64,000 nucleotides of DNA. Origin: Levilinea sp. (GTDB taxonomy: Bacteria > Chloroflexota > Anaerolineae > Anaerolineales > Anaerolineaceae). Shown in pieces: positions 1-64,000 of this stretch (within the stretch, counting starts at the first letter, position 1; every line of letters starts with the position of its first letter). The notes under the pieces are model-generated. The model had not been told where the DNA came from. It saw only the letters and a list, made by a program, of their open reading frames with translations, and made no database searches. The DNA lies in NCBI GenBank assembly GCA_029975215.1, contig JARKPO010000003.1, positions 124,001 to 188,000 of the forward strand, in the 5' to 3' direction. The translations under genes were made by a program, and so were the position numbers.

Positions 1-2
1 CT

Positions 3-707
3 CTCTTTCTGGGTGTGGGCGCGGCCCTGGGGCTGTGGCGGGTGGCTCAGGCCGCCGACCCTGACCAGGCCCTGCGGCGCGTGGACGGGGCCCTCTGGGT
101 GCTCGTCGGGGCGCTGGCGGGGGCGCGTCTGGGGTTTGTGTTCAATCACAGCGCTTATTTTCAGGCCCACCCCGCAGAAATCGCCATGCTGCCTGCGGGC
201 GGGCTGAGCCTGCCGGGGGCCCTGCTGGCTGGGTTGGGGGCGGGCCTGTGCACGGCGCGGCGCAGCGGATGGGCGCTGCGGCCCTGGCTGGATGACCTGG
301 CGCGCCTGACCTTCCCTCTGGCGGCAGCGGCCCTGTTGGGGGCCTGGCTGAACGGGGTCGGGGCGGGGGCTGCGGCAGGGTGGGGGCTGCCCGCGCCGGA
401 TGAACTGGGGGTGACGGCCCGCCGCGTGCCCGCACAGCTGTTGGCGGCCCTGCTTTTGGGGCTGGTCACGGCGGCGGGTGAGCGCTGGGTGCGCCCGGGA
501 GCGCGGGCGGCCTGGACGGCGCTGGCATTGGGGCTCAGCTTGCTGCTGGCTGAAGTCCTGCGCGCGCAACCGGATTTGGGTTGGCTGGGTTTGACCCAGG
601 ACGCATGGGCGGCAGTGGTGTTGATCCTTACCGGTGGGCTGGGCACGTTGGTGCTGGCCCGCCGCAAATTGAATCCCTTTGAATGGGAAGGTGGCCCGCA
701 AACATGA
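3..707 (+). CDS. Lgt-like (prolipoprotein diacylglyceryl transferase family) membrane protein, 5'-truncated by the window
   Basis: The frame is open to the window edge, so the start lies upstream; the GTG at 15 is only the first in-window start codon. The protein has about seven hydrophobic segments. A stretch GARLGFVFNHSAYFQAHP followed by GGLSLPGALLAG aligns by eye with the Lgt region that normally reads GARxxY...HP...GGLSFHGG. The canonical HGG histidine is replaced (LPG) and the GRxGNFxNxE signature is reduced to GAWLNG, so catalysis is doubtful. The stop overlaps the ATG of the amidase gene (ATGA), implying translational coupling. It may be a divergent Lgt paralogue with another role. 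Confidence 0.6.
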   Translation, partial: LFLGVGAALGLWRVAQAADPDQALRRVDGALWVLVGALAGARLGFVFNHSAYFQAHPAEIAMLPAGGLSLPGALLAGLGAGLCTARRSGWALRPWLDDLARLTFPLAAAALLGAWLNGVGAGAAAGWGLPAPDELGVTARRVPAQLLAALLLGLVTAAGERWVRPGARAAWTALALGLSLLLAEVLRAQPDLGWLGLTQDAWAAVVLILTGGLGTLVLARRKLNPFEWEGGPQT

Positions 708-1573
708 AGATGACTCTGGCATTGGCGCAAATTAACACCCGGCTTGGCGACGTGAACGCCAACCTGGAGAAACATCTGGCCTGGATTCAGGAAGCCCACG
801 CCAAAGGCGCGGATTTGCTGGTGTTTCCAGAACTGTCGCTGACCGGTTATGTCTTACAGGATCTGGTGCCGACCGTGTCGCACCGCCCCAACAGCGACGA
901 CCCCGTTTTCCGCCCCCTGCTGGAGGCCAGCCAAAAGCTGGATCTGGTGGTGGGCTTTGTGGAAGAAGACCGCCGCAACCGCTTTTACATCGCCGCGGTC
1001 TACCTTTCGCGCGGGCAGGTGGTGCATGTGCACCGCAAGGTGTACCTGCCCACTTACGGCCTGTTTGATGAAGGCCGCTTCTTCGCCTGGGGCGACGCGG
1101 TGCAGGCCTTTGACACCCGTTTTGGCCGCGTGGGCATGCTGATCTGCGAGGATTTTTGGCACGCCTCGCCGCCCTACCTGCTGTGGCTGGACGGCGCGGA
1201 TCTGTTCCTGTTCCTGTCGGCTTCCCCCAGCCGCGGCCTGGATTCCACCCCCCAGCTGCAAACCTCCCGCTGGGTGGACCACATCAATCAGGCTTATGCC
1301 AGCCTGTTCACCTCTTTTGTGGCTCACACCAACCGCGTGGGCTATGAGGACGGCTTGAACTTTTGGGGTGGGGCGGCGGTGTACGACCCCAACGGCGAAA
1401 CCCTGGCCCGCGGACCGTATTTTGACGAGGCGCTGACCCTGTGCGAGGTGGATTTGAACCAGCTCCACCGCACACGTGCGCGCCTGCCGCTGCTCCGCGA
1501 TGAACGCACGTCGCTGGTGCAGCGCGAAATGAACCGCATTCTCAACGACCGGGCGAACGCCTCAGGCCGCTAA
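704..1573 (+). CDS. Nitrilase-superfamily amidase, probable glutaminase partner of NAD synthetase
   Basis: This 289-residue carbon-nitrogen hydrolase shows the Glu-Lys-Cys triad of the family: FPELSLTGY near residue 43, HRKVYLP near 113 and LICEDFWH near 148. The family hydrolyses amides, here probably glutamine to supply ammonia. The ATG at 704 is preferred over the caller's 683 because a GGAAGG-like Shine-Dalgarno lies upstream and the start overlaps the preceding stop. NadE follows 17 bp later. In many bacteria the two activities are fused in one glutamine-dependent NAD synthetase; here they are adjacent genes. A stand-alone omega-amidase role is the alternative. Confidence 0.85.
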   Translation: MKMTLALAQINTRLGDVNANLEKHLAWIQEAHAKGADLLVFPELSLTGYVLQDLVPTVSHRPNSDDPVFRPLLEASQKLDLVVGFVEEDRRNRFYIAAVYLSRGQVVHVHRKVYLPTYGLFDEGRFFAWGDAVQAFDTRFGRVGMLICEDFWHASPPYLLWLDGADLFLFLSASPSRGLDSTPQLQTSRWVDHINQAYASLFTSFVAHTNRVGYEDGLNFWGGAAVYDPNGETLARGPYFDEALTLCEVDLNQLHRTRARLPLLRDERTSLVQREMNRILNDRANASGR

Positions 1574-1590
1574 ATCGATACGAGGACCCT

Positions 1591-2412
1591 ATGAACGAGC
1601 TGGAAATTAACACCGCTGTGGCCCGCCAGGTGCTGACCGGTTTTATCCGCAGTGAGATCACCCGCATGGGCTTTGAACGGGCTGTGATCGGCCTGTCGGG
1701 CGGCATTGATTCGGCCCTGTCCTGCTATCTGGCAGCGGAGGCCCTCGGCCCGCAAAACGTGCTGGCGGTGCGCATGCCGTACCGCAGCTCTTCGGCCGAT
1801 TCGCTGGAACATGCCCAATGGGTCATTGACGCGCTGGGGGTGCAGTCTTTGACGGTGGAGATCACCGAGATGGTGGAGCCGCTCTTCGCGCGCTTCGCGG
1901 ACATGAACGCCATGCGCAAGGGCAACATCATGGCCCGCCAGCGCATGATCGTGCTCTACGACCAGTCGGCGGCTTTTAACGGCCTGGTGGTGGGCACCGG
2001 CAACAAGACCGAAATCCTCCTGGGTTATTCCACCCTGTACGGGGATTCGGCCTGCGCCCTCAACCCCCTGGGGGATCTCTATAAGACCCAGGTGCGCCAG
2101 CTTTCGCGCGACATGGGCATCGCCGAGGGCATTGTGACCAAGCCGCCCTCGGCCGACCTGTGGGCGGGACAGACCGACGAGAATGAGTTGGGCTTCACCT
2201 ATGCCGATGTGGACCGCCTGCTGCTGCGGCTGGTGGATCAGCGCTTTACGCCCGAAGAGTGCATTGAGGCCGGTTTTGCGGCGGATTTTGTGCGCGCGGT
2301 GGTGCGCCGCATTCAGCGCAACCAGTTCAAGCGCGTGCTGCCGCCCATCGCCAAGCTCTCCCAGCGCACCATCGGCTATGATTTCCTGTACCTGCGCGAT
2401 TGGGGCACCTGA
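1591..2412 (+). CDS. nadE: NAD+ synthetase (synthetase domain only)
   Basis: A 273-residue NadE that amidates nicotinic acid adenine dinucleotide to NAD using ATP. The PP-loop SGGIDSALS is near residue 34, and GTGNKTEILLGY and the downstream GDLYKTQVRQL segment are typical of the family. It lacks a glutaminase domain, and the preceding amidase gene probably supplies that function in trans. CGAGGA lies four bases before the ATG. Last gene of the three-gene operon beginning before base 3. Confidence 0.92.
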   Translation: MNELEINTAVARQVLTGFIRSEITRMGFERAVIGLSGGIDSALSCYLAAEALGPQNVLAVRMPYRSSSADSLEHAQWVIDALGVQSLTVEITEMVEPLFARFADMNAMRKGNIMARQRMIVLYDQSAAFNGLVVGTGNKTEILLGYSTLYGDSACALNPLGDLYKTQVRQLSRDMGIAEGIVTKPPSADLWAGQTDENELGFTYADVDRLLLRLVDQRFTPEECIEAGFAADFVRAVVRRIQRNQFKRVLPPIAKLSQRTIGYDFLYLRDWGT

Positions 2413-2450
2413 GCCGCGGGTCAGCTTTCAAATTTGTAACCTGCCCAGCG

Positions 2451-2482
2451 TACCCTGGATTGTTTCCAACCCAGGGTATAAT
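2451..2482 (+). promoter_or_regulatory. Perfect inverted repeat overlapping a TATAAT -10 box upstream of the MFS gene
   Basis: TACCCTGG and CCAGGGTA form a perfect 8-bp inverted repeat with a 12-nt spacer. Its right arm overlaps TATAAT (2477-2482), about 50 bp before the TTG start of the MFS exporter. This fits an operator that blocks the promoter. It could instead act as a weak terminator for nadE, although no uninterrupted U-run follows. Confidence 0.45.
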
Positions 2483-2533
2483 TTTCCAGCTCCGGGTTTT
2501 GCCCCCATTTGACACACCCAAAAAGAGGTTCTT

Positions 2534-3778
2534 TTGCTGCGTCTCCCGCCCGCCTTACGTTACCGCCCCTTCACTCTGCTTTGGGCAGGCCTTTTGGTGT
2601 CGGTGGCTGGGTCTCAAATGCAGACCGCCGCGCTCCTCTGGCATCTGCGCGACCTGAGCGACCAGCCCATCGTGGTCAGCGGCATTGGCCTGGCGCGCTT
2701 TCTGCCCATTTTGCTGCTGGCCCCGTTTGGGGGCGTTCTGGCCGACACGCGCAACCGCCGCCAGATATTGTTCATCACCCAGACGACGATGATGGCCACG
2801 GCGGCGGCTTTGGGCGTGCTGACCGTTACCGGGCAGATTCAAATCTGGCATATTTACCTGCTGACCGGCCTGCAGGCCACCGCCCTGGCCTTTGATTTGC
2901 CCGCGCGCCAATCGCTGGTGCCCAATCTGGTGCCGCGTGAGGTGCTGCCCAGCGCCTACGGGATGCAGTCCATCGCCTCGAACACGGGGGCTATCGCCGG
3001 GCCGGCTTTGAGCGGGCTGGTGATTGGCTATCTGGGGCAGGAATACGCTTATTGGATCAACGCGGTTTCGTTTTTGGCGGTGCTGATGGCGCTGCTGCTG
3101 ATGGGAACCATCCCCCAGCAGAAGAGTGTGGTGGTGGAAGGGCTGCGCGGCAGCCTGAGCTCCATCCGCGAAGGGGTGCAGTTCATCCTCGGCCATCCCA
3201 TCATCCTGTCCAGTATGATCCTGGATTTCATCGCCACCTTTTTCTCCTCCGCCAACACGCTGCTGCCCTTTGTGGCCCGCGACGTGCTGGGCGTGAACGA
3301 AGTGGCCTACGGTTGGCTGGTGGCGGCTCAGTCCATCGGCGCGGTGATGGTGGGGCTGGTCTTCTCGCAGCGCACGCGGGTGCAGCGGCAGGGGCAGCTT
3401 TTGCTGGTGGCGGTGGCGGCCTTTGGCCTGGCCACGGTCACCTTTGGTCTGGCGCGCACCTATTGGGGCGCCTTGCTGGCCCTGGTGTTGGTGGGGGCGG
3501 GTGATTCGATTTCCACCATCTTGCGCAACACCATCCGCCAGCTGCAAACCCCCGATTATATCCGCGGGCGCATGGTGGGCATCAATCAGGTCTTCTTCCA
3601 GGGCGGCCCGCAGCTGGGTGAAATTGAGGCAGGGCTGGCGGCGCAGGCCTTTGGCACGCCCTTTGCGATCGTCAGCGGCGGGCTGGCCTGCATGGTGGGG
3701 GTGGGGCTGGTGGCGCTGCGCTGGCCGCAGCTGCCGCGCTATAACGGGGAAGAGGCCCAGCCCGCCCACGCGGACTGA
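2534..3778 (+). CDS. MFS transporter, EntS/DHA3-like exporter
   Basis: A 414-residue major facilitator protein with about 12 hydrophobic segments. GGVLADTRNRRQILF after the second helix matches the MFS loop 2-3 motif G-x3-D-R-x-G/R-R-R. The overall look is of the MFS_3/EntS-like branch, whose members export siderophores or drugs. The TTG start is supported by AAAGAGG five bases upstream. The substrate cannot be told from the sequence. It has its own promoter region and is followed by a strong terminator. Confidence 0.8.
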   Translation: MLRLPPALRYRPFTLLWAGLLVSVAGSQMQTAALLWHLRDLSDQPIVVSGIGLARFLPILLLAPFGGVLADTRNRRQILFITQTTMMATAAALGVLTVTGQIQIWHIYLLTGLQATALAFDLPARQSLVPNLVPREVLPSAYGMQSIASNTGAIAGPALSGLVIGYLGQEYAYWINAVSFLAVLMALLLMGTIPQQKSVVVEGLRGSLSSIREGVQFILGHPIILSSMILDFIATFFSSANTLLPFVARDVLGVNEVAYGWLVAAQSIGAVMVGLVFSQRTRVQRQGQLLLVAVAAFGLATVTFGLARTYWGALLALVLVGAGDSISTILRNTIRQLQTPDYIRGRMVGINQVFFQGGPQLGEIEAGLAAQAFGTPFAIVSGGLACMVGVGLVALRWPQLPRYNGEEAQPAHAD

Positions 3779-3801
3779 GCTTTGCAAAAGGAAAGGCTTA
3801 T

Positions 3802-3836
3802 CCCCCTGTGCTGTGCTGGCGCAGGGGGTTTTCTTT
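3802..3836 (+). terminator. Rho-independent terminator after the MFS gene
   Basis: CCCCCTGTGC pairs with GCGCAGGGGG (one G-U pair) across a 7-nt loop and is followed by TTTTCTTT. Confidence 0.85.
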
Positions 3837-3927
3837 GCAAATATGCCCTCTGCCCGCCGCCGTGAGCTTTGCCGTCACGGCGGCGGCTGCAATGACGGCC
3901 CAACGACCGCCCTCCTAAACTTATGTA

Positions 3928-3963
3928 TTTACATTTGATACAAAAAATGTTATATTTGTATCA
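3928..3963 (+). promoter_or_regulatory. tetR promoter with embedded palindromic operator; predicted leaderless start
   Basis: TTTACA (3928-3933) and TATATT (3951-3956) are 17 bp apart. A perfect 9-bp inverted repeat, TGATACAAA (3936-3944) and TTTGTATCA (3955-3963), covers the spacer, the -10 box and the expected transcription start. The ATG begins six bases after the -10 box and no Shine-Dalgarno is present, so the transcript probably starts at the start codon. The palindrome is a natural autoregulatory site for the TetR protein. Confidence 0.75.
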
Positions 3964-4538
3964 TGCTCAGCAGCTCCCCCACCCGCGACCGCATCCTGAA
4001 GGCTGCGCTGCACACCTATTTGCAGCACGGGCTGAAACGCACCACCGCCGAAGATGTGGCCTCCGCCGCCGGGCTGACCCGCGTCACCGTTTACCGTTAC
4101 TTTCCTGGGCGCGCCCAGCTGCTCCGCGCGGCTTTTTGGCGCTACGTGGAAATTTTGGAAGCCGCCCTGGAGAACTTGCCCCCGAAAGCCTCCCCGGATG
4201 ACGTGCTGGAGCAGATCGCGGCGGCCTTCGCGGCCCTGCCCCACGAGCATTTCCCCGCCCGCCTGCACGAGCTTCAGCGCCTGGAGCCGGAGCTGTTTGC
4301 CGAGTTTAACGCTGCTCGCCGCGCCGCAATCAACGCTTTGTTTGACCGCCTGCTGGAGCAGGCCCGCCAGCAGGGGCGGCTGCGGCCGGGGCTGCGCCCG
4401 GCGGTGCTGCGCGCCTATTTTCAATCGGCTGTGGTGGATGTGCTGCTGCATCCGGCGTTGGAAGACGACGCCGTTTCCGCGGCGGAGCTGTTTGCCGCGG
4501 TGAAAGAGATTTTCTTACACGGGATTCTCCAGGAGTAG
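3963..4538 (+). CDS. TetR family transcriptional regulator
   Basis: A 191-residue one-component repressor. The N-terminal helix-turn-helix reads TTAEDVASAAGLTRVTVYRYF (quoted part is residues about 27-47), typical of TetR. The C-terminal part is the variable ligand domain. The start codon overlaps the last base of a 28-bp palindrome, so autoregulation is likely. The next gene starts four bases after the stop with AGGAG upstream, so the two are probably cotranscribed. The effector is unknown. Confidence 0.9.
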   Translation: MLSSSPTRDRILKAALHTYLQHGLKRTTAEDVASAAGLTRVTVYRYFPGRAQLLRAAFWRYVEILEAALENLPPKASPDDVLEQIAAAFAALPHEHFPARLHELQRLEPELFAEFNAARRAAINALFDRLLEQARQQGRLRPGLRPAVLRAYFQSAVVDVLLHPALEDDAVSAAELFAAVKEIFLHGILQE

Positions 4539-4542
4539 AACC

Positions 4543-4995
4543 ATGCAAAACCGGACGTTCCACCCCCTACCGGCTTTTTTCAACACCTTGCGGCTGTTCC
4601 TGAGCGGACGGGTACATTTTCCCCGCCAGCGGCTGGGGCAGGAAATCAGCCTGGACGGCGAGCGCTGGGTGATCTTTCGCCAGGTGATCGTGGACCCGCC
4701 GGCGGGGGCACCGCGCACGCCAGGGGCTGTCTTTCGACCGCGCTTTCACATCGCCAATCTGTCGGTGCAGGCCAACCAGCTGTTTTCCTGGCTGCCGATG
4801 CTGTTCATCCTCGGCCTGCCGGGCTTTCGCTCCAAGCTGTGGCTGGTAAACCCGCTGACCGGCGATTTTTCGGGTTATTACGAATGGGAGAGTGTGGAGC
4901 AGGCCGAGCGCTACGCCCAGTCCTTCGCCATGCGCTTCATGACCGGGCGTTCGCTGCCAGGCTCGGTGTATTACCAGATCATCCCCCAGGTGTAG
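4543..4995 (+). CDS. Conserved hypothetical protein cotranscribed with tetR
   Basis: A 150-residue protein I do not recognise with certainty. It has an internal hydrophobic stretch (FSWLPMLFILGLPGF, about residues 80-94) and a C-terminal part with YYEWESVEQAERYAQSFAMRF, which resembles the end of small YdhR-like or ABM-type alpha/beta-barrel proteins. AGGAG lies upstream of the ATG. Its pairing with TetR suggests that it is a regulated target, possibly an enzyme handling the TetR ligand. Confidence 0.6.
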   Translation: MQNRTFHPLPAFFNTLRLFLSGRVHFPRQRLGQEISLDGERWVIFRQVIVDPPAGAPRTPGAVFRPRFHIANLSVQANQLFSWLPMLFILGLPGFRSKLWLVNPLTGDFSGYYEWESVEQAERYAQSFAMRFMTGRSLPGSVYYQIIPQV

Positions 4996-5008
4996 GGGCG
5001 GGGGAGGT

Positions 5009-5674
5009 TTATGGGGCGGGGAAGACCCCCGCCAGTTCCGTCTGTGCCAGGATGTGCCCCTCTGCGGCTTGCAGCAGGTCGGCTTTGCTGGTTTTGTCGC
5101 TCAGGGTCAAACGGGTGTCCAGCGCGTACAGGCGGAACACGTAGCGGTGCGATTGGCCCGCGGGCGGGCAAGGGCCGTCGTAACCCACCTGACGAAAGCT
5201 GTTCAAACCCTGTTGGCTGCCGTCTGGCAGCTGGGCATCGCGGCCCAGGCCTTCGGGCAGGCCTTGCGCCTCGGGCGGCAGGTTGAAGATTACCCAATGA
5301 TCCCAAACAAATCCCGCCACGGGCATCGCGTCGGGGTCGTCCATTACCAGGGCCAGGCTGAGCGTTCCGGCGGGCGGCGCGCCCCAGGTCAGCGCGGGGG
5401 AGCGGTCCGCGCCCAGGCAGCTGTGATCTTTGGGGATGACGCCTTCGGGCGCAAAGGCCGGGCTGGTGAGCAGCCATTCGGCCGCCGCGGGGATGGGAGC
5501 GGTGGGCGCGCTGGTGGGCAGGTTGGTGGGTGCGACTGTTGGGCTGGGTTGGCGGGTGGGGGCAGCGGCGGTGGGGGCAGCGGTAGGAACGGGCGCGGGT
5601 GCGGCGCAGCCGCTGGCCAACAGGCAGAGACTCAGGCCCAAACCCAAAAGTAAGCGGTTTGTGCAGGGATTCAT
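5009..5674 (-). CDS. YbhB/YbcL-type PEBP-like lipoprotein
   Basis: The lipobox LLASGC is followed by a Thr/Pro/Ala-rich linker and a phosphatidylethanolamine-binding-protein domain (SPALTWGAPPAG, MDDPDA, DHWVIFNLP and YDGPCPP motifs). The family binds small ligands, and bacterial roles are poorly defined. The start at 5674 has GGAGGTG directly upstream; the caller's 5686 start lacks one. It converges with the gene at 4543 and is probably anchored to the outer face of the membrane. Confidence 0.85.
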   Translation of the reverse strand: MNPCTNRLLLGLGLSLCLLASGCAAPAPVPTAAPTAAAPTRQPSPTVAPTNLPTSAPTAPIPAAAEWLLTSPAFAPEGVIPKDHSCLGADRSPALTWGAPPAGTLSLALVMDDPDAMPVAGFVWDHWVIFNLPPEAQGLPEGLGRDAQLPDGSQQGLNSFRQVGYDGPCPPAGQSHRYVFRLYALDTRLTLSDKTSKADLLQAAEGHILAQTELAGVFPAP

Positions 5675-5711
5675 CTTCACCTCCATTGAAAACGGGCGGG
5701 GGCAGCGGGGG

Positions 5712-7616
5712 TCAGGCGGCCTGCACTTCTTCGCTCAGCCGCGACCATTCTTCCATGTGCTTTTCCAGATGGTGCTGAATCTGGGCGTATTCCCGCGACA
5801 GCTCGTGAATGCGGCCTGCGTCGCCGCTGGGAATCTCCAACTGGCGGGCGATTTCGGTCAGGCGCTGTTCCAGGGCGGCAATTTCCCCTTCCAGGCGTTC
5901 CAGCTGCTGCTGACGGCGTTTCAGCTCCATTTTGCTCAGCCCGCTATCTGCGGGGCGCGGGGCGCTGGCGGACTGAGAGACCGCCGGCGCGGCCGCGGCG
6001 GCGCTTTCCGATTGGCGTGCGGCGCGGTATTCGCTGTAGCTGCCGGAGAAGACCCGCAGGCTGCGCTCTTCGGGCATCACTTCCCAAATCTGCGTGGCCA
6101 GGCCGTCAATCAAATAGCGGTCGTGCGACACCAGCAGGATGGTCCCCGGAAAACTGGAGAGGATGGATTGCAGCACTTCCTGGGCGGCCAGATCAAGATG
6201 GTTGGTAGGCTCGTCCAGCAGCAGCAGATTGGAGCCGCTGAGGGACAGAATGGCCAGCGCCAACCGGCCGCGCTCGCCGCCGGAGAGAGTACCTATGGTC
6301 TTGAAAACGTCGTCGCCGGTGAACAGGAACTTGGCCAGGTAATCGCGAATCTCTGCGGGCAACATGCCGGGGCAGGCCAGCTCAATTTCCTGCATGAGAG
6401 TCAAATCCGGGTGCAGGCCTTCGTGCGCTTGGGCAAAATAGCCAATTTTCAGGCTGGAGCCCAACACTGCTTCGCCGGACAGAGGTGGGATCTGCCCTAG
6501 CACGGTTTTGAGGAAAGTGGTTTTGCCTGCGCCGTTGGGACCGATGATGGCGGCGCATTCGCCGCGCTGCAAAATCAGATCAGGAACCTGGAAGAGGGGT
6601 TTGCCCTCGTCGGCGTAGCCCACGCTGAGCGCATAGGTGCGCAGCACCAGATCGCCCGAACGACCGGCGGGGGACAGGCGCAGATGCATGCTGCGGGTCT
6701 GGAAGCGCGGCATGGATTTGACTTCTTTTAACATGCGCTCCAGGCGTTTACGGCGGCCCTGGGCCTGACGCGTGTTCTGCCCGGCGATGTTGCGGCGGAT
6801 GTATTCTTCCTCTTTTTCAATGAAAGCCTGCTGCGATTCATACTCATCCAGGCGGCGCTGGTAACGCTCTTCGCGTTGGAGCAGATAGGCGCTGTAATTC
6901 CCGCGAAACACCTCCAGGGCGGGGGTCATTTCCCAGATGGTGGTGGCCACCTGATCGAGGAAATAGCGGTCGTGCGACACAATCACCACGGCTCCGTCCC
7001 AGTCTTTAAAGAAGCTTTCCAGCCATTCGATGGCGCTGATATCCAGGTGATTGGTGGGTTCATCCAGCAGCAGCAGATCAGGCCCGTCCAGCAGCAGCCG
7101 CGCCAGGAAAGCCCGCGTGCGCTGACCGCCGGAAAGCTGGGTGAGCGGGCGGCGGTAGTCATTTTCGCTGAAGCCCAGGCCGGTGAGGGTCTGGCGGATG
7201 CGGGTTTCGTAGGTGTAGCCGCCCTGCTGGTCAAAGACGGCCTGCAGCTTGCCGTAGGCCTCTAAGGCGGCCTCGGCGCTGCGTTCGTCGCCCATCTGGG
7301 CTTCCAGCCGGGTCAGCTCGGCCTGCATCTCCAGCAGGGGGGCAAAGGCGCCCAGGCATTCGTCCCATAGGGTCAAATTGGAGTCCAGACGGGCTTCCTG
7401 GGGCAGGTAGCCGAAACGCAGCCCGCGGGCAAAATGCACGCTGCCCGCCGAGGGTTCATCTTCTCCCACCAAAATACGCAGCAGCGTGGTTTTTCCGACC
7501 CCATTCGGCCCCACCAGGCCGATGCGGGCGCGGTGAGGGACGGTGAAAGACACGTCGCTGAAAATATCTTCGGCGCCGAAGGATTTAGCCAGGCCGTGGG
7601 CAGAAAGAATGGGCAT
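5712..7616 (-). CDS. ABC-F family ATPase (Uup/EttA-like)
   Basis: A 634-residue soluble protein with two nucleotide-binding domains and no membrane segments. NBD1 has GPNGVGKTT, LSGGQRTRAFLARL and LLLLDEPTNHLD; NBD2 has GPNGAGKTT, LSGGERGRLALAIL and a second LLLLDEPTNHLD. Between them is the charged interdomain linker typical of ABC-F, and after an Ala-rich spacer comes a C-terminal coiled coil (MELKRRQQQLERLEGEIAAL). ABC-F proteins act on ribosomes during translation or antibiotic protection. The start MPILSAHG is chosen because the domain begins there; the upstream 45 codons look non-coding. Confidence 0.92.
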   Translation of the reverse strand: MPILSAHGLAKSFGAEDIFSDVSFTVPHRARIGLVGPNGVGKTTLLRILVGEDEPSAGSVHFARGLRFGYLPQEARLDSNLTLWDECLGAFAPLLEMQAELTRLEAQMGDERSAEAALEAYGKLQAVFDQQGGYTYETRIRQTLTGLGFSENDYRRPLTQLSGGQRTRAFLARLLLDGPDLLLLDEPTNHLDISAIEWLESFFKDWDGAVVIVSHDRYFLDQVATTIWEMTPALEVFRGNYSAYLLQREERYQRRLDEYESQQAFIEKEEEYIRRNIAGQNTRQAQGRRKRLERMLKEVKSMPRFQTRSMHLRLSPAGRSGDLVLRTYALSVGYADEGKPLFQVPDLILQRGECAAIIGPNGAGKTTFLKTVLGQIPPLSGEAVLGSSLKIGYFAQAHEGLHPDLTLMQEIELACPGMLPAEIRDYLAKFLFTGDDVFKTIGTLSGGERGRLALAILSLSGSNLLLLDEPTNHLDLAAQEVLQSILSSFPGTILLVSHDRYLIDGLATQIWEVMPEERSLRVFSGSYSEYRAARQSESAAAAAPAVSQSASAPRPADSGLSKMELKRRQQQLERLEGEIAALEQRLTEIARQLEIPSGDAGRIHELSREYAQIQHHLEKHMEEWSRLSEEVQAA

Positions 7617-7811
7617 ATGCGCTGCGATTCTCCAGGTGATCTTGCAGGCAAAAGTATACCATGCCGCTTCGCGGCTGTCGCCCGCCGGGTGGGTTTCAAT
7701 TCCTTCCCCCACGTGGCCAGGAATAACCTGGCCATTTGGGTAGTTTTTCACAAGAAGGCTTACAAACCTCTGACATCCCGCTTGCCTTTGCTATGCCCTT
7801 AAATCAACCTG

Positions 7812-7820
7812 TGGTAAACT
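7812..7820 (+). promoter_or_regulatory. Possible extended -10 promoter of mutS2
   Basis: TGgTAAACT lies nine bases before the mutS2 ATG. No good -35 box and no Shine-Dalgarno are visible, so a very short or absent leader is likely. Confidence 0.4.
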
Positions 7821-7829
7821 GACTTCGTA

Positions 7830-10241
7830 ATGGACGAAAAGACGCTGGTCACTCTGGAGTTTCCAAAGGTGCTGGAACGGCTGGCTGCTTACGCTGCATT
7901 CAGCATTTCCGCAGAGATGGCACGCGCCTTGCGCCCGACGAGCGATCTGGAAGAGGCTCTGAAACGCCAGGCCCGCACGACTGAGGCCCGCCGCCTGCTG
8001 AGCATCAACGTGGATTTCAGCGTGGGCGGGGCGCGTGATATTCGCGCTTTGGTAGATCTGGCGCGCCGCGCCGGTGTTTTGGAAGGCAGCGATCTGCTGG
8101 ATGTGAAAAACACCCTGACGGCGGCCCGCAATATGGCCCGCAGCTTTGAACGGCATGCCCCTGAGTGCCCGCATCTGGCCGAGGTGGCTTTGGGCTTGCC
8201 GCCCCCCAGTGGAATTATTGATATCATCACCCAATCCATCTCCGACCGCGGAGATGTTTTAGATTCGGCTTCTGACCGGCTGTCCACCATCCGGCGCGAA
8301 CTGAAAATTTCGTATGAACACCTGATGAGCCGCCTGGAGCGCATGATCAACGACCCCAATATATCTCCCATGCTGCAGGAAGCCATCATCACCCAGCGCA
8401 ACGGCCGTTATGTGCTGCCTTTGCGGGCGGAATTTAAGGGGCGGGTGCGCTCCATCATCCACGATCAGTCCGCATCGGGGGCAACTCTGTTTGTGGAGCC
8501 GCTGGTCACGGTGGAACTGAACAACAAACTGCACGAAATGCAGCTGGCCGAGCGCGACGAGGTGCGCCGCATTCTGGCAGATATTTCCGCGCAGATCGGC
8601 CGCCAGGCGCGCGAGATTGAAACCGTGTTGGGCGCGTTGGCCGAGATGGATCTGGCGCTGATGTGCGCCAAATACGCCGACGACCTGCGTGCCTCCGAAC
8701 CGGTGCTGAACGCACCCAAACCGCGCCGCGACCACCCCGGCACCACGCTGCGCCTGTTTCAGGCGCGCCACCCTCTGCTGGACGCCAAAAAAGTGGTGTC
8801 CATTGACGTGGATCTGAACGAGCAGACCTTTGCAGTGGTCATCACCGGCCCCAATACCGGCGGTAAGACCGTCACGTTGAAAACTGTGGGGCTGCTGGCC
8901 CTCATGGCCCAATCTGGCCTGCATATCCCCGCCCAATCCGGCTCGGCCCTCTCGGTCTTTGCTGATATTTTCGCCGACATTGGCGACGAACAGTCCATTG
9001 AGCAGTCCCTTTCCACCTTTTCCGGCCACATCACCAACATTGTGCGCATTTTAGGGCAGGCTGGCCCGGGCACGCTGGTGCTGCTGGACGAACTGGGCGC
9101 AGGCACCGACCCGCAGGAAGGCGCGGCCCTGGCGCGGGCGCTGCTGTCGGATCTGGTGCAAAAGCGCGTGCCCTGCCTGGTGGCCACTCACTACCCTGAG
9201 CTGAAATCCTTCGCCCATGGTACGCCAGGGGTGATCAACGCCAGCATGGAATTTGATCTTCAGACCCTGCGCCCCACCTATCACCTGACCCTGGGGCTGC
9301 CGGGGCGTTCCAACGCGCTGCTGATCGCCGAGCGGCTGGGGCTGCCGGAGCGCATTTTGCAGGAGGCCCGCGGGCAGCTGAACCCGGAGGATTTGCGCGC
9401 CGAGAATCTGCTGGACGAGATCCACCAGCAGCGCGATCTGGCCCGCCAGGCGCGCACCGCCGCAGAAAAATCGCGCGGCGACGCGGAGCGTCTGCGCTCG
9501 GAACTGCTGCAGCAGCGCGAGCAGATTGAAGATGAACGCCTGAAAATTCTGGAAAAAACCCGTCGTGAGGCCGAAAAGGAAGTGGAAGCCCTGCGCCGCG
9601 AGATGGAAGACCTGCGCCGCCAGCTGAACCGCGCGCGCCAGCCCCTGGAAGCCCTGAAACCTCTGCAGCGTAAACTGAGCGACCTGGAAGACAGTGTGCA
9701 AAAGCCGGTAGAACGCCAGACCGTGGCAGAAGCCGTCCCTTCGCGCCAGCCGCTGCGCATTGGCGAAAAGGTGCGTCTGCGCGCCCTGCAAATGGACGGG
9801 GTGGTCACGGCGGTCAGCGAGTCGGATGTGGAGGTGCAGTTGGGCGCGCTGCGGCTGCGCACGCGCCTGAGCGACATTCAGCGCAGCGGCGAGACCCCCC
9901 CTGCGCCCCCCAGCCCCACCGCCGGCCGCGGAGGGCCGCGCCCCCCGGCCGCCCCCAGCAGCAGCCGCGTCCCTGCCCCGCCGCTGCCTTCCCCGGGCAT
10001 GGAGCTGGACCTGCGTGGGCAGCGCGCCGAGGACGCCCTGGAGATGCTGCAAACTTATATTGACAATGCTTATATGACCGGCATGCCCTTCGTGCGCATC
10101 ATCCACGGCAAGGGTACGGGGCGGCTGCGCCAGGTGGTGCGCGAGGCTTTGCAGGCCTCCAGCTATGTGGCCCGCTTTGAAACCGGCCAGGAGAGCGAAG
10201 GCGGCGACGGCGTGACCGTGGCCCACTTGAAAGAAGATTGA
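7830..10241 (+). CDS. mutS2: MutS2 endonuclease/ATPase
   Basis: An 803-residue MutS2. The MutS core helices are followed by the ABC-type ATPase with Walker A GPNTGGKTVTLKT near residue 340 and LVLLDELGAGTDPQEG as Walker B. A long coiled coil spans about residues 520-630. A Pro-rich linker leads to a C-terminal Smr nuclease domain (ELDLRGQRAEDAL and IIHGKGTGRLR). MutS2 suppresses homologous recombination or rescues collided ribosomes in characterised species. The gene is divergent from the ABC-F gene. Confidence 0.96.
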   Translation: MDEKTLVTLEFPKVLERLAAYAAFSISAEMARALRPTSDLEEALKRQARTTEARRLLSINVDFSVGGARDIRALVDLARRAGVLEGSDLLDVKNTLTAARNMARSFERHAPECPHLAEVALGLPPPSGIIDIITQSISDRGDVLDSASDRLSTIRRELKISYEHLMSRLERMINDPNISPMLQEAIITQRNGRYVLPLRAEFKGRVRSIIHDQSASGATLFVEPLVTVELNNKLHEMQLAERDEVRRILADISAQIGRQAREIETVLGALAEMDLALMCAKYADDLRASEPVLNAPKPRRDHPGTTLRLFQARHPLLDAKKVVSIDVDLNEQTFAVVITGPNTGGKTVTLKTVGLLALMAQSGLHIPAQSGSALSVFADIFADIGDEQSIEQSLSTFSGHITNIVRILGQAGPGTLVLLDELGAGTDPQEGAALARALLSDLVQKRVPCLVATHYPELKSFAHGTPGVINASMEFDLQTLRPTYHLTLGLPGRSNALLIAERLGLPERILQEARGQLNPEDLRAENLLDEIHQQRDLARQARTAAEKSRGDAERLRSELLQQREQIEDERLKILEKTRREAEKEVEALRREMEDLRRQLNRARQPLEALKPLQRKLSDLEDSVQKPVERQTVAEAVPSRQPLRIGEKVRLRALQMDGVVTAVSESDVEVQLGALRLRTRLSDIQRSGETPPAPPSPTAGRGGPRPPAAPSSSRVPAPPLPSPGMELDLRGQRAEDALEMLQTYIDNAYMTGMPFVRIIHGKGTGRLRQVVREALQASSYVARFETGQESEGGDGVTVAHLKED

Positions 10242-10279
10242 AGCTGAAAAACCCGCCAGGTTTCTCGAGAAATTCCCTC

Positions 10280-10308
10280 TTGACAGTTTAGAACAGATTT
10301 GCTACTCT
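10280..10308 (+). promoter_or_regulatory. Sigma-70-type promoter in the purA leader region
   Basis: TTGACA and TACTCT are spaced by 17 bp, with a TGn extension before the -10 box. A second possible -10 (TATAAT, 10399-10404) lies closer to purA but lacks a matching -35. The predicted leader from the first promoter is about 155 nt, and I see no known riboswitch in it. Confidence 0.75.
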
Positions 10309-10470
10309 ATTAACAATGGCCCTCGCAGTGCGGCACCTTTTGCACCTCGCCGGTCTGACCGCCGCTTTGGGTATGATTTCACCCAGCCCCCAAAGCGTTA
10401 TAATTAAACTGATCTGGCCGGGCTGGAACCGGCTGACCGAACCGCAGATCCGGGTACCAAAGGAGGAAAG

Positions 10471-11766
10471 ATGCCGCTACAGATTGTGATTGGCATGCAG
10501 TGGGGGGATGAGGGCAAGGGCCGTATCGTTGACTTGCTGGCTGCCGAATCGGATATCGCTGCCCGCTTTAACGGCGGGGATAACGCTGGCCATACGGTGA
10601 CGGTCGGCGCGCAGACTTTTAAGCTGCATCTGATTCCCTCCGGCTTGATTCATCCCCACACCATAGGCGTAATGGGCGGCGGCATGGTGATTAACCCCGC
10701 CACGCTGCTGGAGGAGATGGCCGCGCTGCGCGCGAGCGGCCTGCGCGTGGATGCGCAGCGCCTGCGCATTTCTTATGCGGCCCACATCATCACCCCCGCC
10801 CACCGCGCGCTGGATGCAGCCCAGGAAGCTGCTTTGGGCGCTGGCAAAATCGGCACCACCGGCCGCGGCATCGGCCCGGCCTACACCGAGCGCGCTGCCC
10901 GCCGCGGGCTGCGCATGCAGGATATGCTCACCCCCGAAACCTTCCGACGAAAACTGATCCAGCATGTGGAAGAGGTCAACACTCGCCTGATCCAGCTTTA
11001 CCACACCCCACCGTTGGACGCGCAGGCCGTGGCCGCCGAATATCTGGGTTATGCCGACCAACTGCGCGACCATATCTGCGATGTGGGCGCCGTGGTGGAA
11101 AGCGCGCTGCACGACGGATTGCGCGTGCTGGCTGAAGGCGCCCAGGGGTCGCTGCTCGACCTGGACTGGGGCACCTACCCCTTTGTCACCAGTTCTACCA
11201 CCACCGCACTGGCGGCCATGCCCGGGCTGGGCATCGGCATCACCCCCGTGGAGCGCGTCATCGGCGTGACGAAGGCCTTCCAGACCCGCGTGGGGTCGGG
11301 GCCTTTCCCCACCGAGCTGACGGACGCCACCGCCGAGGCCCTGCGCGGCACCGGCGCCCAACCCTGGGACGAATTCGGCACCACCACGGGCCGCCCGCGG
11401 CGCGTGGGCTGGCTGGATGGGGTGCTGCTGCGCTACACAGTGCGCATCAACGGGGCCACCGAACTGGTGCTTACCAAGCTGGATGTGCTTTCCGGCCTGC
11501 CTGAGCTGAAATTGTGCGTGGGTTACCGCGCCCACGGCCAAACCTACCAAGACCTGCCCATGGGCCTGGCGGATCTGGACTCCTTTGAACCCGTGTATGA
11601 AACCCTGCCGGGTTGGAAGGAAGACCTCACCGCGGCCCGCGCCTGGTCCGATCTGCCCCCGGCGGCCAAGCTCTATATCCGCCGCGTGGAGGAAATTTCC
11701 GGCGTGATGGTGCGTCAGGTTTCGGTGGGGCCAGAACGCGATCAGATCGTGGATTTATCCCAGTGA
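10471..11766 (+). CDS. purA: Adenylosuccinate synthetase
   Basis: A 431-residue enzyme joining IMP and aspartate with GTP, the first committed step to AMP. MQWGDEGKGRIVDLLA is the P-loop near residue 8. GDNAGHTV, the GTTGRGIGPAY IMP-binding segment and GSGPFPTEL are in the expected order, and the length is normal. AAAGGAGG lies six bases before the ATG. A lipoprotein gene begins two bases after the stop. Confidence 0.97.
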   Translation: MPLQIVIGMQWGDEGKGRIVDLLAAESDIAARFNGGDNAGHTVTVGAQTFKLHLIPSGLIHPHTIGVMGGGMVINPATLLEEMAALRASGLRVDAQRLRISYAAHIITPAHRALDAAQEAALGAGKIGTTGRGIGPAYTERAARRGLRMQDMLTPETFRRKLIQHVEEVNTRLIQLYHTPPLDAQAVAAEYLGYADQLRDHICDVGAVVESALHDGLRVLAEGAQGSLLDLDWGTYPFVTSSTTTALAAMPGLGIGITPVERVIGVTKAFQTRVGSGPFPTELTDATAEALRGTGAQPWDEFGTTTGRPRRVGWLDGVLLRYTVRINGATELVLTKLDVLSGLPELKLCVGYRAHGQTYQDLPMGLADLDSFEPVYETLPGWKEDLTAARAWSDLPPAAKLYIRRVEEISGVMVRQVSVGPERDQIVDLSQ

Positions 11767-11768
11767 AC

Positions 11769-12596
11769 ATGCGTTTGTGGTTCCGCGGGGTGGTGGTGAT
11801 GGGCCTGGGGCTGTTGGCGGCCTGCAGTCTGACGCCGCAAACGCCCGAGCCGCTGCCCACCCTGACCCCACTGCCCAGCCAGACGGCCTCTCCCACCGTG
11901 GTGTGGTTCCCACCCACGGATACGCCCACGCCCATCCCTACGCAGGAAGTGATGCCCACCCCCGATCAGCGCCCTGGGCTGGGGCAGGTGCTGGCCACCG
12001 ACACCTTCACCGCGCCCAGCGGCTGGCAGACCCGTTCCACCACCCTGGGCAGCATCGCCTACGGCAAAGAGGAACTGACCCTGGCCATCCCCGGCCCCAA
12101 AACCAGCCTGATCAGCATGCGCGAGGATTTGAGCTACGACAATTTTTACCTGGAGCTGACCGTCAGTGCCAATCTGTGCCGCGGGGCCGATGCCTACGGC
12201 CTGCTGGTGCGGGCTTCGGGGCCTTTCAACGGCTACCGCCTGCTGGCCTCGTGCGATGGGCAGCTGCGCATGGAGCGCATTCGCAACGGGCAGGCCGTGC
12301 CTTTGCAGGATTGGACCCCCTCCGGCCAGGTGCCTCCAGGCGCGCCGGGCAGAGTCCGCCTGGGAATTTGGGCCTATAATACAGAAATACGGGTGTTTGC
12401 CAACGATGTGTACCAGTTCAGCGTCAGTGATCCGGTCTGGCGCGGCGGCACCCTGGGCGTGTACGCGCGCACCGCGGCGGATTCGCCCGTTTCGGTTAAT
12501 TTCTCACAGTTGGAGGTGCGCAGTCTGACAGTGCAGCCCACCCTTCCCCCACCCACGCCTACCCCCACGGAGCGGCCCCAGCAAAAGGGCAGCTGA
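11769..12596 (+). CDS. Lipoprotein with a LamG/DUF1080-like beta-sandwich
   Basis: A hydrophobic signal ends in the lipobox LLAAC. A Thr/Pro linker follows, then a domain of about 190 residues beginning DTFTAPSGWQ, and a short TPTPTE tail. The domain pattern (YGLLVRASG, GYRLLASCDG, LGIWAYNTEIRVFAND) resembles concanavalin-like or 3-keto-disaccharide hydrolase folds. The start at 11769 replaces the caller's long upstream extension, which lies inside purA. It is likely anchored outside the membrane and its function is unknown. Confidence 0.75.
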   Translation: MRLWFRGVVVMGLGLLAACSLTPQTPEPLPTLTPLPSQTASPTVVWFPPTDTPTPIPTQEVMPTPDQRPGLGQVLATDTFTAPSGWQTRSTTLGSIAYGKEELTLAIPGPKTSLISMREDLSYDNFYLELTVSANLCRGADAYGLLVRASGPFNGYRLLASCDGQLRMERIRNGQAVPLQDWTPSGQVPPGAPGRVRLGIWAYNTEIRVFANDVYQFSVSDPVWRGGTLGVYARTAADSPVSVNFSQLEVRSLTVQPTLPPPTPTPTERPQQKGS

Positions 12597-12670
12597 AAAG
12601 ATGACTATACCTTCCGTGCGAAGACGATTGAATCCGAACCTAACTTGATCAGCGAAAGGAAACCCAAACC

Positions 12671-13105
12671 ATGTCTTTTCAAACGGTTATTCTCGTTGGA
12701 AATTTAGGGCGCGACCCTGAGATGCGCTATACCCCCAGCGGCGAGCCGGTGACCAGCTTTTCCGTGGCGACCAGCCGTGAATACACCGGCCGCGACGGCA
12801 AGGTGAAAGAGACCACCTGGTTCCGCATTTCGGTGTGGGGCAAGATGGCCGAAGTGTGCAACAATTACCTGCGCAAAGGCAGTAAAGTGCTGGTGGAAGG
12901 CCGCCTGACCCCTGACCCCGCTACGGGCGCCCCGCGTATCTGGACCAGCAAAGACGGCCGCCAGGGCAGCTCCTATGAGGTCAGCGCCTCGACGGTGCGC
13001 TTCCTGTCCTCGCGCACGGAAGGCGGCGAGGGCGGCGGTTCTTATTCTGGCGGCGGCGAAGATGTGGGCGATATGATGGTGGGTGAAGATGACATCCCCT
13101 TCTAA
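12671..13105 (+). CDS. ssb: Single-stranded DNA-binding protein
   Basis: A 144-residue SSB. The OB fold starts FQTVILVGNLGRDPEMRYTP and continues with ETTWFRISVWGKMAE and KGSKVLVEGRL. A Gly-rich linker leads to the acidic tip DDIPF, which recruits partner proteins. AAGGA lies upstream. The following DUF3467, translin-like and Cas4-like genes all overlap, so ssb heads a compact five-gene operon. Confidence 0.96.
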   Translation: MSFQTVILVGNLGRDPEMRYTPSGEPVTSFSVATSREYTGRDGKVKETTWFRISVWGKMAEVCNNYLRKGSKVLVEGRLTPDPATGAPRIWTSKDGRQGSSYEVSASTVRFLSSRTEGGEGGGSYSGGGEDVGDMMVGEDDIPF

Positions 13106-13439
13106 TCCGGCCCCTGATCCAGCTGAACCTCAGCAGATGATGCGCCTCTCGCCGGATTTGCAGCCCGAATATGTCAACCTGGTGCGCATTACGCATTCTC
13201 CTGCGGAACTGGTGCTGGATTTTGCGCGCATGCTGCCCGGAATCGGTGTGCCGCCGGTGGCCGCGCGTCTGTTGATGTCGCCCACCGGCGCCAAGCTCTT
13301 TTTGCGTGCGTTAGCTGAAAATCTGGCGCGCTATGAGGCGGCTTTCGGCCCCATTCACCTGCCGGGAGAAAAATCCCTGGCCGGTGATTTGTTCGGTTCC
13401 ATTCACCCACCGCAGCCCTCCGATGGAGACAAACCATGA
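13089..13439 (+). CDS. DUF3467 family protein
   Basis: A small protein of about 116 residues. The core YVNLVRITHSPAELVLDFARMLPG followed by MSPTGAKLFLRALAENLARYEAAFG matches the DUF3467 pattern (quoted in parts). The family has no established function but often occurs near genes for DNA-binding proteins. The ATG at 13089 overlaps the ssb coding end by 17 bp and has GGTG upstream. The GTG at 13083 is the alternative start. Confidence 0.75.
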   Translation: MTSPSNPAPDPAEPQQMMRLSPDLQPEYVNLVRITHSPAELVLDFARMLPGIGVPPVAARLLMSPTGAKLFLRALAENLARYEAAFGPIHLPGEKSLAGDLFGSIHPPQPSDGDKP

Positions 13440-14092
13440 GCGGTTTTGATGAAATGCAGCGTTTGAGTGAGATCACCGAGCGCGCCCACCAGGATTTTGA
13501 GGCCCGCAGTCGGGCGCGGGACGAGGCTTTGGCCAATGCCCGCCAGCTCACCCGCCACGCCGCCAACACCATCCGCGCTATTCACCGCGATGAGAGCGAC
13601 CTGGCCGAGGATCTGCTGTCGCAGGCGCGCGACCTGGTGGAAACCATGAAGCGCAACCTGGAGCCTTTCCCCAGCCTGTACTACGCAGGCTACACCCAGG
13701 ATGCCATCAAAGAGTTCGTAGAGGCCAGCATCACCTGCGCCCTCATCCGCCAACAGGCGTTGCCCTCGCCGGAAGAGCTGGGGGTGGAGGTGGCTACCTA
13801 TTACAACGGTCTGGCCGAGGTTCCGGGTGAGCTGCGACGGCGCTGCATGGACATTCTGCGCCAGGGCTATTCCGAGCAGGCTGAACGGCTGCTGTACTGC
13901 ATGGATGAAATCTACACCGTGCTGGTGACGTTGGACTACGCGGACGCCATCACCAATGGGCTGCGCCGCCAGACGGATTTGGTACGCGGCATTGTGGAGC
14001 GCACCCGCGCCGATCTGACCGTCAGCCTGCGCCAGGATTTGCTCAAGCGGTCTTTGGACGCCGTGCTGGAGCGCCTGTCGGACGAGGGTTAA
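13436..14092 (+). CDS. Translin/TRAX family protein
   Basis: A 218-residue all-alpha protein. LYYAGYTQDAIKEFVEASI, PSPEELGV, YNGLAEVPGELRRR and the end segment GLRRQTDLVRGIVERTRADL follow the translin family order. Translins bind single-stranded RNA or DNA as octamers, and TRAX subunits are ribonucleases. The Glu pair E-x-x-E of TRAX is present in KEFVEA, while the later GxxDxxGEL aspartate appears as Glu (GLAEVPGEL). It overlaps DUF3467 by four bases and the next gene by one. Confidence 0.85.
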   Translation: MSGFDEMQRLSEITERAHQDFEARSRARDEALANARQLTRHAANTIRAIHRDESDLAEDLLSQARDLVETMKRNLEPFPSLYYAGYTQDAIKEFVEASITCALIRQQALPSPEELGVEVATYYNGLAEVPGELRRRCMDILRQGYSEQAERLLYCMDEIYTVLVTLDYADAITNGLRRQTDLVRGIVERTRADLTVSLRQDLLKRSLDAVLERLSDEG

Positions 14093-14331
14093 TGCGGACC
14101 CTGCGCGCCTCGGAACTGGGTTCGTTCCTGTACTGCCGCCGCGCCTGGTGGTACCAGCTGCAAGGCATTCGCTCGCAGAACCAGGCCGAGCTGCAGGGCG
14201 GCACGGCCTTTCACCATGAACACGGGCGCAAGGTGGTGCAGGCGCAGATGCTGCGCCTGGGGGCCTGGGCGGCTTTGCTGCTGGCTTTGGTGCTGGCGGC
14301 GGTGGGGCTGACTCTGCTGGTGCTGCATTGA
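14092..14331 (+). CDS. N-terminal part of a Cas4-like protein ending in a membrane helix
   Basis: A 79-residue protein. The opening LRASELGSFLYCRRAWWYQL matches the Cas4/Dna2 N-terminal segment that supplies the first iron-sulfur cysteine. GGTAFHHEHGRKV resembles the RecB-family GxxxH motif. Residues about 57-78 form one hydrophobic helix. The Asp and ExK catalytic parts are missing here but lie in the next gene, which overlaps by TTGA in another frame. Either this is a true two-subunit membrane nuclease or a single gene broken by a frameshift. Confidence 0.75.
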   Translation: MRTLRASELGSFLYCRRAWWYQLQGIRSQNQAELQGGTAFHHEHGRKVVQAQMLRLGAWAALLLALVLAAVGLTLLVLH

Positions 14332-14858
14332 GCGCGGGCGTGATAGGGGTGTTCGTCCTGGCGGCGGCGCTGCTGGCGGCGGCTGTGGTGTTTTTCATCC
14401 AGGCCGCCCGCCGCCAACGTCAGACCGGCCTGCCGGCGGGCAAGGTGATCTATTCCGATACGGGCCTGTGGCGCGAGGTAGAAAAGCCTCTGTTTGATTC
14501 GCTGCTGGGCCTGACGGGCCGCCCTGATTATGTGGTGGACGAAAACGGCCGCCTGACGCCGGTGGAAGTGAAAAGCACCTGGGCGCCGCCGGTTCCCTAC
14601 GACAGCCACATCTACCAGCTGGCAGCTTACTGCCTGCTGGTGGAAAAAAAGACCGGGGTGCGGCCTGCCCACGGCCTTCTGCACTACCGCAACCGCACCC
14701 TGTCGATTCCCTACACGGAGGAATTGGAAACCCGCCTGCTCGACCTGTTGGCGGAAATGCGCCTGGCCGAACGGCGCGGCGCGGCCGACCGTTCGCACGA
14801 GGATCCGGCCCGCTGCGCGCGCTGCGGCTACCGCTCGGTTTGCGATCAGCGCCTGTAG
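14328..14858 (+). CDS. C-terminal part of a Cas4-like PD-(D/E)XK nuclease starting with a membrane helix
   Basis: A 176-residue protein. A hydrophobic helix spans about residues 5-25. GRPDYVVDENGRLTPVEVKST supplies the nuclease Asp and ExK motifs, and IYQLAAYCLLVE is the usual following helix. CARCGYRSVCDQ gives the three C-terminal cysteines of the Cas4 iron-sulfur cluster. Together with the previous gene it completes the Cas4 motif set, interrupted by a transmembrane hairpin. The TTG start at 14328 fits the overlap; a GTG at 14340 is possible. No CRISPR array or other cas gene is nearby. Confidence 0.78.
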   Translation: MSAGVIGVFVLAAALLAAAVVFFIQAARRQRQTGLPAGKVIYSDTGLWREVEKPLFDSLLGLTGRPDYVVDENGRLTPVEVKSTWAPPVPYDSHIYQLAAYCLLVEKKTGVRPAHGLLHYRNRTLSIPYTEELETRLLDLLAEMRLAERRGAADRSHEDPARCARCGYRSVCDQRL

Positions 14859-14881
14859 GCGGCTTTTGCGAGGGGGGAAGC

Positions 14882-14910
14882 TTGACGGTCTTTGCCGGGC
14901 ATGTGATAAT
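14882..14910 (+). promoter_or_regulatory. Sigma-70-type promoter of the SAM hydroxide adenosyltransferase-like gene
   Basis: TTGACG and GATAAT are 17 bp apart, with a TGn extension. A leader of about 33 nt carries TGAGGA before the ATG. Confidence 0.75.
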
Positions 14911-14949
14911 AGAATCATATTGGTAAACCCCGAGTACCTCTGAGGATTC

Positions 14950-15756
14950 ATGAGCATTTTGACCCTGCTGACCGATTTTGGCCTGCAGGACGGCTATGTG
15001 GGTATCATGAAGGGCGTCATTTTGCGGATTGCCCCGCAGACCACCCTGGTGGATATCACCCACGAAGTTCGTCCGCAGCATATATTGGAAGGTGCTCTGA
15101 CCCTGGAACGCAGCGTGCCCTATTTCCCCGCGGGGAGTGTGCACGTGGCGGTCGTGGACCCAGGTGTGGGCACCTCTCGCCGTCCCATCGCCGCGCAGTT
15201 GGGGGATCAAATCCTGGTTGGGCCAGATAACGGCCTGTTTACGCTGTTAATCCAGGCTGCGGAACGCAGCCAACGCCCTGTGAAAATCGTCCATCTTAAC
15301 CGTCCGCGCTTTTGGTTGGCGGAGCCGAGCAATGTCTTCCACGGCCGCGACATCTTTGCGCCGGTGGGAGCGCATCTGGCCCGCGGCGTTCCGCTGGAAG
15401 AGCTGGGCACCCCCATTCAAGACCCCATTCGCCTGGAACTGCCCCTGCCTCAGCCCATTGACGGCGGCTGGCGCGCGCAGATTATCCATATTGACCGCTT
15501 TGGCAACCTGGCGGTCAATTTGCGCACCCGCCATCTGGCCGGCATGAGCAGCGTGCAGGTGCGCGTGGCCCGCCACACCATTCCGCGCCTTTCGCGCGCC
15601 TTTGGCGACGGCAAACCCGGGGAGCTGGTGGCCTTGATGGACAGCTCCGGGTATCTCAGCGTGTGTCAGGTGAACGGCAGCGCCGCCGAGTATTTAAACG
15701 CCGTGGTTGGCGATTCTTTGGAAGTGATCGTAACCCGCAGCAGCACCGCGGGTTAA
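14950..15756 (+). CDS. SAM hydroxide adenosyltransferase (DUF62) family protein
   Basis: A 268-residue protein of the fluorinase/DUF62 family. LLTDFGLQDGYVGIMKGVI near the N-terminus, VDPGVGTSRRPI and GPDNGLFT are family landmarks; FHGRDIFAPVGAHLARG and IDRFGNLAVN follow. Characterised DUF62 members split S-adenosylmethionine with water to adenosine and methionine. The ECF transporter ATPase starts five bases after the stop, so the genes probably form one operon. Confidence 0.88.
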   Translation: MSILTLLTDFGLQDGYVGIMKGVILRIAPQTTLVDITHEVRPQHILEGALTLERSVPYFPAGSVHVAVVDPGVGTSRRPIAAQLGDQILVGPDNGLFTLLIQAAERSQRPVKIVHLNRPRFWLAEPSNVFHGRDIFAPVGAHLARGVPLEELGTPIQDPIRLELPLPQPIDGGWRAQIIHIDRFGNLAVNLRTRHLAGMSSVQVRVARHTIPRLSRAFGDGKPGELVALMDSSGYLSVCQVNGSAAEYLNAVVGDSLEVIVTRSSTAG

Positions 15757-15761
15757 CTTGA

Positions 15762-17423
15762 ATGGAGGCTCGCACCCCGATTATGCCCAACGAACTCCCC
15801 CTGGTCGTTGAAGATCTCTCCTTTCGTTACCGCAGCCGTCAGGACTGGGCTATTCGCTCGATGTCATTTTCGGTGCAGCCGGGTGAACTGCTGCTGATTG
15901 CCGGCAGCAGCGGGTGCGGCAAAACCACCCTGGCCCGTGCCATCAACGGCCTCATCCCGCGCAGTTATAAGGGCGAACTCTCCGGCCGCATTCTGCTCCA
16001 CGGCCAGGAATACACCCGTGCGCCGCTGTCGCGCATTTCACAGGTGGTGGGCACGGTGTTGCAGGACCCCGAACGCCAGATTTTGGGCACGCGCGTGCTC
16101 AATGAGGTGGCCTTCGGGCTGGAAAACCTGGGACTGTCCCGCCCCGAAATTGTCGCCGCGGCGGAAGATGCCCTGAATCGGTTGGGGATTTTGGCCCTGC
16201 GCGACCGGGAGACCTTTTACCTTTCGGGAGGAGAAAAGCAAAAAGTGGCCCTGGCGGGGGTCTTGGCCATGAAGCCCTCCATTTTGCTCCTGGATGAACC
16301 CCTGGCCAGCCTGGATCCGGCCAGCGCCCGCGAAACCCTGGCCATCGTGCGCCAATTGGCGGATGAAGGCATGACGGTGCTGATGGTGGAACACCGTGTG
16401 GAAGACGTGATCCACATGCGCCCTGACCGGGTGATGTTCCTCAAAGACGGCGAAATTTGTTATCTCGGCCCGTTGAGCGGCATGACCGAGGCGGTGGATT
16501 ATCACCACATCAAGCTGCCCGCGCAGATGGTGATGGAACGCGCCGCCGCCGACCCGCCCCCCGCGCCGGTGCGGCCTCAGCCCGAACGCTTCCGCACGGC
16601 TGCCGAGCAGCACGCGGCCCCGCTGGTGCGCTTTGAAAACGTGGGCTTTGGTTACGATGAAGATGTGCGCGTGCTGAAGGGCATCAATCTGGACATTCAC
16701 CGCGGCGACATCATCGCCGTGTTAGGCCCCAACGGTGCGGGCAAGACCACCCTGGTGAAGCACGCCATCGGCCTGCTCAAGCCGAAGACCGGGCGGGTGC
16801 TGGTGGACGGGCGCGACACCCACGAGCTGAGCGTGGCGCAGATTGCCAACACCCTGGGGTATGTTTTCCAAAGCCCCAGCCATATGCTGTTCGCCCCTTC
16901 GGTTCAGGATGAGCTGGCCTTTGGCCCTACCAATATGCACCATTCGCCTGAGCAGATTGAAGCCGAGGTGCGCGAGGCCCTGGAGATTGTCCATCTGACC
17001 GGCTATGAGAAGAACCCGCCCCTGGCGCTGTCTTTTGGCCAGCAAAAACGGGTCAGCATCGCCGCCATTTTGGCCATGCGTTCGCGCATTTTGGTGATGG
17101 ACGAGCCTACCGCCGGGCAGGATTACAAGAATTATATGGACTTCATGGACGCAATTGTGCAAATGCCCAGCTTTGAGGCCATTTTATTCATTACCCACGA
17201 TATTGACATGGCGGTGATCTACGCCAACCGTGTGCTGTTGGTGAACCAAGGCACGGTGGTGCGGGATGGGCCGCCGCAGGAAGTTTTGGCGGATGCGGAA
17301 CTGCTGCGCGGTAACCGTCTGGTGCCGACGTCATTATTGGAAGAAAATTTAAAGCATTTTCCCCAAACCGGACGGCTGCTGCGTGCAGAAGCTTTGGCGC
17401 ACGCGCTGCGCCCCACCGTTTAA
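15762..17423 (+). CDS. ECF transporter ATPase, fused EcfA-EcfA'
   Basis: A 553-residue protein with two ABC ATPase domains. The first has AGSSGCGKTTLARAINGL, LSGGEKQKVALAGVL and ILLLDEPLASLDP; the second has GPNGAGKTTLVKHAIGLL and VMDEPTAGQD, with a degenerate signature LSFGQQKRVS. A Pro-rich linker joins them. This is the energising unit of an energy-coupling-factor vitamin importer, followed by S and T components. ATG 15762 lacks a Shine-Dalgarno; ATG 15783 has GGAGG but 14 bases away, so the start is uncertain. Confidence 0.9.
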   Translation: MEARTPIMPNELPLVVEDLSFRYRSRQDWAIRSMSFSVQPGELLLIAGSSGCGKTTLARAINGLIPRSYKGELSGRILLHGQEYTRAPLSRISQVVGTVLQDPERQILGTRVLNEVAFGLENLGLSRPEIVAAAEDALNRLGILALRDRETFYLSGGEKQKVALAGVLAMKPSILLLDEPLASLDPASARETLAIVRQLADEGMTVLMVEHRVEDVIHMRPDRVMFLKDGEICYLGPLSGMTEAVDYHHIKLPAQMVMERAAADPPPAPVRPQPERFRTAAEQHAAPLVRFENVGFGYDEDVRVLKGINLDIHRGDIIAVLGPNGAGKTTLVKHAIGLLKPKTGRVLVDGRDTHELSVAQIANTLGYVFQSPSHMLFAPSVQDELAFGPTNMHHSPEQIEAEVREALEIVHLTGYEKNPPLALSFGQQKRVSIAAILAMRSRILVMDEPTAGQDYKNYMDFMDAIVQMPSFEAILFITHDIDMAVIYANRVLLVNQGTVVRDGPPQEVLADAELLRGNRLVPTSLLEENLKHFPQTGRLLRAEALAHALRPTV

Positions 17424-17473
17424 CCCGCCGCACCCTGGCGGGCACCTGTTTTGTCGAACCGGAGGAGTTGTAC

Positions 17474-18406
17474 ATGAATAAGAAATTGATTTCGGTTGTC
17501 CTTTCGTTGGTGGCAGTGTTGGCCTTCTTTGCCGCTGTGGCGCTGATCGGCCCGCTGTTCAACGAAAGCCTCAAGCTGGACGAAACGGCCCTGCTGCGCT
17601 TTGTGTTTGTGGCCGTCGGCCTGCTGATCGCCTTTGTGGTGTACTATGCCACTCGAGAACACCGCATGTGGGAAGTGGGGACCCGCGAAGTGGTCTACAT
17701 GGCCATTGGTGCGGCGCTGTATGCCATCTTCTCCTATTTGTTCAACGGAACGGTCTTTGCGGTGCCTTCGGTTAGCCAGGTGGCGCTGCGCCCGGCGATT
17801 GCCATCCCCATGTTCTTCGGCTATGCCTTCGGCCCGGTGGTGGGCCTGTTCACCGGCGCGGTGGGCAATATGTTTGGCGATGCCCTGACCGGCTTCGGCC
17901 TGTCGCCGCAGTGGTCGGTGGGCAATGGTCTGGTGGGCATGATCGCCGGTTTGGTGTGGCTGTTCTCCGACAAGAAGAAGAGCATCAACACCGTGCTGAT
18001 CGTTTCGGCGGTGCTGGCGGCTCTGGCCACTCTGGTGTACTTCCTCAACCCCACGATTGCCAACATGACCTTCTTCGATCCCGAAAACAATATCTTTGGC
18101 GATCAGACCATTTCCCTCTTTGCGGGCCTCTCGGCGGTCATCGGCTTTGTGCTGGTGCTGGTGGTGCGCTTCGCCTTCAACAAGAACATCAACATCGCTG
18201 CGGCGGTGACCTGGGCCATGCTGGGCAACTTCATCGGCATTGGCTTTGCTGCCATTTCGGACATCTGGATCAACGGGTTCTCGCCCGCGGTGGCCATTGT
18301 GGGTGAATTCCTGCCCTCGGCTGGCCCTAACATGCTCTTCGCAGCCATCCTGGTTCCGATCCTGGTGGTGGCGTACGAGGCGGTGCAGCGTCAATCGGGA
18401 CGCTAA
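17474..18406 (+). CDS. ECF transporter substrate-binding (S) component, enlarged
   Basis: A membrane protein of about 311 residues. The segment VALRPAIAIPMFFGYAFGP followed by VGLFTGAVGNMFGDALTG is typical of S components. Family members are usually near 180-200 residues with six helices; this one has an extra N-terminal pair of helices and a long insert (about residues 160-220). GGAGG is eight bases before the ATG. The substrate cannot be read from sequence. Confidence 0.75.
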   Translation: MNKKLISVVLSLVAVLAFFAAVALIGPLFNESLKLDETALLRFVFVAVGLLIAFVVYYATREHRMWEVGTREVVYMAIGAALYAIFSYLFNGTVFAVPSVSQVALRPAIAIPMFFGYAFGPVVGLFTGAVGNMFGDALTGFGLSPQWSVGNGLVGMIAGLVWLFSDKKKSINTVLIVSAVLAALATLVYFLNPTIANMTFFDPENNIFGDQTISLFAGLSAVIGFVLVLVVRFAFNKNINIAAAVTWAMLGNFIGIGFAAISDIWINGFSPAVAIVGEFLPSAGPNMLFAAILVPILVVAYEAVQRQSGR

Positions 18407-18424
18407 TTGGATTGCGAACACCCA

Positions 18425-18455
18425 GGGCACGGCTGCTTTTCAGGCAGCCGTGCCC
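18425..18455 (+). promoter_or_regulatory. Strong hairpin between the ECF S and T genes
   Basis: GGGCACGGCTGC pairs perfectly with GCAGCCGTGCCC across a 7-nt loop. No U-run follows, and the T-component ATG lies 19 bases downstream. It may stabilise the S transcript, attenuate T expression, or be a degenerate terminator. Confidence 0.6.
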
Positions 18456-18473
18456 ACCAAGAAAGGCTGAACC

Positions 18474-19352
18474 ATGCTGGTGACCTGGCGCTACCGAAAA
18501 CGAAAATCGCTCATCCAGAGCTTTGATCCGCGGGCCTGGCTCATTTTCTTCGCCTGTTTTCTGGCGTCCACGTTGTTCTTTTGGGATCTGCGCTACCTGG
18601 CTTTTTTCCTGGGCCTGGCTCTCATCACGGTGTTCACTTCGGGCATCACCTGGAAAGAGATGAGCCGTGCCTGGATCTTCATTGGCGGCTTTATTCTGTT
18701 TTTCTCATTTTTGACCTTTCTCACCGGCCGCGGCGGCATGGAGCTGTATCAAAGCGAACATCTGCTGCGCGCGCTGCGCGCGCCTTTTGCCATTTTCGGC
18801 TGGACGCCCACCCTCAACATCACCGCGGAACGCACCATGTTTAGCCTCAGCATGCTGCTGCGCGTGTTCAGCATCGCCAGCATGACCATTTTGATCCCCT
18901 ATTCGCTCAACCCTGGGCTGTATGGGGTCACCTTCCGCGGATTGGGGCTGCCGGATAAAATTGCCTACGGCATGGATTTGACCATGCGCTTTATCCCCAC
19001 CCTGGGACGCGATTTTACGCAGACGATGGATGCACAGCGCGCCCGCGGTTATGAGCTGGAGAAGCTGAGCGGTGGGCTGGCGGCGCAGATTCGCAAGCTG
19101 GCCCCGCTGGTGGTGCCGGTCACCATTCACGCCATCATCGGCAGCGAGGATATCATTGACGCGATGGATTTGCGCGCCTTTGGGGTGGGGCCGCGCACCT
19201 GGTTGGATCAGCTGCATTACAGCCGCCGCGATTACGCTCTGATGGCGTTCGGCGTGGTGGTGCTGATGGCTTCGATTGCGCTTTCGATGTGGGGCTTTGG
19301 GAAATTCTGGGTTCCGCAGTCGCTGTTGGATCTGGCGGTGGGGATTCTATAG
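18474..19352 (+). CDS. ECF transporter transmembrane (T) component
   Basis: A 292-residue EcfT with five or more hydrophobic segments. The coupling motifs AQRARGYEL and AMDLRAFGVG are the two Ala-Arg-Gly/Ala-type motifs that contact the ATPases. AAAGG precedes the ATG. With the ATPase and S genes upstream it completes an ECF importer, and a terminator follows. Confidence 0.9.
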   Translation: MLVTWRYRKRKSLIQSFDPRAWLIFFACFLASTLFFWDLRYLAFFLGLALITVFTSGITWKEMSRAWIFIGGFILFFSFLTFLTGRGGMELYQSEHLLRALRAPFAIFGWTPTLNITAERTMFSLSMLLRVFSIASMTILIPYSLNPGLYGVTFRGLGLPDKIAYGMDLTMRFIPTLGRDFTQTMDAQRARGYELEKLSGGLAAQIRKLAPLVVPVTIHAIIGSEDIIDAMDLRAFGVGPRTWLDQLHYSRRDYALMAFGVVVLMASIALSMWGFGKFWVPQSLLDLAVGIL

Positions 19353-19390
19353 GGCAAAGATTGCTTCACTCGTAAGGATGGTGGGGTAGG

Positions 19391-19420
19391 GTGCGCTCGG
19401 TTGTATTGGGCGCACTTTTT
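19391..19420 (+). terminator. Rho-independent terminator after the ECF operon
   Basis: GTGCGCTC pairs with GGGCGCAC (one G-U pair) and is followed by TTTTT. Confidence 0.75.
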
Positions 19421-19437
19421 GCTGCACGCCGGGTAGG

Positions 19438-21012
19438 CTAATACAGCCAGTTGGGGCGGAACTCGCGCGTCTTGGCGTTGGGGATCACCGCCGGCAGGCT
19501 GCCGTCCGCGTTCATCGTGTAAATCTCCATCTCCGCGCTGTCGCGGTTGCTGGTAAACACAATCCGCGCGCCGTTGGGCGACCAGGCCGGTTCCATATCG
19601 GCCCCCAAAGAATTGCTGAGATTCATGGCCGCGATGCCGGAGCCGGGGCCTAAGATCGTTCCCAGGTAAATTTCCCAGTTTGGCGTGGCCAAGGCGGGGT
19701 CAAAACCCGCAAAGACCAGCACGCTGCTGTTCACCGGAGAGAAATGGGGGTTGGTTTCTTCGATCAGATTGTTGGTCAGGCGCACAGGTGGGGTGATGGC
19801 TCCGCCGGACAGGATGGGAATCACATCCAGGGTGTACAGATCGGGTTGGCCGTCGCGGTTGGAGGCGAACACGATCTTGCTGCCGTCCGGCGACCAATCC
19901 GGCTGGCGGTCGTTAGCAGCGTCATCGGTCAGCTTTACCGCGCTGCCCAGGCCGTCAAAGCGCACCGCGTACAGATCAGCCTGCCCGCCGTTTTCATTGC
20001 GGAAGACAATCCAATTGCCCGAAGGGGAGAAGGCCGCCTGTGAGTTTTCACCCGCGGGCAGGTTGGCCAGCAGACGCTCATAGGTGCCGTCGCTGCGCAC
20101 CAGATAGAGCTGCGTAGTGGGCGGGTCGCCGCGCCGCGACTCAAACAGCAGCCACTGCCCGTCCGGCGACCAATCATTCATGAGGGAATCGCTGCCTTTG
20201 CGCACGACCACTGAAGTGAAACTGCCGTCGGGCGGCATCATCAGCAGATCCAGCCAGCCGTCGGCGTTGTCATCCGCGCTGAAGGCAATACGGTCCGCCA
20301 GCGGTGTGCGCGTGACGGTGGGCGTGGGCGTGGAGGTGACGGTAGGGGTGGCGGTGGCAGTGGATGTGGGGGTGGGCGTGCCGTTGTTCACCACGCCGGT
20401 GTGGGTGACCGTGGGGGTCGCGGTTTGCGTGGGGGTTTGCGTCACCGTGCGGGTGAGGGTGGCGGTGGGCGTGCGCGTGACAGTGCGGGTGGGCACGCGC
20501 GTGTAGGTGCGGAAAATGTAGGGCGTGTTGGTGGGGAAGTAGCGGATGTAGAAGGTGGCTGTGGCGCTGCGGACGGGGGTGATCAGCGCGGGCGTACCGG
20601 GCGTGCCCGGGGTGCGCGAACCCGCCGTGATGGTGACGGCCGGGCGGGGTGTGCCGGGTGGGGTGGTGGGGTTTTCTTCCCCCCCGCCGGCTTCGGCGGT
20701 GAGGGTCATGGCCATGCGTGTATAGCGCCCTGGCGTTTCCGAAACTTCCCCTTCCCCGGTGCTTTCTGGGGTGGGCGTTTCTTCCAGCGCGCTGGTCACC
20801 GTTTCTGTGACGGTGGTGGTGAGGGTGGGCGTGGATTTCTTCAGCGCGCCGCTTGCCAAACGGACGGCCAGCAGACAAAAGACCAGACTGAACAGGCACA
20901 GCACTAACAGCCCGCCCGCCAACAGGGCGGCGCGTTTTCGGGTCCAGGTGAACTTCGCTGGGGTGGGGGTTTCTTCAGAGGGTGAAATTTCGGGTTGTGC
21001 TTCTGGTTCCAT
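19438..21012 (-). CDS. Membrane-anchored TolB-like WD40 propeller protein with Thr/Pro linker
   Basis: About 524 residues. A cytoplasmic N-terminus is followed by one hydrophobic helix (RAALLAGGLLVLCLFSLVF). A very long Thr-rich linker (about residues 60-245) leads to repeats of the PD40 type with WSPDGQWLLFESRR, WSPDGSKIVFASNRDG and WSPNGARIVFTSNRD. These blades form a TolB-type beta-propeller outside the membrane. The ATG at 21012 is preferred because a TATAAT box overlaps the caller's longer N-terminus. Partner and function are unknown. Confidence 0.8.
   Translation of the reverse strand: MEPEAQPEISPSEETPTPAKFTWTRKRAALLAGGLLVLCLFSLVFCLLAVRLASGALKKSTPTLTTTVTETVTSALEETPTPESTGEGEVSETPGRYTRMAMTLTAEAGGGEENPTTPPGTPRPAVTITAGSRTPGTPGTPALITPVRSATATFYIRYFPTNTPYIFRTYTRVPTRTVTRTPTATLTRTVTQTPTQTATPTVTHTGVVNNGTPTPTSTATATPTVTSTPTPTVTRTPLADRIAFSADDNADGWLDLLMMPPDGSFTSVVVRKGSDSLMNDWSPDGQWLLFESRRGDPPTTQLYLVRSDGTYERLLANLPAGENSQAAFSPSGNWIVFRNENGGQADLYAVRFDGLGSAVKLTDDAANDRQPDWSPDGSKIVFASNRDGQPDLYTLDVIPILSGGAITPPVRLTNNLIEETNPHFSPVNSSVLVFAGFDPALATPNWEIYLGTILGPGSGIAAMNLSNSLGADMEPAWSPNGARIVFTSNRDSAEMEIYTMNADGSLPAVIPNAKTREFRPNWLY
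20300..20515 (-). repeat. Low-complexity TPT-type coding repeat
   Basis: Degenerate GTG-GGN hexamer-like DNA (plus strand) encodes runs such as TPTATLTRTVTQTPTQTATP. It is the extracellular linker of the propeller protein. The composition makes it prone to length variation. Confidence 0.6.
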
Positions 21013-21057
21013 GCCTGCGCGCCTGTGAAGGGCAAGTTGAACGGCTTGCCTGAGACG

Positions 21058-21063
21058 ATTATA
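21058..21063 (-). promoter_or_regulatory. -10 box (TATAAT) of the propeller gene
   Basis: A perfect TATAAT on the minus strand sits about 45 bp before the chosen ATG at 21012; the -35 region is poor. Confidence 0.5.
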
Positions 21064-21170
21064 ACGCAAATCAGCGCCAGATCACCCGTTCCACTTTTGC
21101 TGCGGCCTGGCAAAATAATCTCAGGGGCGAGGGGTCTCCCCGCCCCTGGTCTCTGAATGGAAAGCTCACT

Positions 21171-21941
21171 TCAGGCGATCTTGGTGCCGCATTCTGGGCA
21201 GAATTTGGCGCCCTTGGCGTCGGTGCCGCAATTGGGGCATTTGCCGCTGGGTTGGGCCGCTTCCTGCTTGGCGCCGCAGTTGGGGCAGAACTTGGCTCCC
21301 TTGGTTTCGGTTCCGCAGGCGGGGCAGACGGCGGCCGTGGGCTGCACCATAGGCGTGCCGCAGTTGGGACAGAATTTGGTGCCGGGGTTGGCCAGAGTGC
21401 TGTCCTGCGGGCAGCGCGCCATCTGGTTGGCGGCGGTTTGAGCGGTGTTGACGGCCGAGCGGATATTCTCGCCCATGCCCTGAAAGGCTTCGCCTAACCC
21501 AAAGGCGCTGGCCAACCCTTTGAGGGCCGCACCGGCCTGGGCGCCGCGCGATTCGGCAATTTCGTCTGTGCGCGGGCTGTCTTCCTGGCAGTAGCCCGAC
21601 TGCACGTCAAAATCGGAGAGGCACACAATGCGCTGGCAGGTGGGGCATTCGCGGAAATGCTGCTGCACTTGCTGCCAGGCGGCGTTTAACTGGTTGTTGT
21701 CCATTTTCATGCTGTAGCGGGGGTCTTCGCCCACCAGGTTGTTGGCTGCCACGCTGCCCACCAGGGGCACTTTGCGCAGCAGACCGCTGACCGCCTGGCG
21801 GCCGAGATCCTGAGCCACGGCTCCGCCGAAATTCGGCTGGCTGCGGAACTCGCGTCCGCACATGTCGCAGTAGAAGATGGCGTACGGGCCAGCCCCATCA
21901 TTGCGGATGTCGTAACGGGGCATTCGTGAAAACTCGTTCAT
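21171..21941 (-). CDS. Multi-zinc-ribbon protein
   Basis: A 256-residue protein. CDMCGREF and CPTCQRIVCLSDF near the N-terminal half and at least three C-terminal ribbons (KFCPNCGTPM, VCPACGTE, KFCPNCGAK, CPNCGTD, KFCPECGTK) indicate four or more zinc sites. A Gly/Ala-rich amphipathic middle could touch membranes. The ATG at 21941 has AGAGGA upstream; the caller's 22022 start would overlap the promoter. Function is unknown. Confidence 0.7.
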   Translation of the reverse strand: MNEFSRMPRYDIRNDGAGPYAIFYCDMCGREFRSQPNFGGAVAQDLGRQAVSGLLRKVPLVGSVAANNLVGEDPRYSMKMDNNQLNAAWQQVQQHFRECPTCQRIVCLSDFDVQSGYCQEDSPRTDEIAESRGAQAGAALKGLASAFGLGEAFQGMGENIRSAVNTAQTAANQMARCPQDSTLANPGTKFCPNCGTPMVQPTAAVCPACGTETKGAKFCPNCGAKQEAAQPSGKCPNCGTDAKGAKFCPECGTKIA

Positions 21942-22006
21942 GGGATCCTCTTTTGTGGGTGGGTCGAATTTTGCCAGCCAGCGCGCTGGTTGGCCACCTT
22001 GGTTAT

Positions 22007-22036
22007 AGTGTATGCCGTTCAAAAGGGATTTGTCAA
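22007..22036 (-). promoter_or_regulatory. Promoter of the zinc-ribbon gene
   Basis: Minus-strand TTGACA (22031-22036) and TACACT (22007-22012) with an 18-bp spacer, about 65 bp upstream of the ATG. Confidence 0.65.
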
Positions 22037-22058
22037 GCGCGGTATGCGAACGATTGGC

Positions 22059-23417
22059 TCAGCGCGGCTGCCACAGCAAAATGCGCGCCCCGCAGGCGGG
22101 CAGGGGCAGCTGCACCCGGCCGCCCTGCACGGCGAAGTGTGTTTCGGGGTGCAGCAGGTCTTCCAAAAACCCTTCTTTGCAGCTGTCCAGGTCGAGCACG
22201 AGGGTGGTTTCTTCTGCGGCGTTGAAGGCTGCCAGCACCCGCTGCCCATCCAACTCGCGCCAGAAAGCCAGCTGCTGGTGGGCCACATGCGCTGGGCGGT
22301 AGCCGCCGCGGCGCAGGGCGGGCAGTTGTCGTCGCACTTCGCTCAGCTGGCGCAAAAAGGCAGGCAGTGCGGGCTGCGGAGCGGCCTGCGCCAGTTGGGC
22401 CAGGTCCAGAGCCGGGCGCAGGGGGGCGTCGGTTTGGCCTTTAACTCCCGTCAGGCCAAATTCGCTGCCGTAGTAAATGGACGGCACGCCGGGCATGCTG
22501 AACAGCAGCGCGTAGAGGGGGAATAAATGCGCCGGGTTGTGCAGACGGCTGGCCACCCGATCTACATCGTGATTGTCCGCGAAATTGTAAAGGGGCAGCC
22601 CGCGGTACAGACCCGCGCTGCCAAACTGGCGGTTGAGGGCGTAGGCGATCTCGAAATAATTCGCGTCGTTCAGACTGGAATACAGCCCCTTGTAGGCTTC
22701 GTAATTGGTGGTGGCGTCCAGGGTTTGGGGGTTGGCCCAGCGGGCGTAATTCCCATGCACTACCTCACCCATCAGCCAAAAATCGGGGCGCAGGCGGCGG
22801 CAGTGAGCGGCCAGGGATTGCAGGAAATCCAAATCCACCACGTCGGCGGCGTCCAGGCGCAGCCCGTCGATGTCGTAGTCCTGAATCCATTGGGTCACCG
22901 CCCCCAACAGGTGGTCGCGCACCTCCGGGTGGTGCAGGTTCAGCTTCACTAGCGTGTCGTGGCCGTCCCAGGTGTCGTAGGTGAACGGATCGCCGCGGTG
23001 GTTGGGCTGGCCGAAGCGCAGGCCCGCAAACCAGCCGGCATAGGGTGAGGACTGCCCGCGGGCTTTCAGGTCGCGAAAGGCCCAAAAATCGCGCCCCACA
23101 TGGTTGAAAACCCCGTCCAGCACCACGCGGATGCCGCGCTGGTGAAAGGCGCGTACTACCTCGGTCAGGGTGCTGCGCGTGCCCAGGCGGCGGTCCACGT
23201 TGTAATAATCGGCAGTATCGTAGCCGTGGGTGCCGGATTCAAACAGCGGACCCAGATACACGGCAGTGCAGCCCAGGCTTTGGATGTGATTGGCCCAGGG
23301 GAGCAGGCTTTCCAGGCGGGGGCAGGGCGCAGATTGAAAGTCGTTTTGGGCGGGTGCGGCGCACAGCCCCAGGGGGTAGATATGGTAAAAAACGGCGTCG
23401 GGGGACCAGGTATGCAT
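22059..23417 (-). CDS. GH13 alpha-amylase family enzyme (regulated by adjacent TetR)
   Basis: A 452-residue cytoplasmic GH13 enzyme with no signal peptide. The four conserved regions are present: VVLDGVFNHVG, the nucleophile in GLRLDAADV, the acid/base Glu in LMGEVVHG, and FADNHDVDRV. A C-terminal beta domain follows. The size and plain N-terminus fit intracellular neopullulanase or cyclomaltodextrinase-like enzymes, but specificity is open. AAGGAGAA precedes the ATG, and a 22-bp palindrome lies just upstream, matching the tetR operator. Confidence 0.88.
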   Translation of the reverse strand: MHTWSPDAVFYHIYPLGLCAAPAQNDFQSAPCPRLESLLPWANHIQSLGCTAVYLGPLFESGTHGYDTADYYNVDRRLGTRSTLTEVVRAFHQRGIRVVLDGVFNHVGRDFWAFRDLKARGQSSPYAGWFAGLRFGQPNHRGDPFTYDTWDGHDTLVKLNLHHPEVRDHLLGAVTQWIQDYDIDGLRLDAADVVDLDFLQSLAAHCRRLRPDFWLMGEVVHGNYARWANPQTLDATTNYEAYKGLYSSLNDANYFEIAYALNRQFGSAGLYRGLPLYNFADNHDVDRVASRLHNPAHLFPLYALLFSMPGVPSIYYGSEFGLTGVKGQTDAPLRPALDLAQLAQAAPQPALPAFLRQLSEVRRQLPALRRGGYRPAHVAHQQLAFWRELDGQRVLAAFNAAEETTLVLDLDSCKEGFLEDLLHPETHFAVQGGRVQLPLPACGARILLWQPR

Positions 23418-23432
23418 GGGTGTTCTCCTTGT

Positions 23433-23454
23433 TTCTATACCGATCGGTATAGAA
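23433..23454 (-). promoter_or_regulatory. 22-bp perfect palindromic operator in front of the GH13 gene
   Basis: TTCTATACCGATCGGTATAGAA is fully palindromic. Its inner 16 bp recur exactly in the tetR promoter at 24050-24065. It lies 16 bp before the amylase ATG and includes a possible -10 (TATAGA). Confidence 0.85.
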
Positions 23455-23473
23455 CGGGGTTAAAAAAAGAGGT

Positions 23474-24040
23474 TTATGAGTAGATGCCGTGCTGAAATTG
23501 GTGCACGGCCTGTTCCACCAGGGCGGCGTCCAATTGGGCATAGCCGTTGAGGGCCATGGCGGCGTAGGTGTTGAGCATGCCCAAAAAGGTGGCGGCGTAA
23601 GCACGCTGGCGGCCGCGCATGTTGCCGTGCTGCTGCACCGCCTGGGCGAAGAGCGCTTCGAGGATGTCGTGCACCTGGTGATTAAGGCTGGTGACCACCT
23701 GGTAGCCTTCGCTGTCGCGTGGGGCAAACCACAAAGCTAGCTGCAGACGGTAGAACCCCGGGTTCTCGCGGGCAAAACTGAACACGGCTTCGGCCACGCG
23801 CTTGAGGGTCAGCGGCAGGTCGCCGGAGTAGACAGCCGCCGCCCGTACCTGCTGATTAAACTGCGTGAAGGGCGGGGTCAAAACCGCCTCGAGCAGGCCG
23901 CGCTTGGAACCGAAATAGTGGTAGAGAGTCGGTTTGGTGATGCCGGCCGCGTCCACAATCTCCTGAACGCCGACCGCGTCATAGCCGCGGGCGGCAAACA
24001 GTTGTAAGGCGCAGTTCAGCAGGGCAGCGCGGTTATCCAT
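23474..24040 (-). CDS. TetR family repressor of the GH13 gene
   Basis: A 188-residue TetR protein. The helix-turn-helix region reads VGVQEIVDAAGITKPTLYHYF near residues 23-44, and KRGLLEAV follows. The ATG at 24040 starts seven bases after a perfect -10 box with no Shine-Dalgarno, so the message is probably leaderless. Two identical palindromic sites, one in its own promoter and one before the GH13 gene, indicate autoregulation and control of the amylase. The inducer may be a sugar. Confidence 0.92.
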   Translation of the reverse strand: MDNRAALLNCALQLFAARGYDAVGVQEIVDAAGITKPTLYHYFGSKRGLLEAVLTPPFTQFNQQVRAAAVYSGDLPLTLKRVAEAVFSFARENPGFYRLQLALWFAPRDSEGYQVVTSLNHQVHDILEALFAQAVQQHGNMRGRQRAYAATFLGMLNTYAAMALNGYAQLDAALVEQAVHQFQHGIYS

Positions 24041-24047
24041 GACGACT

Positions 24048-24076
24048 ATTATACCGATCGGTATAGAGACTGTCAA
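24048..24076 (-). promoter_or_regulatory. Consensus tetR promoter with embedded operator
   Basis: Minus-strand TTGACA (24071-24076) and TATAAT (24048-24053) are exactly 17 bp apart. The palindrome TATACCGATCGGTATA (24050-24065) fills the spacer and overlaps the -10 box, so bound TetR must exclude RNA polymerase. The ATG follows the -10 by seven bases. Confidence 0.9.
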
Positions 24077-24105
24077 GAGGAAATCCCCAGCCGTCAGCGC
24101 AGATT

Positions 24106-24114
24106 TGTTATAAT
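24106..24114 (+). promoter_or_regulatory. Extended -10 promoter of the metallopeptidase gene
   Basis: TGtTATAAT, with no clear -35 box, lies 24 bp before the TTG start. Confidence 0.5.
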
Positions 24115-24137
24115 CGCAGCAAACGAGGTGACCCCCA

Positions 24138-24815
24138 TTGATTCGTATTGATCAGATTGTCCGCAGCAAACGCCGCACCCTGGCGCTGATCGTGATGCCC
24201 GACGGACGGGTGATGGTGCGCGCGCCCCTGGGGGCCAGCGACCAGGCCATCCGCACCTGGGTGGAAACCAAAGCGGATTGGTTGAAAGCCCGTTTGGCGG
24301 CCGTGCCGCCCCGCGAAACCTTTGCCGAGGGGCACAGCCTGCGGTATTTGGGTCAGGACTGCCCGCTGCGCCTGGTGGATGCGGTGCGGCCTGCGCTGAC
24401 CTTTCGCGAGGGCGTTTTTTACCTGGGGCGCGGCTGGTTGCCGCAGGCGGAGGCGGTGTTCACCCGCTGGTACCGCACCCAGGCGGCGCGCGTTCTGGGG
24501 GCGCGGCTGGCGCAGCTGGCGGCGCAGTTGGGGTACTCTTACCGCCGTCTGCGCATCAGCGCGGCGCGCACGCGCTGGGGATCGTGCAGCTCCACCGGCA
24601 CCATCAGCCTCACCTGGCGGCTGGTGATGGCCCCGCCGGAGGTGGCAGATTACGTCATGGTGCACGAGCTGGTGCACACCCGCCACCCCAACCACAGCCC
24701 GGCCTTTTGGGCGCAGGTGGCGGCTCATCTGCCGGATTATCGGCAGCGGGCGCAGTGGCTGAAATCACAGGGCGCAAAACTGGCCCTTCCACGCGGCGAA
24801 AGCCCGTACAATTAG
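24138..24815 (+). CDS. YgjP/SprT-like zinc metallopeptidase domain protein (DUF45)
   Basis: A 225-residue cytoplasmic protein. The zinc-binding HELVHTRHPNHSPAFW and the upstream RTRWGSCSSTGTISLTWRL are diagnostic of the DUF45/YgjP family. The N-terminal beta-rich part (VMVRAPLGAS) is also typical. The TTG start has GAGGTGA upstream. The physiological substrate of the family is not established. Confidence 0.85.
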   Translation: MIRIDQIVRSKRRTLALIVMPDGRVMVRAPLGASDQAIRTWVETKADWLKARLAAVPPRETFAEGHSLRYLGQDCPLRLVDAVRPALTFREGVFYLGRGWLPQAEAVFTRWYRTQAARVLGARLAQLAAQLGYSYRRLRISAARTRWGSCSSTGTISLTWRLVMAPPEVADYVMVHELVHTRHPNHSPAFWAQVAAHLPDYRQRAQWLKSQGAKLALPRGESPYN

Positions 24816-24875
24816 GCAAAGCAGCAGCTTTGGGAGGCGCGTATGTCGTGGATAGACTGGAGAGGCAGGTAAAGG

Positions 24876-25661
24876 GTGAAACAGGGCTTTCTTGATTTCT
24901 TCCTGACCTTTGGGGTGGATTTGCGCAAGCTGCGCCGTGCCCTGCGCGGTTTGCCTGCCTATTGGCGCGATGCCCGCACTCTCCGCAATCAAGGCGCGGG
25001 GTCTGCAGGTGATTTTCCGCTGGGTAGGGCTTACCCCTGCCTGGATGACCGCTTTGCAGAGAGTGGGGCGGCGCGGGGACATTATTTTCACCAGGATCTG
25101 TGGGTGGCGCGGCGCATTTTCTTGAACCAACCCGAACGTCATGTGGACGTAGGTTCGCGCGTGGATGGGTTTGTGGCGCATGTGGCGGCTTTTCGCCCCA
25201 TCACGGTGCTGGATATCCGCCCGCTGGCGTCCAACATTCTCAATGTGACCTTTGTGCAGGCAGATTTCATGCGTCCTCTCTCCGCTGAACTGCGTGAAAG
25301 CTGTGATTCAGTTTCCTGCCTGCACGCGTTGGAACATTTTGGCCTGGGGCGCTATGGCGACCCGGTGCAGTTGGACGGCTATGCCGTGGGGCTGGCCAAT
25401 TTGACCGCGCTGCTGCGGTCGGGCGGCAAGCTCTACCTCTCTGTGCCCATCGGACCGCAGCGGCTTGAGTTCAACGCACACCGCGTGTTTTCACCGGCTT
25501 TTTTGCTGGAGCGGCTGCAAGGGGAGTTCCGTCTGGATCAATTTTCCTATGTGGATGATGCGGGCGACCTGCACGCGGATGTGCCCGTGCGCGATGCGGA
25601 TCTGCAAAACCATTTTGGGTGCGTGTTTGGGTGCGGCATTTTTGAATTCACCCGGCGCTGA
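24876..25661 (+). CDS. DUF268 family protein (methyltransferase-like)
   Basis: A 261-residue protein starting at GTG. HVDVGSRVDGFVAHVAAF, VLDIRPL and SCLHALEHFGLGRYGDP resemble a degenerate SAM-binding Rossmann fold, and LRSGGKLYLSVPIG is the next strand. The whole pattern matches DUF268, which is found in sugar or polysaccharide gene clusters elsewhere. No such cluster is present here. Confidence 0.75.
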   Translation: MKQGFLDFFLTFGVDLRKLRRALRGLPAYWRDARTLRNQGAGSAGDFPLGRAYPCLDDRFAESGAARGHYFHQDLWVARRIFLNQPERHVDVGSRVDGFVAHVAAFRPITVLDIRPLASNILNVTFVQADFMRPLSAELRESCDSVSCLHALEHFGLGRYGDPVQLDGYAVGLANLTALLRSGGKLYLSVPIGPQRLEFNAHRVFSPAFLLERLQGEFRLDQFSYVDDAGDLHADVPVRDADLQNHFGCVFGCGIFEFTRR

Positions 25662-25705
25662 GCAGGTCTGCAACACGAAGAGCAAATTGGATTGAGGCTT
25701 GACTT

Positions 25706-26416
25706 ATGTTTGATGTGATCGCTTTTGACGCGGATGATACTTTGTGGCAGAACGAGCGCAACTACCGCCGGGTGCAGGCGCAGTTTGCCCAGCTGTTTGC
25801 CGACCACCACTCCCCCGAATGGGTGGATGCGCGCCTGTTTGAAACCGAATCGCGTAATATGGAACAGTACGGCTACGGGATTAAGGCCTTCACCCTCTCG
25901 ATGATCGAAACCGCCATCGCCCTGACTGACGGGGCCGTCAGCGGCGCCGAGATTCAGGTCATCCTGGACCTGGCCAAGGGCATGCTGGCGGCGGAGGTGG
26001 AGCTGTTGGCAGGGGTGGCCGAGGCCGTGCCGCTGCTGGCCGAGCGCTGCCCGCTGATGATCATCACCAAAGGTGATTTGCTGGATCAGGAAGCCAAATT
26101 CCGCCGCTCTGGGCTGGCCCCCTATTTTCGCCATCTGGAAGTGGTCAGCCACAAATCCCGCGACACCTACGAGCAGATTCTGCGCAGCCACGGGATCAGC
26201 CCACAGCGTTTCTTAATGGTGGGCAACTCTTTACGTTCCGATATCCTCCCCATTCTGGAGCTGGGCGGCAGCGCGGTGTATATTCCGCACGATACCACCT
26301 GGCTGCACGAGGTGGCTGACCCGCCCCCCAGCGGCCATCCCGGCTATTACACCCTGGAGCGCTTTGACCTTCTGCCGGGCTGGCTGGCGGAACTCACCCG
26401 CGCTCGCGGATCATGA
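25706..26416 (+). CDS. HAD-superfamily hydrolase (YjjG-like)
   Basis: A 236-residue HAD phosphatase. DADDTLW near residue 8 holds the nucleophile Asp and the acid/base Asp. MIITKGD is motif II, the lysine is near KSRD, and GNSLRSDILPILELGG is motif III/IV. A helical cap lies between motifs I and II. YjjG-type enzymes hydrolyse nucleotide or sugar phosphates. The stop overlaps the next ATG by four bases. Confidence 0.88.
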   Translation: MFDVIAFDADDTLWQNERNYRRVQAQFAQLFADHHSPEWVDARLFETESRNMEQYGYGIKAFTLSMIETAIALTDGAVSGAEIQVILDLAKGMLAAEVELLAGVAEAVPLLAERCPLMIITKGDLLDQEAKFRRSGLAPYFRHLEVVSHKSRDTYEQILRSHGISPQRFLMVGNSLRSDILPILELGGSAVYIPHDTTWLHEVADPPPSGHPGYYTLERFDLLPGWLAELTRARGS

Positions 26417-26970
26417 TCTCGTTTTACCCCGACGGCTTCCTGCTGGCTGCGGCCCAATTGGCGCTGACCGATTTTTGGATGCGGCGCCGGGGAGAAAGTC
26501 TGCGCCGCCGCCTTCGGATTCTGGCCTGGGGCGCCTACGGCTGGCTGCTGCTGGCCCTGGTGGTCTTCCCCCTTCCGGTGGATTGCGGCAGTCCTGGCAG
26601 CAATATCGAATGGATCCTGTCGCGGGTGAACCTGCGTCCGTTCTTCTACGGCGAGCAGCCCATCCCGCGCGCCGTGGCCGCCGACATCCTGGGCAACCTG
26701 CTCCTGACTCTTCCCGCCGGGGCGGCGCTGGGCTTCAGTAACCTTTCAAAACGCTCAATCACCGCGTGGGCTGGCTTGATGGGGATCTGGCTGGAAGGGA
26801 TGCAGCTTGCCATTTCATTGGGCCTGGGCTGCGCTTACCGCGCGGTGGACATCAACGATATGCTGCTGAACGCGGCGGGGGTGTGGCTGGGGGCCGGGTT
26901 AGTGCGGTTGGCGCGGCGGAAGATGGCTCTGCGGCGCAGCGCAGATTCACCTTCTGACCCTGGCGAATGA
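26413..26970 (+). CDS. VanZ-like membrane protein
   Basis: A 185-residue protein with four or five hydrophobic segments. NLRPF in the first half and the helix start YRAVDINDMLLNAAGVWLG are VanZ-family hallmarks. The role of VanZ-like proteins is poorly known. It is translationally coupled to the HAD gene (ATGA overlap). Confidence 0.8.
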   Translation: MISFYPDGFLLAAAQLALTDFWMRRRGESLRRRLRILAWGAYGWLLLALVVFPLPVDCGSPGSNIEWILSRVNLRPFFYGEQPIPRAVAADILGNLLLTLPAGAALGFSNLSKRSITAWAGLMGIWLEGMQLAISLGLGCAYRAVDINDMLLNAAGVWLGAGLVRLARRKMALRRSADSPSDPGE

Positions 26971-26978
26971 AGGGATGG

Positions 26979-26987
26979 TGGTAAAAT
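26979..26987 (+). promoter_or_regulatory. Possible extended -10 promoter
   Basis: TGgTAAAAT lies just after the VanZ-like stop and about 57 bp before the small ORF at 27045. Confidence 0.4.
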
Positions 26988-27044
26988 CGGAATCGCAGCC
27001 GGGTGTGGGCGTGTGGGAGGGCTGAAATTGCGTAGTCGCCTGAG

Positions 27045-27365
27045 ATGAAAATCATTGTGCATAACCGTTTATCGGATTATGCCTACAAGCGCGACACAAA
27101 ACGATTTTCCTACGGTATGTTAGGTTGTTCAGAAATTTCACAAACCTGGATCTTCAATCTGTACTTCAGCCAAAAGGCCCGCCCTGACCAGTTTGTGATG
27201 GGAACTGAAGCGGATTATTTGGCGAATCCGCAGGCTTATGACTACGCCTTCATCCCATACAAGACCTGGTTCGATCTGCCCGATTCCGACCGCACCCCAT
27301 TGGAGAACCGCATTCAGGTGCAGGCCGACCCGGACGAACTGTTCGTGTTCATCACCCGCAAATAA
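27045..27365 (+). CDS. Small hypothetical protein
   Basis: A 106-residue soluble protein I do not recognise. It is rich in aromatic residues (SQTWIFNLYFSQKARPDQF, YDYAFIPYKTWFDLP) and has no signal or membrane helix. Codon use resembles the neighbours, which supports it being real. No good Shine-Dalgarno is seen before the ATG. It stands alone between the VanZ-like gene and a secreted protein. Confidence 0.6.
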   Translation: MKIIVHNRLSDYAYKRDTKRFSYGMLGCSEISQTWIFNLYFSQKARPDQFVMGTEADYLANPQAYDYAFIPYKTWFDLPDSDRTPLENRIQVQADPDELFVFITRK

Positions 27366-27504
27366 TCGCTACCGACCTGCGTTAGAATTTTCTCTTCCCA
27401 CCCGCACCCCCGGGAACTTTTCGGGCGGAAGCAGCGTTAAGGCTGTAAAGGTCGCATGCAACTTAGACGCCTGCGCGGCGTATATAGAACTGGAGGAAAA
27501 TGTC

Positions 27505-28599
27505 ATGAAATCCAAAATCCTGCGTGTCATTCTGGCGGCTGCCGTATTGCTGGGGGGCTTTCTGTCCACGGCTTCGGCTGTGCAGGCGGACGGCAGCGCC
27601 TCGTTCATCTTTGTGTGGGTCAAGACGGATGATTCCGTCCGCATCCGCACCAGCAATTTCCCCGGCGGCAAGCTGTTGGACATCCGCATGGGCGCATACG
27701 GCACGGACGCCAAGGACGGCATTTACGTTGACACCACCAACACCGGCGCGGGCGGCGCTTTTGAAGAGACCTACCGCATCCCCGCGGCCTTGAAGGGCCT
27801 CGACCGCATCGCCATGCGCTTTGAATCCAAAGACGGCGTGGTGATTACCAACTGGTTTGCCAATACTACCGCCGGTCAGGCCACCCCCACGGCTGTTCCG
27901 ACCTTGCAGCCCACCCCCCAGGGGACCCCGGTCTCCGGCGGCCCCAGCCTGACCATCACGGGTGTGCTGAAGAACCAATCCATCAGCGCACGCGCCCGGG
28001 GTTTGCCGGCCAACCAGACTTTCCGTGTGCGTATGGGCCCGATGAACGATTTTGGCAAGAACGGCATTGAAGTGGGTCAGTTCAATTCGGGCAAAGGCGG
28101 TTCCATGGATCTGCTCATCCCCATGTCGCGCACCTCGGTGGATGTGGAATGGGTGAGCGTGCGCATTGACAGCGATCAGGGCTACTACGCCTACAACGTC
28201 TTCAAGAACGTTTCCACGGGCAGCGTACAGGATACCGATGCGGTGGTGGTGAACCCCACCGATACCAGCGGCTACTACTGCGAGATTGTGTCGGTCAAGC
28301 CCGCCAGCGGCACCAAATTGGACAAGAAGTCTGATTTCGATGCGGTGTGGGTGGTGAAGAACACCGGCAGCAAGACCTGGGAAACGACCGCCGTGGACTA
28401 TAAGTACCTGAGCGGCAAAGAGATGCACACCGGCGAAGACCTCTACGATCTGACCAAGAAGGTCAAGCCCGGTGAGACGGTAAAGATCATCGTGGATATG
28501 CGCGTTCCCAACGCGGGCGGCAGCTTCACCGCCACCTGGGCCCTGGTGCAGGGCAGCACCATTTTGTGCAAGATGCCTGTGACCATCACCGCCAAGTAA
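27505..28599 (+). CDS. Secreted protein with duplicated beta domain and C-terminal NBR1-type Ig domain
   Basis: A 364-residue precursor. The signal peptide ends near STASAVQADG. Two related beta domains follow (about residues 32-120 and 148-245), each with an R-x-G turn, a G-I-x-V strand, a Gly-rich turn and a final FxN. The C-terminal 110 residues (YYCEIVSVKPASGTKL, FDAVWVVKNTGSKTWE, GETVKIIVDMRVP) match the NBR1 FW-type Ig-like domain. GGAGG is eight bases before the ATG. A terminator follows, so it is probably monocistronic. Its ligand is unknown. Confidence 0.8.
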   Translation: MKSKILRVILAAAVLLGGFLSTASAVQADGSASFIFVWVKTDDSVRIRTSNFPGGKLLDIRMGAYGTDAKDGIYVDTTNTGAGGAFEETYRIPAALKGLDRIAMRFESKDGVVITNWFANTTAGQATPTAVPTLQPTPQGTPVSGGPSLTITGVLKNQSISARARGLPANQTFRVRMGPMNDFGKNGIEVGQFNSGKGGSMDLLIPMSRTSVDVEWVSVRIDSDQGYYAYNVFKNVSTGSVQDTDAVVVNPTDTSGYYCEIVSVKPASGTKLDKKSDFDAVWVVKNTGSKTWETTAVDYKYLSGKEMHTGEDLYDLTKKVKPGETVKIIVDMRVPNAGGSFTATWALVQGSTILCKMPVTITAK

Positions 28600-28621
28600 A
28601 GAAGATAAAGCCTTAGCAAAA

Positions 28622-28653
28622 AAACTGCCTGGATTGCTTTCCAGGCAGTTTTT
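28622..28653 (+). terminator. Bidirectional rho-independent terminator
   Basis: AAACTGCCTGG pairs perfectly with CCAGGCAGTTT, with A-runs before and T-runs after. It serves the secreted protein on the plus strand and the CDP-alcohol transferase gene on the minus strand. Confidence 0.9.
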
Positions 28654-28697
28654 ACTTTCTAAGGGCAGAGGCGTGCTCTGCTGAACAGACGATGATT

Positions 28698-29414
28698 TTA
28701 TACGTGAGGCCTGTGCTCGTGAGGGGCACTGCGTTCAATGTGCGCCAGCCGCCCGGCCATTTTCACCGAGGAGATCAGGAAAGCTCCCAGGAAGAGGATG
28801 GAGACAAGCACGCCGATGATATCCAGCATGGTTAGCCCCACAAACGGCAGGCGGATGATGGGAGTACCGTTGAAATATACCCAGGCTGTGCCCAACATGG
28901 CTACTATGCGCATTTCGGTGGGGCCTAAATAGGCGTAGGAGATTTTAAATTCGCCCATCGAGACGGTGGCCAGGGCAGCGTACAGGGAGAGCAGTAAATA
29001 CCCTGCCAGGACCACAGCGGCGATATCGAAGCGCATGAAAGGCGACGAGCCCATACCGATGAAGATCAGCGTTTCGGCCAGGGCGTCGGTGGTGTGATCG
29101 ACGAAAAAGCCGTAACGCGGGCGTTCAATATGCCGGAAGCGGGCCAGGTTGCCGTCCAGGCTGTCGCCGAACCAGTTGAGGACGTACCCAAAAAAGGCTA
29201 CCCACAAAAAGGCCGGGTGATTATTCGACAGGACATAACTGACCGCGATTAAGACCGCTGCGAACATGCCCAAAGCGGTGAGGTGATCGGGCATCACCCA
29301 TTGGGGCAGGCGCGCAGCCATCCAGGGTAGAAACCGGCGTTCAAACGGCCCGGTGAGGGTATCTACTACACGTTTATGTTTTGCAGCACGCACTTTCACT
29401 TTCTTCTGGCTCAT
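28698..29414 (-). CDS. CDP-alcohol phosphatidyltransferase family protein
   Basis: A 238-residue membrane enzyme with about six helices. The family motif DG-x2-AR-x9-G-x3-D-x3-D is present as DGNLARFRHIERPRYGFFVD followed by HTTD. It transfers a diacylglycerol phosphate moiety to an alcohol in phospholipid synthesis; the alcohol cannot be inferred. The next upstream gene encodes an acyltransferase, which suggests a lipid-synthesis pair. Confidence 0.88.
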   Translation of the reverse strand: MSQKKVKVRAAKHKRVVDTLTGPFERRFLPWMAARLPQWVMPDHLTALGMFAAVLIAVSYVLSNNHPAFLWVAFFGYVLNWFGDSLDGNLARFRHIERPRYGFFVDHTTDALAETLIFIGMGSSPFMRFDIAAVVLAGYLLLSLYAALATVSMGEFKISYAYLGPTEMRIVAMLGTAWVYFNGTPIIRLPFVGLTMLDIIGVLVSILFLGAFLISSVKMAGRLAHIERSAPHEHRPHV

Positions 29415-29435
29415 GATTCCTCGGTTCTGTTGATT

Positions 29436-30338
29436 CTAAAGGGGCGGCAGTACATCCGGCCAAACAGGGTAGAACATGCTCCACTGCTGAGGAGCGGGAC
29501 GGATGATCTCTTCTGCCGCGGCTAAGATGGCTTCAGCATTGCGGGTGGTTTCCCGTTGTAAATCCTCATCGGGGCGCATAGGGATGGGCCCCAGCGCCCA
29601 CACGCTCAGCCGTCCGCTGGGCTGGTAGCGCGCGCCCATCAGATACACCAACGCCTTTGTTTTCAGCGCCAGGCGCACATGGCCCACGGGCAGCTGAGCA
29701 GGGCGGCCAAAGAATTGCACCGGATAGTTGGAACCCTGGATGGGGCGGTCAATGCCGGTGACGACTGTCCCCCCGCTGCGCAGACGCTCCACAGCCTGAC
29801 GCAGCGCACTGGGGGAAATGGGTTCAATTTCGGCGCGGGCCACCTGGCGCAGATGGTTCTGCAGCTGGTAGCCGCCCGGCGGCTGCGGATAGGATAAGAC
29901 CAGCATGGACACATCGCGCAGGGCGGTGGCGCGCCCCGCCAGGTCAAAATTGGCAGTATGTGTGCCCAGCAGCAAAATGCCCTGGCGTCCCTCTCGGCAG
30001 CGGGCCATCAGCTCTTCATAGCTGGGGTCAAAATCCACCAGCGCCAACACGCCAGTCGGGTCGTTAAGGCGGTGGTAAAAGTCGTACAAGGCGCGTCCGT
30101 CCATACGAAACACCGCCCGGGTCTGGCGGCGCAGGTTGGCAGCGTTCAGCGACTTGCCGGAGACGACCCATTGATTGGCGCACACGGCCTGTACCTGGGG
30201 CAGGTGCGTGAGGCGGCCGTAAACACTCCCCAGCTGCTCCGCTAACCCTATTCCCAGGCGCGGCGGCAGCGCGCGAGCCAACCCCAGGGCCAGCCGCACC
30301 CCCAGGCGTGAATTCACCAGAGACGGCCGGTTTGTCAT
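29436..30338 (-). CDS. LpxL/HtrB-like lysophospholipid acyltransferase
   Basis: About 300 residues. The catalytic H-x4-D motif appears as HTANFD, preceded by GILLLG, and the binding motif as TVVTGIDRP. The family acylates lipid A precursors or phosphatidylinositol mannosides. In an organism without obvious lipid A genes here, a glycolipid acceptor is plausible. The start at 30338 has GAGGAG upstream and lies 10 bp from the folP stop. Confidence 0.82.
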   Translation of the reverse strand: MTNRPSLVNSRLGVRLALGLARALPPRLGIGLAEQLGSVYGRLTHLPQVQAVCANQWVVSGKSLNAANLRRQTRAVFRMDGRALYDFYHRLNDPTGVLALVDFDPSYEELMARCREGRQGILLLGTHTANFDLAGRATALRDVSMLVLSYPQPPGGYQLQNHLRQVARAEIEPISPSALRQAVERLRSGGTVVTGIDRPIQGSNYPVQFFGRPAQLPVGHVRLALKTKALVYLMGARYQPSGRLSVWALGPIPMRPDEDLQRETTRNAEAILAAAEEIIRPAPQQWSMFYPVWPDVLPPL

Positions 30339-30348
30339 GCACGGCTCC

Positions 30349-31218
30349 TCAGGCGCGGCGGACGATGGCATCTGTCATGCGCGCCACGCGCACCATGCGG
30401 GCCACATCGTGCACCCGGACGATATCAGCCCCGCGCGCAATACCCACGGCTACTGCTGCGGCTGTGCCTTCTTCCCGTTGGTCGGGGGGCACATCCAGGG
30501 TGTAGCCGATGAAGGATTTACGCGAAGGCCCCAGCAAGACAGGAAAGCCCAGTGCGCGGATTTCGCCCAGGCGATCGAGCAGCTCCAGGTTTTGAGCCAC
30601 GGTTTTGCCAAAACCGATTCCGGGGTCCAGCACAATGTGGCTGTCGGGGATGCCCGCGGCGCGAGCCAGGGCCACGCTTTCCAACAGTTCGCGGCGCACA
30701 TCGCCGAGCAGGTCATCGTACTGCATGCCCACATAGCGTCCGCCCAGTCGGTCTTGCAGCTCGGCGTTGGCGGGTTGGCTGCGGTTGTGCATGAGGATGA
30801 CGGGCGCCTGGCGGCGGGCAGCCACCTGGGCGAGCTGCGGGTCGGCGCGCAGGCCCCACACGTCGTTGATCCAATGTGCCCCAGCCTGCAGAGCAGCTTC
30901 GGCCACAGATGCTTTGTAAGTGTCCACCGAGAGGATCAGCCCCAGATCAGCCTGCGCCAGCGCCTTGATCACCGGCACGACACGGCGTATTTCTTCTTCT
31001 GCTGAAACAGGCTGAGAGCCGGGGCGGGTGCTTTCCCCGCCGATATCCAGGATGTCAGCGCCCGCGGCAGCGAAGGCGCGAGCCTGTTCCAGGGCCGCAG
31101 CGGTCAGGTCCTGACGCTGCAAAAGGCCGTCGCCCGAAAAACTATCGGGGGTCGCGTTGAGGATCCCCATCACATAGGTGCGCTGCCCCCAAACCAGCGG
31201 AAAATTCGCAACGCTCAT
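30349..31218 (-). CDS. folP: Dihydropteroate synthase
   Basis: About 290 residues. MGILNATPDSFSGDG, DILDIGGESTRPG, WINDVWG, VLDPGIGFGKT and the C-terminal RVHDV motif are all present in order. It condenses 6-hydroxymethyl-dihydropterin pyrophosphate with p-aminobenzoate in folate synthesis. The start at 31218 has AAGGTAAG upstream; the 15 extra codons called further up overlap the DUF2804 gene. FolK lies two genes away in the same operon. Confidence 0.96.
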   Translation of the reverse strand: MSVANFPLVWGQRTYVMGILNATPDSFSGDGLLQRQDLTAAALEQARAFAAAGADILDIGGESTRPGSQPVSAEEEIRRVVPVIKALAQADLGLILSVDTYKASVAEAALQAGAHWINDVWGLRADPQLAQVAARRQAPVILMHNRSQPANAELQDRLGGRYVGMQYDDLLGDVRRELLESVALARAAGIPDSHIVLDPGIGFGKTVAQNLELLDRLGEIRALGFPVLLGPSRKSFIGYTLDVPPDQREEGTAAAVAVGIARGADIVRVHDVARMVRVARMTDAIVRRA

Positions 31219-31234
31219 TGTCAACTTACCTTTT

Positions 31235-32275
31235 CTACCAGCGGGCGTGATGCTCCTCGGCAAAACCGATCAGATCGCGGATTTCAATGCGTTCGCCCTC
31301 ATCGGTGACGGCCGTGCCGTTGTAACGCCCAAACATCTGGTGCACTTCGCTCTGCAATATTTTGGCGTCCGTTTTGGCCACGCGCTCAAAGAAGGGGGTA
31401 AATTCCAGGTCCAGCCGGCCGTCGGTCGAGCGCATGCCCCACGGGTGGGTAAAATGCTTCGAATCGTAACTAAACTTCACCTCGCCCAGCTTGTGCAGGC
31501 GGCCGTTGAGGATGAAGGCGTTTTCGGTGGCGGCGGAGGTGTCGCCAAAGCCGAAGCCCAGGTTCAGACCGATGGTGCGCCGGTCGGGCAGGAAGCCCGA
31601 AGCGCTGGCCCACACCCAAAAGGAATTGTAGGCCCACACCCCGCGCCCCCAGTCCAGGTTGCCCAGGCAGGTGGCGGGGTCGAGGGTGAAATTTTGACCG
31701 AAGCAGGTCAGGCTGCCTTCGGCGGGCATGCAGTTGACCTTGCGGTTGTAGTAAAAGCGCTTTTTGGGGATGGGGATGACGATCACCATCGAATCGTGCC
31801 CGGGGGGCAGGTGGAGGACGGCCTCGGCGGCCAGTTCCTGGCCGCCAAAGCCCGGCCAGCGCACAGCCACACGGCGGTGGTCGGCGGCTGCGCTGAAATG
31901 CAGGCGCACGCGGCCGTTGTCGTACACCGATTCGCCTTGCTGGCTGCCGCGCGGCAGGCGCACCCCGCGCGCAAGGGGAACCGTGAGGGTCTCTTCGTGA
32001 TAACGGCCGCTGGCAAACTCGACAGCGTAGGCAAAGATTGAGCCGAGATAGCCTACATCCGAAACAGTAAACGAGAAAAAGTGGGTAGGGGTGGTGATGC
32101 CGTAGTAATCCCAGCGCTTGATGCGCAGCGGCTGCAGGAAGCGCAGGCCGTAGAAGGCGGCGTTTTCCAGGTTGCAGTCCAACAGCGGCTCGCGTGCCCA
32201 ACCGACATCGGCGAGTTCACCCGAAGAATCCAAGAGCGGCCCGGGGCCGCGCAGCAGACGTTGATCAATGCTCAT
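31235..32275 (-). CDS. DUF2804 family protein
   Basis: A 346-residue protein with no signal peptide. Landmarks such as RIKRWDYYGITTPTHFFSFT, LDWGRGVWAYNSFWVWASA and NLGFGFGD match DUF2804, a predicted beta-rich family without a known function. GGAGG is seven bases before the ATG at 32275. It sits between folK and folP, but there is no reason to link it to folate chemistry. Confidence 0.82.
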   Translation of the reverse strand: MSIDQRLLRGPGPLLDSSGELADVGWAREPLLDCNLENAAFYGLRFLQPLRIKRWDYYGITTPTHFFSFTVSDVGYLGSIFAYAVEFASGRYHEETLTVPLARGVRLPRGSQQGESVYDNGRVRLHFSAAADHRRVAVRWPGFGGQELAAEAVLHLPPGHDSMVIVIPIPKKRFYYNRKVNCMPAEGSLTCFGQNFTLDPATCLGNLDWGRGVWAYNSFWVWASASGFLPDRRTIGLNLGFGFGDTSAATENAFILNGRLHKLGEVKFSYDSKHFTHPWGMRSTDGRLDLEFTPFFERVAKTDAKILQSEVHQMFGRYNGTAVTDEGERIEIRDLIGFAEEHHARW

Positions 32276-32389
32276 GAGTTTTCCTCCACTTGCGGCGCGA
32301 TGGATGTTGTATGACAACCCCGGCGGCACGGCGTGGTTACTGGCAGGCCGCGGGGATGCAGGCGGGCGGAGTTCGCCTCGCTGTTCTGA

Positions 32390-33070
32390 TTATACTCCCG
32401 GCTCGCCTCCGGCGGCCTCGGCAGACAGCCGTTCCAGCGCGGCAGACAGTCGCTCGGCGGTAGGGGCGGCTTCCATCTGGGCGATGATCTCCCGTTGACG
32501 CGCGGCAGGCAGGCGATTGAAATGCCCGCTGAGGTGGGGGGCTTGGGCCAGAGCCGCTGCCAGGTCGGGGGGGATGCAGACGCCTTCGGGCGGGATATAG
32601 GTGCGCACCCCGCGGGCGTCCACCGCCCGCAGCAGCTCGGCAATGGTGCGGCCGGTGGGAGGGTGCAGGGCGTGGGGGGCCAACGCAGCCAGCGGAACCA
32701 GCACAAAGGCGCGCTCGGCCATGCGCGGGTGAGGCAAGCTCAGGCCGGGCAGTTCGGCGCACAGATCCCCATACAGCAGGATGTCCAGGTCAATCAGGCG
32801 CGGGCCGTAACGCATCCCCGGCTGACGGCCCAGGGTGCGCTCAATCTCCTTCAGCCCCGCCAGCAGTTCCAAAGGCGGCAGATCGGTTTCGGCTTCGGCC
32901 ACCTGATTGAGGAAATCCGGCTGATCCAGCACGCCCCACGGATCCGTCTCCACCACCGGCGAAACGCGCTGCACGGCAGCGTAGGGGCTGAGGGCTTGCA
33001 GCGCGCGGGATAAATTGGCCAGGCGGTCGCCCAGATTGCTGCCCAGGGCAAGATAAACGCGTTCGCTCAC
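32390..33070 (-). CDS. folK: FolK (HPPK) with a C-terminal YdeI/OmdA-like extension
   Basis: About 226 residues, against about 160 for FolK alone. The first 160 residues carry LALGSNLGDR, PDFLNQV, RYGPRLIDLDILLYG and LPHPRMAERAFVLVPL, typical of 6-hydroxymethyl-dihydropterin pyrophosphokinase. The last 55 residues (IPPDLAAALAQAP, FNRLPAARQREIIAQM) resemble the OmdA helical domain, normally in YdeI-type proteins. The GTG at 33070 is chosen because GGAGG is six bases upstream. Confidence 0.88.
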   Translation of the reverse strand: MSERVYLALGSNLGDRLANLSRALQALSPYAAVQRVSPVVETDPWGVLDQPDFLNQVAEAETDLPPLELLAGLKEIERTLGRQPGMRYGPRLIDLDILLYGDLCAELPGLSLPHPRMAERAFVLVPLAALAPHALHPPTGRTIAELLRAVDARGVRTYIPPEGVCIPPDLAAALAQAPHLSGHFNRLPAARQREIIAQMEAAPTAERLSAALERLSAEAAGGEPGV

Positions 33071-33088
33071 CTTGCACCTCCGCACGCT

Positions 33089-34126
33089 TTAGCCGTTGGT
33101 TTTGCCCAGGGCGTTCAGCAGATCGGCTAAAAGGCCGTAGGCGGTGGTGTCGGGGCCGGGGTTGCTTTCCAAAATGCCCAGACCGCTGAGGGTGTCCATT
33201 TCAAACTGCACAAAGGAGCTGGTGCCGCCCACGCTGTAAAGGGGCGAGGTGGAAGGCACACGCTGAGGGGCCACCTGGGCGCGGATTTGCCCGTTCTCGC
33301 GGCGGGCGGTGCACACCAGCTTCCAACGCTCTCCGGCATCCAGGGCGGCGCGGATGTCCTCGGCGCTCAGCCCGCGGATGCCCTCGCGCACCACCTGCTG
33401 GGGGGTGAAGGGTTCGCCCATCAACACGGTGATCAGAGCGGCCACTTTGATGGCGGCGTCCCAGCCGTCCACGTCGGCAGAGGGGTCAGTTTCGGCGATG
33501 CCGATGGATTGGGCGTAACGGATGACCTCATCCAGCTCGCGGCCCTGTTCCATCATCTCCAGCATCAAATTGGTGCAGGAATTGAGGATGCCCATGAACC
33601 CCAGCAGCTCGGAGGCGGGCAGTGGCTGGCGGAAGAGCGAAAAGATGGGCGCGCCGTCCATGACGGTCGATTCAAACATGAACTTGCGCCCGTGGCGCGC
33701 GGCGGTTTCGGTGAGCAGGGCGTGGCCGTGAACCACGGGGCCTTTGTTGGCGGTGATGGCGTGCATGCCGCATTCCAGGGCGGTGCGCAGGTGGTCTATG
33801 GCGGGTTGTCCGGTGTGGTGGTTGACGGGTGAATTTTCAAACAGAGCGTCGGCCGGGCAGGCGCGGATGAAATCCAATATGGAGGTTGGGCGCGACCCGC
33901 GGCAGAGGGCATCTAGGGATTGGCCGCTTTCGACCAGGCGCAGCGCCTCCTGCACATCCAGTCCCTGAGGGTCAACGGCCATGCCGTGGCGGCCGGTGGC
34001 GATTCCGGTCACCACCCAGTCCAGATCGTATTGGCTGGCGAGCAGCGTGCGTTTGCGTTCCAGAAGGCGGACGAAAGCCCGCCCCACATTTCCAAAGCCG
34101 ACCAGAGCGAGACGAACCGTTTGCAT
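33089..34126 (-). CDS. hom: Homoserine dehydrogenase (short form, no ACT domain)
   Basis: A 345-residue enzyme reducing aspartate semialdehyde to homoserine. LVGFGNVGRAFVRLL is the NAD(P)-binding loop. ANKGPVVHG and GILNSCTNLMLEMM are catalytic-region motifs, as is AETDPSADVDGWDAAIK. There is no C-terminal ACT domain, so threonine feedback through it is absent. AAGGAG precedes the ATG. FolK starts 18 bp downstream. Confidence 0.93.
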   Translation of the reverse strand: MQTVRLALVGFGNVGRAFVRLLERKRTLLASQYDLDWVVTGIATGRHGMAVDPQGLDVQEALRLVESGQSLDALCRGSRPTSILDFIRACPADALFENSPVNHHTGQPAIDHLRTALECGMHAITANKGPVVHGHALLTETAARHGRKFMFESTVMDGAPIFSLFRQPLPASELLGFMGILNSCTNLMLEMMEQGRELDEVIRYAQSIGIAETDPSADVDGWDAAIKVAALITVLMGEPFTPQQVVREGIRGLSAEDIRAALDAGERWKLVCTARRENGQIRAQVAPQRVPSTSPLYSVGGTSSFVQFEMDTLSGLGILESNPGPDTTAYGLLADLLNALGKTNG

Positions 34127-34164
34127 ACCGTGAACTCCTTTACGTTGAGGTAAAACCGGCCGCC

Positions 34165-34902
34165 TCAGATGGGCGGCCAGGGATAGGGCCGGCGGTGGTT
34201 TGCCGGGTGTGGAAAACGGGGGGCGGCCAGCAGCCGCCGTCCGCGGCGCAGCAGGGCGCGCACCTCGGCGGGCAGCAGCATGGCGCGCAGCGAGGTGAAG
34301 AGCGGCCCCTCCTGCGCCAGCTCATCCATCACACGGGCCACATCGGCCAGGAGCGGGTCGGGGATGGGCTCTCCGGCAAAATCCCAGATGACCGTGCGCA
34401 GCTTATCTTCCACGTGAAAACAAATGCCGTGGTCAATCACCCACAGACGGCCGTCCGTCCCCAGCAGCAGATGGCCGCCTTTGCGGTCAGCGTTGTTGGC
34501 CAGCAGGTCAAAGACCACCAAAGGCCGCAGGCTCTGTTTTTGTTCGGGGGTCAGGGTGAAAAAATGCACCTGGGGGTCGTGATCCACAAACAACTGCAGC
34601 GAACCTGGGCCGAAGGGGGCGTTCTTATGACGGTAGACGGTGGGGGGGACCAGATCCCAGCCCAGAGCGCGGCTGAGGCGGTAGGCAGCCACTTCGCGCC
34701 GCGCCAACGAGCGCGGCGGGAAATCCCACAGGGGGCTTTCGCCCTGGGTGGGTTTGTAGACCACCTGCAGGGTGCGTTCTTCGTAGACGAGCGTGCCCAA
34801 AAAGGTGCGGTTGGAGCTGTTTAAGAACTGACCTTGCAAAGAGATGTCTCCCCGGTGCAAGGCCAGCAAAATCGGTTCTTGGGTGAGCGGCACAGTCGTC
34901 AC
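34165..34902 (-). CDS. SCO1664 family PI3/4-kinase-like protein
   Basis: A 245-residue protein. VVYKPTQGESPLWDFP, LARREVAAYRLSRALGW, DLLANNADRKGGHLL and WVIDHGICFH resemble the catalytic loop and metal-binding parts of a PI3K/HipA-like kinase. It is best known as the SCO1664 family of Actinobacteria. GTG start with AGGAGG about 11 bases upstream. It is preceded by DUF3090, its usual partner. Confidence 0.8.
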   Translation of the reverse strand: MTTVPLTQEPILLALHRGDISLQGQFLNSSNRTFLGTLVYEERTLQVVYKPTQGESPLWDFPPRSLARREVAAYRLSRALGWDLVPPTVYRHKNAPFGPGSLQLFVDHDPQVHFFTLTPEQKQSLRPLVVFDLLANNADRKGGHLLLGTDGRLWVIDHGICFHVEDKLRTVIWDFAGEPIPDPLLADVARVMDELAQEGPLFTSLRAMLLPAEVRALLRRGRRLLAAPRFPHPANHRRPYPWPPI

Positions 34903-34929
34903 CAGCTGAACGCCCTCCTGAGGGCAGGC

Positions 34930-35457
34930 TCAGTGCTTATGTCCATTGCGCTTGGGGCAAAAATGCCCCTCAGGTTCCATCGGTTGGCCGCAGTAAGGGC
35001 AGATGGGCCGCCCACGGTTGGCAACTTCCAGGCCCCAATGGGCGGCTGCCAGGAGCTGCTCACGCGTGCACCACAAACGGGCCGCATTGCTTTGCTCCGG
35101 GTCGCTTTCTTCGGTCATCACTTCGCGCAGCACCAATCCCACCCGGTCGCGGTCGCTGTCGTAAGCCAGGCCCAGCTCGCCCACGCGGAACCAAGGGTCT
35201 ACCGGCGGCAGGATGTGCATCTGGTCTTCGTGAAACTGCCCGGATTCCAGGGGAAGTTCGGGCAGGCGTTCGTGCAGCTCGTTGAGGAACTGTTCCACCC
35301 CCAGCGCCAGACTGTGCACCTGTACTTTTTCCAAAATGAAGGTCACAGTCTGCTCTGCACCGCGGGCCTGAAGGTAGAAAACCCGTTGGCCCGGCTTGCC
35401 AATGGCATCAATGGTGAGAAAATCAACGGGATCCAGGTCCAATTCTTGAGCGGGCAT
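34930..35457 (-). CDS. DUF3090 family protein with zinc-binding tail
   Basis: A 175-residue protein. GQRVFYLQARGAEQTVTF, EDQMHILPPVDPWFRVGELG and ICPYCGQPMEPEGHFCPKRNGH mark DUF3090. The Cys/His tail should bind zinc. GGAGG lies nine bases before the ATG at 35457. It is adjacent to the SCO1664-type kinase, an arrangement also found in Actinobacteria, so the two likely act together. Confidence 0.82.
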   Translation of the reverse strand: MPAQELDLDPVDFLTIDAIGKPGQRVFYLQARGAEQTVTFILEKVQVHSLALGVEQFLNELHERLPELPLESGQFHEDQMHILPPVDPWFRVGELGLAYDSDRDRVGLVLREVMTEESDPEQSNAARLWCTREQLLAAAHWGLEVANRGRPICPYCGQPMEPEGHFCPKRNGHKH

Positions 35458-35580
35458 GGGGCAATCCTCCTGTGGTGCGCTTAGTATACCAGAATTCAGC
35501 CGCCGGCTGGCAGCTTTTGTGGAAGACTGGGGGCGGGGCATTTTTTAAACTTAAGGCCGGTCAAAAAGCGCGGCGGCTCA

Positions 35581-35589
35581 TGGTACAAT
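35581..35589 (+). promoter_or_regulatory. Extended -10 promoter of pcrA, predicted leaderless
   Basis: TGgTACAAT ends seven bases before the pcrA ATG. There is no Shine-Dalgarno. Confidence 0.65.
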
Positions 35590-35596
35590 CCAGGCC

Positions 35597-37819
35597 ATGC
35601 AAAGCAGCCCCTTCTCTCACCTTAACGCGCAGCAGCGCCAGGCCGTGACCGCTGGCTTAGGACAGACCCTCGTGCTGGCCGGGCCTGGGTCGGGCAAAAC
35701 GCGCGTGCTGACCGAGCGAATTGCCTATCTGGTGCGCGATCTGGCGGTGCGGCCCTATCACATTTTGGCGGTCACTTTCACCAACAAGGCCGCGCGTGAA
35801 ATGCAGTCGCGCGTGGAGCAGACCCTGGGCGACCCCTGCCGCGACCTATGGTTGGGCACTTTCCATTCGGTGTGCGCCCGCATCCTGCGGCGTGAGGCGG
35901 CGGTGCTGCCCTTTGACTCCAACTTTGTGATCATGGATGCTGACGACCAAGACACGCTCGTCAAGCGGGTTTTGAAAGAGTTAAACGTGAACGACAAGCT
36001 CTACCGCGCTTCGGGCGTTCACGCGGCCATCTCCAACGCTAAAAACAACCTGATGCAGCCCAAAGATTACCCGCGGCGCAACTACCGCGATGAGGTCATT
36101 GCACGGGTGTACGAGCGTTACCAGCAGATGCTGCTGCAAAGCAACGCTCTGGATTTTGATGATCTGCTCCTGTGGACGGTGCGGCTTTTGCAGGAAAACC
36201 CCGATGTGGTGGAACGCTACGGACGGCGTTTTGAGCACGTGTTGGTGGATGAATTTCAGGACACCAACACGGCCCAATACCTGCTGCTGAAACTGGTGTC
36301 GGCTTACCACCAGAATCTGTTTGTGGTCGGCGACGAAGACCAGTCCATTTACCGCTGGCGCGGGGCCGATTACCGCAACGTGCTGCGCTTTGAACAGGAT
36401 TTCCCCGAAGCCAAAAAGATCTTGCTGGAACAAAACTACCGCTCCACCCAGACTGTGCTGGACGCGGCCCGGGCGGTGATTGACCGCAACCCCCACCGCA
36501 CCCCCAAGCACCTCTTCACCGACCGCGGGGCGGGGGAACGGCTGGTGCTGTTTGAGGCCGGGGACGACCATTTGGAAGCATCCTACGTGGTGGACCTCAT
36601 CGCTCAGAACATGGCGGGCGACCGCAAGGCGGGCAGCCGCTTCGCGGTGATGTACCGCACCAATGCTCAATCTCGTCTCCTGGAAGAAGCCTTCCTGCGC
36701 AGCGGCCTGCCTTACCGCCTGGTGGGGGCGCAGCGCTTCTATGGGCGGCGCGAGGTGAAGGACCTGATCTGCTTTTTGCGCCTGGTGGCCAACCCGGCGG
36801 ACGAGGTCAGCCTGAACCGCACGATTAACCTGCCGCCGCGCGGCATTGGCGATAAAACCATCCAGAGCCTGCAGGCCGCGGCCCAGCGGGCCCAGACCTC
36901 CCCCGGAGCAGCCCTGTTGGAGCTGGCGGCCAAAGGGGAGCGCTCGGCTGTCTTCACGGCGCTGGGCGGGCGCGGCGCAGCCATGCTGTTGGAGTTTGCC
37001 CGCTTGCTGGCGGGGTGGATGGAGGCGGCCCGTCAGGAACCGCTGCCGGCCCTCTTTGACCGCATTCTCACCGAGACGCGCTACGAAGCTTATCTGCGCG
37101 ACGGCACCGAAGAGGGCGAAGACCGCTGGAACAACGTGCAGGAACTTCGCAAACTGGCCTATGAATATCAAGACCGCGGCCTGGGGCCGTTTTTGGAAAA
37201 CCTGGCCCTGGTGTCGGATCAGGATACCTTGCCGGAAGATTTGACCGCGCCCACCCTGCTGACCCTGCACGCCGCCAAGGGGCTGGAATTTGACAATGTG
37301 TTCATCATCGGGCTGGATGAAGGCCTGCTGCCGCATAGCCGTTCGCTGGACGACCCGGAAGAGATGGCTGAGGAACGCCGCCTGTTTTACGTGGGCATGA
37401 CCCGCGCCCGCAACCGGCTGTACCTGGTGCGCGCGCGCCAACGCTCCAGCTACGGCAGCACCGAGTTTTCGGAGCCTTCGCGCTTCTTGCAGGATATTCC
37501 ATCCGTCCTGCTGGAGGAACGCGGCGCCCAGCGCCGCGGGCGCAGCATGCGCCCTTCAGAGGTGCAGGCCAGTTGGGCGCGCTGGGAAACGCCTGCGCCC
37601 GCCCCGCGCAGCCCGCAGGTCATCCCCTCGCCGCCGCCCGCCCCGAAAGTGGTGCAGCAGCAGTACCGCCCGGGGATGCGCGTGCGCCATCCCATTTGGG
37701 GCGAGGGCCTGGTGGTGGATAGCCGCGTGCTGGACGGCGAGGAAAATGTGGATGTGGCCTTTGAGAGCGTGGGCTTTAAGCGTCTGCTGGCTTCGCTGGC
37801 CCGTCTGGAGACGGTTTAG
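35597..37819 (+). CDS. pcrA: UvrD/PcrA-type DNA helicase
   Basis: A 740-residue superfamily 1A helicase. The motifs are LVLAGPGSGKTRVLTERI (I), VTFTNKAAREM (Ia), VLVDEFQDTN (II), VVGDEDQSIYRWRGA (III), QNYRSTQ (IV), TLHAAKGLEFDNVFIIGL (V) and LFYVGMTRAR (VI). A C-terminal Tudor-like domain (GMRVRHPIWGEGLVV) ends the protein. It unwinds DNA in repair and replication. Its final 12 codons and stop are duplicated downstream at 39737-39776. Confidence 0.95.
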   Translation: MQSSPFSHLNAQQRQAVTAGLGQTLVLAGPGSGKTRVLTERIAYLVRDLAVRPYHILAVTFTNKAAREMQSRVEQTLGDPCRDLWLGTFHSVCARILRREAAVLPFDSNFVIMDADDQDTLVKRVLKELNVNDKLYRASGVHAAISNAKNNLMQPKDYPRRNYRDEVIARVYERYQQMLLQSNALDFDDLLLWTVRLLQENPDVVERYGRRFEHVLVDEFQDTNTAQYLLLKLVSAYHQNLFVVGDEDQSIYRWRGADYRNVLRFEQDFPEAKKILLEQNYRSTQTVLDAARAVIDRNPHRTPKHLFTDRGAGERLVLFEAGDDHLEASYVVDLIAQNMAGDRKAGSRFAVMYRTNAQSRLLEEAFLRSGLPYRLVGAQRFYGRREVKDLICFLRLVANPADEVSLNRTINLPPRGIGDKTIQSLQAAAQRAQTSPGAALLELAAKGERSAVFTALGGRGAAMLLEFARLLAGWMEAARQEPLPALFDRILTETRYEAYLRDGTEEGEDRWNNVQELRKLAYEYQDRGLGPFLENLALVSDQDTLPEDLTAPTLLTLHAAKGLEFDNVFIIGLDEGLLPHSRSLDDPEEMAEERRLFYVGMTRARNRLYLVRARQRSSYGSTEFSEPSRFLQDIPSVLLEERGAQRRGRSMRPSEVQASWARWETPAPAPRSPQVIPSPPPAPKVVQQQYRPGMRVRHPIWGEGLVVDSRVLDGEENVDVAFESVGFKRLLASLARLETV

Positions 37820-37823
37820 GGGC
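37784..37823. repeat. 40-bp direct repeat, copy A (3' end of pcrA)
   Basis: Begins CTGCTGGCTTCGCTGG and ends GGTTTAGGGGC. It matches 39737-39776 in all 40 bases. This copy includes the pcrA stop codon. Confidence 0.97.
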
Positions 37824-37831
37824 GGGGGAAG

Positions 37832-38599
37832 TTAGGCGCGGTCTTTTCCAAAAAAGATGTCCAGATCATTGTTTCCAGAGTTGGCCTGGATCAACTTCGG
37901 CCAGTCAATGGCCCCATCAGGGGTGCAATAGGTCTGGATGAAATGATAGGTTAACGTGTTGGATACCTTGCCGTATTCATCGTGATAGCGGTCGTTGTGT
38001 TCCTTAGCCTTGTATCCGAGTGGTTCAATGATTTCGATGTAAAGGTTTTCATTTCCTGAAATTAGGGTCCAAAAATTCTGTCCAACCACTTTAATATACC
38101 CGTCGTTTGTCGTGGCAGTTTTTGTTTTGCCGTAACAAATCCCCAAAACTTTTTGCACCGCCTTGATATGAGCAGACTGTCTTAGCCTTCTTTCTGCATT
38201 GGCAAAGTCCGTTGTCAGGCGTCTGTGCTGAGATGAGTTTCCCCAATTGGGACCGCTCTTAATAGATATCAGGTAATAAATCCCCTCCCGCTCAAATTCT
38301 AAATCCATGCCAGGGGCTGTGGACTTTTTGCCGTTAATTGTTTTGGAGGCAATGAAAATTGCTAGATCTTCCAGAAAGTCACCAAATAATTTTTCTTCAG
38401 AGCTGGATAAGAAGGCATCGAGTGTGCTTTGAATCAATTCGGAGGCTGTGGTGATGTTTTTTGCGCGAAACAAGTAGGGGTTTTTGTTGGTGAGCTGCCG
38501 CAAAGTTAAATGCGAAATAATTTCAATCCACCGCCGGTGGAAAGATTCAATACTTTGATTGACATAAGTGTAGACTTCATCAAGATTTAAAGAATTCAT
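37832..38599 (-). CDS. Type II restriction endonuclease, PmeII-like
   Basis: A 255-residue protein. NPYLFRAKNITTASELIQ, LSSSEEKLFGDFLEDLAIFIA, PGMDLEFEREG and YLISIKSGPNWGNSSQ match my recollection of the PmeII family, with D...(hydrophobic)SIKSG as the PD-(D/E)XK-type core. It overlaps the methyltransferase gene by 20 bp, so the two are coupled. AT-rich codon use unlike neighbours supports recent transfer. The recognition site is unknown. Confidence 0.8.
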   Translation of the reverse strand: MNSLNLDEVYTYVNQSIESFHRRWIEIISHLTLRQLTNKNPYLFRAKNITTASELIQSTLDAFLSSSEEKLFGDFLEDLAIFIASKTINGKKSTAPGMDLEFEREGIYYLISIKSGPNWGNSSQHRRLTTDFANAERRLRQSAHIKAVQKVLGICYGKTKTATTNDGYIKVVGQNFWTLISGNENLYIEIIEPLGYKAKEHNDRYHDEYGKVSNTLTYHFIQTYCTPDGAIDWPKLIQANSGNNDLDIFFGKDRA

Positions 38600-39557
38600 T
38601 TTTTTTGATGTACTCCTTGGTCACGCGCTCTAGGGCAATTTTGCAGTATTCAGCGCTGGTATCAATGCCTAGGAAGTGGCGGTTTTGTTGGATGGCAGCT
38701 ACACAGGTGGTGCCACTGCCGTTAAATGGATCCAATACCAAATCACCTTCTTCAGTAAATAAACGAATAAACCACTCCGGCAGCGCTACCGGAAACGTGG
38801 CGCTGTGGCTGCGGTTGTAGCATTCTGTGGCCATATGGATAACATTGGAGGGGTAGACCATCTCGCGCCCCACCCAATTGGAAATCTTCTTCCCAAAACC
38901 GGAGCCTACCCTGGAATTATCGCGGCGCTTATCCGTTTCGCTTAAATTTCGCAGCCTGCTCTGAGCCCAATCCCCAACGGGGACCATCACGTTGTCCTGA
39001 AACATCCGGAATTTCTTGGTTCTTGTGAAATGAAAAAGATGCTCCCAGTTATCTCGAAAGCGATTGGGCCATTTCCCTGGATGGCTGTTCTTCTTGAACC
39101 AGATATATTCCTCGGTCCAAAGCCAACCCTGACGCCGCATTTCCAATACTAGTTCCATGACGTACGTGTGTCGTTCACCGTCAACTACCCGCTCCTTGAT
39201 GTTGAGGATGAAAGAGCCTGTGGGTTTTAACACCCGGAAAAACTGCTCTGCCTTTGGCATGAACCATTGCACGTAAGCATCGGGCGCAATACCCCCATAG
39301 GTGGATTTTCTTTGGTCCGCGTAGGGTGGGGAAGTGACGATCAGGTCCACACATTGGTCGGGGAGCTGCTTCAACACTTCCTCGCAATTCCCGTTGACGA
39401 TTTTATCGGTAAACGTTTGCAGATCGTCAGACGAGGGAGGGAGAGAGAGCTCTAACGGTAAGGGAAGATTCAGTTGATCGATCAGCTTTGGCTCTCGAAT
39501 CAAAGCCGAAGGCCGACCTTGGGAATATGCGTTCGGTGTGCATTCTTGGTTTTCCAT
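38580..39557 (-). CDS. Type II DNA methyltransferase (N4-cytosine or N6-adenine)
   Basis: About 325 residues. TSPPYADQRKSTYGG is motif IV (TSPPY) near the N-terminus and DPFNGSGTTCVAA is motif I near the C-terminus, so the order is that of beta-class enzymes. It modifies the amino group of C or A in the site cut by the partner nuclease. The ATG at 39557 follows a TAAAAT box by seven bases and lacks a Shine-Dalgarno. A protective role as part of an R-M pair is well supported. Confidence 0.9.
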   Translation of the reverse strand: MENQECTPNAYSQGRPSALIREPKLIDQLNLPLPLELSLPPSSDDLQTFTDKIVNGNCEEVLKQLPDQCVDLIVTSPPYADQRKSTYGGIAPDAYVQWFMPKAEQFFRVLKPTGSFILNIKERVVDGERHTYVMELVLEMRRQGWLWTEEYIWFKKNSHPGKWPNRFRDNWEHLFHFTRTKKFRMFQDNVMVPVGDWAQSRLRNLSETDKRRDNSRVGSGFGKKISNWVGREMVYPSNVIHMATECYNRSHSATFPVALPEWFIRLFTEEGDLVLDPFNGSGTTCVAAIQQNRHFLGIDTSAEYCKIALERVTKEYIKKNEFFKS

Positions 39558-39564
39558 ACTTTGT

Positions 39565-39570
39565 ATTTTA
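39565..39570 (-). promoter_or_regulatory. -10 box of the R-M operon
   Basis: Minus-strand TAAAAT seven bases before the methyltransferase ATG; no clear -35 box. Confidence 0.45.
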
Positions 39571-39736
39571 CCCAATAAAGCTGTTCGATAGTATCAGGGA
39601 AATCAGTTCTCGAAAGTTTACATCTCTGAAATTCTGGCAGTGAAATCCTTTGTGAAGCACTTGCAACGGTTCATAAGGCAGCAAAAAACATTACAAGCTT
39701 GGATTGCACAAGCCCGATCCCTTTTGGAGCAAATGC

Positions 39737-39776
39737 CTGCTGGCTTCGCTGGCCCGTCTGGAGACGGTTTAGGGGC
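39737..39776. repeat. 40-bp direct repeat, copy B
   Basis: Exact copy of 37784-37823. It carries the last pcrA codons and stop out of context, six bases from the stop of the MFS gene. Confidence 0.97.
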
Positions 39777-39782
39777 CGGGGG

Positions 39783-40973
39783 TCACGCGTTCGCTGAGGT
39801 CTCAGGCCTGGGCGAAGCGGCACCCCGCAGAAACAGGAGTGCCCAGCCTGCGCCCAGGATGAGGACGATGCCGTTGACGTAAAAGGGCATGCCCCGACCA
39901 ACGGCGTCGTACAATAGCCCGCCCAGTAAGGGGCCGACAGCAAACCCAAGATTCTCGACGAAATCGTACAACCCATATCCCATCCCCACTTGATCCTTGC
40001 CGGTCAGATCTGCCACCAGAGCGGTTTCGGCGGGTTCTGATACCCCCCACAGGACGGCGGACAGCGTGTAGAGCACGGCCAGCCAAATCACTGACGGCAA
40101 ATTAGGCATCAGCAGGGAAATCACCCCTGAACCTGCCAGCCCTACCGCCATCATGGGCACGCGCCCAAAACGGTCGCTCAACGCGCCCAGCCGAGCCGAG
40201 AGAAAGGCTGCCACCAAACCGGCCGGGAAAAACGCCCAGGCGATGGTCATCATATCCGCGCTGAATTTATCTTGCAGATAGATGAGGTAGATGGGACTTA
40301 ACATGGCCTCGGGAATGCCTGTGATGAATACCATAAAGAGCAGTTTGAGCAAAGCACCGGATAGGGCGGGTTTCTTTTGGCTGATGCGCGGTGCCGCTTT
40401 TGTGTGGGGGACGGTTTTCCAGGCCAATCCTGCGCCGATCAGTGTCAGGATGGCATAGCCGGTAAATGCAATTTTCCAGCCGACATCTTGCGGAAAAGCG
40501 AACATAGGTATGCTCGCGGCGAAAATTCCGATCAAACCGCCGCGAGTGGTGGTTTCGTTAATTTTTCCAAGTGCCTGGCCACGCTCTTCTGGCAGGGTCA
40601 GGTCAGCCACAATGGTGTTAACCGCTGCCCACAAAAAAGCCGAGCCCACGCCTTGAATCAGACGTGCCATATACAGCCAATTGAGCGATTCAGAAAATGC
40701 AAAAACCCCCATCGAAAGCGCATAAATGACCAGGGCGAACACAAAAAACGCCTTCCGGCCGTAATGATCCAGCAGCCAACCGACCACCGGACGTAGGATC
40801 AATGTGGTGATTGTAAACACGGTGAAAAGCCCGCCGATTTCCACCGCAGAGGCCCCAAAGATTTTACTGATGATGGGCAGAGAGAAGTAGAGATAGGTAA
40901 AAGGGAAAGACCACAAAAAGAGCGGCCGCTGTAAGCTCTTGAGGGAATGGGTTGAATCAGGAATGACGTTCAT
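39783..40973 (-). CDS. MFS transporter, DHA1-like
   Basis: A membrane protein of about 396 residues with 12 hydrophobic segments. [20 protein letters not shown] is the loop 2-3 motif, and [21 protein letters not shown] is the matching motif in the second half. The type fits drug or metabolite efflux, and the substrate is unknown. The start at 40973 begins MNVIPDST with a GGTGA-like site upstream. Before the R-M insertion it was probably the direct convergent neighbour of pcrA. Confidence 0.82.
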
Positions 40974-41220
40974 GGGCAGTTCACCGAGATCATATTCAGA
41001 CGCACACAGACAGCACACGTCCTGTTTTCCAGAGAATTCATTACTTGCATCCCATTATAGTCCCCTCCCTACAAGCCCTAGTAATTTTCTGGAAATTTTT
41101 GAATGCTTGATGTATACTGATTTCAGTTGATTACCCCCAATCTGGGCGGGGTTTGTTTCTGTATCTACAGCCGCTGCCGCCCGGTTTGATCCGCACCGGT
41201 TTCACGAAGAGAGGGCCGCC

Positions 41221-42348
41221 ATGAAAGCATCTGTATCGCAACAACAACTGGCACACGGATTGGGCATGGTTTCCCGCGCCGTTTCGCCGCGCAGCACGCT
41301 GCCGGTTTTGGCCAACGTGCTGGTGGCTACCGACGAAGGACGCCTGCGTCTGTCTGCCACCAACCTGGAATTGGGTATCTCCTGCTGGATTGGCGCACAA
41401 ATTCATGAAGACGGGGCCGTCACCGTGCCCGCGCGAACCTTCGCAGACCTTATCAATGCCCTGCCCAACGACACGGTGCACCTGGACCTGAACACCAAGA
41501 CCCAAACTCTGACGGTGCGCTGCGGTCAATCCATCACCGATATCAAGGGTATTGACGCCAACGAGTATCCGCCCATCCCCGTGCCGGATCTGCGCGAGGG
41601 CATCGAGCTGGGTGTGGGTGATGTCAAAGAGATGATCCAGCAGGTGGCCTTTGCCGCCTCAGCGGATGAGGCCCGGCCGGTGCTGCAAGGCGTTTCGCTG
41701 ACGGTTAACGGCAGCGAGCTGATGATGGCGGCCACTGACGGCTTCCGCATCTCGGTGCGTAAAACCCAGCTTTCCTCCAGCGTCCACCAGCCCATCGCGG
41801 CCATTGTCCCAGCCCGCGCCCTTAACGAACTGGCGCGCGTGGCGGGCGACGGTGAGCAGACGGTGGTGATGGTGCTGCCCCCCGGACGCGGCCAGGTGCT
41901 CTTCCACATGAAAGACGTGGAACTGGTCTCGCAGCTGATTGACGGCAACTTCCCCGATTACCGCGCCATCATCCCGCGCAGCTTCAAGACCACCACGGTC
42001 ATCTCCACCCCGGCCCTGCTGAAGGCCTGCAAACAGGCGGAGATCATCGCCCGCGAGGGCAACTACGTGATCCGGCTCAACATTCAGCCCGGTGCCGACG
42101 CCCCCGGCAAGATCGAAATTTCAGCCCAGTCTGAAGAGACCGGCTCCAGCGAGATCTCGGTGGAAGCCACGGTGGACGGCCCCAATCTGCTGATCGCTTT
42201 CAACGTGCGCTATTTGCGTGAGGTTCTGGACGTAATCAAAAGCCCCAGCGTGGCGCTGGAGACCAACGCCAATAATACCCCGGCCATGATCCGGCCGGTG
42301 GGCGATCAGAACTTCCAGCACGTGATTATGCCCATGCACCTCGGATGA
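41221..42348 (+). CDS. dnaN: DNA polymerase III beta subunit (sliding clamp)
   Basis: A 375-residue clamp with three repeated domains. MKASVSQQQLAHGLGMVSRAV, LPVLANVLVATDEGRL, the middle VLQGVSLTVNGSELMMAATDGFR and the C-terminal VIMPMHLG (in place of the usual MPMR) are all in order. It tethers polymerase III to DNA. The 247-bp upstream gap holds a TATACT box near 41115 and an AGAGAGGG Shine-Dalgarno. The stop overlaps the next ATG (ATGA). Confidence 0.95.
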   Translation: MKASVSQQQLAHGLGMVSRAVSPRSTLPVLANVLVATDEGRLRLSATNLELGISCWIGAQIHEDGAVTVPARTFADLINALPNDTVHLDLNTKTQTLTVRCGQSITDIKGIDANEYPPIPVPDLREGIELGVGDVKEMIQQVAFAASADEARPVLQGVSLTVNGSELMMAATDGFRISVRKTQLSSSVHQPIAAIVPARALNELARVAGDGEQTVVMVLPPGRGQVLFHMKDVELVSQLIDGNFPDYRAIIPRSFKTTTVISTPALLKACKQAEIIAREGNYVIRLNIQPGADAPGKIEISAQSEETGSSEISVEATVDGPNLLIAFNVRYLREVLDVIKSPSVALETNANNTPAMIRPVGDQNFQHVIMPMHLG

Positions 42349-44681
42349 GTTTCCAGCCGTCCTCCAATGACCGGTTTCTCAATATCTACCTGACCCTGGT
42401 TCAATATCCCATTTTGAGCACGCGCATCCGCATGCGCATGCGCAGTGAGCTGTTCACCCGCGGGGTGATCAGCCTGCGCGAGTTTGAAGCGCGCGTGCGC
42501 GAGATGGCCATCGCTTCGCAGGAGCGCGAAGGCCTGATCAATCCGGTGGAAGAAGAGCCGGAGGATATGTGGAATCTGCGCCTGGACCGCACGCGCAAGC
42601 ACCTCACTGACCTGATCTTCAGCCAGCGCCTGACCTTTGCCGATTTTGAACACATTGTCACCAGCGTGCTGAGTGAGAAAGGGCTGAGCGAGCAGGAAAT
42701 CCTCTCGGCCATCAACCCCGAACTGGCTCCCATGGAACTGGTGTTTGAACAGGCCCTGGCCATGGAACACCTGCCCCCGGCGGAGCGCCAGCGTTACGAA
42801 GCCCGCCTGCATGAATCCAAGGTGGTGCTCATCCGTTCGCTGATTAGCGACAACCTGCGCTATATCAACATCGCCAAAGAGTGGTTCACCATCAGCGACC
42901 TGGCCAAGATCCGCCGCCGCAAAATCGGCGGGGGGCGCATCGGCGGCAAAGCGGCCGGTATGCTGCTGGCTCTGCGCGTGGTGGAAGATATGGGCACCTG
43001 TCCCGATTTCTGCATCCGCTCCGCAGAGTCGTATTACATTGGTTCGGATGTGCTTTATTCGTTCATGTCCATCAACAACCTGGGGCATTGGAACGATCAG
43101 AAATATAAATCTGAATCAGAAATGCGGGCGGAATTCCCGCAGATTGTGAAAGATTTTGAAAAAGGGGTCTTCCCGCCCGAGATTGTGGAGCGGCTGCAGG
43201 GGCTGTTGGTGACGGTAGGGCAAAAGCCCATGATCGTGCGCTCTTCCAGCCTGCTGGAAGATAACTTCGGCACCTCCTTCGCGGGCAAATACGAAAGCAT
43301 TTTCCTGCCCAACCAGCGCTCGATCAAAGAGAACCTGGGGGCCCTCACCCGTGCCGTCGCACGCATCTATGCATCCACGCTGAACCCGAATGCGCTGCTC
43401 TACCGCCGCAGCCGCGGCTTGCAGGATTATGACGAGCGCATGGCCATTCTCATTCAGGTGGTGCAAGGCGAAGCCTTTGGGCGATACTACATGCCTCACG
43501 CCGCAGGGGTGGCCTTCAGCCGCAACCTCTACCGCTGGACCCCACAGATCCGGCGCGAGGACGGCTTTGTGCGCCTGGTGTGGGGCATGGGCACGCGTGC
43601 CGTGGACCGCGTGGGCAACGATTACCCCCGTCTGGTAGCCCTCAGCCACCCGCTGCTGCGGCCATCCACCTCGGCGGACGCCATCCGGCGTTATTCGCAG
43701 CAATATGTGGATCTGATTGACCTGGAGGAGAACGCCTTTAAAACGCTGCCAGCCAGCGAGGTTTTAGATGCACACTACCCGCCCTTGCGTTATTTGGCGC
43801 AGGTGGATGAGGACGGCTATTTTGTCTCTTTGCAGAGCAGCCTGCTGGAAGGCGGCACAGACCGCCTGGTGCTGACCTTTGACGAATTGCTGCGCCGCAC
43901 CCCCTTTGCTGAAAAAATGCGCGATATCCTCCATAACCTGGAGCGCAACTACCGCAGTCCGGTAGATTTAGAATTTACCCTGCACCTCTCTAACCTGGAT
44001 TCGGGCAAGCCTATGCTCAATCTGACGCTGCTGCAGTGCCGCCCGCAAAGCCACCTGATGGAAACGGAAGAAGTGCCCGTTCCAGCGGACATCCCAGAGG
44101 AAAAAGTGGTCTTTGAGACGCGTTTTGTGGTTCCCCAGGGCTTCATCCGGCAGGTGGATTACGTCCTGTTTGTGCGCCCAGAAGGCTACTACGCGCTGCC
44201 CAGCATGAACGACCGCGCCAAATTGGCGCGCGCCATCGGCACGCTGAACGCTGCCCTGGAAGGCCAAAATTTCATCTGTGTGGGCCCAGGGCGCTGGGGA
44301 TCTTCCAACTCCGATCTGGGTGTGCCCATTGATTATGGGGACATTTACCACGCCAAAGCGCTGGTGGAGCTTTCGGGCAAGGGGGTGGGGCCAGAGCCGG
44401 AGCCTTCGCTGGGCACGCATTTCTTCCAGGATCTGATGGAAGCTCAAATTTATCCCCTGGCGGTGCTGCTAGACAGCCCTACCACGCTGTTTAATCGCGA
44501 ATTTTTCTACCATCAGCCCAATCACGTGGGTGATTTTGTCCCGTTGGACCCGCTGCTGGCTGACACGCTGCACCTGATCCGCGTGAGCGATTTCGCCCCC
44601 GGCCACACCCTGCAGGTGGTGATGGACGACGACCAGAACCAGGCGATGGCCTTTGTAATTCCCCTGGACCGATTGAAATAA
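42345..44681 (+). CDS. PEP-synthase/PPDK N-terminal-like ATP-grasp protein
   Basis: A 778-residue protein. The first 190 residues are helical and of unknown type. GGGRIGGKAAGMLLALRVVE begins a PPDK N-terminal ATP-grasp domain, followed by IVRSSSLLEDNFGTSFAGKYES and DYDERMAILIQVVQG. The usual phosphohistidine domain and PEP-utilising barrel are absent. The C-terminal part contains GPGRWGSSNSDLGVPIDYGDI. It may use ATP to phosphorylate an unknown acceptor. It is translationally coupled to dnaN. Confidence 0.82.
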   Translation: MSFQPSSNDRFLNIYLTLVQYPILSTRIRMRMRSELFTRGVISLREFEARVREMAIASQEREGLINPVEEEPEDMWNLRLDRTRKHLTDLIFSQRLTFADFEHIVTSVLSEKGLSEQEILSAINPELAPMELVFEQALAMEHLPPAERQRYEARLHESKVVLIRSLISDNLRYINIAKEWFTISDLAKIRRRKIGGGRIGGKAAGMLLALRVVEDMGTCPDFCIRSAESYYIGSDVLYSFMSINNLGHWNDQKYKSESEMRAEFPQIVKDFEKGVFPPEIVERLQGLLVTVGQKPMIVRSSSLLEDNFGTSFAGKYESIFLPNQRSIKENLGALTRAVARIYASTLNPNALLYRRSRGLQDYDERMAILIQVVQGEAFGRYYMPHAAGVAFSRNLYRWTPQIRREDGFVRLVWGMGTRAVDRVGNDYPRLVALSHPLLRPSTSADAIRRYSQQYVDLIDLEENAFKTLPASEVLDAHYPPLRYLAQVDEDGYFVSLQSSLLEGGTDRLVLTFDELLRRTPFAEKMRDILHNLERNYRSPVDLEFTLHLSNLDSGKPMLNLTLLQCRPQSHLMETEEVPVPADIPEEKVVFETRFVVPQGFIRQVDYVLFVRPEGYYALPSMNDRAKLARAIGTLNAALEGQNFICVGPGRWGSSNSDLGVPIDYGDIYHAKALVELSGKGVGPEPEPSLGTHFFQDLMEAQIYPLAVLLDSPTTLFNREFFYHQPNHVGDFVPLDPLLADTLHLIRVSDFAPGHTLQVVMDDDQNQAMAFVIPLDRLK

Positions 44682-44688
44682 TTCCCGG

Positions 44689-45270
44689 TTACTCTCCGGC
44701 GGCCTCCCCCGGTGCGGGCGTCTTTCGCCGCGGGTCCAAGGCGTCCCAACGCAGGACCAGGTCGCGCAGCGGCTGTGAATCCGGCGAGGGCATGCCCCGA
44801 TGCGGCGGCTCGGCGGTCAGCTCAGCGCGCAGGGCGGCGATCTGCTCCAGGGCTTGCGGGCCGCTCAGGCCGCGGCGTACCCAAAAACAGCCCACCACCG
44901 CGCCGGTGCGGCCGATGCCCGCGCGGCAGTGCACATACACGCCCTGGCCCTGTTCCAGGGCGCTGTCGATTTGATCCAGGATCGCGCTCATCCGGTCAGG
45001 CACGATGAGGGGGGCGGTTTCGAGGGGAAAGGTGTGGTAATGCGCCGTCAGGCCGAGCCAGTTGGCCTGCTCATGCAGCAGCCGCTGGTAATCGGGGGCT
45101 TCGTTGGGCTGGGCCAGGTTGATGAAGCAGCGCAGCCCGCGGTCCAGCAAACGGCTGAGCAGGGTGCGGGTGACTTCGTCGGAATAGGGCACGGCGGGGT
45201 AGGCCCCGGCCATGAACTGCCCGGGCAGCACCCAATAGGCGTTGGGGATGGGTGGGGGCAGCAGGCTCAT
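44689..45270 (-). CDS. Dual-specificity protein phosphatase family protein
   Basis: A 193-residue cytoplasmic protein. The P-loop HCRAGIGRTGAVVG near residue 113 has the catalytic Cys and Arg. The upstream FPLETAPLIVPD supplies the general-acid region, but its Asp is less certain. The start overlaps the preceding AIR-synthase-like stop (ATGA), indicating an operon. The substrate, protein or small molecule, is unknown. Confidence 0.85.
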   Translation of the reverse strand: MSLLPPPIPNAYWVLPGQFMAGAYPAVPYSDEVTRTLLSRLLDRGLRCFINLAQPNEAPDYQRLLHEQANWLGLTAHYHTFPLETAPLIVPDRMSAILDQIDSALEQGQGVYVHCRAGIGRTGAVVGCFWVRRGLSGPQALEQIAALRAELTAEPPHRGMPSPDSQPLRDLVLRWDALDPRRKTPAPGEAAGE

Positions 45271-46286
45271 TCGTATACCCGGGTGATCTCATCCCGTTCG
45301 GGCCGCGGCAGGGGAATTTCGCCGTCGGCCAGTCTTTGCCAGACAGCAAACGGCCCTTCGCTGACCTCGCCGATGTCGGCGCAAACGATCCCTTCGCCTT
45401 GCAGCGCGGCGCGGATGGCGGGGGCATCGCTGGGGGGCGCGGTGAACAGCAGCGCGCCCGAGGCGATGGCCGCCAGCGGGTTCAGGCCAAGGGCCGCACA
45501 CACCCGCTGCGAAAGCCGCGGTACCGGCACAGCCGCTGGATCGATTTTGAAACACTTCCCGCTGGCCTCGGCCATCTCCCACAAGGCTGATGCCAGGCCG
45601 CCTTCGGTGGGGTCGTGCATGGCGGTGACGCGCCCGGCCTGGACGGCGGTGCGCGCATCGCGGGCCACGCTGATGCCGGGAGTGTACAGGTAAGCGGCGG
45701 CTTCTTCCAACTCGGCGGGGGTCAAAACGGAAGCCAGTCGGTCGGGGAACTCGCGGCTGAGGATGGCGGTGGCCTCCACGGGTACACCCTTGGTCAGCAG
45801 GATGCGGTCGCCGATCTGTGCGCCGCGCGGGGTGACCAGCGCCTCGCGGGCCACTTCGCCGATCAGCGTGCCGATCAGCAGCGGCCGGTCTAGCCCGTGA
45901 GTGATTTCGGTATGCCCGCCCACCACAGTGACGCCCAGTTGGGCGCAGGCCGAGTTGATCTGGTTTAAAATCTCTTCCACCAGGCGCGGGGTGGTTTGCC
46001 CCTGTGGCAGTAGCAGGGCGGTCATGTACCAGCGCGGCACGGCGCCGGTGGTGGCGATGTCGTTGGCGCTCACCTGCACCCCGTACCAACCGATTTCACC
46101 GCTCACAAAGGTGATCGGTTCTGTTTTGAGCACCAAAAGCTGGGGCGCGCCCGTGTCAATCACGGCGCAGTCCAGGCCCACGCCCGGGCCGAGCAGCACG
46201 CGCGGGTCGTTGCCGGGAATTTGGGCCACCATCTGGGCCAACAGTTCCGGCGGCAGTTTACCCAGGGGGAGAATCGCATCCGACAT
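45267..46286 (-). CDS. AIR synthase-related protein (HypE-like fold)
   Basis: About 339 residues. GPGVGLDCAVIDTG, VSANDIATTGAVPRWY, VGGHTEITHG, AMHDPTEGGLASALWEM and ASGALLFTAP follow the order of the PurM/HypE superfamily. HypE ends in a carbamoylated Cys, which is missing here, and no hydrogenase genes are nearby. An ATP-dependent kinase or synthetase on an unknown substrate is likely. The start is ATG 46286 or TTG 46295. Confidence 0.8.
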   Translation of the reverse strand: MSDAILPLGKLPPELLAQMVAQIPGNDPRVLLGPGVGLDCAVIDTGAPQLLVLKTEPITFVSGEIGWYGVQVSANDIATTGAVPRWYMTALLLPQGQTTPRLVEEILNQINSACAQLGVTVVGGHTEITHGLDRPLLIGTLIGEVAREALVTPRGAQIGDRILLTKGVPVEATAILSREFPDRLASVLTPAELEEAAAYLYTPGISVARDARTAVQAGRVTAMHDPTEGGLASALWEMAEASGKCFKIDPAAVPVPRLSQRVCAALGLNPLAAIASGALLFTAPPSDAPAIRAALQGEGIVCADIGEVSEGPFAVWQRLADGEIPLPRPERDEITRVYE

Positions 46287-46391
46287 GGGGGTCAATATCC
46301 TCTCCAGAGAGTTGCATAGTGAATCACAGCCCCTTATTGTACCCAGGTTTGGCCGATTCTGTGCGCGGCTCAGCGGGCCGGGGTAGGGGCG

Positions 46392-47159
46392 TCAATCCAC
46401 GCACAGGCCGTCGTATTCCGGATTTTGGAAGAGGGGCTGCGGTTCCAGACGCATCACCTCGCCGCTGCGGCTGACCTCAACCGGCACGGCAAAGGTGGTG
46501 TGCGGGCCGCAGCCGCACAGGTAATCATTGAACAGGAACACGCGGTAACCCTCGCTGATGGTTTCCACATGGGTTTCCTGCAGCTGGCGGGTCTGGTAGC
46601 GGAAGCCGGGGTCTACGGATAGGTCGTAAAGGGCCGAAAGCCCCTGGCTGGCCAGGGCGTAGCTGAGGGCCTCTTCGGGGGTCTCGATGGGGGCGGCCAG
46701 GGCGCGCAGCTCTTCCAGATTGCGCACCAGGCGCAGGCTGCCGTTTTCGGCCACCACATAGCGGATGTAGGCCGGGTAGGCGCAGCCGGTGTGATAGAGA
46801 TACTCCCCCTCCGGCAGGGCATCGCGCCCGCGCACGATACAGGCGGCCAGTGGTGCTGGGTCCAGGCCGCCCAGCAGTGGCGAGACGCTTTGCAGCACCT
46901 CACAGTCCCACTCATCCTGCGGGCCGCCCTCTGGGCAGGTCCACCACGGCTCCGCCAGGGTGCAGCCCACTTGTTCCAGGGGCGAGGTGTCCACGCTCAG
47001 CGCGGGCGGGTCATATTCCACCAGGGTGGGGCGCTGTGCCAGATTGCGGATGCGCTGCGCCAGGGCCGGGACAACGGCGCAGGCGGTGACCCCCCCGGCG
47101 GCCAGCAGCGCCACAGCGATGCGCAGAGTGCTGGTTAAACAGCGAACGGATGGTTTCAT
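46392..47159 (-). CDS. Secreted/lipoprotein of unknown function
   Basis: A precursor of about 255 residues. The hydrophobic signal ends VTACAVVP, which could be a lipobox. The mature part contains many cysteines (GCTLAEPWWTCPEGG, YLCGCGPHTTF), suggesting disulfides. GGGAGG lies seven bases before the ATG at 47159. I do not recognise a family. Confidence 0.65.
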   Translation of the reverse strand: MKPSVRCLTSTLRIAVALLAAGGVTACAVVPALAQRIRNLAQRPTLVEYDPPALSVDTSPLEQVGCTLAEPWWTCPEGGPQDEWDCEVLQSVSPLLGGLDPAPLAACIVRGRDALPEGEYLYHTGCAYPAYIRYVVAENGSLRLVRNLEELRALAAPIETPEEALSYALASQGLSALYDLSVDPGFRYQTRQLQETHVETISEGYRVFLFNDYLCGCGPHTTFAVPVEVSRSGEVMRLEPQPLFQNPEYDGLCVD

Positions 47160-47276
47160 GCTTTTTCCTCCCCGAGCTTTTCTCAAACCTCCCCGGTCAA
47201 GGCCAGGGTTGATTCCCTCCCTCCTTTTTGATTATAGGGGCTTTTGCACCGGATTTAAAGGCTGAACCCTGCCCGG

Positions 47277-47318
47277 TAAAAGAAAAGCCAGGCAAAAGCG
47301 GCTTGGCTTGTGCCTGGC
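47277..47318 (-). terminator. Rho-independent terminator of the second GH13 gene
   Basis: On the minus strand GCCAGGCA pairs with TGCCTGGC across a 16-nt loop and is followed by TTTTCTTTT. Confidence 0.85.
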
Positions 47319-47340
47319 GTGTAGATTGGGGGGGAATTTC

Positions 47341-48684
47341 CTAAAGAATGGGGAAGTGAAAGTCCATCAAGTCGCTGTACAGCGGGTGCAGATCGGGTTT
47401 GCCGGTGTAGCGCAGGATGGCGGCATGGCTGGGAAGGGGGGCTGCGCCGGACTGCACATTGACAGACTGTCCGCTGAGCAGGTCGGTGTAGCTGCCGTCC
47501 GGAATGGGCAAAGCGATGGCGCCAGTAGCGGCGCGCACGTTGAAGATGCCCAGCAGGCCGCCTTCGCGTCCCTTTTGCCAGGAGGCCACAATGGCTGGGT
47601 CGGCGGCCAGCAGCAGGAATTTGCCTTCCTGCAGGATAGGATCTTTTTTCAGGTGGGCCAGTTTGGTGAGGAAGGGCTGCAAGGAATAATTTCTCCACTC
47701 CACCTTGTCAATTTCAAAGAGCGAAGGGGTATGACCAGCCTCCGATTCCTGCCCGCCGTAGATGAGGAATGCCCCGCGGTTGAAGGCCTCAAAAGCTGTC
47801 CAGGCCAGGGCTTGAGTGCGGTCAGAAGCCAAAGCCATGATGCGTGCCTGGTCGTGGTTTTCTACACAGCGCATTTTCACGAAATTTTCGGGGTAGATGG
47901 CATCCTGGAAGCGCAGAATCTCCAGATAACGCCCCACGGGCAGTTTACCGTGCACCACCGCCTGGAAAAGCGGCCAAATGTCGTAATCGTAGGTCAGGTC
48001 GAAGGCCTGGTAGAGTTCGCTGTCGGAACAGGCATTCAGGTTGAAGTGGCGGCGCCCCGCCACAAAACTGGCATGCACCGATTCGGCCAGCCAGATAACA
48101 TTTGGCTTGACGGCAGCCACTTCGGCGCGCGCCTGCACCCAAAAATCCACCGGAACCAGCGAAGCCACGTCGCAGCGGAAGCCGTCTACACCCATTTCGG
48201 CCCACATTTTCAAGGAATCGATCAGGTAGCGGGTCAGTTCGGGATTGGGGTGCTTCAGGTCAATCACATCCGACCATTCCGGCACGGTGGTCACAGGCTT
48301 GCACTGCTCATTCTGATGGAAAAATTCGGGGTGCTCCTGCACCAGCACGGAATCATGGGCGGTGTGGTTATACACCACGTCAATCATCACCTGCATGCCC
48401 AGGCGGTGGGCTTTTTCGATCAGGCGGGCGAAATCCGCTTTGGTTCCGTATTCCGGGTTCACCTCGCGGTAGTCGCGGATGGAATAAGGACAACCCAGGC
48501 GGCCTTTCTTATTCAATTGGCCGATAGGGTGGATGGGCATGAACCAGATGATGTCCACGCCCATGGCCTGAATGCGTTCCAGATCGGCTTCGACATCTGC
48601 AAAAGTTCCGTTGGGGCCGTGGTTGCGCACATAGACTTCGTAGATCACCAAATTGCGGTAATGGAGGGGGGTATCCTTCGCCAT
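47341..48684 (-). CDS. GH13 alpha-amylase family enzyme (second copy type)
   Basis: A 447-residue cytoplasmic enzyme. VMIDVVYNHTA, GFRCDVASLVP (nucleophile), WLAESVHASF (acid/base Glu) and CVENHDQAR are the conserved regions. A C-terminal beta domain is present. It differs clearly from the enzyme at 22059 and has no TetR partner. Specificity is unknown; glucosidase or maltogenic activity is possible. Confidence 0.88.
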   Translation of the reverse strand: MAKDTPLHYRNLVIYEVYVRNHGPNGTFADVEADLERIQAMGVDIIWFMPIHPIGQLNKKGRLGCPYSIRDYREVNPEYGTKADFARLIEKAHRLGMQVMIDVVYNHTAHDSVLVQEHPEFFHQNEQCKPVTTVPEWSDVIDLKHPNPELTRYLIDSLKMWAEMGVDGFRCDVASLVPVDFWVQARAEVAAVKPNVIWLAESVHASFVAGRRHFNLNACSDSELYQAFDLTYDYDIWPLFQAVVHGKLPVGRYLEILRFQDAIYPENFVKMRCVENHDQARIMALASDRTQALAWTAFEAFNRGAFLIYGGQESEAGHTPSLFEIDKVEWRNYSLQPFLTKLAHLKKDPILQEGKFLLLAADPAIVASWQKGREGGLLGIFNVRAATGAIALPIPDGSYTDLLSGQSVNVQSGAAPLPSHAAILRYTGKPDLHPLYSDLMDFHFPIL

Positions 48685-48696
48685 ACAATCCTCTGT

Positions 48697-49185
48697 TTAA
48701 CCTGCCTGTTTAATCTCTGCCACCTGTCCGCCGGTCATGGGCTGAAGGCTGGCGGCAGAGAGCTGAAAGACCGCGTGGGGGGTTCCCGCAGCGGCCCAAA
48801 TGGTATCGTATTGCAGCAAATCGGCGTCAATCACGGTGCGCAGGGCCTGAATGTGCCCCAGGGGCGGCACGCCGCCGATGGCAAAGCCGGTTTGCACGCG
48901 CACGAAATCACCGTTGGCTTTTTCCACCGCTTCGCCCAGCACCTGGGCCAGGCGCGCCTCGCTGACGCGGTTGGCGCCGCTGACCAGAGCCAAAACAGCC
49001 TTGCCGCTGCTTTTCCCGCGGAAGATGAGCGATTTGACAATCTGCCCCAGGGTGCAGCCGCAGGCGTCTGCGGCTTCCTGTGCGGTGCGCGTGGAAGCGG
49101 GCAGTTCCACCACGGTGCAGTCGAAGCCCCGAGCGTGCAGGGTGTTCTGTACTTTTTGGGCGCTGGGGGAGAGGGTTTCGTTCAT
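48697..49185 (-). CDS. YbaK/EbsC (ProX-like) aminoacyl-tRNA deacylase
   Basis: A 162-residue protein. CTLGQIVKSLIFRGK, ANRVSEARLAQVLG and GFAIGGVPPLGH are typical of the YbaK/EbsC family, which clears misacylated tRNA such as Cys-tRNA(Pro). The ATG at 49185 has AGGAAG upstream; the much longer caller ORF has no support. It lies 12 bp before the amylase gene, so they may be cotranscribed. Confidence 0.88.
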   Translation of the reverse strand: MNETLSPSAQKVQNTLHARGFDCTVVELPASTRTAQEAADACGCTLGQIVKSLIFRGKSSGKAVLALVSGANRVSEARLAQVLGEAVEKANGDFVRVQTGFAIGGVPPLGHIQALRTVIDADLLQYDTIWAAAGTPHAVFQLSAASLQPMTGGQVAEIKQAG

Positions 49186-49248
49186 CGGTCTTCCTGTGGT
49201 GACAAAACCAGGGTTTGGGGTATTGTACCAAATTTTGATGGAGGGCTG

Positions 49249-49257
49249 TGATAGAAT
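49249..49257 (+). promoter_or_regulatory. Extended -10 promoter of holB, predicted leaderless
   Basis: TGaTAGAAT ends six bases before ATG 49264, with no Shine-Dalgarno at a usable distance. Confidence 0.6.
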
Positions 49258-49263
49258 TTGAGC

Positions 49264-50286
49264 ATGACCTGGGACGTGATGGGCCACGATTGGGCGGTGA
49301 ACCTGCTGCGCCAGCACCTTTCCCGCGGAGAGGTGCGGCACGCGTATTTGCTGTGCGGCGCGCCGGGGGTGGGACGGCGCACGCTGGCGCTGCGCTTTGC
49401 CCAGGCACTCTTCTGCCCGCAGCCTGTGGCACCGGGGGAACCTTGTGGGGTATGCCGCGCCTGTCAGCAAACCTTGAACATGCAGCACCCTGACCTGCAC
49501 CTGTTGTCCGCCGAAACCGTGGGAGGCTCACTGCGGGTGGAGACCATCCGCGAATTGCAGCGCTCGCTGTCCCTGGCCCCGTTTCAGGCTGTGCGTCGCG
49601 TGGCCCTGCTGCTGCGTTTTGAAGAAGCCACCGAAAGCACCCAGAATGCGCTGCTCAAAACCCTGGAAGAAGCCCCCGAACGTGCGATTTTGATTCTGAC
49701 CGCGGTATCCCCCGAAAGCCTGCTACCTACCATCACTTCGCGCTGCGAAATCCTGCGCCTGCGCCCGATGGGGGTAGAAGCTCTGGGGGCCGCCCTGCAT
49801 CAGCAGCGCGGTCTGCCCGCTGATGAGGCCCGCCGCCTGGCGCATCTGTCATCGGGGCGGGTGGGGGTGGCTTTGCAGATGCACGCCCAGCCAGAACTGG
49901 TGGAAAAACGCCGCGCCTATTTGGATGATCTGCGTATGCTGCTAAGCGCACCGCACCGCGACCGCTTTACCTATGCCAAAAAGGCCGCTGAGTACGGCCG
50001 CCCCGATCAGCGTTCTGGGATGGTGGAGGAACTGCGCCGCCGCCTGGAGGTGTGGCAGTCGCTTTGGCGGGATGTGATGCTGCTGCAAAGCGGGGTGGAG
50101 CTGCCTCTGGTCAATCTGGATGATTTGGACGCTGTGGAGCGCTTGGCGCAGCAGTGTTCCCCAGCGGAAATGGCGGCGCGGGTACGTGAGCTGGAAGAAG
50201 CCCAAGACGCGCTGGACGCGAACGCCAACTCGCGCCTGTTGTTTGAAAACCTGGCTTTGAACTTGCCGCGGGTGGTTTTGAATTGA
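49264..50286 (+). CDS. holB: DNA polymerase III delta' subunit
   Basis: About 340 residues. HAYLLCGAPGVGRRTLALRFA is a modified Walker A, followed by the zinc cysteines in CGVCRACQQ, then ESTQNALLKTLEEAP and TITSRCEILRL, which includes the SRC motif. It is part of the clamp loader that opens the dnaN clamp. The ATG at 49264 is favoured over TTG 49258 because of the promoter spacing. Confidence 0.9.
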   Translation: MTWDVMGHDWAVNLLRQHLSRGEVRHAYLLCGAPGVGRRTLALRFAQALFCPQPVAPGEPCGVCRACQQTLNMQHPDLHLLSAETVGGSLRVETIRELQRSLSLAPFQAVRRVALLLRFEEATESTQNALLKTLEEAPERAILILTAVSPESLLPTITSRCEILRLRPMGVEALGAALHQQRGLPADEARRLAHLSSGRVGVALQMHAQPELVEKRRAYLDDLRMLLSAPHRDRFTYAKKAAEYGRPDQRSGMVEELRRRLEVWQSLWRDVMLLQSGVELPLVNLDDLDAVERLAQQCSPAEMAARVRELEEAQDALDANANSRLLFENLALNLPRVVLN

Positions 50287-50305
50287 GAAACGGCAGGCGA
50301 GGGGG

Positions 50306-50641
50306 CTAAAAGAGCCACTGCAGCAGGTACAAAACCGCCATGCCTGCCGCGATGGTCAAAAGGATACTGCGCGTGCGCCAGGCCACCCACACGGCGGCCA
50401 GCCCGGCCCACAAACGCAGGTTTTCAATGCCAATCTGCACACGGCCCTGGGGCATGAGTATTTCAGGCAGGATGATGGCACTCAGCACGGCAGGGGGCAC
50501 AAAGCGCAGGGCGCGCTGCAAGAGTTCCGGCGGCTGCCAGCGCCCCTGCAGGGCGATGAAGGACAGCCGGATCAAAAAGGTCAGCGCCCCGCCCAGGATG
50601 AGGATCCACCACAGATTCCCGTTCACCGCCGTTCGCTCCAT
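50306..50641 (-). CDS. azlD: AzlD-like small permease subunit
   Basis: A 111-residue protein with four hydrophobic segments. ILGGALTFLIRLSFIAL and RFVPPAVLSAIILPEIL are typical AzlD segments. AzlC and AzlD together export branched-chain amino acids. ATG 50641 overlaps azlC by 19 bp; a GTG at 50626 giving a 4-bp overlap is the alternative. Confidence 0.87.
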   Translation of the reverse strand: MERTAVNGNLWWILILGGALTFLIRLSFIALQGRWQPPELLQRALRFVPPAVLSAIILPEILMPQGRVQIGIENLRLWAGLAAVWVAWRTRSILLTIAAGMAVLYLLQWLF

Positions 50642-51333
50642 AACCCCACCAAAATGCCCGCCAGGGCGGCCAGCAGCAAACCCAGTTTATAAGGAAGCCC
50701 GTGCGCCAGCACGGCGGTGACCCCGGCGCTGAGGGCTGCCAGGGCCGAGGGACGGTCGCGCAGGTTGGGGATCACCAGGGCGATGAAGGTGAGGGCCAGG
50801 GTGAAGTCTAGCGACCAGGCGGCTGGGATCTGCGCCCCCAGGAAGATGCCCACCGCGGTGCTGATCTGCCAATCAGCCCACAGGGCCAGCCCGGCTCCCA
50901 ATAAAAACCACGGGCTGCCTGGCATCACCCCCTTTTTTTGATACAACGTAATCGCCACCGCATAGGCCTCATCCGTCAGCAGATAGGCCAAAACGGCTTT
51001 CCAGACGCGCGACAGACCGTGCAGATAGGGGGCGATGGAGGCGGAATACAGAGCGTGGCGCAGGTTGATGACCAGGATGGAGAGGATGATCACCACAGCC
51101 GGGGTGGCGGTGTTGATCAGCTGCACGGCCATGAACTGCGAGGAGCCGGCGAAGACGATGGAGGACATGGCCTGGGCGGCGGCCGCGGGCAGACCGGCTT
51201 TGACGGCCAGCACACCGTAGATCATGCCGAAGGGTGTGACCCCCAGCAGAATGGGCAGCTCGGCGCGCACCCCGGCCCAAAAATCCGCGTGGGCGGAGGG
51301 GGAAGGCGGGTTTGCGGCGGTCATGCGGGGCAT
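50623..51333 (-). CDS. azlC: AzlC-like branched-chain amino acid permease
   Basis: A 236-residue membrane protein. VTPFGMIYGVLAVKAGL, SSIVFAGSSQFMAVQL and NLRHALYSASIAPYL are AzlC signatures. It is coupled to azlD. It lies 57 bp after the riboflavin transporter ATPase and could share its transcript, although the function differs. Confidence 0.9.
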   Translation of the reverse strand: MPRMTAANPPSPSAHADFWAGVRAELPILLGVTPFGMIYGVLAVKAGLPAAAAQAMSSIVFAGSSQFMAVQLINTATPAVVIILSILVINLRHALYSASIAPYLHGLSRVWKAVLAYLLTDEAYAVAITLYQKKGVMPGSPWFLLGAGLALWADWQISTAVGIFLGAQIPAAWSLDFTLALTFIALVIPNLRDRPSALAALSAGVTAVLAHGLPYKLGLLLAALAGILVGLWSERR

Positions 51334-51390
51334 CCGTGGGCGGGCTGAGCGGGCACCGGAGTCTCCTGGGGGCGGGCCGCGGCGCAGCCT

Positions 51391-52206
51391 TTAGACGATG
51401 GCGGCGCGTAGGCGGCGGGCGAGTTCACCGAAGGGTGCAGTATAACGCATTTCCTCATCCCGCGGACGGGGCAAATTCACGGTCAGATCCAGGGCCAGCC
51501 GCCCCGGGCGGGCGGTGAGCACCAGCACCCGGTCGGAAAGCAGCAGGGCTTCGGAGATGGAATGGGTGACCATCAGCACCGTCTTTTGGCGGGCCTGCCA
51601 CAGGCGCAGCAGCTCGCCGCCCATGCGTTCGCGGGTCAGCGCGTCCAGCGCGCCGAAAGGCTCGTCCAGCAGCAGCAGGTCAGGATCCTGCACCAGGGCG
51701 CGCGCCAGGGCCACGCGCTGGGCCATGCCGCCCGAAAGGTCGCGCGGCCAGGTGTCTTCAAAGCCCTGCAGGCCGATCAGCTCCACCATTTCGGCGGCCT
51801 GTTGGCGGGCAGCCTCCAGGGGTACGCCTTGCAATTCCAGGGGCAGGGTGATGTTTTCCACCACGGTGCGCCAGGGCATCAGGTTGGCCTGCTGAAAGAC
51901 CACTCCCACGCGCGGAGGGCGGCCTTCGCCGCGCAGGGGGGCAAAATGTACGCTGCCGCTGGTGGGGCGCAGCAGCCCCGCCAAAACGCGCACCAGGGTG
52001 GATTTGCCGCTGCCCGAAGGTCCCAGGACGCACACAAATTCCTGCTCGCGCAGCTCAAAGGTCAAATCTTCCACGGCGCGCAGGCCTTCGCGCTCGCCAG
52101 GGAAGGTCAGGCTGAGGTGGTTGACCTTGAGCACGGCGCAGTTGCGCGGGCTGCCCGCGGACGGAACCTCTTCACAGCAGATGGGCAAATCCAGGGCGGC
52201 CTTCAC
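51391..52206 (-). CDS. ABC transporter ATPase of the riboflavin importer
   Basis: About 270 residues. LGPSGSGKSTLVRVLAGLL is Walker A, VFQQANLMPWRTV the Q-loop, LSGGMAQRVALARALV the signature and LLLLDEPFGALD Walker B. It belongs to the NitT/TauT/ThiZ type. GTG at 52206 has GGAG eight bases upstream. It directly follows the solute-binding gene, under the FMN riboswitch. Confidence 0.9.
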   Translation of the reverse strand: MKAALDLPICCEEVPSAGSPRNCAVLKVNHLSLTFPGEREGLRAVEDLTFELREQEFVCVLGPSGSGKSTLVRVLAGLLRPTSGSVHFAPLRGEGRPPRVGVVFQQANLMPWRTVVENITLPLELQGVPLEAARQQAAEMVELIGLQGFEDTWPRDLSGGMAQRVALARALVQDPDLLLLDEPFGALDALTRERMGGELLRLWQARQKTVLMVTHSISEALLLSDRVLVLTARPGRLALDLTVNLPRPRDEEMRYTAPFGELARRLRAAIV

Positions 52207-52208
52207 GC

Positions 52209-53192
52209 TCACGGCTCCGGCAGGTAATCGTTGCTGAAGGCGGCCTGCCAATCCAACGCTTTTTGCAGCAGGCCCATGCGCACCAGCAGGTCGTGCATGT
52301 TTTTCCAGGCCTGCGGGTCCGAATCGCCCAGGCGCTCATCCCCCCATAACTCAATCGAAGCTTTCAGTACCTGGCGCTGCACAGCATCCTCGGCCTTGAG
52401 ATTTTCCACATACCTCATGCTGATCTGATAGGCTTCGTCGGGGTTGGCGCGCGCATCCGTCAGGCCGCGCAGGGTGGCCGCCACCATGCGCCGCACCAGG
52501 TCGGGGTTCTCGCGCAGGGTGGTTTCGTTGGTGATCAGGCCGTTTCCTACCAGGGGCAGATAATCTGAGACACGCAGGGTGTTCACGGCCACGCCCTGGG
52601 CCTCCAATTGCACCGGCTCGTTGGCCACATACACCACCACCGCCTGCTCTTGATCCACGCTCAGGGCTTCGACCTGGTTATACCCGATGGTGTCCAGGGT
52701 GATATCGCTCTCTTTCAGGCCGCCCGCTTCCAACAGGGCGCGCAGGCCGATGTAGCTGGCCCCATACAGCACGGGCGTGCCGATGCGCTTGCCTTTCAGA
52801 TCCGCGGGTTGGCGAATGCCGGAGTCGGCTTTAGCGCTGACCCCCACAGGGAAATTCTGATACCAGTTCATCACGTACACCAGGGGCAGCCCCTGGGCGC
52901 GAGCCAGCAGCACCTGCTCGCCGGAAACCACGGCAAACGGCAGCTGGTTGGCGCCGGTCAGGGCCACCGCGTCGGTTTCAAAGGAATAATCCAGGCTCAG
53001 ATCAATACCGGCCTCACGGTAGTAGCCTTTATCCATTGCCACATACAGGGGGGCGAACTGCACATTGGGGATATAACCAACTGGCAGGCGCACAGCCGTC
53101 AGGGGGCCGGCGGCGGGCGTAGGCGGCGCGGCGCAGGCGGCCAGGCTGAGGGTGAGGGCGGCGGTCAGCAGAAAACGCACAAAACGGGGCAC
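52209..53192 (-). CDS. ribY: Riboflavin-binding lipoprotein of NMT1/THI5-like type
   Basis: About 328 residues. The lipobox LSLAAC is followed by VGYIPNVQFAPLYVAMDKGYY, the typical THI5/NMT1 opening, then SGEQVLLARAQGLPLVYV and GKRIGTPVLYGASY. On fold alone it could bind thiamine precursors, but the FMN riboswitch points to riboflavin, as in the RibXY system of Chloroflexi. GTG 53192 has GGAGG six bases upstream. Lipid-anchored on the outer face. Confidence 0.85.
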   Translation of the reverse strand: MPRFVRFLLTAALTLSLAACAAPPTPAAGPLTAVRLPVGYIPNVQFAPLYVAMDKGYYREAGIDLSLDYSFETDAVALTGANQLPFAVVSGEQVLLARAQGLPLVYVMNWYQNFPVGVSAKADSGIRQPADLKGKRIGTPVLYGASYIGLRALLEAGGLKESDITLDTIGYNQVEALSVDQEQAVVVYVANEPVQLEAQGVAVNTLRVSDYLPLVGNGLITNETTLRENPDLVRRMVAATLRGLTDARANPDEAYQISMRYVENLKAEDAVQRQVLKASIELWGDERLGDSDPQAWKNMHDLLVRMGLLQKALDWQAAFSNDYLPEP

Positions 53193-53218
53193 GGTGAACC
53201 TCCACAATGCATGAGAAT

Positions 53219-54040
53219 CTAACGCGGCGTTTCGGGGCGAGGCGCGTGCTGGTAGCGCAGCAGGCGCAGCTCCAACAGAATCACCAGGCCGTAGAGCGCC
53301 AGGGCCAGGACGATGAGGGTGAAGATGGCGGCGAACACCAGCGCGGTGTCATACTGTCCGCGGGCCACGTTGATCAGAAAGCCCAGCCCGCGGTCCGAGC
53401 CGACAAACTCGCCCACCACCGCGCCGATGACCGACAGGGTAGCGCCGATGCGCAGCCCGCCCAAAAACACGGGCAGAGCGGCGGGGATTTCCAGATGGCG
53501 CAGGGTTTGCAGGCGGGTGGCGCGCATGGCGCGCATCAGATCGCGCAGGTTATCCGGCACGGCGCGCAGGCCGACCACGGTGTTCACCAGCACGGGGAAG
53601 AAGACGATCAGAGCGCAGATGAGCACTTTGGAGAACATGCCGGGGCCAAACCAGATGACCAGCAGCGGGGCCACCGCCACGATGGGGATGGCCTGGGAGG
53701 CCACCAGATAAGGCGAGAGCAGCCGTTCCAGGGTGTGCGAACGCGCCAGGCCGTAGCCCAGCAGGGTGGCCAGCAGGCTGCCCGCCAGCAGACCGGCGAC
53801 CACCTCGCTGAGGGTGTAAAAGGTGTGGCGCAGCAGGCTGCCGTCTGTCAGCGCCGCCCAAAACCGCACGGCCACCTGGACGGGCGTGGGCAGAATGAAG
53901 GCGGGCAGTTTGGCCAGGGTCACCAGAATCTGCCAGGCTGCCAGCGCCGCCGCAAGCGACACGAGCAGCAGCCAATGTCCGTGGTGCCGCAGCAGGCGCA
54001 CGGCGCTGAGGGTGAGGGGTTCAAGGGCGGCCGGTTTCAT
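53219..54040 (-). CDS. ribX: Riboflavin ABC transporter permease
   Basis: About 274 residues with six hydrophobic segments. The EAA-like coupling loop is seen around LRDLMRAMRATRLQTLRHLEIPA, and SQAIPIVAVAPLLVIWFG is characteristic of NitT/TauT permeases (quoted in part). ATG 54040 or GTG 54046 starts the protein; the longer caller ORF runs into the riboswitch terminator. It is the first gene after the FMN riboswitch. Confidence 0.88.
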   Translation of the reverse strand: MKPAALEPLTLSAVRLLRHHGHWLLLVSLAAALAAWQILVTLAKLPAFILPTPVQVAVRFWAALTDGSLLRHTFYTLSEVVAGLLAGSLLATLLGYGLARSHTLERLLSPYLVASQAIPIVAVAPLLVIWFGPGMFSKVLICALIVFFPVLVNTVVGLRAVPDNLRDLMRAMRATRLQTLRHLEIPAALPVFLGGLRIGATLSVIGAVVGEFVGSDRGLGFLINVARGQYDTALVFAAIFTLIVLALALYGLVILLELRLLRYQHAPRPETPR

Positions 54041-54100
54041 TCGCACAGTTCCATCCTGCCGGACGGGGCGCGTCCGGAGCAGCTTCAAGTTCGGGGAATC

Positions 54101-54128
54101 AAAAAACCCCGAAAAGGCGTTTTCGGGG
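54101..54128 (-). terminator. Expression-platform terminator of the FMN riboswitch
   Basis: On the minus strand CCCCGAAAA pairs with TTTTCGGGG through a 4-nt loop and is followed by TTTTTT. It lies between the aptamer and ribX, so transcription termination on FMN binding is the likely mechanism. Confidence 0.88.
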
Positions 54129-54176
54129 CAGAACCGCAGGCGGTTTTTCCGGCGCAGTGAGCCGCGCACGGAGGGT

Positions 54177-54306
54177 ACCTTCTTTTATCCGGACTATACC
54201 GTCGACCCCGGAATTTCACCGGATCATACGCGCGAACGCGTTCGTGGGTTATCACCACCGATCGGGAATTGAGAGGTTTTCCTCCCGCACCCTGCCCCGA
54301 AGGATT
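54177..54306 (-). promoter_or_regulatory. FMN riboswitch (RFN element)
   Basis: Minus-strand sequence contains the conserved blocks TTCGGGGCAGGGTG, AATTCCCGATCGGTGGT, GATCCGGTGAAATTCCGG and GACGGTATAGTCCGGAT followed by AAAAGAAGG. These match the RFN consensus in order, with P1 formed by CCTTC and GAAGG. It senses FMN and should switch off riboflavin import. Confidence 0.95.
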
Positions 54307-54325
54307 TGTATTCAATTTCACAGCC

Positions 54326-54354
54326 AGTATAAGCCGGGGGGCGGGGAATGTCAA
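54326..54354 (-). promoter_or_regulatory. Promoter of the riboflavin transporter operon
   Basis: Minus-strand TTGACA (54349-54354) and TATACT (54326-54331) with a 17-bp spacer. The transcript would begin about 14 nt before the aptamer. Confidence 0.85.
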
Positions 54355-54417
54355 GACAGGCCAAAGACACAGGCGGCGGGCTTTATGCGGATGCTTTCTT
54401 TCGCCCTGCCCATCCGG

Positions 54418-54423
54418 TATAAT
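54418..54423 (+). promoter_or_regulatory. -10 box of the sulfite-oxidase-like gene
   Basis: TATAAT with a weak TTTCTT -35 at 17 bp; AGGAGG follows before the ATG at 54450. Confidence 0.6.
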
Positions 54424-54449
54424 ACTTGTGAAATAGGAGGAATCAGCTC

Positions 54450-55088
54450 ATGTTTGACAGCTTTTTGCGCCGCCGCGAGGACGAAAAACGCATGATCGAA
54501 GAGGGCCGCCTGCCCCCCGGTCAGGCCGTCACCAACAAATTTCCGGTGCTGCATTACGGCCCCGTGCCCCACTTTAACCCCGATACCTGGACCTTCCGCG
54601 TGTACGGCACGGTGGAAAGTCCCCTGGAGCTTTCTTGGGAGCAGTTCCGCGCTCTGCCCAGTACGCGCATGACCCTGGACCTGCACTGTGTGACCGCCTG
54701 GAGCAATTTTGACACCCAATGGGAAGGGGTGGCTGTGCGCACCCTCATCGAGGCGGGGCTGGTGCGGCCGCTGCCGAACGCTCGTTTTGTGATTCAGCAC
54801 GCCGAGTATGGGTACACCACCAATTTGCCTTTGGAGATCGTGCTGAGCGACAACTTCTTATTGGCTTACCGCTACGAAGGTCAGCCGCTGACCCCCGACC
54901 ACGGTCATCCCTTGCGCGGGGTGGTGGGCGCTGTGCCGGGACGCGCGGATTTAAAAACCCCCTACCTGTGGAAGGGGGCCAAATGGCTGCGTGCGCTGGA
55001 ATTCAGCGCCGAAGACCGCCCGGGCTTTTGGGAGCGGGCCGGGTATCACAACGAGGCGGATGTGTGGAAAGAGGAGCGTTACGGCTAA
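54450..55088 (+). CDS. Sulfite oxidase-like molybdopterin oxidoreductase
   Basis: A 212-residue protein. The molybdenum-ligand Cys lies in LHCVTAWSN, and LPVLHYGPVP-like (FPVLHYGPVP), EGVAVRTLIEAG, DNFLLAYRYEG and YLWKGAKWLRALEF follow the SuoX/MsrP core. No Tat signal is visible, so it is probably cytoplasmic, unlike MsrP. The donor and substrate are unknown. Confidence 0.85.
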   Translation: MFDSFLRRREDEKRMIEEGRLPPGQAVTNKFPVLHYGPVPHFNPDTWTFRVYGTVESPLELSWEQFRALPSTRMTLDLHCVTAWSNFDTQWEGVAVRTLIEAGLVRPLPNARFVIQHAEYGYTTNLPLEIVLSDNFLLAYRYEGQPLTPDHGHPLRGVVGAVPGRADLKTPYLWKGAKWLRALEFSAEDRPGFWERAGYHNEADVWKEERYG

Positions 55089-55095
55089 GCGCGGC

Positions 55096-55350
55096 TCAGG
55101 GATGGGAAGAGCGGCGGTGTGAACGCCGCCGCAAGCCGACCCAACCGCACTGGTCGCATTGATATTTGCCGGTGGGGTACACCAACACCAGCCCCAGGGC
55201 TTTTTCCAGCCTGTTCCGGTGAATGCGCTCAATCGGCCCCCCACAGCGCGGGCAGTCTTCCTGGCGGTGGCGCCGGAACGTCACATTTAACACGCCCCAC
55301 AGCAGCAGCAGGGCCACGAACAAAATCAGAGGGTACCAGCGAGGGTCCAT
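55096..55350 (-). CDS. Small membrane protein with a zinc ribbon
   Basis: About 84 residues. One N-terminal helix (YPLILFVALLLLWGVL) is followed by CPRCGG and CDQCGW, a four-cysteine ribbon. A basic His/Arg tail ends the protein. It is convergent with the previous gene. The function is unknown and start 55350 is tentative. Confidence 0.6.
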   Translation of the reverse strand: MDPRWYPLILFVALLLLWGVLNVTFRRHRQEDCPRCGGPIERIHRNRLEKALGLVLVYPTGKYQCDQCGWVGLRRRSHRRSSHP

Positions 55351-55429
55351 TTCACAATCCAAAGAACGCAGGAGATAGGATTCGCGCGCTGCCGTTTAGG
55401 GCCGCGGCGCGGAGGTTTGAGCCTGCCTA

Positions 55430-55438
55430 TGATAAGAT
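55430..55438 (+). promoter_or_regulatory. Extended -10 promoter of the histidine kinase gene, predicted leaderless
   Basis: TGaTAAGAT ends six bases before the ATG at 55445; no Shine-Dalgarno is present. Confidence 0.6.
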
Positions 55439-55444
55439 TGTAAC

Positions 55445-57712
55445 ATGATTACCTGTCTGCTGCAGTCGCTTATCCACCTTTTCCAGCAAGACGCGACCAC
55501 GCGTGAACTGCTCGAATCCAATTCCCGCAAGGTGATTTGGACCATGGGCGGGGTGTACCTGGCCTGGCATTTCATTGCCACCCTGTCCTGGCCGCAGATC
55601 TTCAGCCCCAGCCTGTGGCTGCTGAGCGGGGCGGTGCTGTTCACCGTGGTGGTCTCTTTGCGGCTGCTGGCGCACGCTTTTGCCGCCGCCCAGGGGGTGT
55701 GGTTTGTGGGCGTGGCCGGGACCATCCTGGGGGCTTACGGGCTGTATCAATGGCCGGAACTGCTGCTGGCGCTGGCGGCTTTGCCGCTGATGGCTCAGGT
55801 GATGATGGGGGTGCGTGGGGCCGTGGTGGTCAGCGTTGCCGCGCTGGGGGCCGTGCTGCTACTGCCGCTGGGCGCTGGTTTTCAGGTGGGGTTGTTTTTG
55901 GCGGTGGCGGCAGCTTTTTTCCTGGGGTGGGGGGTGTCGAGCAACCTGATTTCGGCCATTGAGGCTTCTTCCTACCATTACAACGAGGCTGTACGCCGCC
56001 TGGAGGAGACCCGCCAGCACCGTGCTCAGATCAGCGTGCTGCTGCGCGAACAGACCAAGGCCAATTACCAGCTGGAGCGCATGAACCGCATGTTGGCCTA
56101 TGCCCGCGCCAAGGCGGATGAGGCCCGTGAAGACCGCGACCGCTTCACCCTGGCGGTCAGCCATGAACTGCGCAGCCCGCTCAATTTCATCCTGGGTTTC
56201 AGCGATCTGATGGTGAATTCGCCGGAAACGTACGCCAGCCGGGAATCCTGGCCTCCGGGGCTGTATGATGACGTGCAGGAGATTTACCGCTCCAGCACCC
56301 ATCTTTTGGGCCTGATCAACGACATCCTGGACATGGGCAAGATGGATGCGCACCAGATGGTGCTGTTTAAAGAAAAGGCGCGCATCGAAGACATCCTCAA
56401 CGCGGTGCGCGACATGGTGGAAGCACCGGTGCGCAGCAAGGGCCTGGTGCTGCGCCTGGAGCTGGCCTCAGACCTGCCCGAATTGTATGTGGACTGTACG
56501 CGCATCCGCCAGGTGGTGCTGAACCTGGTGACCAACGCCATGCGCTTCACCCAGCGGGGCGGCATCACCATTCGCGCCGCTCTGGCGGGCGAGGTGGTGC
56601 GGGTGGAGGTGGAGGACAGCGGGTCGGGCATCTCACCCGAAGATCTGGAGCGCGTTTTCGATGAGTTCTTGCAGGCGGGCAGCGAAAACTGGCGGCGCGG
56701 ACAGGGCACCGGCCTGGGGCTTTCCATCGCGCGGCGCTTCATCGAACTGCACGGCGGCACGATCGGGGCTTCCAGTCAGCCGGGCCAGGGATCGCTGTTC
56801 TATTTCACCCTGCCGGTGCAGGCTCCGCTGGAAGAAGAATCCGCCCCGCTGCCTGCCGCTGCGGTCAGCCCTGCTGGGAAACCGCCCGCCCAGCGCGCCG
56901 TGGATGACCCCGACCGCCTGGTGCTGGTATTGGCTTCAGACGAGCGCCAGGTGCGCACCCTGCGCGAGGCGCTTTCGGGTTATGCGGTCACCAGCCTGTT
57001 GAACCCTGAAGGGCTTTTGGCGGCGGTGAATCAATGGTACCCGCGCGCTCTGGTGGTGGATCGGGCGATGGCCATGCGCGCGGAGGTGCAGCAGGCCCTC
57101 AAAAGCCTGCCTTATGACCTGCCCGTGTTTAAGGTGACGCTGATGGGCGGAGGGCTGGCGGGTCACGACCTGCCCGCGGGGGTGCTGCGCTATCTGGTTA
57201 AGCCGGTGACGCGCGCGGCCCTTTGGGAGGCCGTGTCTGCGCTGGGGGCAGAGCTGCGCACGCTGTTGGTGGTGGATGACGACCCTTCGATGGTGCGTTA
57301 TTTGACTCAGACGCTGAAGGCTTCGGCGGGTTCGGCCCCCGAATTCACCTTCTTACCCGCCCACACCGGCGGCGAGGCGGTTGCCCAGCTGCAAAGCGGG
57401 CAGGTAGACGCAGTACTGTTGGACCTGGATTTGCCGGATATGAACGGCTTTGCTGTGCTGGATTTTATTCAGAGCCTGCCGGAAGAAAAGCGCCCGCAGA
57501 CCCTGATCATCTCGGCCAACGATCTGGAACAGATGCTGGCCGCGCACCGTCAGGGCAGCCTGGAGGTGTGGCTGCGGCGTCCCTTCACGCGCGAAGAGGG
57601 TCAGCATCTGCTGCACGGGGCGTTGGACGCGGTGCGCCCGCAGTTTATTGAACCGAAAAATGGAGGCGCTGCAGGGAATCGAGAAGATCCTTCTGAGTCA
57701 CCGGCTTCTTAA
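55445..57712 (+). CDS. Hybrid sensor histidine kinase
   Basis: A 755-residue protein. About six hydrophobic segments lie in the first 180 residues, then a coiled coil. HisKA has SHELRSPLNFILGFSDL (His near 239). HATPase has LNLVTNAMRFT, DSGSGISPEDLERVF and GTGLGLSIARRF. A degenerate receiver-like segment and a complete receiver domain (VVDDDPSMVRYL, LLDLDLPDMNGF) follow. The last 68 bp overlap the 3' end of the convergent response regulator gene, which may be its partner. Confidence 0.9.
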   Translation: MITCLLQSLIHLFQQDATTRELLESNSRKVIWTMGGVYLAWHFIATLSWPQIFSPSLWLLSGAVLFTVVVSLRLLAHAFAAAQGVWFVGVAGTILGAYGLYQWPELLLALAALPLMAQVMMGVRGAVVVSVAALGAVLLLPLGAGFQVGLFLAVAAAFFLGWGVSSNLISAIEASSYHYNEAVRRLEETRQHRAQISVLLREQTKANYQLERMNRMLAYARAKADEAREDRDRFTLAVSHELRSPLNFILGFSDLMVNSPETYASRESWPPGLYDDVQEIYRSSTHLLGLINDILDMGKMDAHQMVLFKEKARIEDILNAVRDMVEAPVRSKGLVLRLELASDLPELYVDCTRIRQVVLNLVTNAMRFTQRGGITIRAALAGEVVRVEVEDSGSGISPEDLERVFDEFLQAGSENWRRGQGTGLGLSIARRFIELHGGTIGASSQPGQGSLFYFTLPVQAPLEEESAPLPAAAVSPAGKPPAQRAVDDPDRLVLVLASDERQVRTLREALSGYAVTSLLNPEGLLAAVNQWYPRALVVDRAMAMRAEVQQALKSLPYDLPVFKVTLMGGGLAGHDLPAGVLRYLVKPVTRAALWEAVSALGAELRTLLVVDDDPSMVRYLTQTLKASAGSAPEFTFLPAHTGGEAVAQLQSGQVDAVLLDLDLPDMNGFAVLDFIQSLPEEKRPQTLIISANDLEQMLAAHRQGSLEVWLRRPFTREEGQHLLHGALDAVRPQFIEPKNGGAAGNREDPSESPAS

Positions 57713-58835
57713 GGAAGGCGGCGGCGCCCAGGGAGCGGGCCAGTTCGGCCTCTTCCCAGGCCGAGCACACAATCACCGGGATGGAACCCACCTGGGGATC
57801 CAGCTTGAGAGCTTGCAGCACCTCCCAACCGTCCACATGCGGCATCATCACATCCAGCGTGATCAGGGCGGGCTTGAGTTGGCGGGCTTTTTCCAACACC
57901 TGATCGGGATGGGTGAGCCCAACGATGTTCCAATCGGTACGGCTGAGGTAGCGGCGGAACATGTTGATGGCCGGTTCCTGGTCGTCCACCACCAGAATGG
58001 TGGCGGGGGCGGCGCTTTCCAGGCTCAGGGTCAGGATCAGGCGGTTGGCGATGTGTTCCTCGTTCAACTGCGCCCCGATCTGCTCGCTCCAGTACAGGGC
58101 GGCCTTCAGCAGGTCGCGGCCTTCGGCCTCATCCCCTGCTGCCAGGGCGGTTTCCAGCGGGGCCTCGACGGAGAGGTGAATGTGCTGTTCCTGGCTGCGG
58201 CAGCGCAGACACAGCTCGTCGCCGGTGCGCATATGAAAGGCATAGTTGAAGATGCTGATGATGATCTGGCGCAGGATCACACGGTCGGTGACGGCGCTGA
58301 TCGCCGCAGGCGGACATTCGCGCTGCACACTCACGCCCTCCTCTTCCAACCGCCGGTGCAGGATGTGCAGCACGCCGTCCACCACGCTGTGCACATCCAC
58401 CCGCTCGCGGTTGAGGACGTAAGCGGGCTGGCCGCCGGGGCCGGATTTATCCTGGGCGTCGTCGCGCAGGCCCAGCTTATCCCACAGGCGCGCGCTGAGG
58501 GCCTGCAGGGCTTTGTGCTGGTCGCGGCGCAGCTGCCGGTCGCTGACCGACAGGCGGGCGGCCAGTTCGGTGATGCTCATGCCTTCAACGAAGCGCTGGG
58601 TTAAGATGAGGTAGGGCCGCCACTCCACGCTCAGCCCGGGGCTGCCCTTGGTGGGCGGACGCAGCTCTTCCAGCGTGTCCAGAATCACCTGGCGCAGGTA
58701 TTCCCCCTTGCTGCCGGTGTATCCGGCGGGAAGCTGGAAGACCGAAAAGAGCAGGGGATGGGTTTCGAGAGCGGCGTAATCATAAAGATCCGCCATCACA
58801 TCTTTGATCAAACCGTCAAACATTTCTCGATCCAT
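57645..58835 (-). CDS. Response regulator with HTH, degenerate HATPase-like segment and C-terminal receiver
   Basis: About 396 residues. ITELAARLSVSDRQLRRDQHKAL near residues 80-105 is a helix-turn-helix. A middle region contains DRVILRQIIISIFNYAF, which resembles the N-box of a histidine-kinase ATPase domain but lacks clear G-boxes. The C-terminal receiver has LVVDDQEPAINMF, LITLDVMMPHVDGW and FLKKPV. The order HTH-ATPase-like-receiver is unusual. It converges on the hybrid kinase gene with a 68-bp overlap. Confidence 0.8.
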   Translation of the reverse strand: MDREMFDGLIKDVMADLYDYAALETHPLLFSVFQLPAGYTGSKGEYLRQVILDTLEELRPPTKGSPGLSVEWRPYLILTQRFVEGMSITELAARLSVSDRQLRRDQHKALQALSARLWDKLGLRDDAQDKSGPGGQPAYVLNRERVDVHSVVDGVLHILHRRLEEEGVSVQRECPPAAISAVTDRVILRQIIISIFNYAFHMRTGDELCLRCRSQEQHIHLSVEAPLETALAAGDEAEGRDLLKAALYWSEQIGAQLNEEHIANRLILTLSLESAAPATILVVDDQEPAINMFRRYLSRTDWNIVGLTHPDQVLEKARQLKPALITLDVMMPHVDGWEVLQALKLDPQVGSIPVIVCSAWEEAELARSLGAAAFLKKPVTQKDLLDSLQRLHFSVQ

Positions 58836-59025
58836 CATTCCTGCGCCGATCCTTTCGGGTGGGCCAACCTGCGGCAAAGATGTCAAAGGCATGTCCGCTG
58901 TATGGCCGAAAATGAATTGAGGCTGGCGGGTGGAGTGATTATACTATTTTTTGCAGGCCGCACCTGCGCCTTTGCGATTCACCGCCGCCGTGGTGTGTTG
59001 GCATGATTCGGCAAGGAGAATGCAT

Positions 59026-60315
59026 ATGTTTATGAGGTCCTTCGCTCGCTGTTGGCTGTACGCCGCGATTTTGGCGGCGTTAGGCGCATGCACCTGGGCG
59101 GATCTGCGGCCAGGCAAGCCAACATCGTCGCTGCCGCAGAATCAGGTGGAGGTGTTTTCCTGGTGGACGGGCGGCGGTGAGGCGGCGGGATTAGACGCCA
59201 TGATCGAGGTCTTTCACCAGAAACATCCCGAGATCGAATTTATCAACGCGGCTGTGGCCGGGGGCGCGGGCACCAACGCGCGCGCGGTGCTGGCGGCTCG
59301 CTTGCAGGCGGGCGACCCGCCTGATTCCTGGCAGGGACACGCCGGGCAGGAGCTGATCGGCACCTATGTGGCGGCCAAACAGCTGGAACCGCTGAATTTC
59401 CTCTATGAACAGGAGGGCTGGCTGGAGGTCATGCCGGAGATGCTCATCCCGCTCATCTCGCAAAACGGGCAAATTTACTCCGTGCCGGTCAATATTCACC
59501 GCGCCAATATGCTGTGGTACAACCCCAAAGTGCTCAGCGCTCACCAGATTGCGCCGCCTCAAACCTTTGACGAATGGATCGCGGCTATGGAAAAGCTGCA
59601 GGCTGAGGGCATGGATGCCCCCTTGGCGCTGGGCGAGCAGTGGACGGCCATGCACCTGTTTGAAACCGTGCTGCTGGCCTCGTTGGGGCCGCAGGACTAC
59701 GCTGGCATCTGGACGGGCGCGGTGGGCTGGGATACGCCCCAAATGCAGCGGGCGCTGGAAGATTACCGGACGGTGATGCGCTTCACCAATTCAGACGCGG
59801 CCTCGCTGGCCTGGCAGGACGCGGCGCAGTTGGTGGTCAATGGGGACGCGGCCTTTAACGTGATGGGCGACTGGGCCGAAGGTTTTTTTAAAGAATTGGG
59901 CAAGACCCCTCTTGAAGATTTTGGCTGGCAGCCTGTGCCGGGGACCCAGGGAACCTTTCAGTTCCTCTCGGATTCGTTTGTGCTGCCCGCCAGCGCCCCC
60001 CACCGTGAGGCCGCCATTGCCTGGCTGAAGGTGGCGGGTTCAAAAGAAGGCCAGGATGCCTTCAACCCCGTCAAAGGCTCCATCCCGGCCCGCGCCGACG
60101 CGGACCGCAGCCTGTATGACGAATATTTGCAGTCGGCGATGGACGACTGGAAAACCAACACGGTGGTGGGGTCGCTTTCGCACGGCGTGGTGGCCAATGA
60201 CTCGTGGAAGCAGGAGATTGATACCGCTTTGGGGCTGTTTTTGCAAAGCAAGGACGTGGAGGCCTTCCAACAGGCGCTGTTAGCGGCCTGTCAAAAATCG
60301 GGGCCGTGCCCGTGA
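59026..60315 (+). CDS. Sugar ABC transporter substrate-binding lipoprotein
   Basis: About 429 residues. The lipobox is LGAC. EVFSWWTGGGEAAGLDAMIEVF begins a family 1 solute-binding fold, and YSVPVNIHRANMLWYNPKVL and FNVMGDWAEGFFKEL are characteristic (each seen in part). Such proteins bind mono- or oligosaccharides. ATG 59026 has AAGGAG seven bases upstream. Two permease genes follow. Confidence 0.9.
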   Translation: MFMRSFARCWLYAAILAALGACTWADLRPGKPTSSLPQNQVEVFSWWTGGGEAAGLDAMIEVFHQKHPEIEFINAAVAGGAGTNARAVLAARLQAGDPPDSWQGHAGQELIGTYVAAKQLEPLNFLYEQEGWLEVMPEMLIPLISQNGQIYSVPVNIHRANMLWYNPKVLSAHQIAPPQTFDEWIAAMEKLQAEGMDAPLALGEQWTAMHLFETVLLASLGPQDYAGIWTGAVGWDTPQMQRALEDYRTVMRFTNSDAASLAWQDAAQLVVNGDAAFNVMGDWAEGFFKELGKTPLEDFGWQPVPGTQGTFQFLSDSFVLPASAPHREAAIAWLKVAGSKEGQDAFNPVKGSIPARADADRSLYDEYLQSAMDDWKTNTVVGSLSHGVVANDSWKQEIDTALGLFLQSKDVEAFQQALLAACQKSGPCP

Positions 60316-60370
60316 GACCCCGCCCAAACTCGGGCCGCGCCACGGCGCGCGGACAGATCGTAGGATTGTG

Positions 60371-61258
60371 ATGCGGATCAAGAAAGACACCCTGTACAGC
60401 TTCTTGCTGGTACTGCCCTCCCTGGCGGCGGTGGCTATTTTCGTCTACGGATTCATCGGCTGGACGCTGCGCGTGGCCTTGAGCCAATGGACGGGGCTGC
60501 TGCCGGATTACACCTGGGTGGGGCTGCAAAACTTTGTCAATCTTTTCCGGGATCCGCGCTTTTTCATTGACATCCGCAATACGGTCATCTTTACCCTGGT
60601 GTTCATCAGCGGTTCGCTGATTATCGGTATGGGTACAGCGGTGCTGCTGGATCAAAATATCCGCGCAGAAGGCTTTTTCCGCAGCGTGTACCTCTTCCCC
60701 ATGGCGATTTCGTTCATCGTCACCGGCGTAGTCTGGCGCTGGCTGATGAACCCGGCCATGGGATCGCGCATGAGCGGGTTAAACCTGCTCTTCAGCAGTT
60801 TGGGACTGGACTTTTTGGTGAGCCAATGGCACACCACGCCGGTGTGGGGCATTGCCGCCATCGCCCTGCCGGCAGTGTGGCAGATGTCGGGCTACACCAT
60901 GGCCCTTTATCTGGCCGGGCTGCGCGCCATTCCGGATGAGCTGCGCGAGGCAGCCCGCGTGGACGGGGCCAGCGAGATGCAGATCTTTTCCAACATCGTT
61001 TTCCCCCTGCTGCGGCCGGTGACGCTGAGCGCGATAGTCATTTTGGGGCACATTTCGCTCAAGGTCTTTGATTTGATCGTGGCGGTGGCGGGCAAGCAGA
61101 TCCCTCTGGACGTTCCGGCGATTTATATGTGGCAGACCACTTTTGACGGTTATTTCTTTGGGCGCGGTGCGGCCATCGGTATTTTTCTGTTGATCAGCGT
61201 GGCCGTGCTGATTGTGCCGTATTTGATTTTCTCGCTGCGCGGGGAGGTGGAACTGTGA
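60371..61258 (+). CDS. Sugar ABC transporter permease (MalF-like)
   Basis: About 295 residues with six helices. The coupling loop EAARVDGASEMQIFSNIVFPLL is the EAA motif (seen in part). It pairs with the next gene and the upstream binding protein. ATG 60371 follows AGGA by five bases. Confidence 0.92.
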   Translation: MRIKKDTLYSFLLVLPSLAAVAIFVYGFIGWTLRVALSQWTGLLPDYTWVGLQNFVNLFRDPRFFIDIRNTVIFTLVFISGSLIIGMGTAVLLDQNIRAEGFFRSVYLFPMAISFIVTGVVWRWLMNPAMGSRMSGLNLLFSSLGLDFLVSQWHTTPVWGIAAIALPAVWQMSGYTMALYLAGLRAIPDELREAARVDGASEMQIFSNIVFPLLRPVTLSAIVILGHISLKVFDLIVAVAGKQIPLDVPAIYMWQTTFDGYFFGRGAAIGIFLLISVAVLIVPYLIFSLRGEVEL

Positions 61259-62076
61259 GTCGCAGACGCGCCCGTCCCTGGCTGTATGTGCCGTTGATCT
61301 TGATGGCTGTGTTTTATCTGATTCCGGTATATGTGATGATCACCACCGGCTTGAAAGGTTTTGATGAAATCTCGCTCAAGAGCATGTGGGCCTTACCGTC
61401 AGGCGGGATTCATTTTGACAACTTCGTTGAGGCTTTTGAGAAGCTGGCGCCGTATTTGTGGAACAGTTTTAACATGGTGTTCCCTGCGGCGGTGCTTTCG
61501 TCTATTTTAGGCTCGCTGAACGGCTTTGTGCTGGCCAAGTGGAAGTTCCGCGGGGCGGATGTGGTTTTCCCGCTGATTCTGTTCGGCATGTTCATCCCCT
61601 ACCAGAGCGTGCTGATCCCGCTGGTGGAGTTTATGAAACAGACGGGGCTGTACGGCGGCCTGCCGGGGCTGATGCTGACCCACGTGATTTACGGCCTGCC
61701 CATCACCACGCTGACCTTCCGCAATTACTTCGCCAGCGTACCCAAAGAGATGGTGGAAGCAGCGCGTATCGATGGGGCCGGGCTGCTGGCCACCTACGGC
61801 TACATCTTCCTGCCCATCGCTGTGCCCAGCTTTGTGGTGGCCATCATCTGGCAGTTCACGGCGGCCTGGAACGACTTTCTGTTCGCGGTGGTGCTGACCA
61901 ATCCGGCCAACTGGCCGATCACCGTGGCTTTGAACAACATGGCGGGCAGCCAGATTATCGCCTGGAATGTGCAGATGGCCGGGTCGCTGTTGGCGGCTCT
62001 GCCCACCCTGGTGGTGTACATCTTTTTGGGCCGCTATTTCCTGCGCGGGCTGATGGCTGGGGCGCTGAAAGGCTAA
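61255..62076 (+). CDS. Sugar ABC transporter permease (MalG-like)
   Basis: A 273-residue protein with six helices. VEAARIDGAGLLATYGYIFLPI is the EAA loop (seen in part). GTG start overlaps the previous stop by four bases. No ATPase gene lies in the operon, so a shared MsmK-type ATPase encoded elsewhere is inferred. Confidence 0.92.
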   Translation: MSRRRARPWLYVPLILMAVFYLIPVYVMITTGLKGFDEISLKSMWALPSGGIHFDNFVEAFEKLAPYLWNSFNMVFPAAVLSSILGSLNGFVLAKWKFRGADVVFPLILFGMFIPYQSVLIPLVEFMKQTGLYGGLPGLMLTHVIYGLPITTLTFRNYFASVPKEMVEAARIDGAGLLATYGYIFLPIAVPSFVVAIIWQFTAAWNDFLFAVVLTNPANWPITVALNNMAGSQIIAWNVQMAGSLLAALPTLVVYIFLGRYFLRGLMAGALKG

Positions 62077-62113
62077 AAAATTTCTCTCCTATAGGGTTGG
62101 GAGTTGGGAACGT

Positions 62114-62145
62114 GAAGCGGCCGCTGAACTTTTGGCGGCCGCTTC
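62114..62145. terminator. Intergenic hairpin between convergent genes
   Basis: GAAGCGGCCGC pairs perfectly with GCGGCCGCTTC across a 10-nt loop. The T-run is weak (GAATTTCAATTATTT), so it is a probable rather than certain terminator. Confidence 0.6.
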
Positions 62146-62182
62146 GAATTTCAATTATTTGCAAAGGCTTGCTTGACTTACC

Positions 62183-62959
62183 TTAGATCATAAAGTCTTC
62201 GCCGCGCCAGTGCCCTTCTTGAGGGGCATGGATGGAGGGCTCGTGACTGTGGCTGTGCGCATGCCCGTTGTTGCCGTTGCCGCCGTTGTGGCTGGCCACC
62301 ACGGCTCCCACCAGCTCAGGGTGCTGCACCACGTGGCTGCCCAGGTTGGATTCAATCTGCTCCAGGCGGGCCATGACGGAGGCCAGGGCGGCTCCCAGGG
62401 TGTCGGGCAGTTTATCGTGCCCCAGGTCCACAGCGGGGTGGGGCTGGCTGCGGGCGATGATCTGCCCGGGAACGCCCACCACCACCGATTCGGGCGGGAC
62501 GGGTTTGACCACCACGGCGTTGGCCCCCACGCGGCTGCCCGCGCCCACGGTGATGGCCCCCAACACCTTGGCCCCAGCCCCAATCACCACATTGTCCTCG
62601 ATGGTGGGGTGGCGTTTGCCCTTCTGCAGGCTGACGCCGCCCAGGGTGACGCCGTGGTAGAGGGTCACGTTGCAGCCGATCTCGGCGGTTTCGCCGATGA
62701 CCACGCCCATACCGTGGTCGATGAACAGGCTGCGGCAGATTTTGGCCCCGGGGTGGATCTCGATGCCGGTGAAAAAGCGCACCAGGGTGGAAAGCCAGCG
62801 CCCCAGCAGCTTCAGCCGGTGGGTCCACAGCCAATGGGCCACGCGGTAGCCCCACACCGCGTGCAGACCGGGGTAGGTGAGGATCACCTCCAGCGCGCTG
62901 CGCGCCGCGGGGTCGCGGTCGAACACGGCCTGAATATCCTCGCGGAAAGCTCGAAACAT
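62183..62959 (-). CDS. cysE: Serine O-acetyltransferase with His-rich tail
   Basis: A 258-residue enzyme of the short EpsC type. [42 protein letters not shown] and [14 protein letters not shown] show the left-handed hexapeptide helix and catalytic His residues. It acetylates serine for cysteine synthesis. A C-terminal extension with [21 protein letters not shown] (seen in part) is unusual and may bind metal. It lies 19 bp after cysK and is probably cotranscribed with it. Confidence 0.93.
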
Positions 62960-62978
62960 GATTCCCTCCCCCCGCTGT

Positions 62979-63914
62979 TCAGTCCGCCAGGTCAGCGTAC
63001 AGCGATGTGCTCAGATAGCGTTCGCCGAAGGACGGGATGATGACCACGATGCGTTTTCCGGCGTTCTCGGGGCGGCGGGCGGCCTGCAGGGCGGCCCACA
63101 CGGCTGCGCCGGAGGAGATGCCGATGAGAATGCCCTCCTGCTGGGCCACGGCCCGCGCGGTTTGGAAGGCGTCGTCGGCTTTGACGCGAATGATCTCGTC
63201 GTACACTTGGGTGTTGAGCACGCCGGGGACAAAGCCCGCGCCGATGCCCTGAATGGGGTGGGGGCCTTTTTGCCCGCCAGAAAGCACCGGTGAGGCGTCT
63301 GGCTCTACGGCGATGACCTGCACCGAGGGCTTGCGCGCCTTGAGCACCTCCCCCACGCCGGTGATGGTGCCGCCTGTGCCCACACCGGAAACGAGGATGT
63401 CCACCTGGCCGTCGGTATCCCGCCAGATTTCTTCAGCCGTGGTTTGGCGGTGAATCTGGGGGTTGGCCGCGTTTTGGAACTGCTGGGGCATGAAGTATTT
63501 CTGAGGGTCGCTGGCCACCAGCTCTTCGGCCTTGCGGATGGCGCCGCCCATGCCTTCCGACCCGGGGGTGAGGATCAACTCGGCTCCAAAGGCGCGCAGC
63601 AGGATGCGGCGCTCTTTGCTCATGGTTTCGGGCATGGTCAGGATGCAGCGGTAGCCGCGCGCCGCGGCCACCATCGCCAGGGCGATGCCGGTGTTGCCGG
63701 AGGTGGGTTCTACGATGACGGTGTCTTTGTGGATCAGCCCGGCTTTTTCGGCGGCGTCAATCATGGACGCGCCGATGCGGTCTTTCACGCTGTGAGCGGG
63801 GTTGAAGAATTCCAGCTTGAGCACAATTTCCGCGACGGCTCCCTGGCTGACGCGGCGCAGCCGCACCAGGGGGGTGTTGCCGATTAATTCGGTGATGTCG
63901 TTTGCGATTTTCAT
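62979..63914 (-). CDS. cysK: Cysteine synthase (O-acetylserine sulfhydrylase)
   Basis: A 311-residue PLP enzyme. [12 protein letters not shown] is followed by [11 protein letters not shown] with the PLP lysine, [37 protein letters not shown] and [15 protein letters not shown]. It makes cysteine from O-acetylserine and sulfide, following CysE. The ATG at 63914 has an AAGAGGAAAG-like site upstream. Confidence 0.96.
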
Positions 63915-64000
63915 TCTTTCCTCTTTTCGCCGAACGCTGCGGTTCGGGGGGTTCTCGATGGGTGGGTTAAAAACATGCGGCCAGCAGGCAAGATAAAAGG

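Follow-up and report, generated by a model that had tools for sequence, protein, structure and literature searches.

A putative two-piece, membrane-tethered Cas4-like nuclease encoded with SSB, DUF3467, and TRAX-type translin genes in Anaerolineae

During the analysis of a 64-kb stretch of Levilinea sp. DNA (hereafter designated the window), we found that the last two genes of a compact five-gene cluster encode the two halves of a Cas4-like protein, each with one predicted transmembrane (TM) helix, and that these halves occupy separate reading frames throughout the phylum Chloroflexota. The pair is rather likely to constitute a two-piece, membrane-tethered Fe-S nuclease of DNA ends, which would be independent of CRISPR and made together with SSB, DUF3467, and TRAX-type proteins in many Anaerolineae. 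The evidence comprises the conserved split, invariant residues shared out over the two chains, co-occurrence, selection, a topological charge bias, and the fold of the joined halves.

The five genes lie on the forward strand and overlap by 17, 4, 1, and 4 bp, just as a preliminary description of this DNA had claimed. The ssb gene (12671–13105) encodes a single-stranded DNA-binding protein of 144 residues with an OB fold (PF00436, 2.8e-30; TIGR00621, 129 bits) and an acidic C-terminal tail ending in Phe (EDDIPF); eight SSB-like matches were found in the genome, that of the operon not being the strongest. The second gene (13089–13439) encodes a DUF3467 protein of 116 residues (PF11950, 1.9e-14; 53.9 bits, cut-off 25), starting with ATG at 13089 or possibly with GTG at 13083, and the third (13436–14092) a TRAX-type translin of 218 residues. 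The Cas4-like N-half (14092–14331; 79 residues), identified with N-half profiles, contains Cys15 (14134–14136) and His41 (14212–14214), followed by one TM helix running to the C-terminus. The C-half (14328–14858; 176 residues; TTG start) begins with a TM helix and continues with the nuclease motifs, including Asp67 (14526–14528), Glu80 (14565–14567), and Lys82 (14571–14573), and three Cys residues, Cys163, Cys166, and Cys172 (14814–14843). Pfam and NCBIfam agree on the family calls made earlier (SSB, DUF3467, translin, and Cas4-like, the Cas4 call applying to the C-half). Since a promoter-like site, picked out by a consensus scan only (14882–14910, forward strand; 10/12 with an extended −10), precedes the next gene, for a SAM hydroxide adenosyltransferase (14950), the five-gene unit probably ends with the C-half. 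In comparison with Levilinea saccharolytica, whose C-half is 95% identical, all five genes are under purifying selection (dN/dS, 0.04–0.12), and because the order also recurs in about 26 species, the arrangement is not due to chance. Elsewhere in the window, the reverse strand carries a type II restriction-modification pair (37835–39575), composed of an EcoO109I-family endonuclease (PF14511, 7e-73) and an N6/N4 DNA methylase, and a gene for a PI3/PI4-kinase-like protein adjoining that of a DUF3090 protein (34168–35541).

The C-half exceeded the cut-offs of both Cas4 models (TIGR00372 cas4, 75.7 bits against 65; PF01930, 38.8 against 22.7) and matched the solved Cas4 8d3l (5.8e-10). The N-half alone gave a weak Cas4 match (PADLOC Cas4, 8e-4), and weak PF01930 matches were obtained for 15 of the 29 N-halves aligned, in which Cys15, Gly37, and His41 are invariant. 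Among 43 aligned C-halves, Asp67, Lys82, Gln97, Cys163, Cys166, and Cys172 are invariant and Glu80 is kept in at least 90%, all these residues being present in the window. Thus, the catalytic set of Cas4 (Asp, Glu-x-Lys, and the Q motif) resides in the C-half, and the four Cys residues required for the Fe-S cluster of Cas4 are provided only by both chains together, Cys15 by the N-half and Cys163, Cys166, and Cys172 by the C-half. A profile of the joined halves aligned the Cys and His residues of the N-half with the N-termini of solved Cas4 proteins (8d3l, 4r5q, and 7mi4), these N-terminal stretches scoring weakly by themselves, and the C-half with the remainder; the TM hairpin stands in for about 15 residues of 4r5q. 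The Cys, His, Asp, ExK, and Gln positions of the halves are presumably the cluster and catalytic residues of Cas4. In some copies of family f30 (among L154, L174, L175, L177, and L178), to which all three natural fusions belong, Ala or Thr replaces the catalytic Asp; in L158, both Asp and ExK have been lost. The predicted activity is therefore not universal, and these copies are possibly inactive descendants.

When one profile per half was run over 400 Chloroflexota genomes, the N-half was found in 114 and the C-half in 119. Both halves were present at 71 loci, representing about 60 distinct genomes because some loci are repeats, and 70 of these loci have them as separate frames with a stop between; the same applies to most GTDB loci (best 80 of 392). 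The protein thus departs from the single polypeptide of Cas4 in about 60 genomes, and the split is present in the isolates Levilinea, Bellilinea, and Anaerolinea. The junction is formed by an ATGA, GTGA, or TTGA overlap, by a short gap, or by a longer interval that can reach about 1.3 kb. Some of these intervals accommodate complete genes, whose products are an L,D-transpeptidase-like protein (named by eye) or a 210-aa protein matching HEAT-type families weakly. Families f5, f12, and f82 keep both halves, which map there to separate contigs or to distant sites of the same contig; 182 kb lie between them in G349 and about 0.9 Mb in G288, and in G208 the distance by contig coordinates is 2.8 Mb (0.5 Mb if the contig is circular). 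Single-frame fusions were found only in G022, G321, and G272, all of f30 and all lacking the catalytic Asp. Outside f30, both halves occur in 91 genomes and the C-half alone in 0, a count not adjusted for relatedness; an N-half match stands alone in 8 genomes, at least 5 of these matches lying in large unrelated frames or in a full-length Cas4. These results bear out the earlier recognition of two parts of a Cas4-like nuclease and widen it, since the two-gene split is found across the phylum and did not arise as a local accident. Apparently, the split is an ancient, obligate two-chain arrangement, as judged from the sequences.

The best 80 of the 392 GTDB loci were all from Chloroflexota by title, and the copies outside the phylum came from plasmids. 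Searches of plasmid proteins gave matches in Paludisphaera borealis, three Bacillus subtilis plasmids, Singulisphaera acidiphila, and one Planctomyces plasmid. In Paludisphaera, Singulisphaera, and the B. subtilis plasmids, the small "hypothetical" gene directly upstream of the C-half proved to be the N-half. The plasmid N-halves have the Cys, a GxxxH motif, and a C-terminal hydrophobic segment, the plasmid C-halves start with a hydrophobic segment, and the key residues of both halves are invariant in alignments spanning three phyla. The gene order on the B. subtilis plasmids is DinG-like helicase, 77-aa gene, N-half, C-half, and hfq; on one of them (L271, CP120602.1, 9339–24414), thermonuclease and toprim genes accompany this set, and a Tad/Flp-type pilus cluster lies about 10 kb from the split pair. 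A phage collection searched for the Cas4-like halves gave no match, no split copy was found on viral contigs, and two further viral scans yielded no relative; a phage origin of the pair was thus rejected. The sole viral-contig match (L268) looks by eye like a single-frame phage exonuclease and not like a split copy.

The membrane hairpin proposed in the preliminary description was reproduced as one predicted TM helix per half by hydropathy and by the bias of Lys and Arg residues. TM helix 1 (14260–14328, forward strand; about residues 57–79 of the N-half) is predicted with its N-terminus inside, and TM helix 2 (14340–14405, forward strand; about residues 5–26 of the C-half) with its C-terminus inside, both being helical in the structural model. 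The Lys/Arg bias is 3.1 before and 0.4 after TM helix 1 (29 N-halves) and 0.2 before and 3.6 after TM helix 2 (43 C-halves), from which both soluble domains should be cytoplasmic with the chain break in the outer loop. For modeling only, same-frame pairs were fused by reading the stop codon as Ser. AlphaFold2 folded the L237 pair as one linked chain (15 alignment rows) with a pLDDT of 89 and a pTM of 0.82, a single helix running from the His segment into TM helix 1. Because the chains were artificially linked, their pairing is an assumption of the model and not its prediction. Foldseek matched the joined model to Dna2 (9.5e-6) and type I-C Cas4 (1e-5), then to Cas4/1, ACE1, MGME1, and AdnAB, and the natural fusion L175 (pLDDT, 81) again to Cas4 and Dna2.

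The preliminary description had also noted the absence of CRISPR and other cas genes. Indeed, no CRISPR-like short spaced repeats occur in the 64-kb window; for cas genes, the claim held among the 25 listed of 137 PADLOC families that were matched by 51 window proteins, none of which is a cas family. Cas1 is present in 29 of 55 genomes of the class, and the pair is kept in cas1-less genomes such as G152, G037, and G184. With no linkage to repeats or to cas1/cas2, a CRISPR role of the pair was rejected. A divergent Cas1-like gene with two weak matching stretches was seen on another contig of the same genome (G000:C79:8058-8693).

The translin of the window belongs to the Translin/TRAX family by PF01997 (30.3 bits, cut-off 25.9) and by its TRAX-type acidic residues. 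The family profile matched the archaeal AfTRAX (PDB 3zc1) over the whole chain (2.4e-39), and Glu93, Glu96, Glu128, and Glu132, invariant in 17 aligned bacterial sequences, coincide with the acidic residues of AfTRAX. One of these positions is Asp in 3zc1, Ala in 3zc0, and Glu in all 17 bacterial sequences, and the operon context also differs from that of AfTRAX.

As for the conservation of the gene order, the full five-gene order was counted by hand at 24 of the best 80 (of 392) GTDB loci, in the window, and in G311, amounting to about 26 Anaerolineae species, and five more loci have ssb, translin, and both halves without a detected DUF3467 gene. The order thus extends well beyond close relatives within the class, whereas elsewhere only parts of it are linked: most members of the phylum have the pair at a site other than that of translin, and the adjacency of ssb and DUF3467 to translin is largely confined to Anaerolineae. 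The ssb–DUF3467–translin order is kept through the Anaerolineales loci examined, including those with the pair at another site, and translin adjoins the N-half in f1, f10, f11, f24, and f27. A DUF6909 protein (PF21850, 1e-222) is encoded between translin and the N-half at L132 (3508–5265) of G088. Neighboring genes were read locus by locus, automatic clustering having been polluted by shadow frames. In many Anaerolineae, the genes downstream of the pair are nadK, a B-box gene, and recN; an rseP-like gene precedes the pair in f25, f35, f61, and f64, and a rarA-like gene precedes the C-half in two genomes of f5 (both named by eye). The neighbors recN, rarA, ssb, and the DinG-like helicase gene, together with the occurrence of the pair in cas1-less genomes, favor DNA repair or recombination; since no neighbor is constant, the pathway is not fixed. 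Of the uptake, repair, or defense suggested in the preliminary description, all three are possible, the gene context leaning toward repair or recombination, a role in DNA-end repair or recombination having in our estimate a little less than an even chance.

Several other readings of the pair were weighed. The 4-bp overlap of the window halves in different frames and the three natural fusions in f30 are what would be seen if a single Cas4-like gene had been broken by mutation or sequencing error, or were joined through programmed frameshifting or read-through; however, the split recurs in isolates and, with variable junctions, in about 60 genomes, whole genes or long distances separate some halves, and dN/dS is about 0.04–0.3 for both. 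Frameshift, assembly error, programmed frameshifting, and read-through were accordingly rejected on the isolates, the intervening genes, and the distant loci, and a broken gene is extremely improbable. It is also quite unlikely, if less so, that the C-half is a complete nuclease with the N-half as its regulator or anchor, or that the pair is a catalytically dead membrane scaffold: the C-half passes the cas4 cut-off unaided, and D/ExK is lost in some f30 and f22 copies, but the C-half lacks the first Cys and the His of Cas4, both invariant in the N-half, does not occur without the N-half outside f30, and retains its catalytic residues in the window and in nearly all copies. It is quite likely, from the sequences compared, that the N-half and C-half form one two-chain enzyme.

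The claim that the whole set acts together fared less uniformly, standing on the five-gene order in about 26 species and weakened by the usual separation of the pair from translin elsewhere and by the 109 of 400 genomes that have translin without the pair. There is roughly an even chance that the pair and ssb–DUF3467–translin are mere transcript neighbors with separate jobs, translin being a TRAX-like RNase for RNA turnover. The f2 genomes, which keep ssb–DUF3467–translin together with the pair elsewhere, and the retained AfTRAX acidic residues agree with separate jobs; against them stand the adjacency of translin and the N-half, extending in f24 and f27 outside the class, and a strong co-occurrence, translin being present in 112 of 119 genomes with a C-half against 221 of 400 overall (not adjusted for relatedness). 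The same order and co-occurrence, a plasmid copy near a mobF relaxase gene, and the Bacillus plasmid copies alongside a Tad-like pilus cluster would also suit a dedicated five-gene membrane machine for incoming single-stranded DNA in uptake or conjugation, or for defense. We regard such a machine as unlikely, as linkage of the pair to translin and ssb is the exception outside Anaerolineae, translin often occurs without the pair, and inheritance of the pair looks vertical and single-copy, unlike most defense systems, with no match in the phage collection. That the five genes act as one unit is somewhat less likely than not, and joint action of the pair with SSB and translin is plausible.

Dna2 is an Fe-S nuclease of DNA ends, and its structure (PDB 5ean) was the top Foldseek match of the joined model. 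The pair differs from it in having two membrane-anchored chains and no helicase domain; on the Bacillus plasmids, a separate DinG-like helicase gene is located two genes upstream. The pair shares with Cas4 and solo-Cas4 (PF01930, TIGR00372) the PD-(D/E)XK motifs, the four cysteines, and the His, and differs in its two separately encoded chains, the TM helix on each, and the lack of cas1/cas2 linkage. The Argonaute-associated Cas4-family protein ACE1 (PDB 9iab, 9iac) has a Cas4-type fold (Foldseek, 1e-4) but is a single chain of about 266 residues; its Argonaute link is known from the title only, and none was seen for the pair. Nor is the pair a nuclease fused to a helicase-like domain as in AddB/RecB, its chains having only 79 and 176 residues, and an AddB model gave no match in this genome. 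Solo-Cas4 was reported to be monophyletic in many Chloroflexi, and all Cas4 proteins to have four conserved cysteines (Hudaiberdiev et al. 2017, PMC5704561); Thermoanaerobacterales are named there alongside Chloroflexi. That paper alone was directly relevant among the literature found on DUF3467, bacterial translin, and split or membrane Cas4; its main text does not contain "split" and contains "membrane" only within a gene name. No description of a split or membrane Cas4 was found in the literature searched, which comprised only a minority of subscription journals. Within that literature, the two-chain split and the membrane anchors would be new, Chloroflexi solo-Cas4 having been known before.

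In the mechanism we propose, the products of the last two genes would be the subunits of a single Cas4/Dna2-type nuclease tethered to the membrane. The N-chain would give the first cluster Cys and the active-site His, and the C-chain the Asp, Glu-x-Lys, Gln, and other three Cys residues, the chains pairing through their TM helices and the shared Fe-S cluster. The paired nuclease may then trim DNA ends at the inner face of the cytoplasmic membrane. Many Anaerolineae would produce it along with SSB, DUF3467, and a TRAX-like RNase, whose probable task is to hold single-stranded nucleic acid or to clear it. Rather than CRISPR adaptation, the process served would most likely be DNA repair or recombination close to the membrane. 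In a bolder and rather unlikely form of this proposal, the enzyme is a membrane heterodimer whose single Fe-S cluster and active site are each built from both chains; the cluster thereby holds the subunits to each other and could inactivate the enzyme upon oxidation, and in Anaerolineae the enzyme joins a dedicated SSB, DUF3467, and TRAX-type RNase in one complex serving as a membrane station that processes DNA ends or RNA–DNA strands.

Each solo-Cas4 gene of Chloroflexota has so far been taken to encode a whole enzyme whose function is unknown. Should these genes instead encode only half of an enzyme, with the other half supplied by a micro-protein annotated as hypothetical, assaying the C-half by itself would give misleading results, and the pair would offer a direct test of a metal cluster holding a split enzyme together at the membrane. 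The B. subtilis plasmid copies bring the question to a laboratory species, and the link of ssb, DUF3467, and translin provides a lead on the role of bacterial translins.
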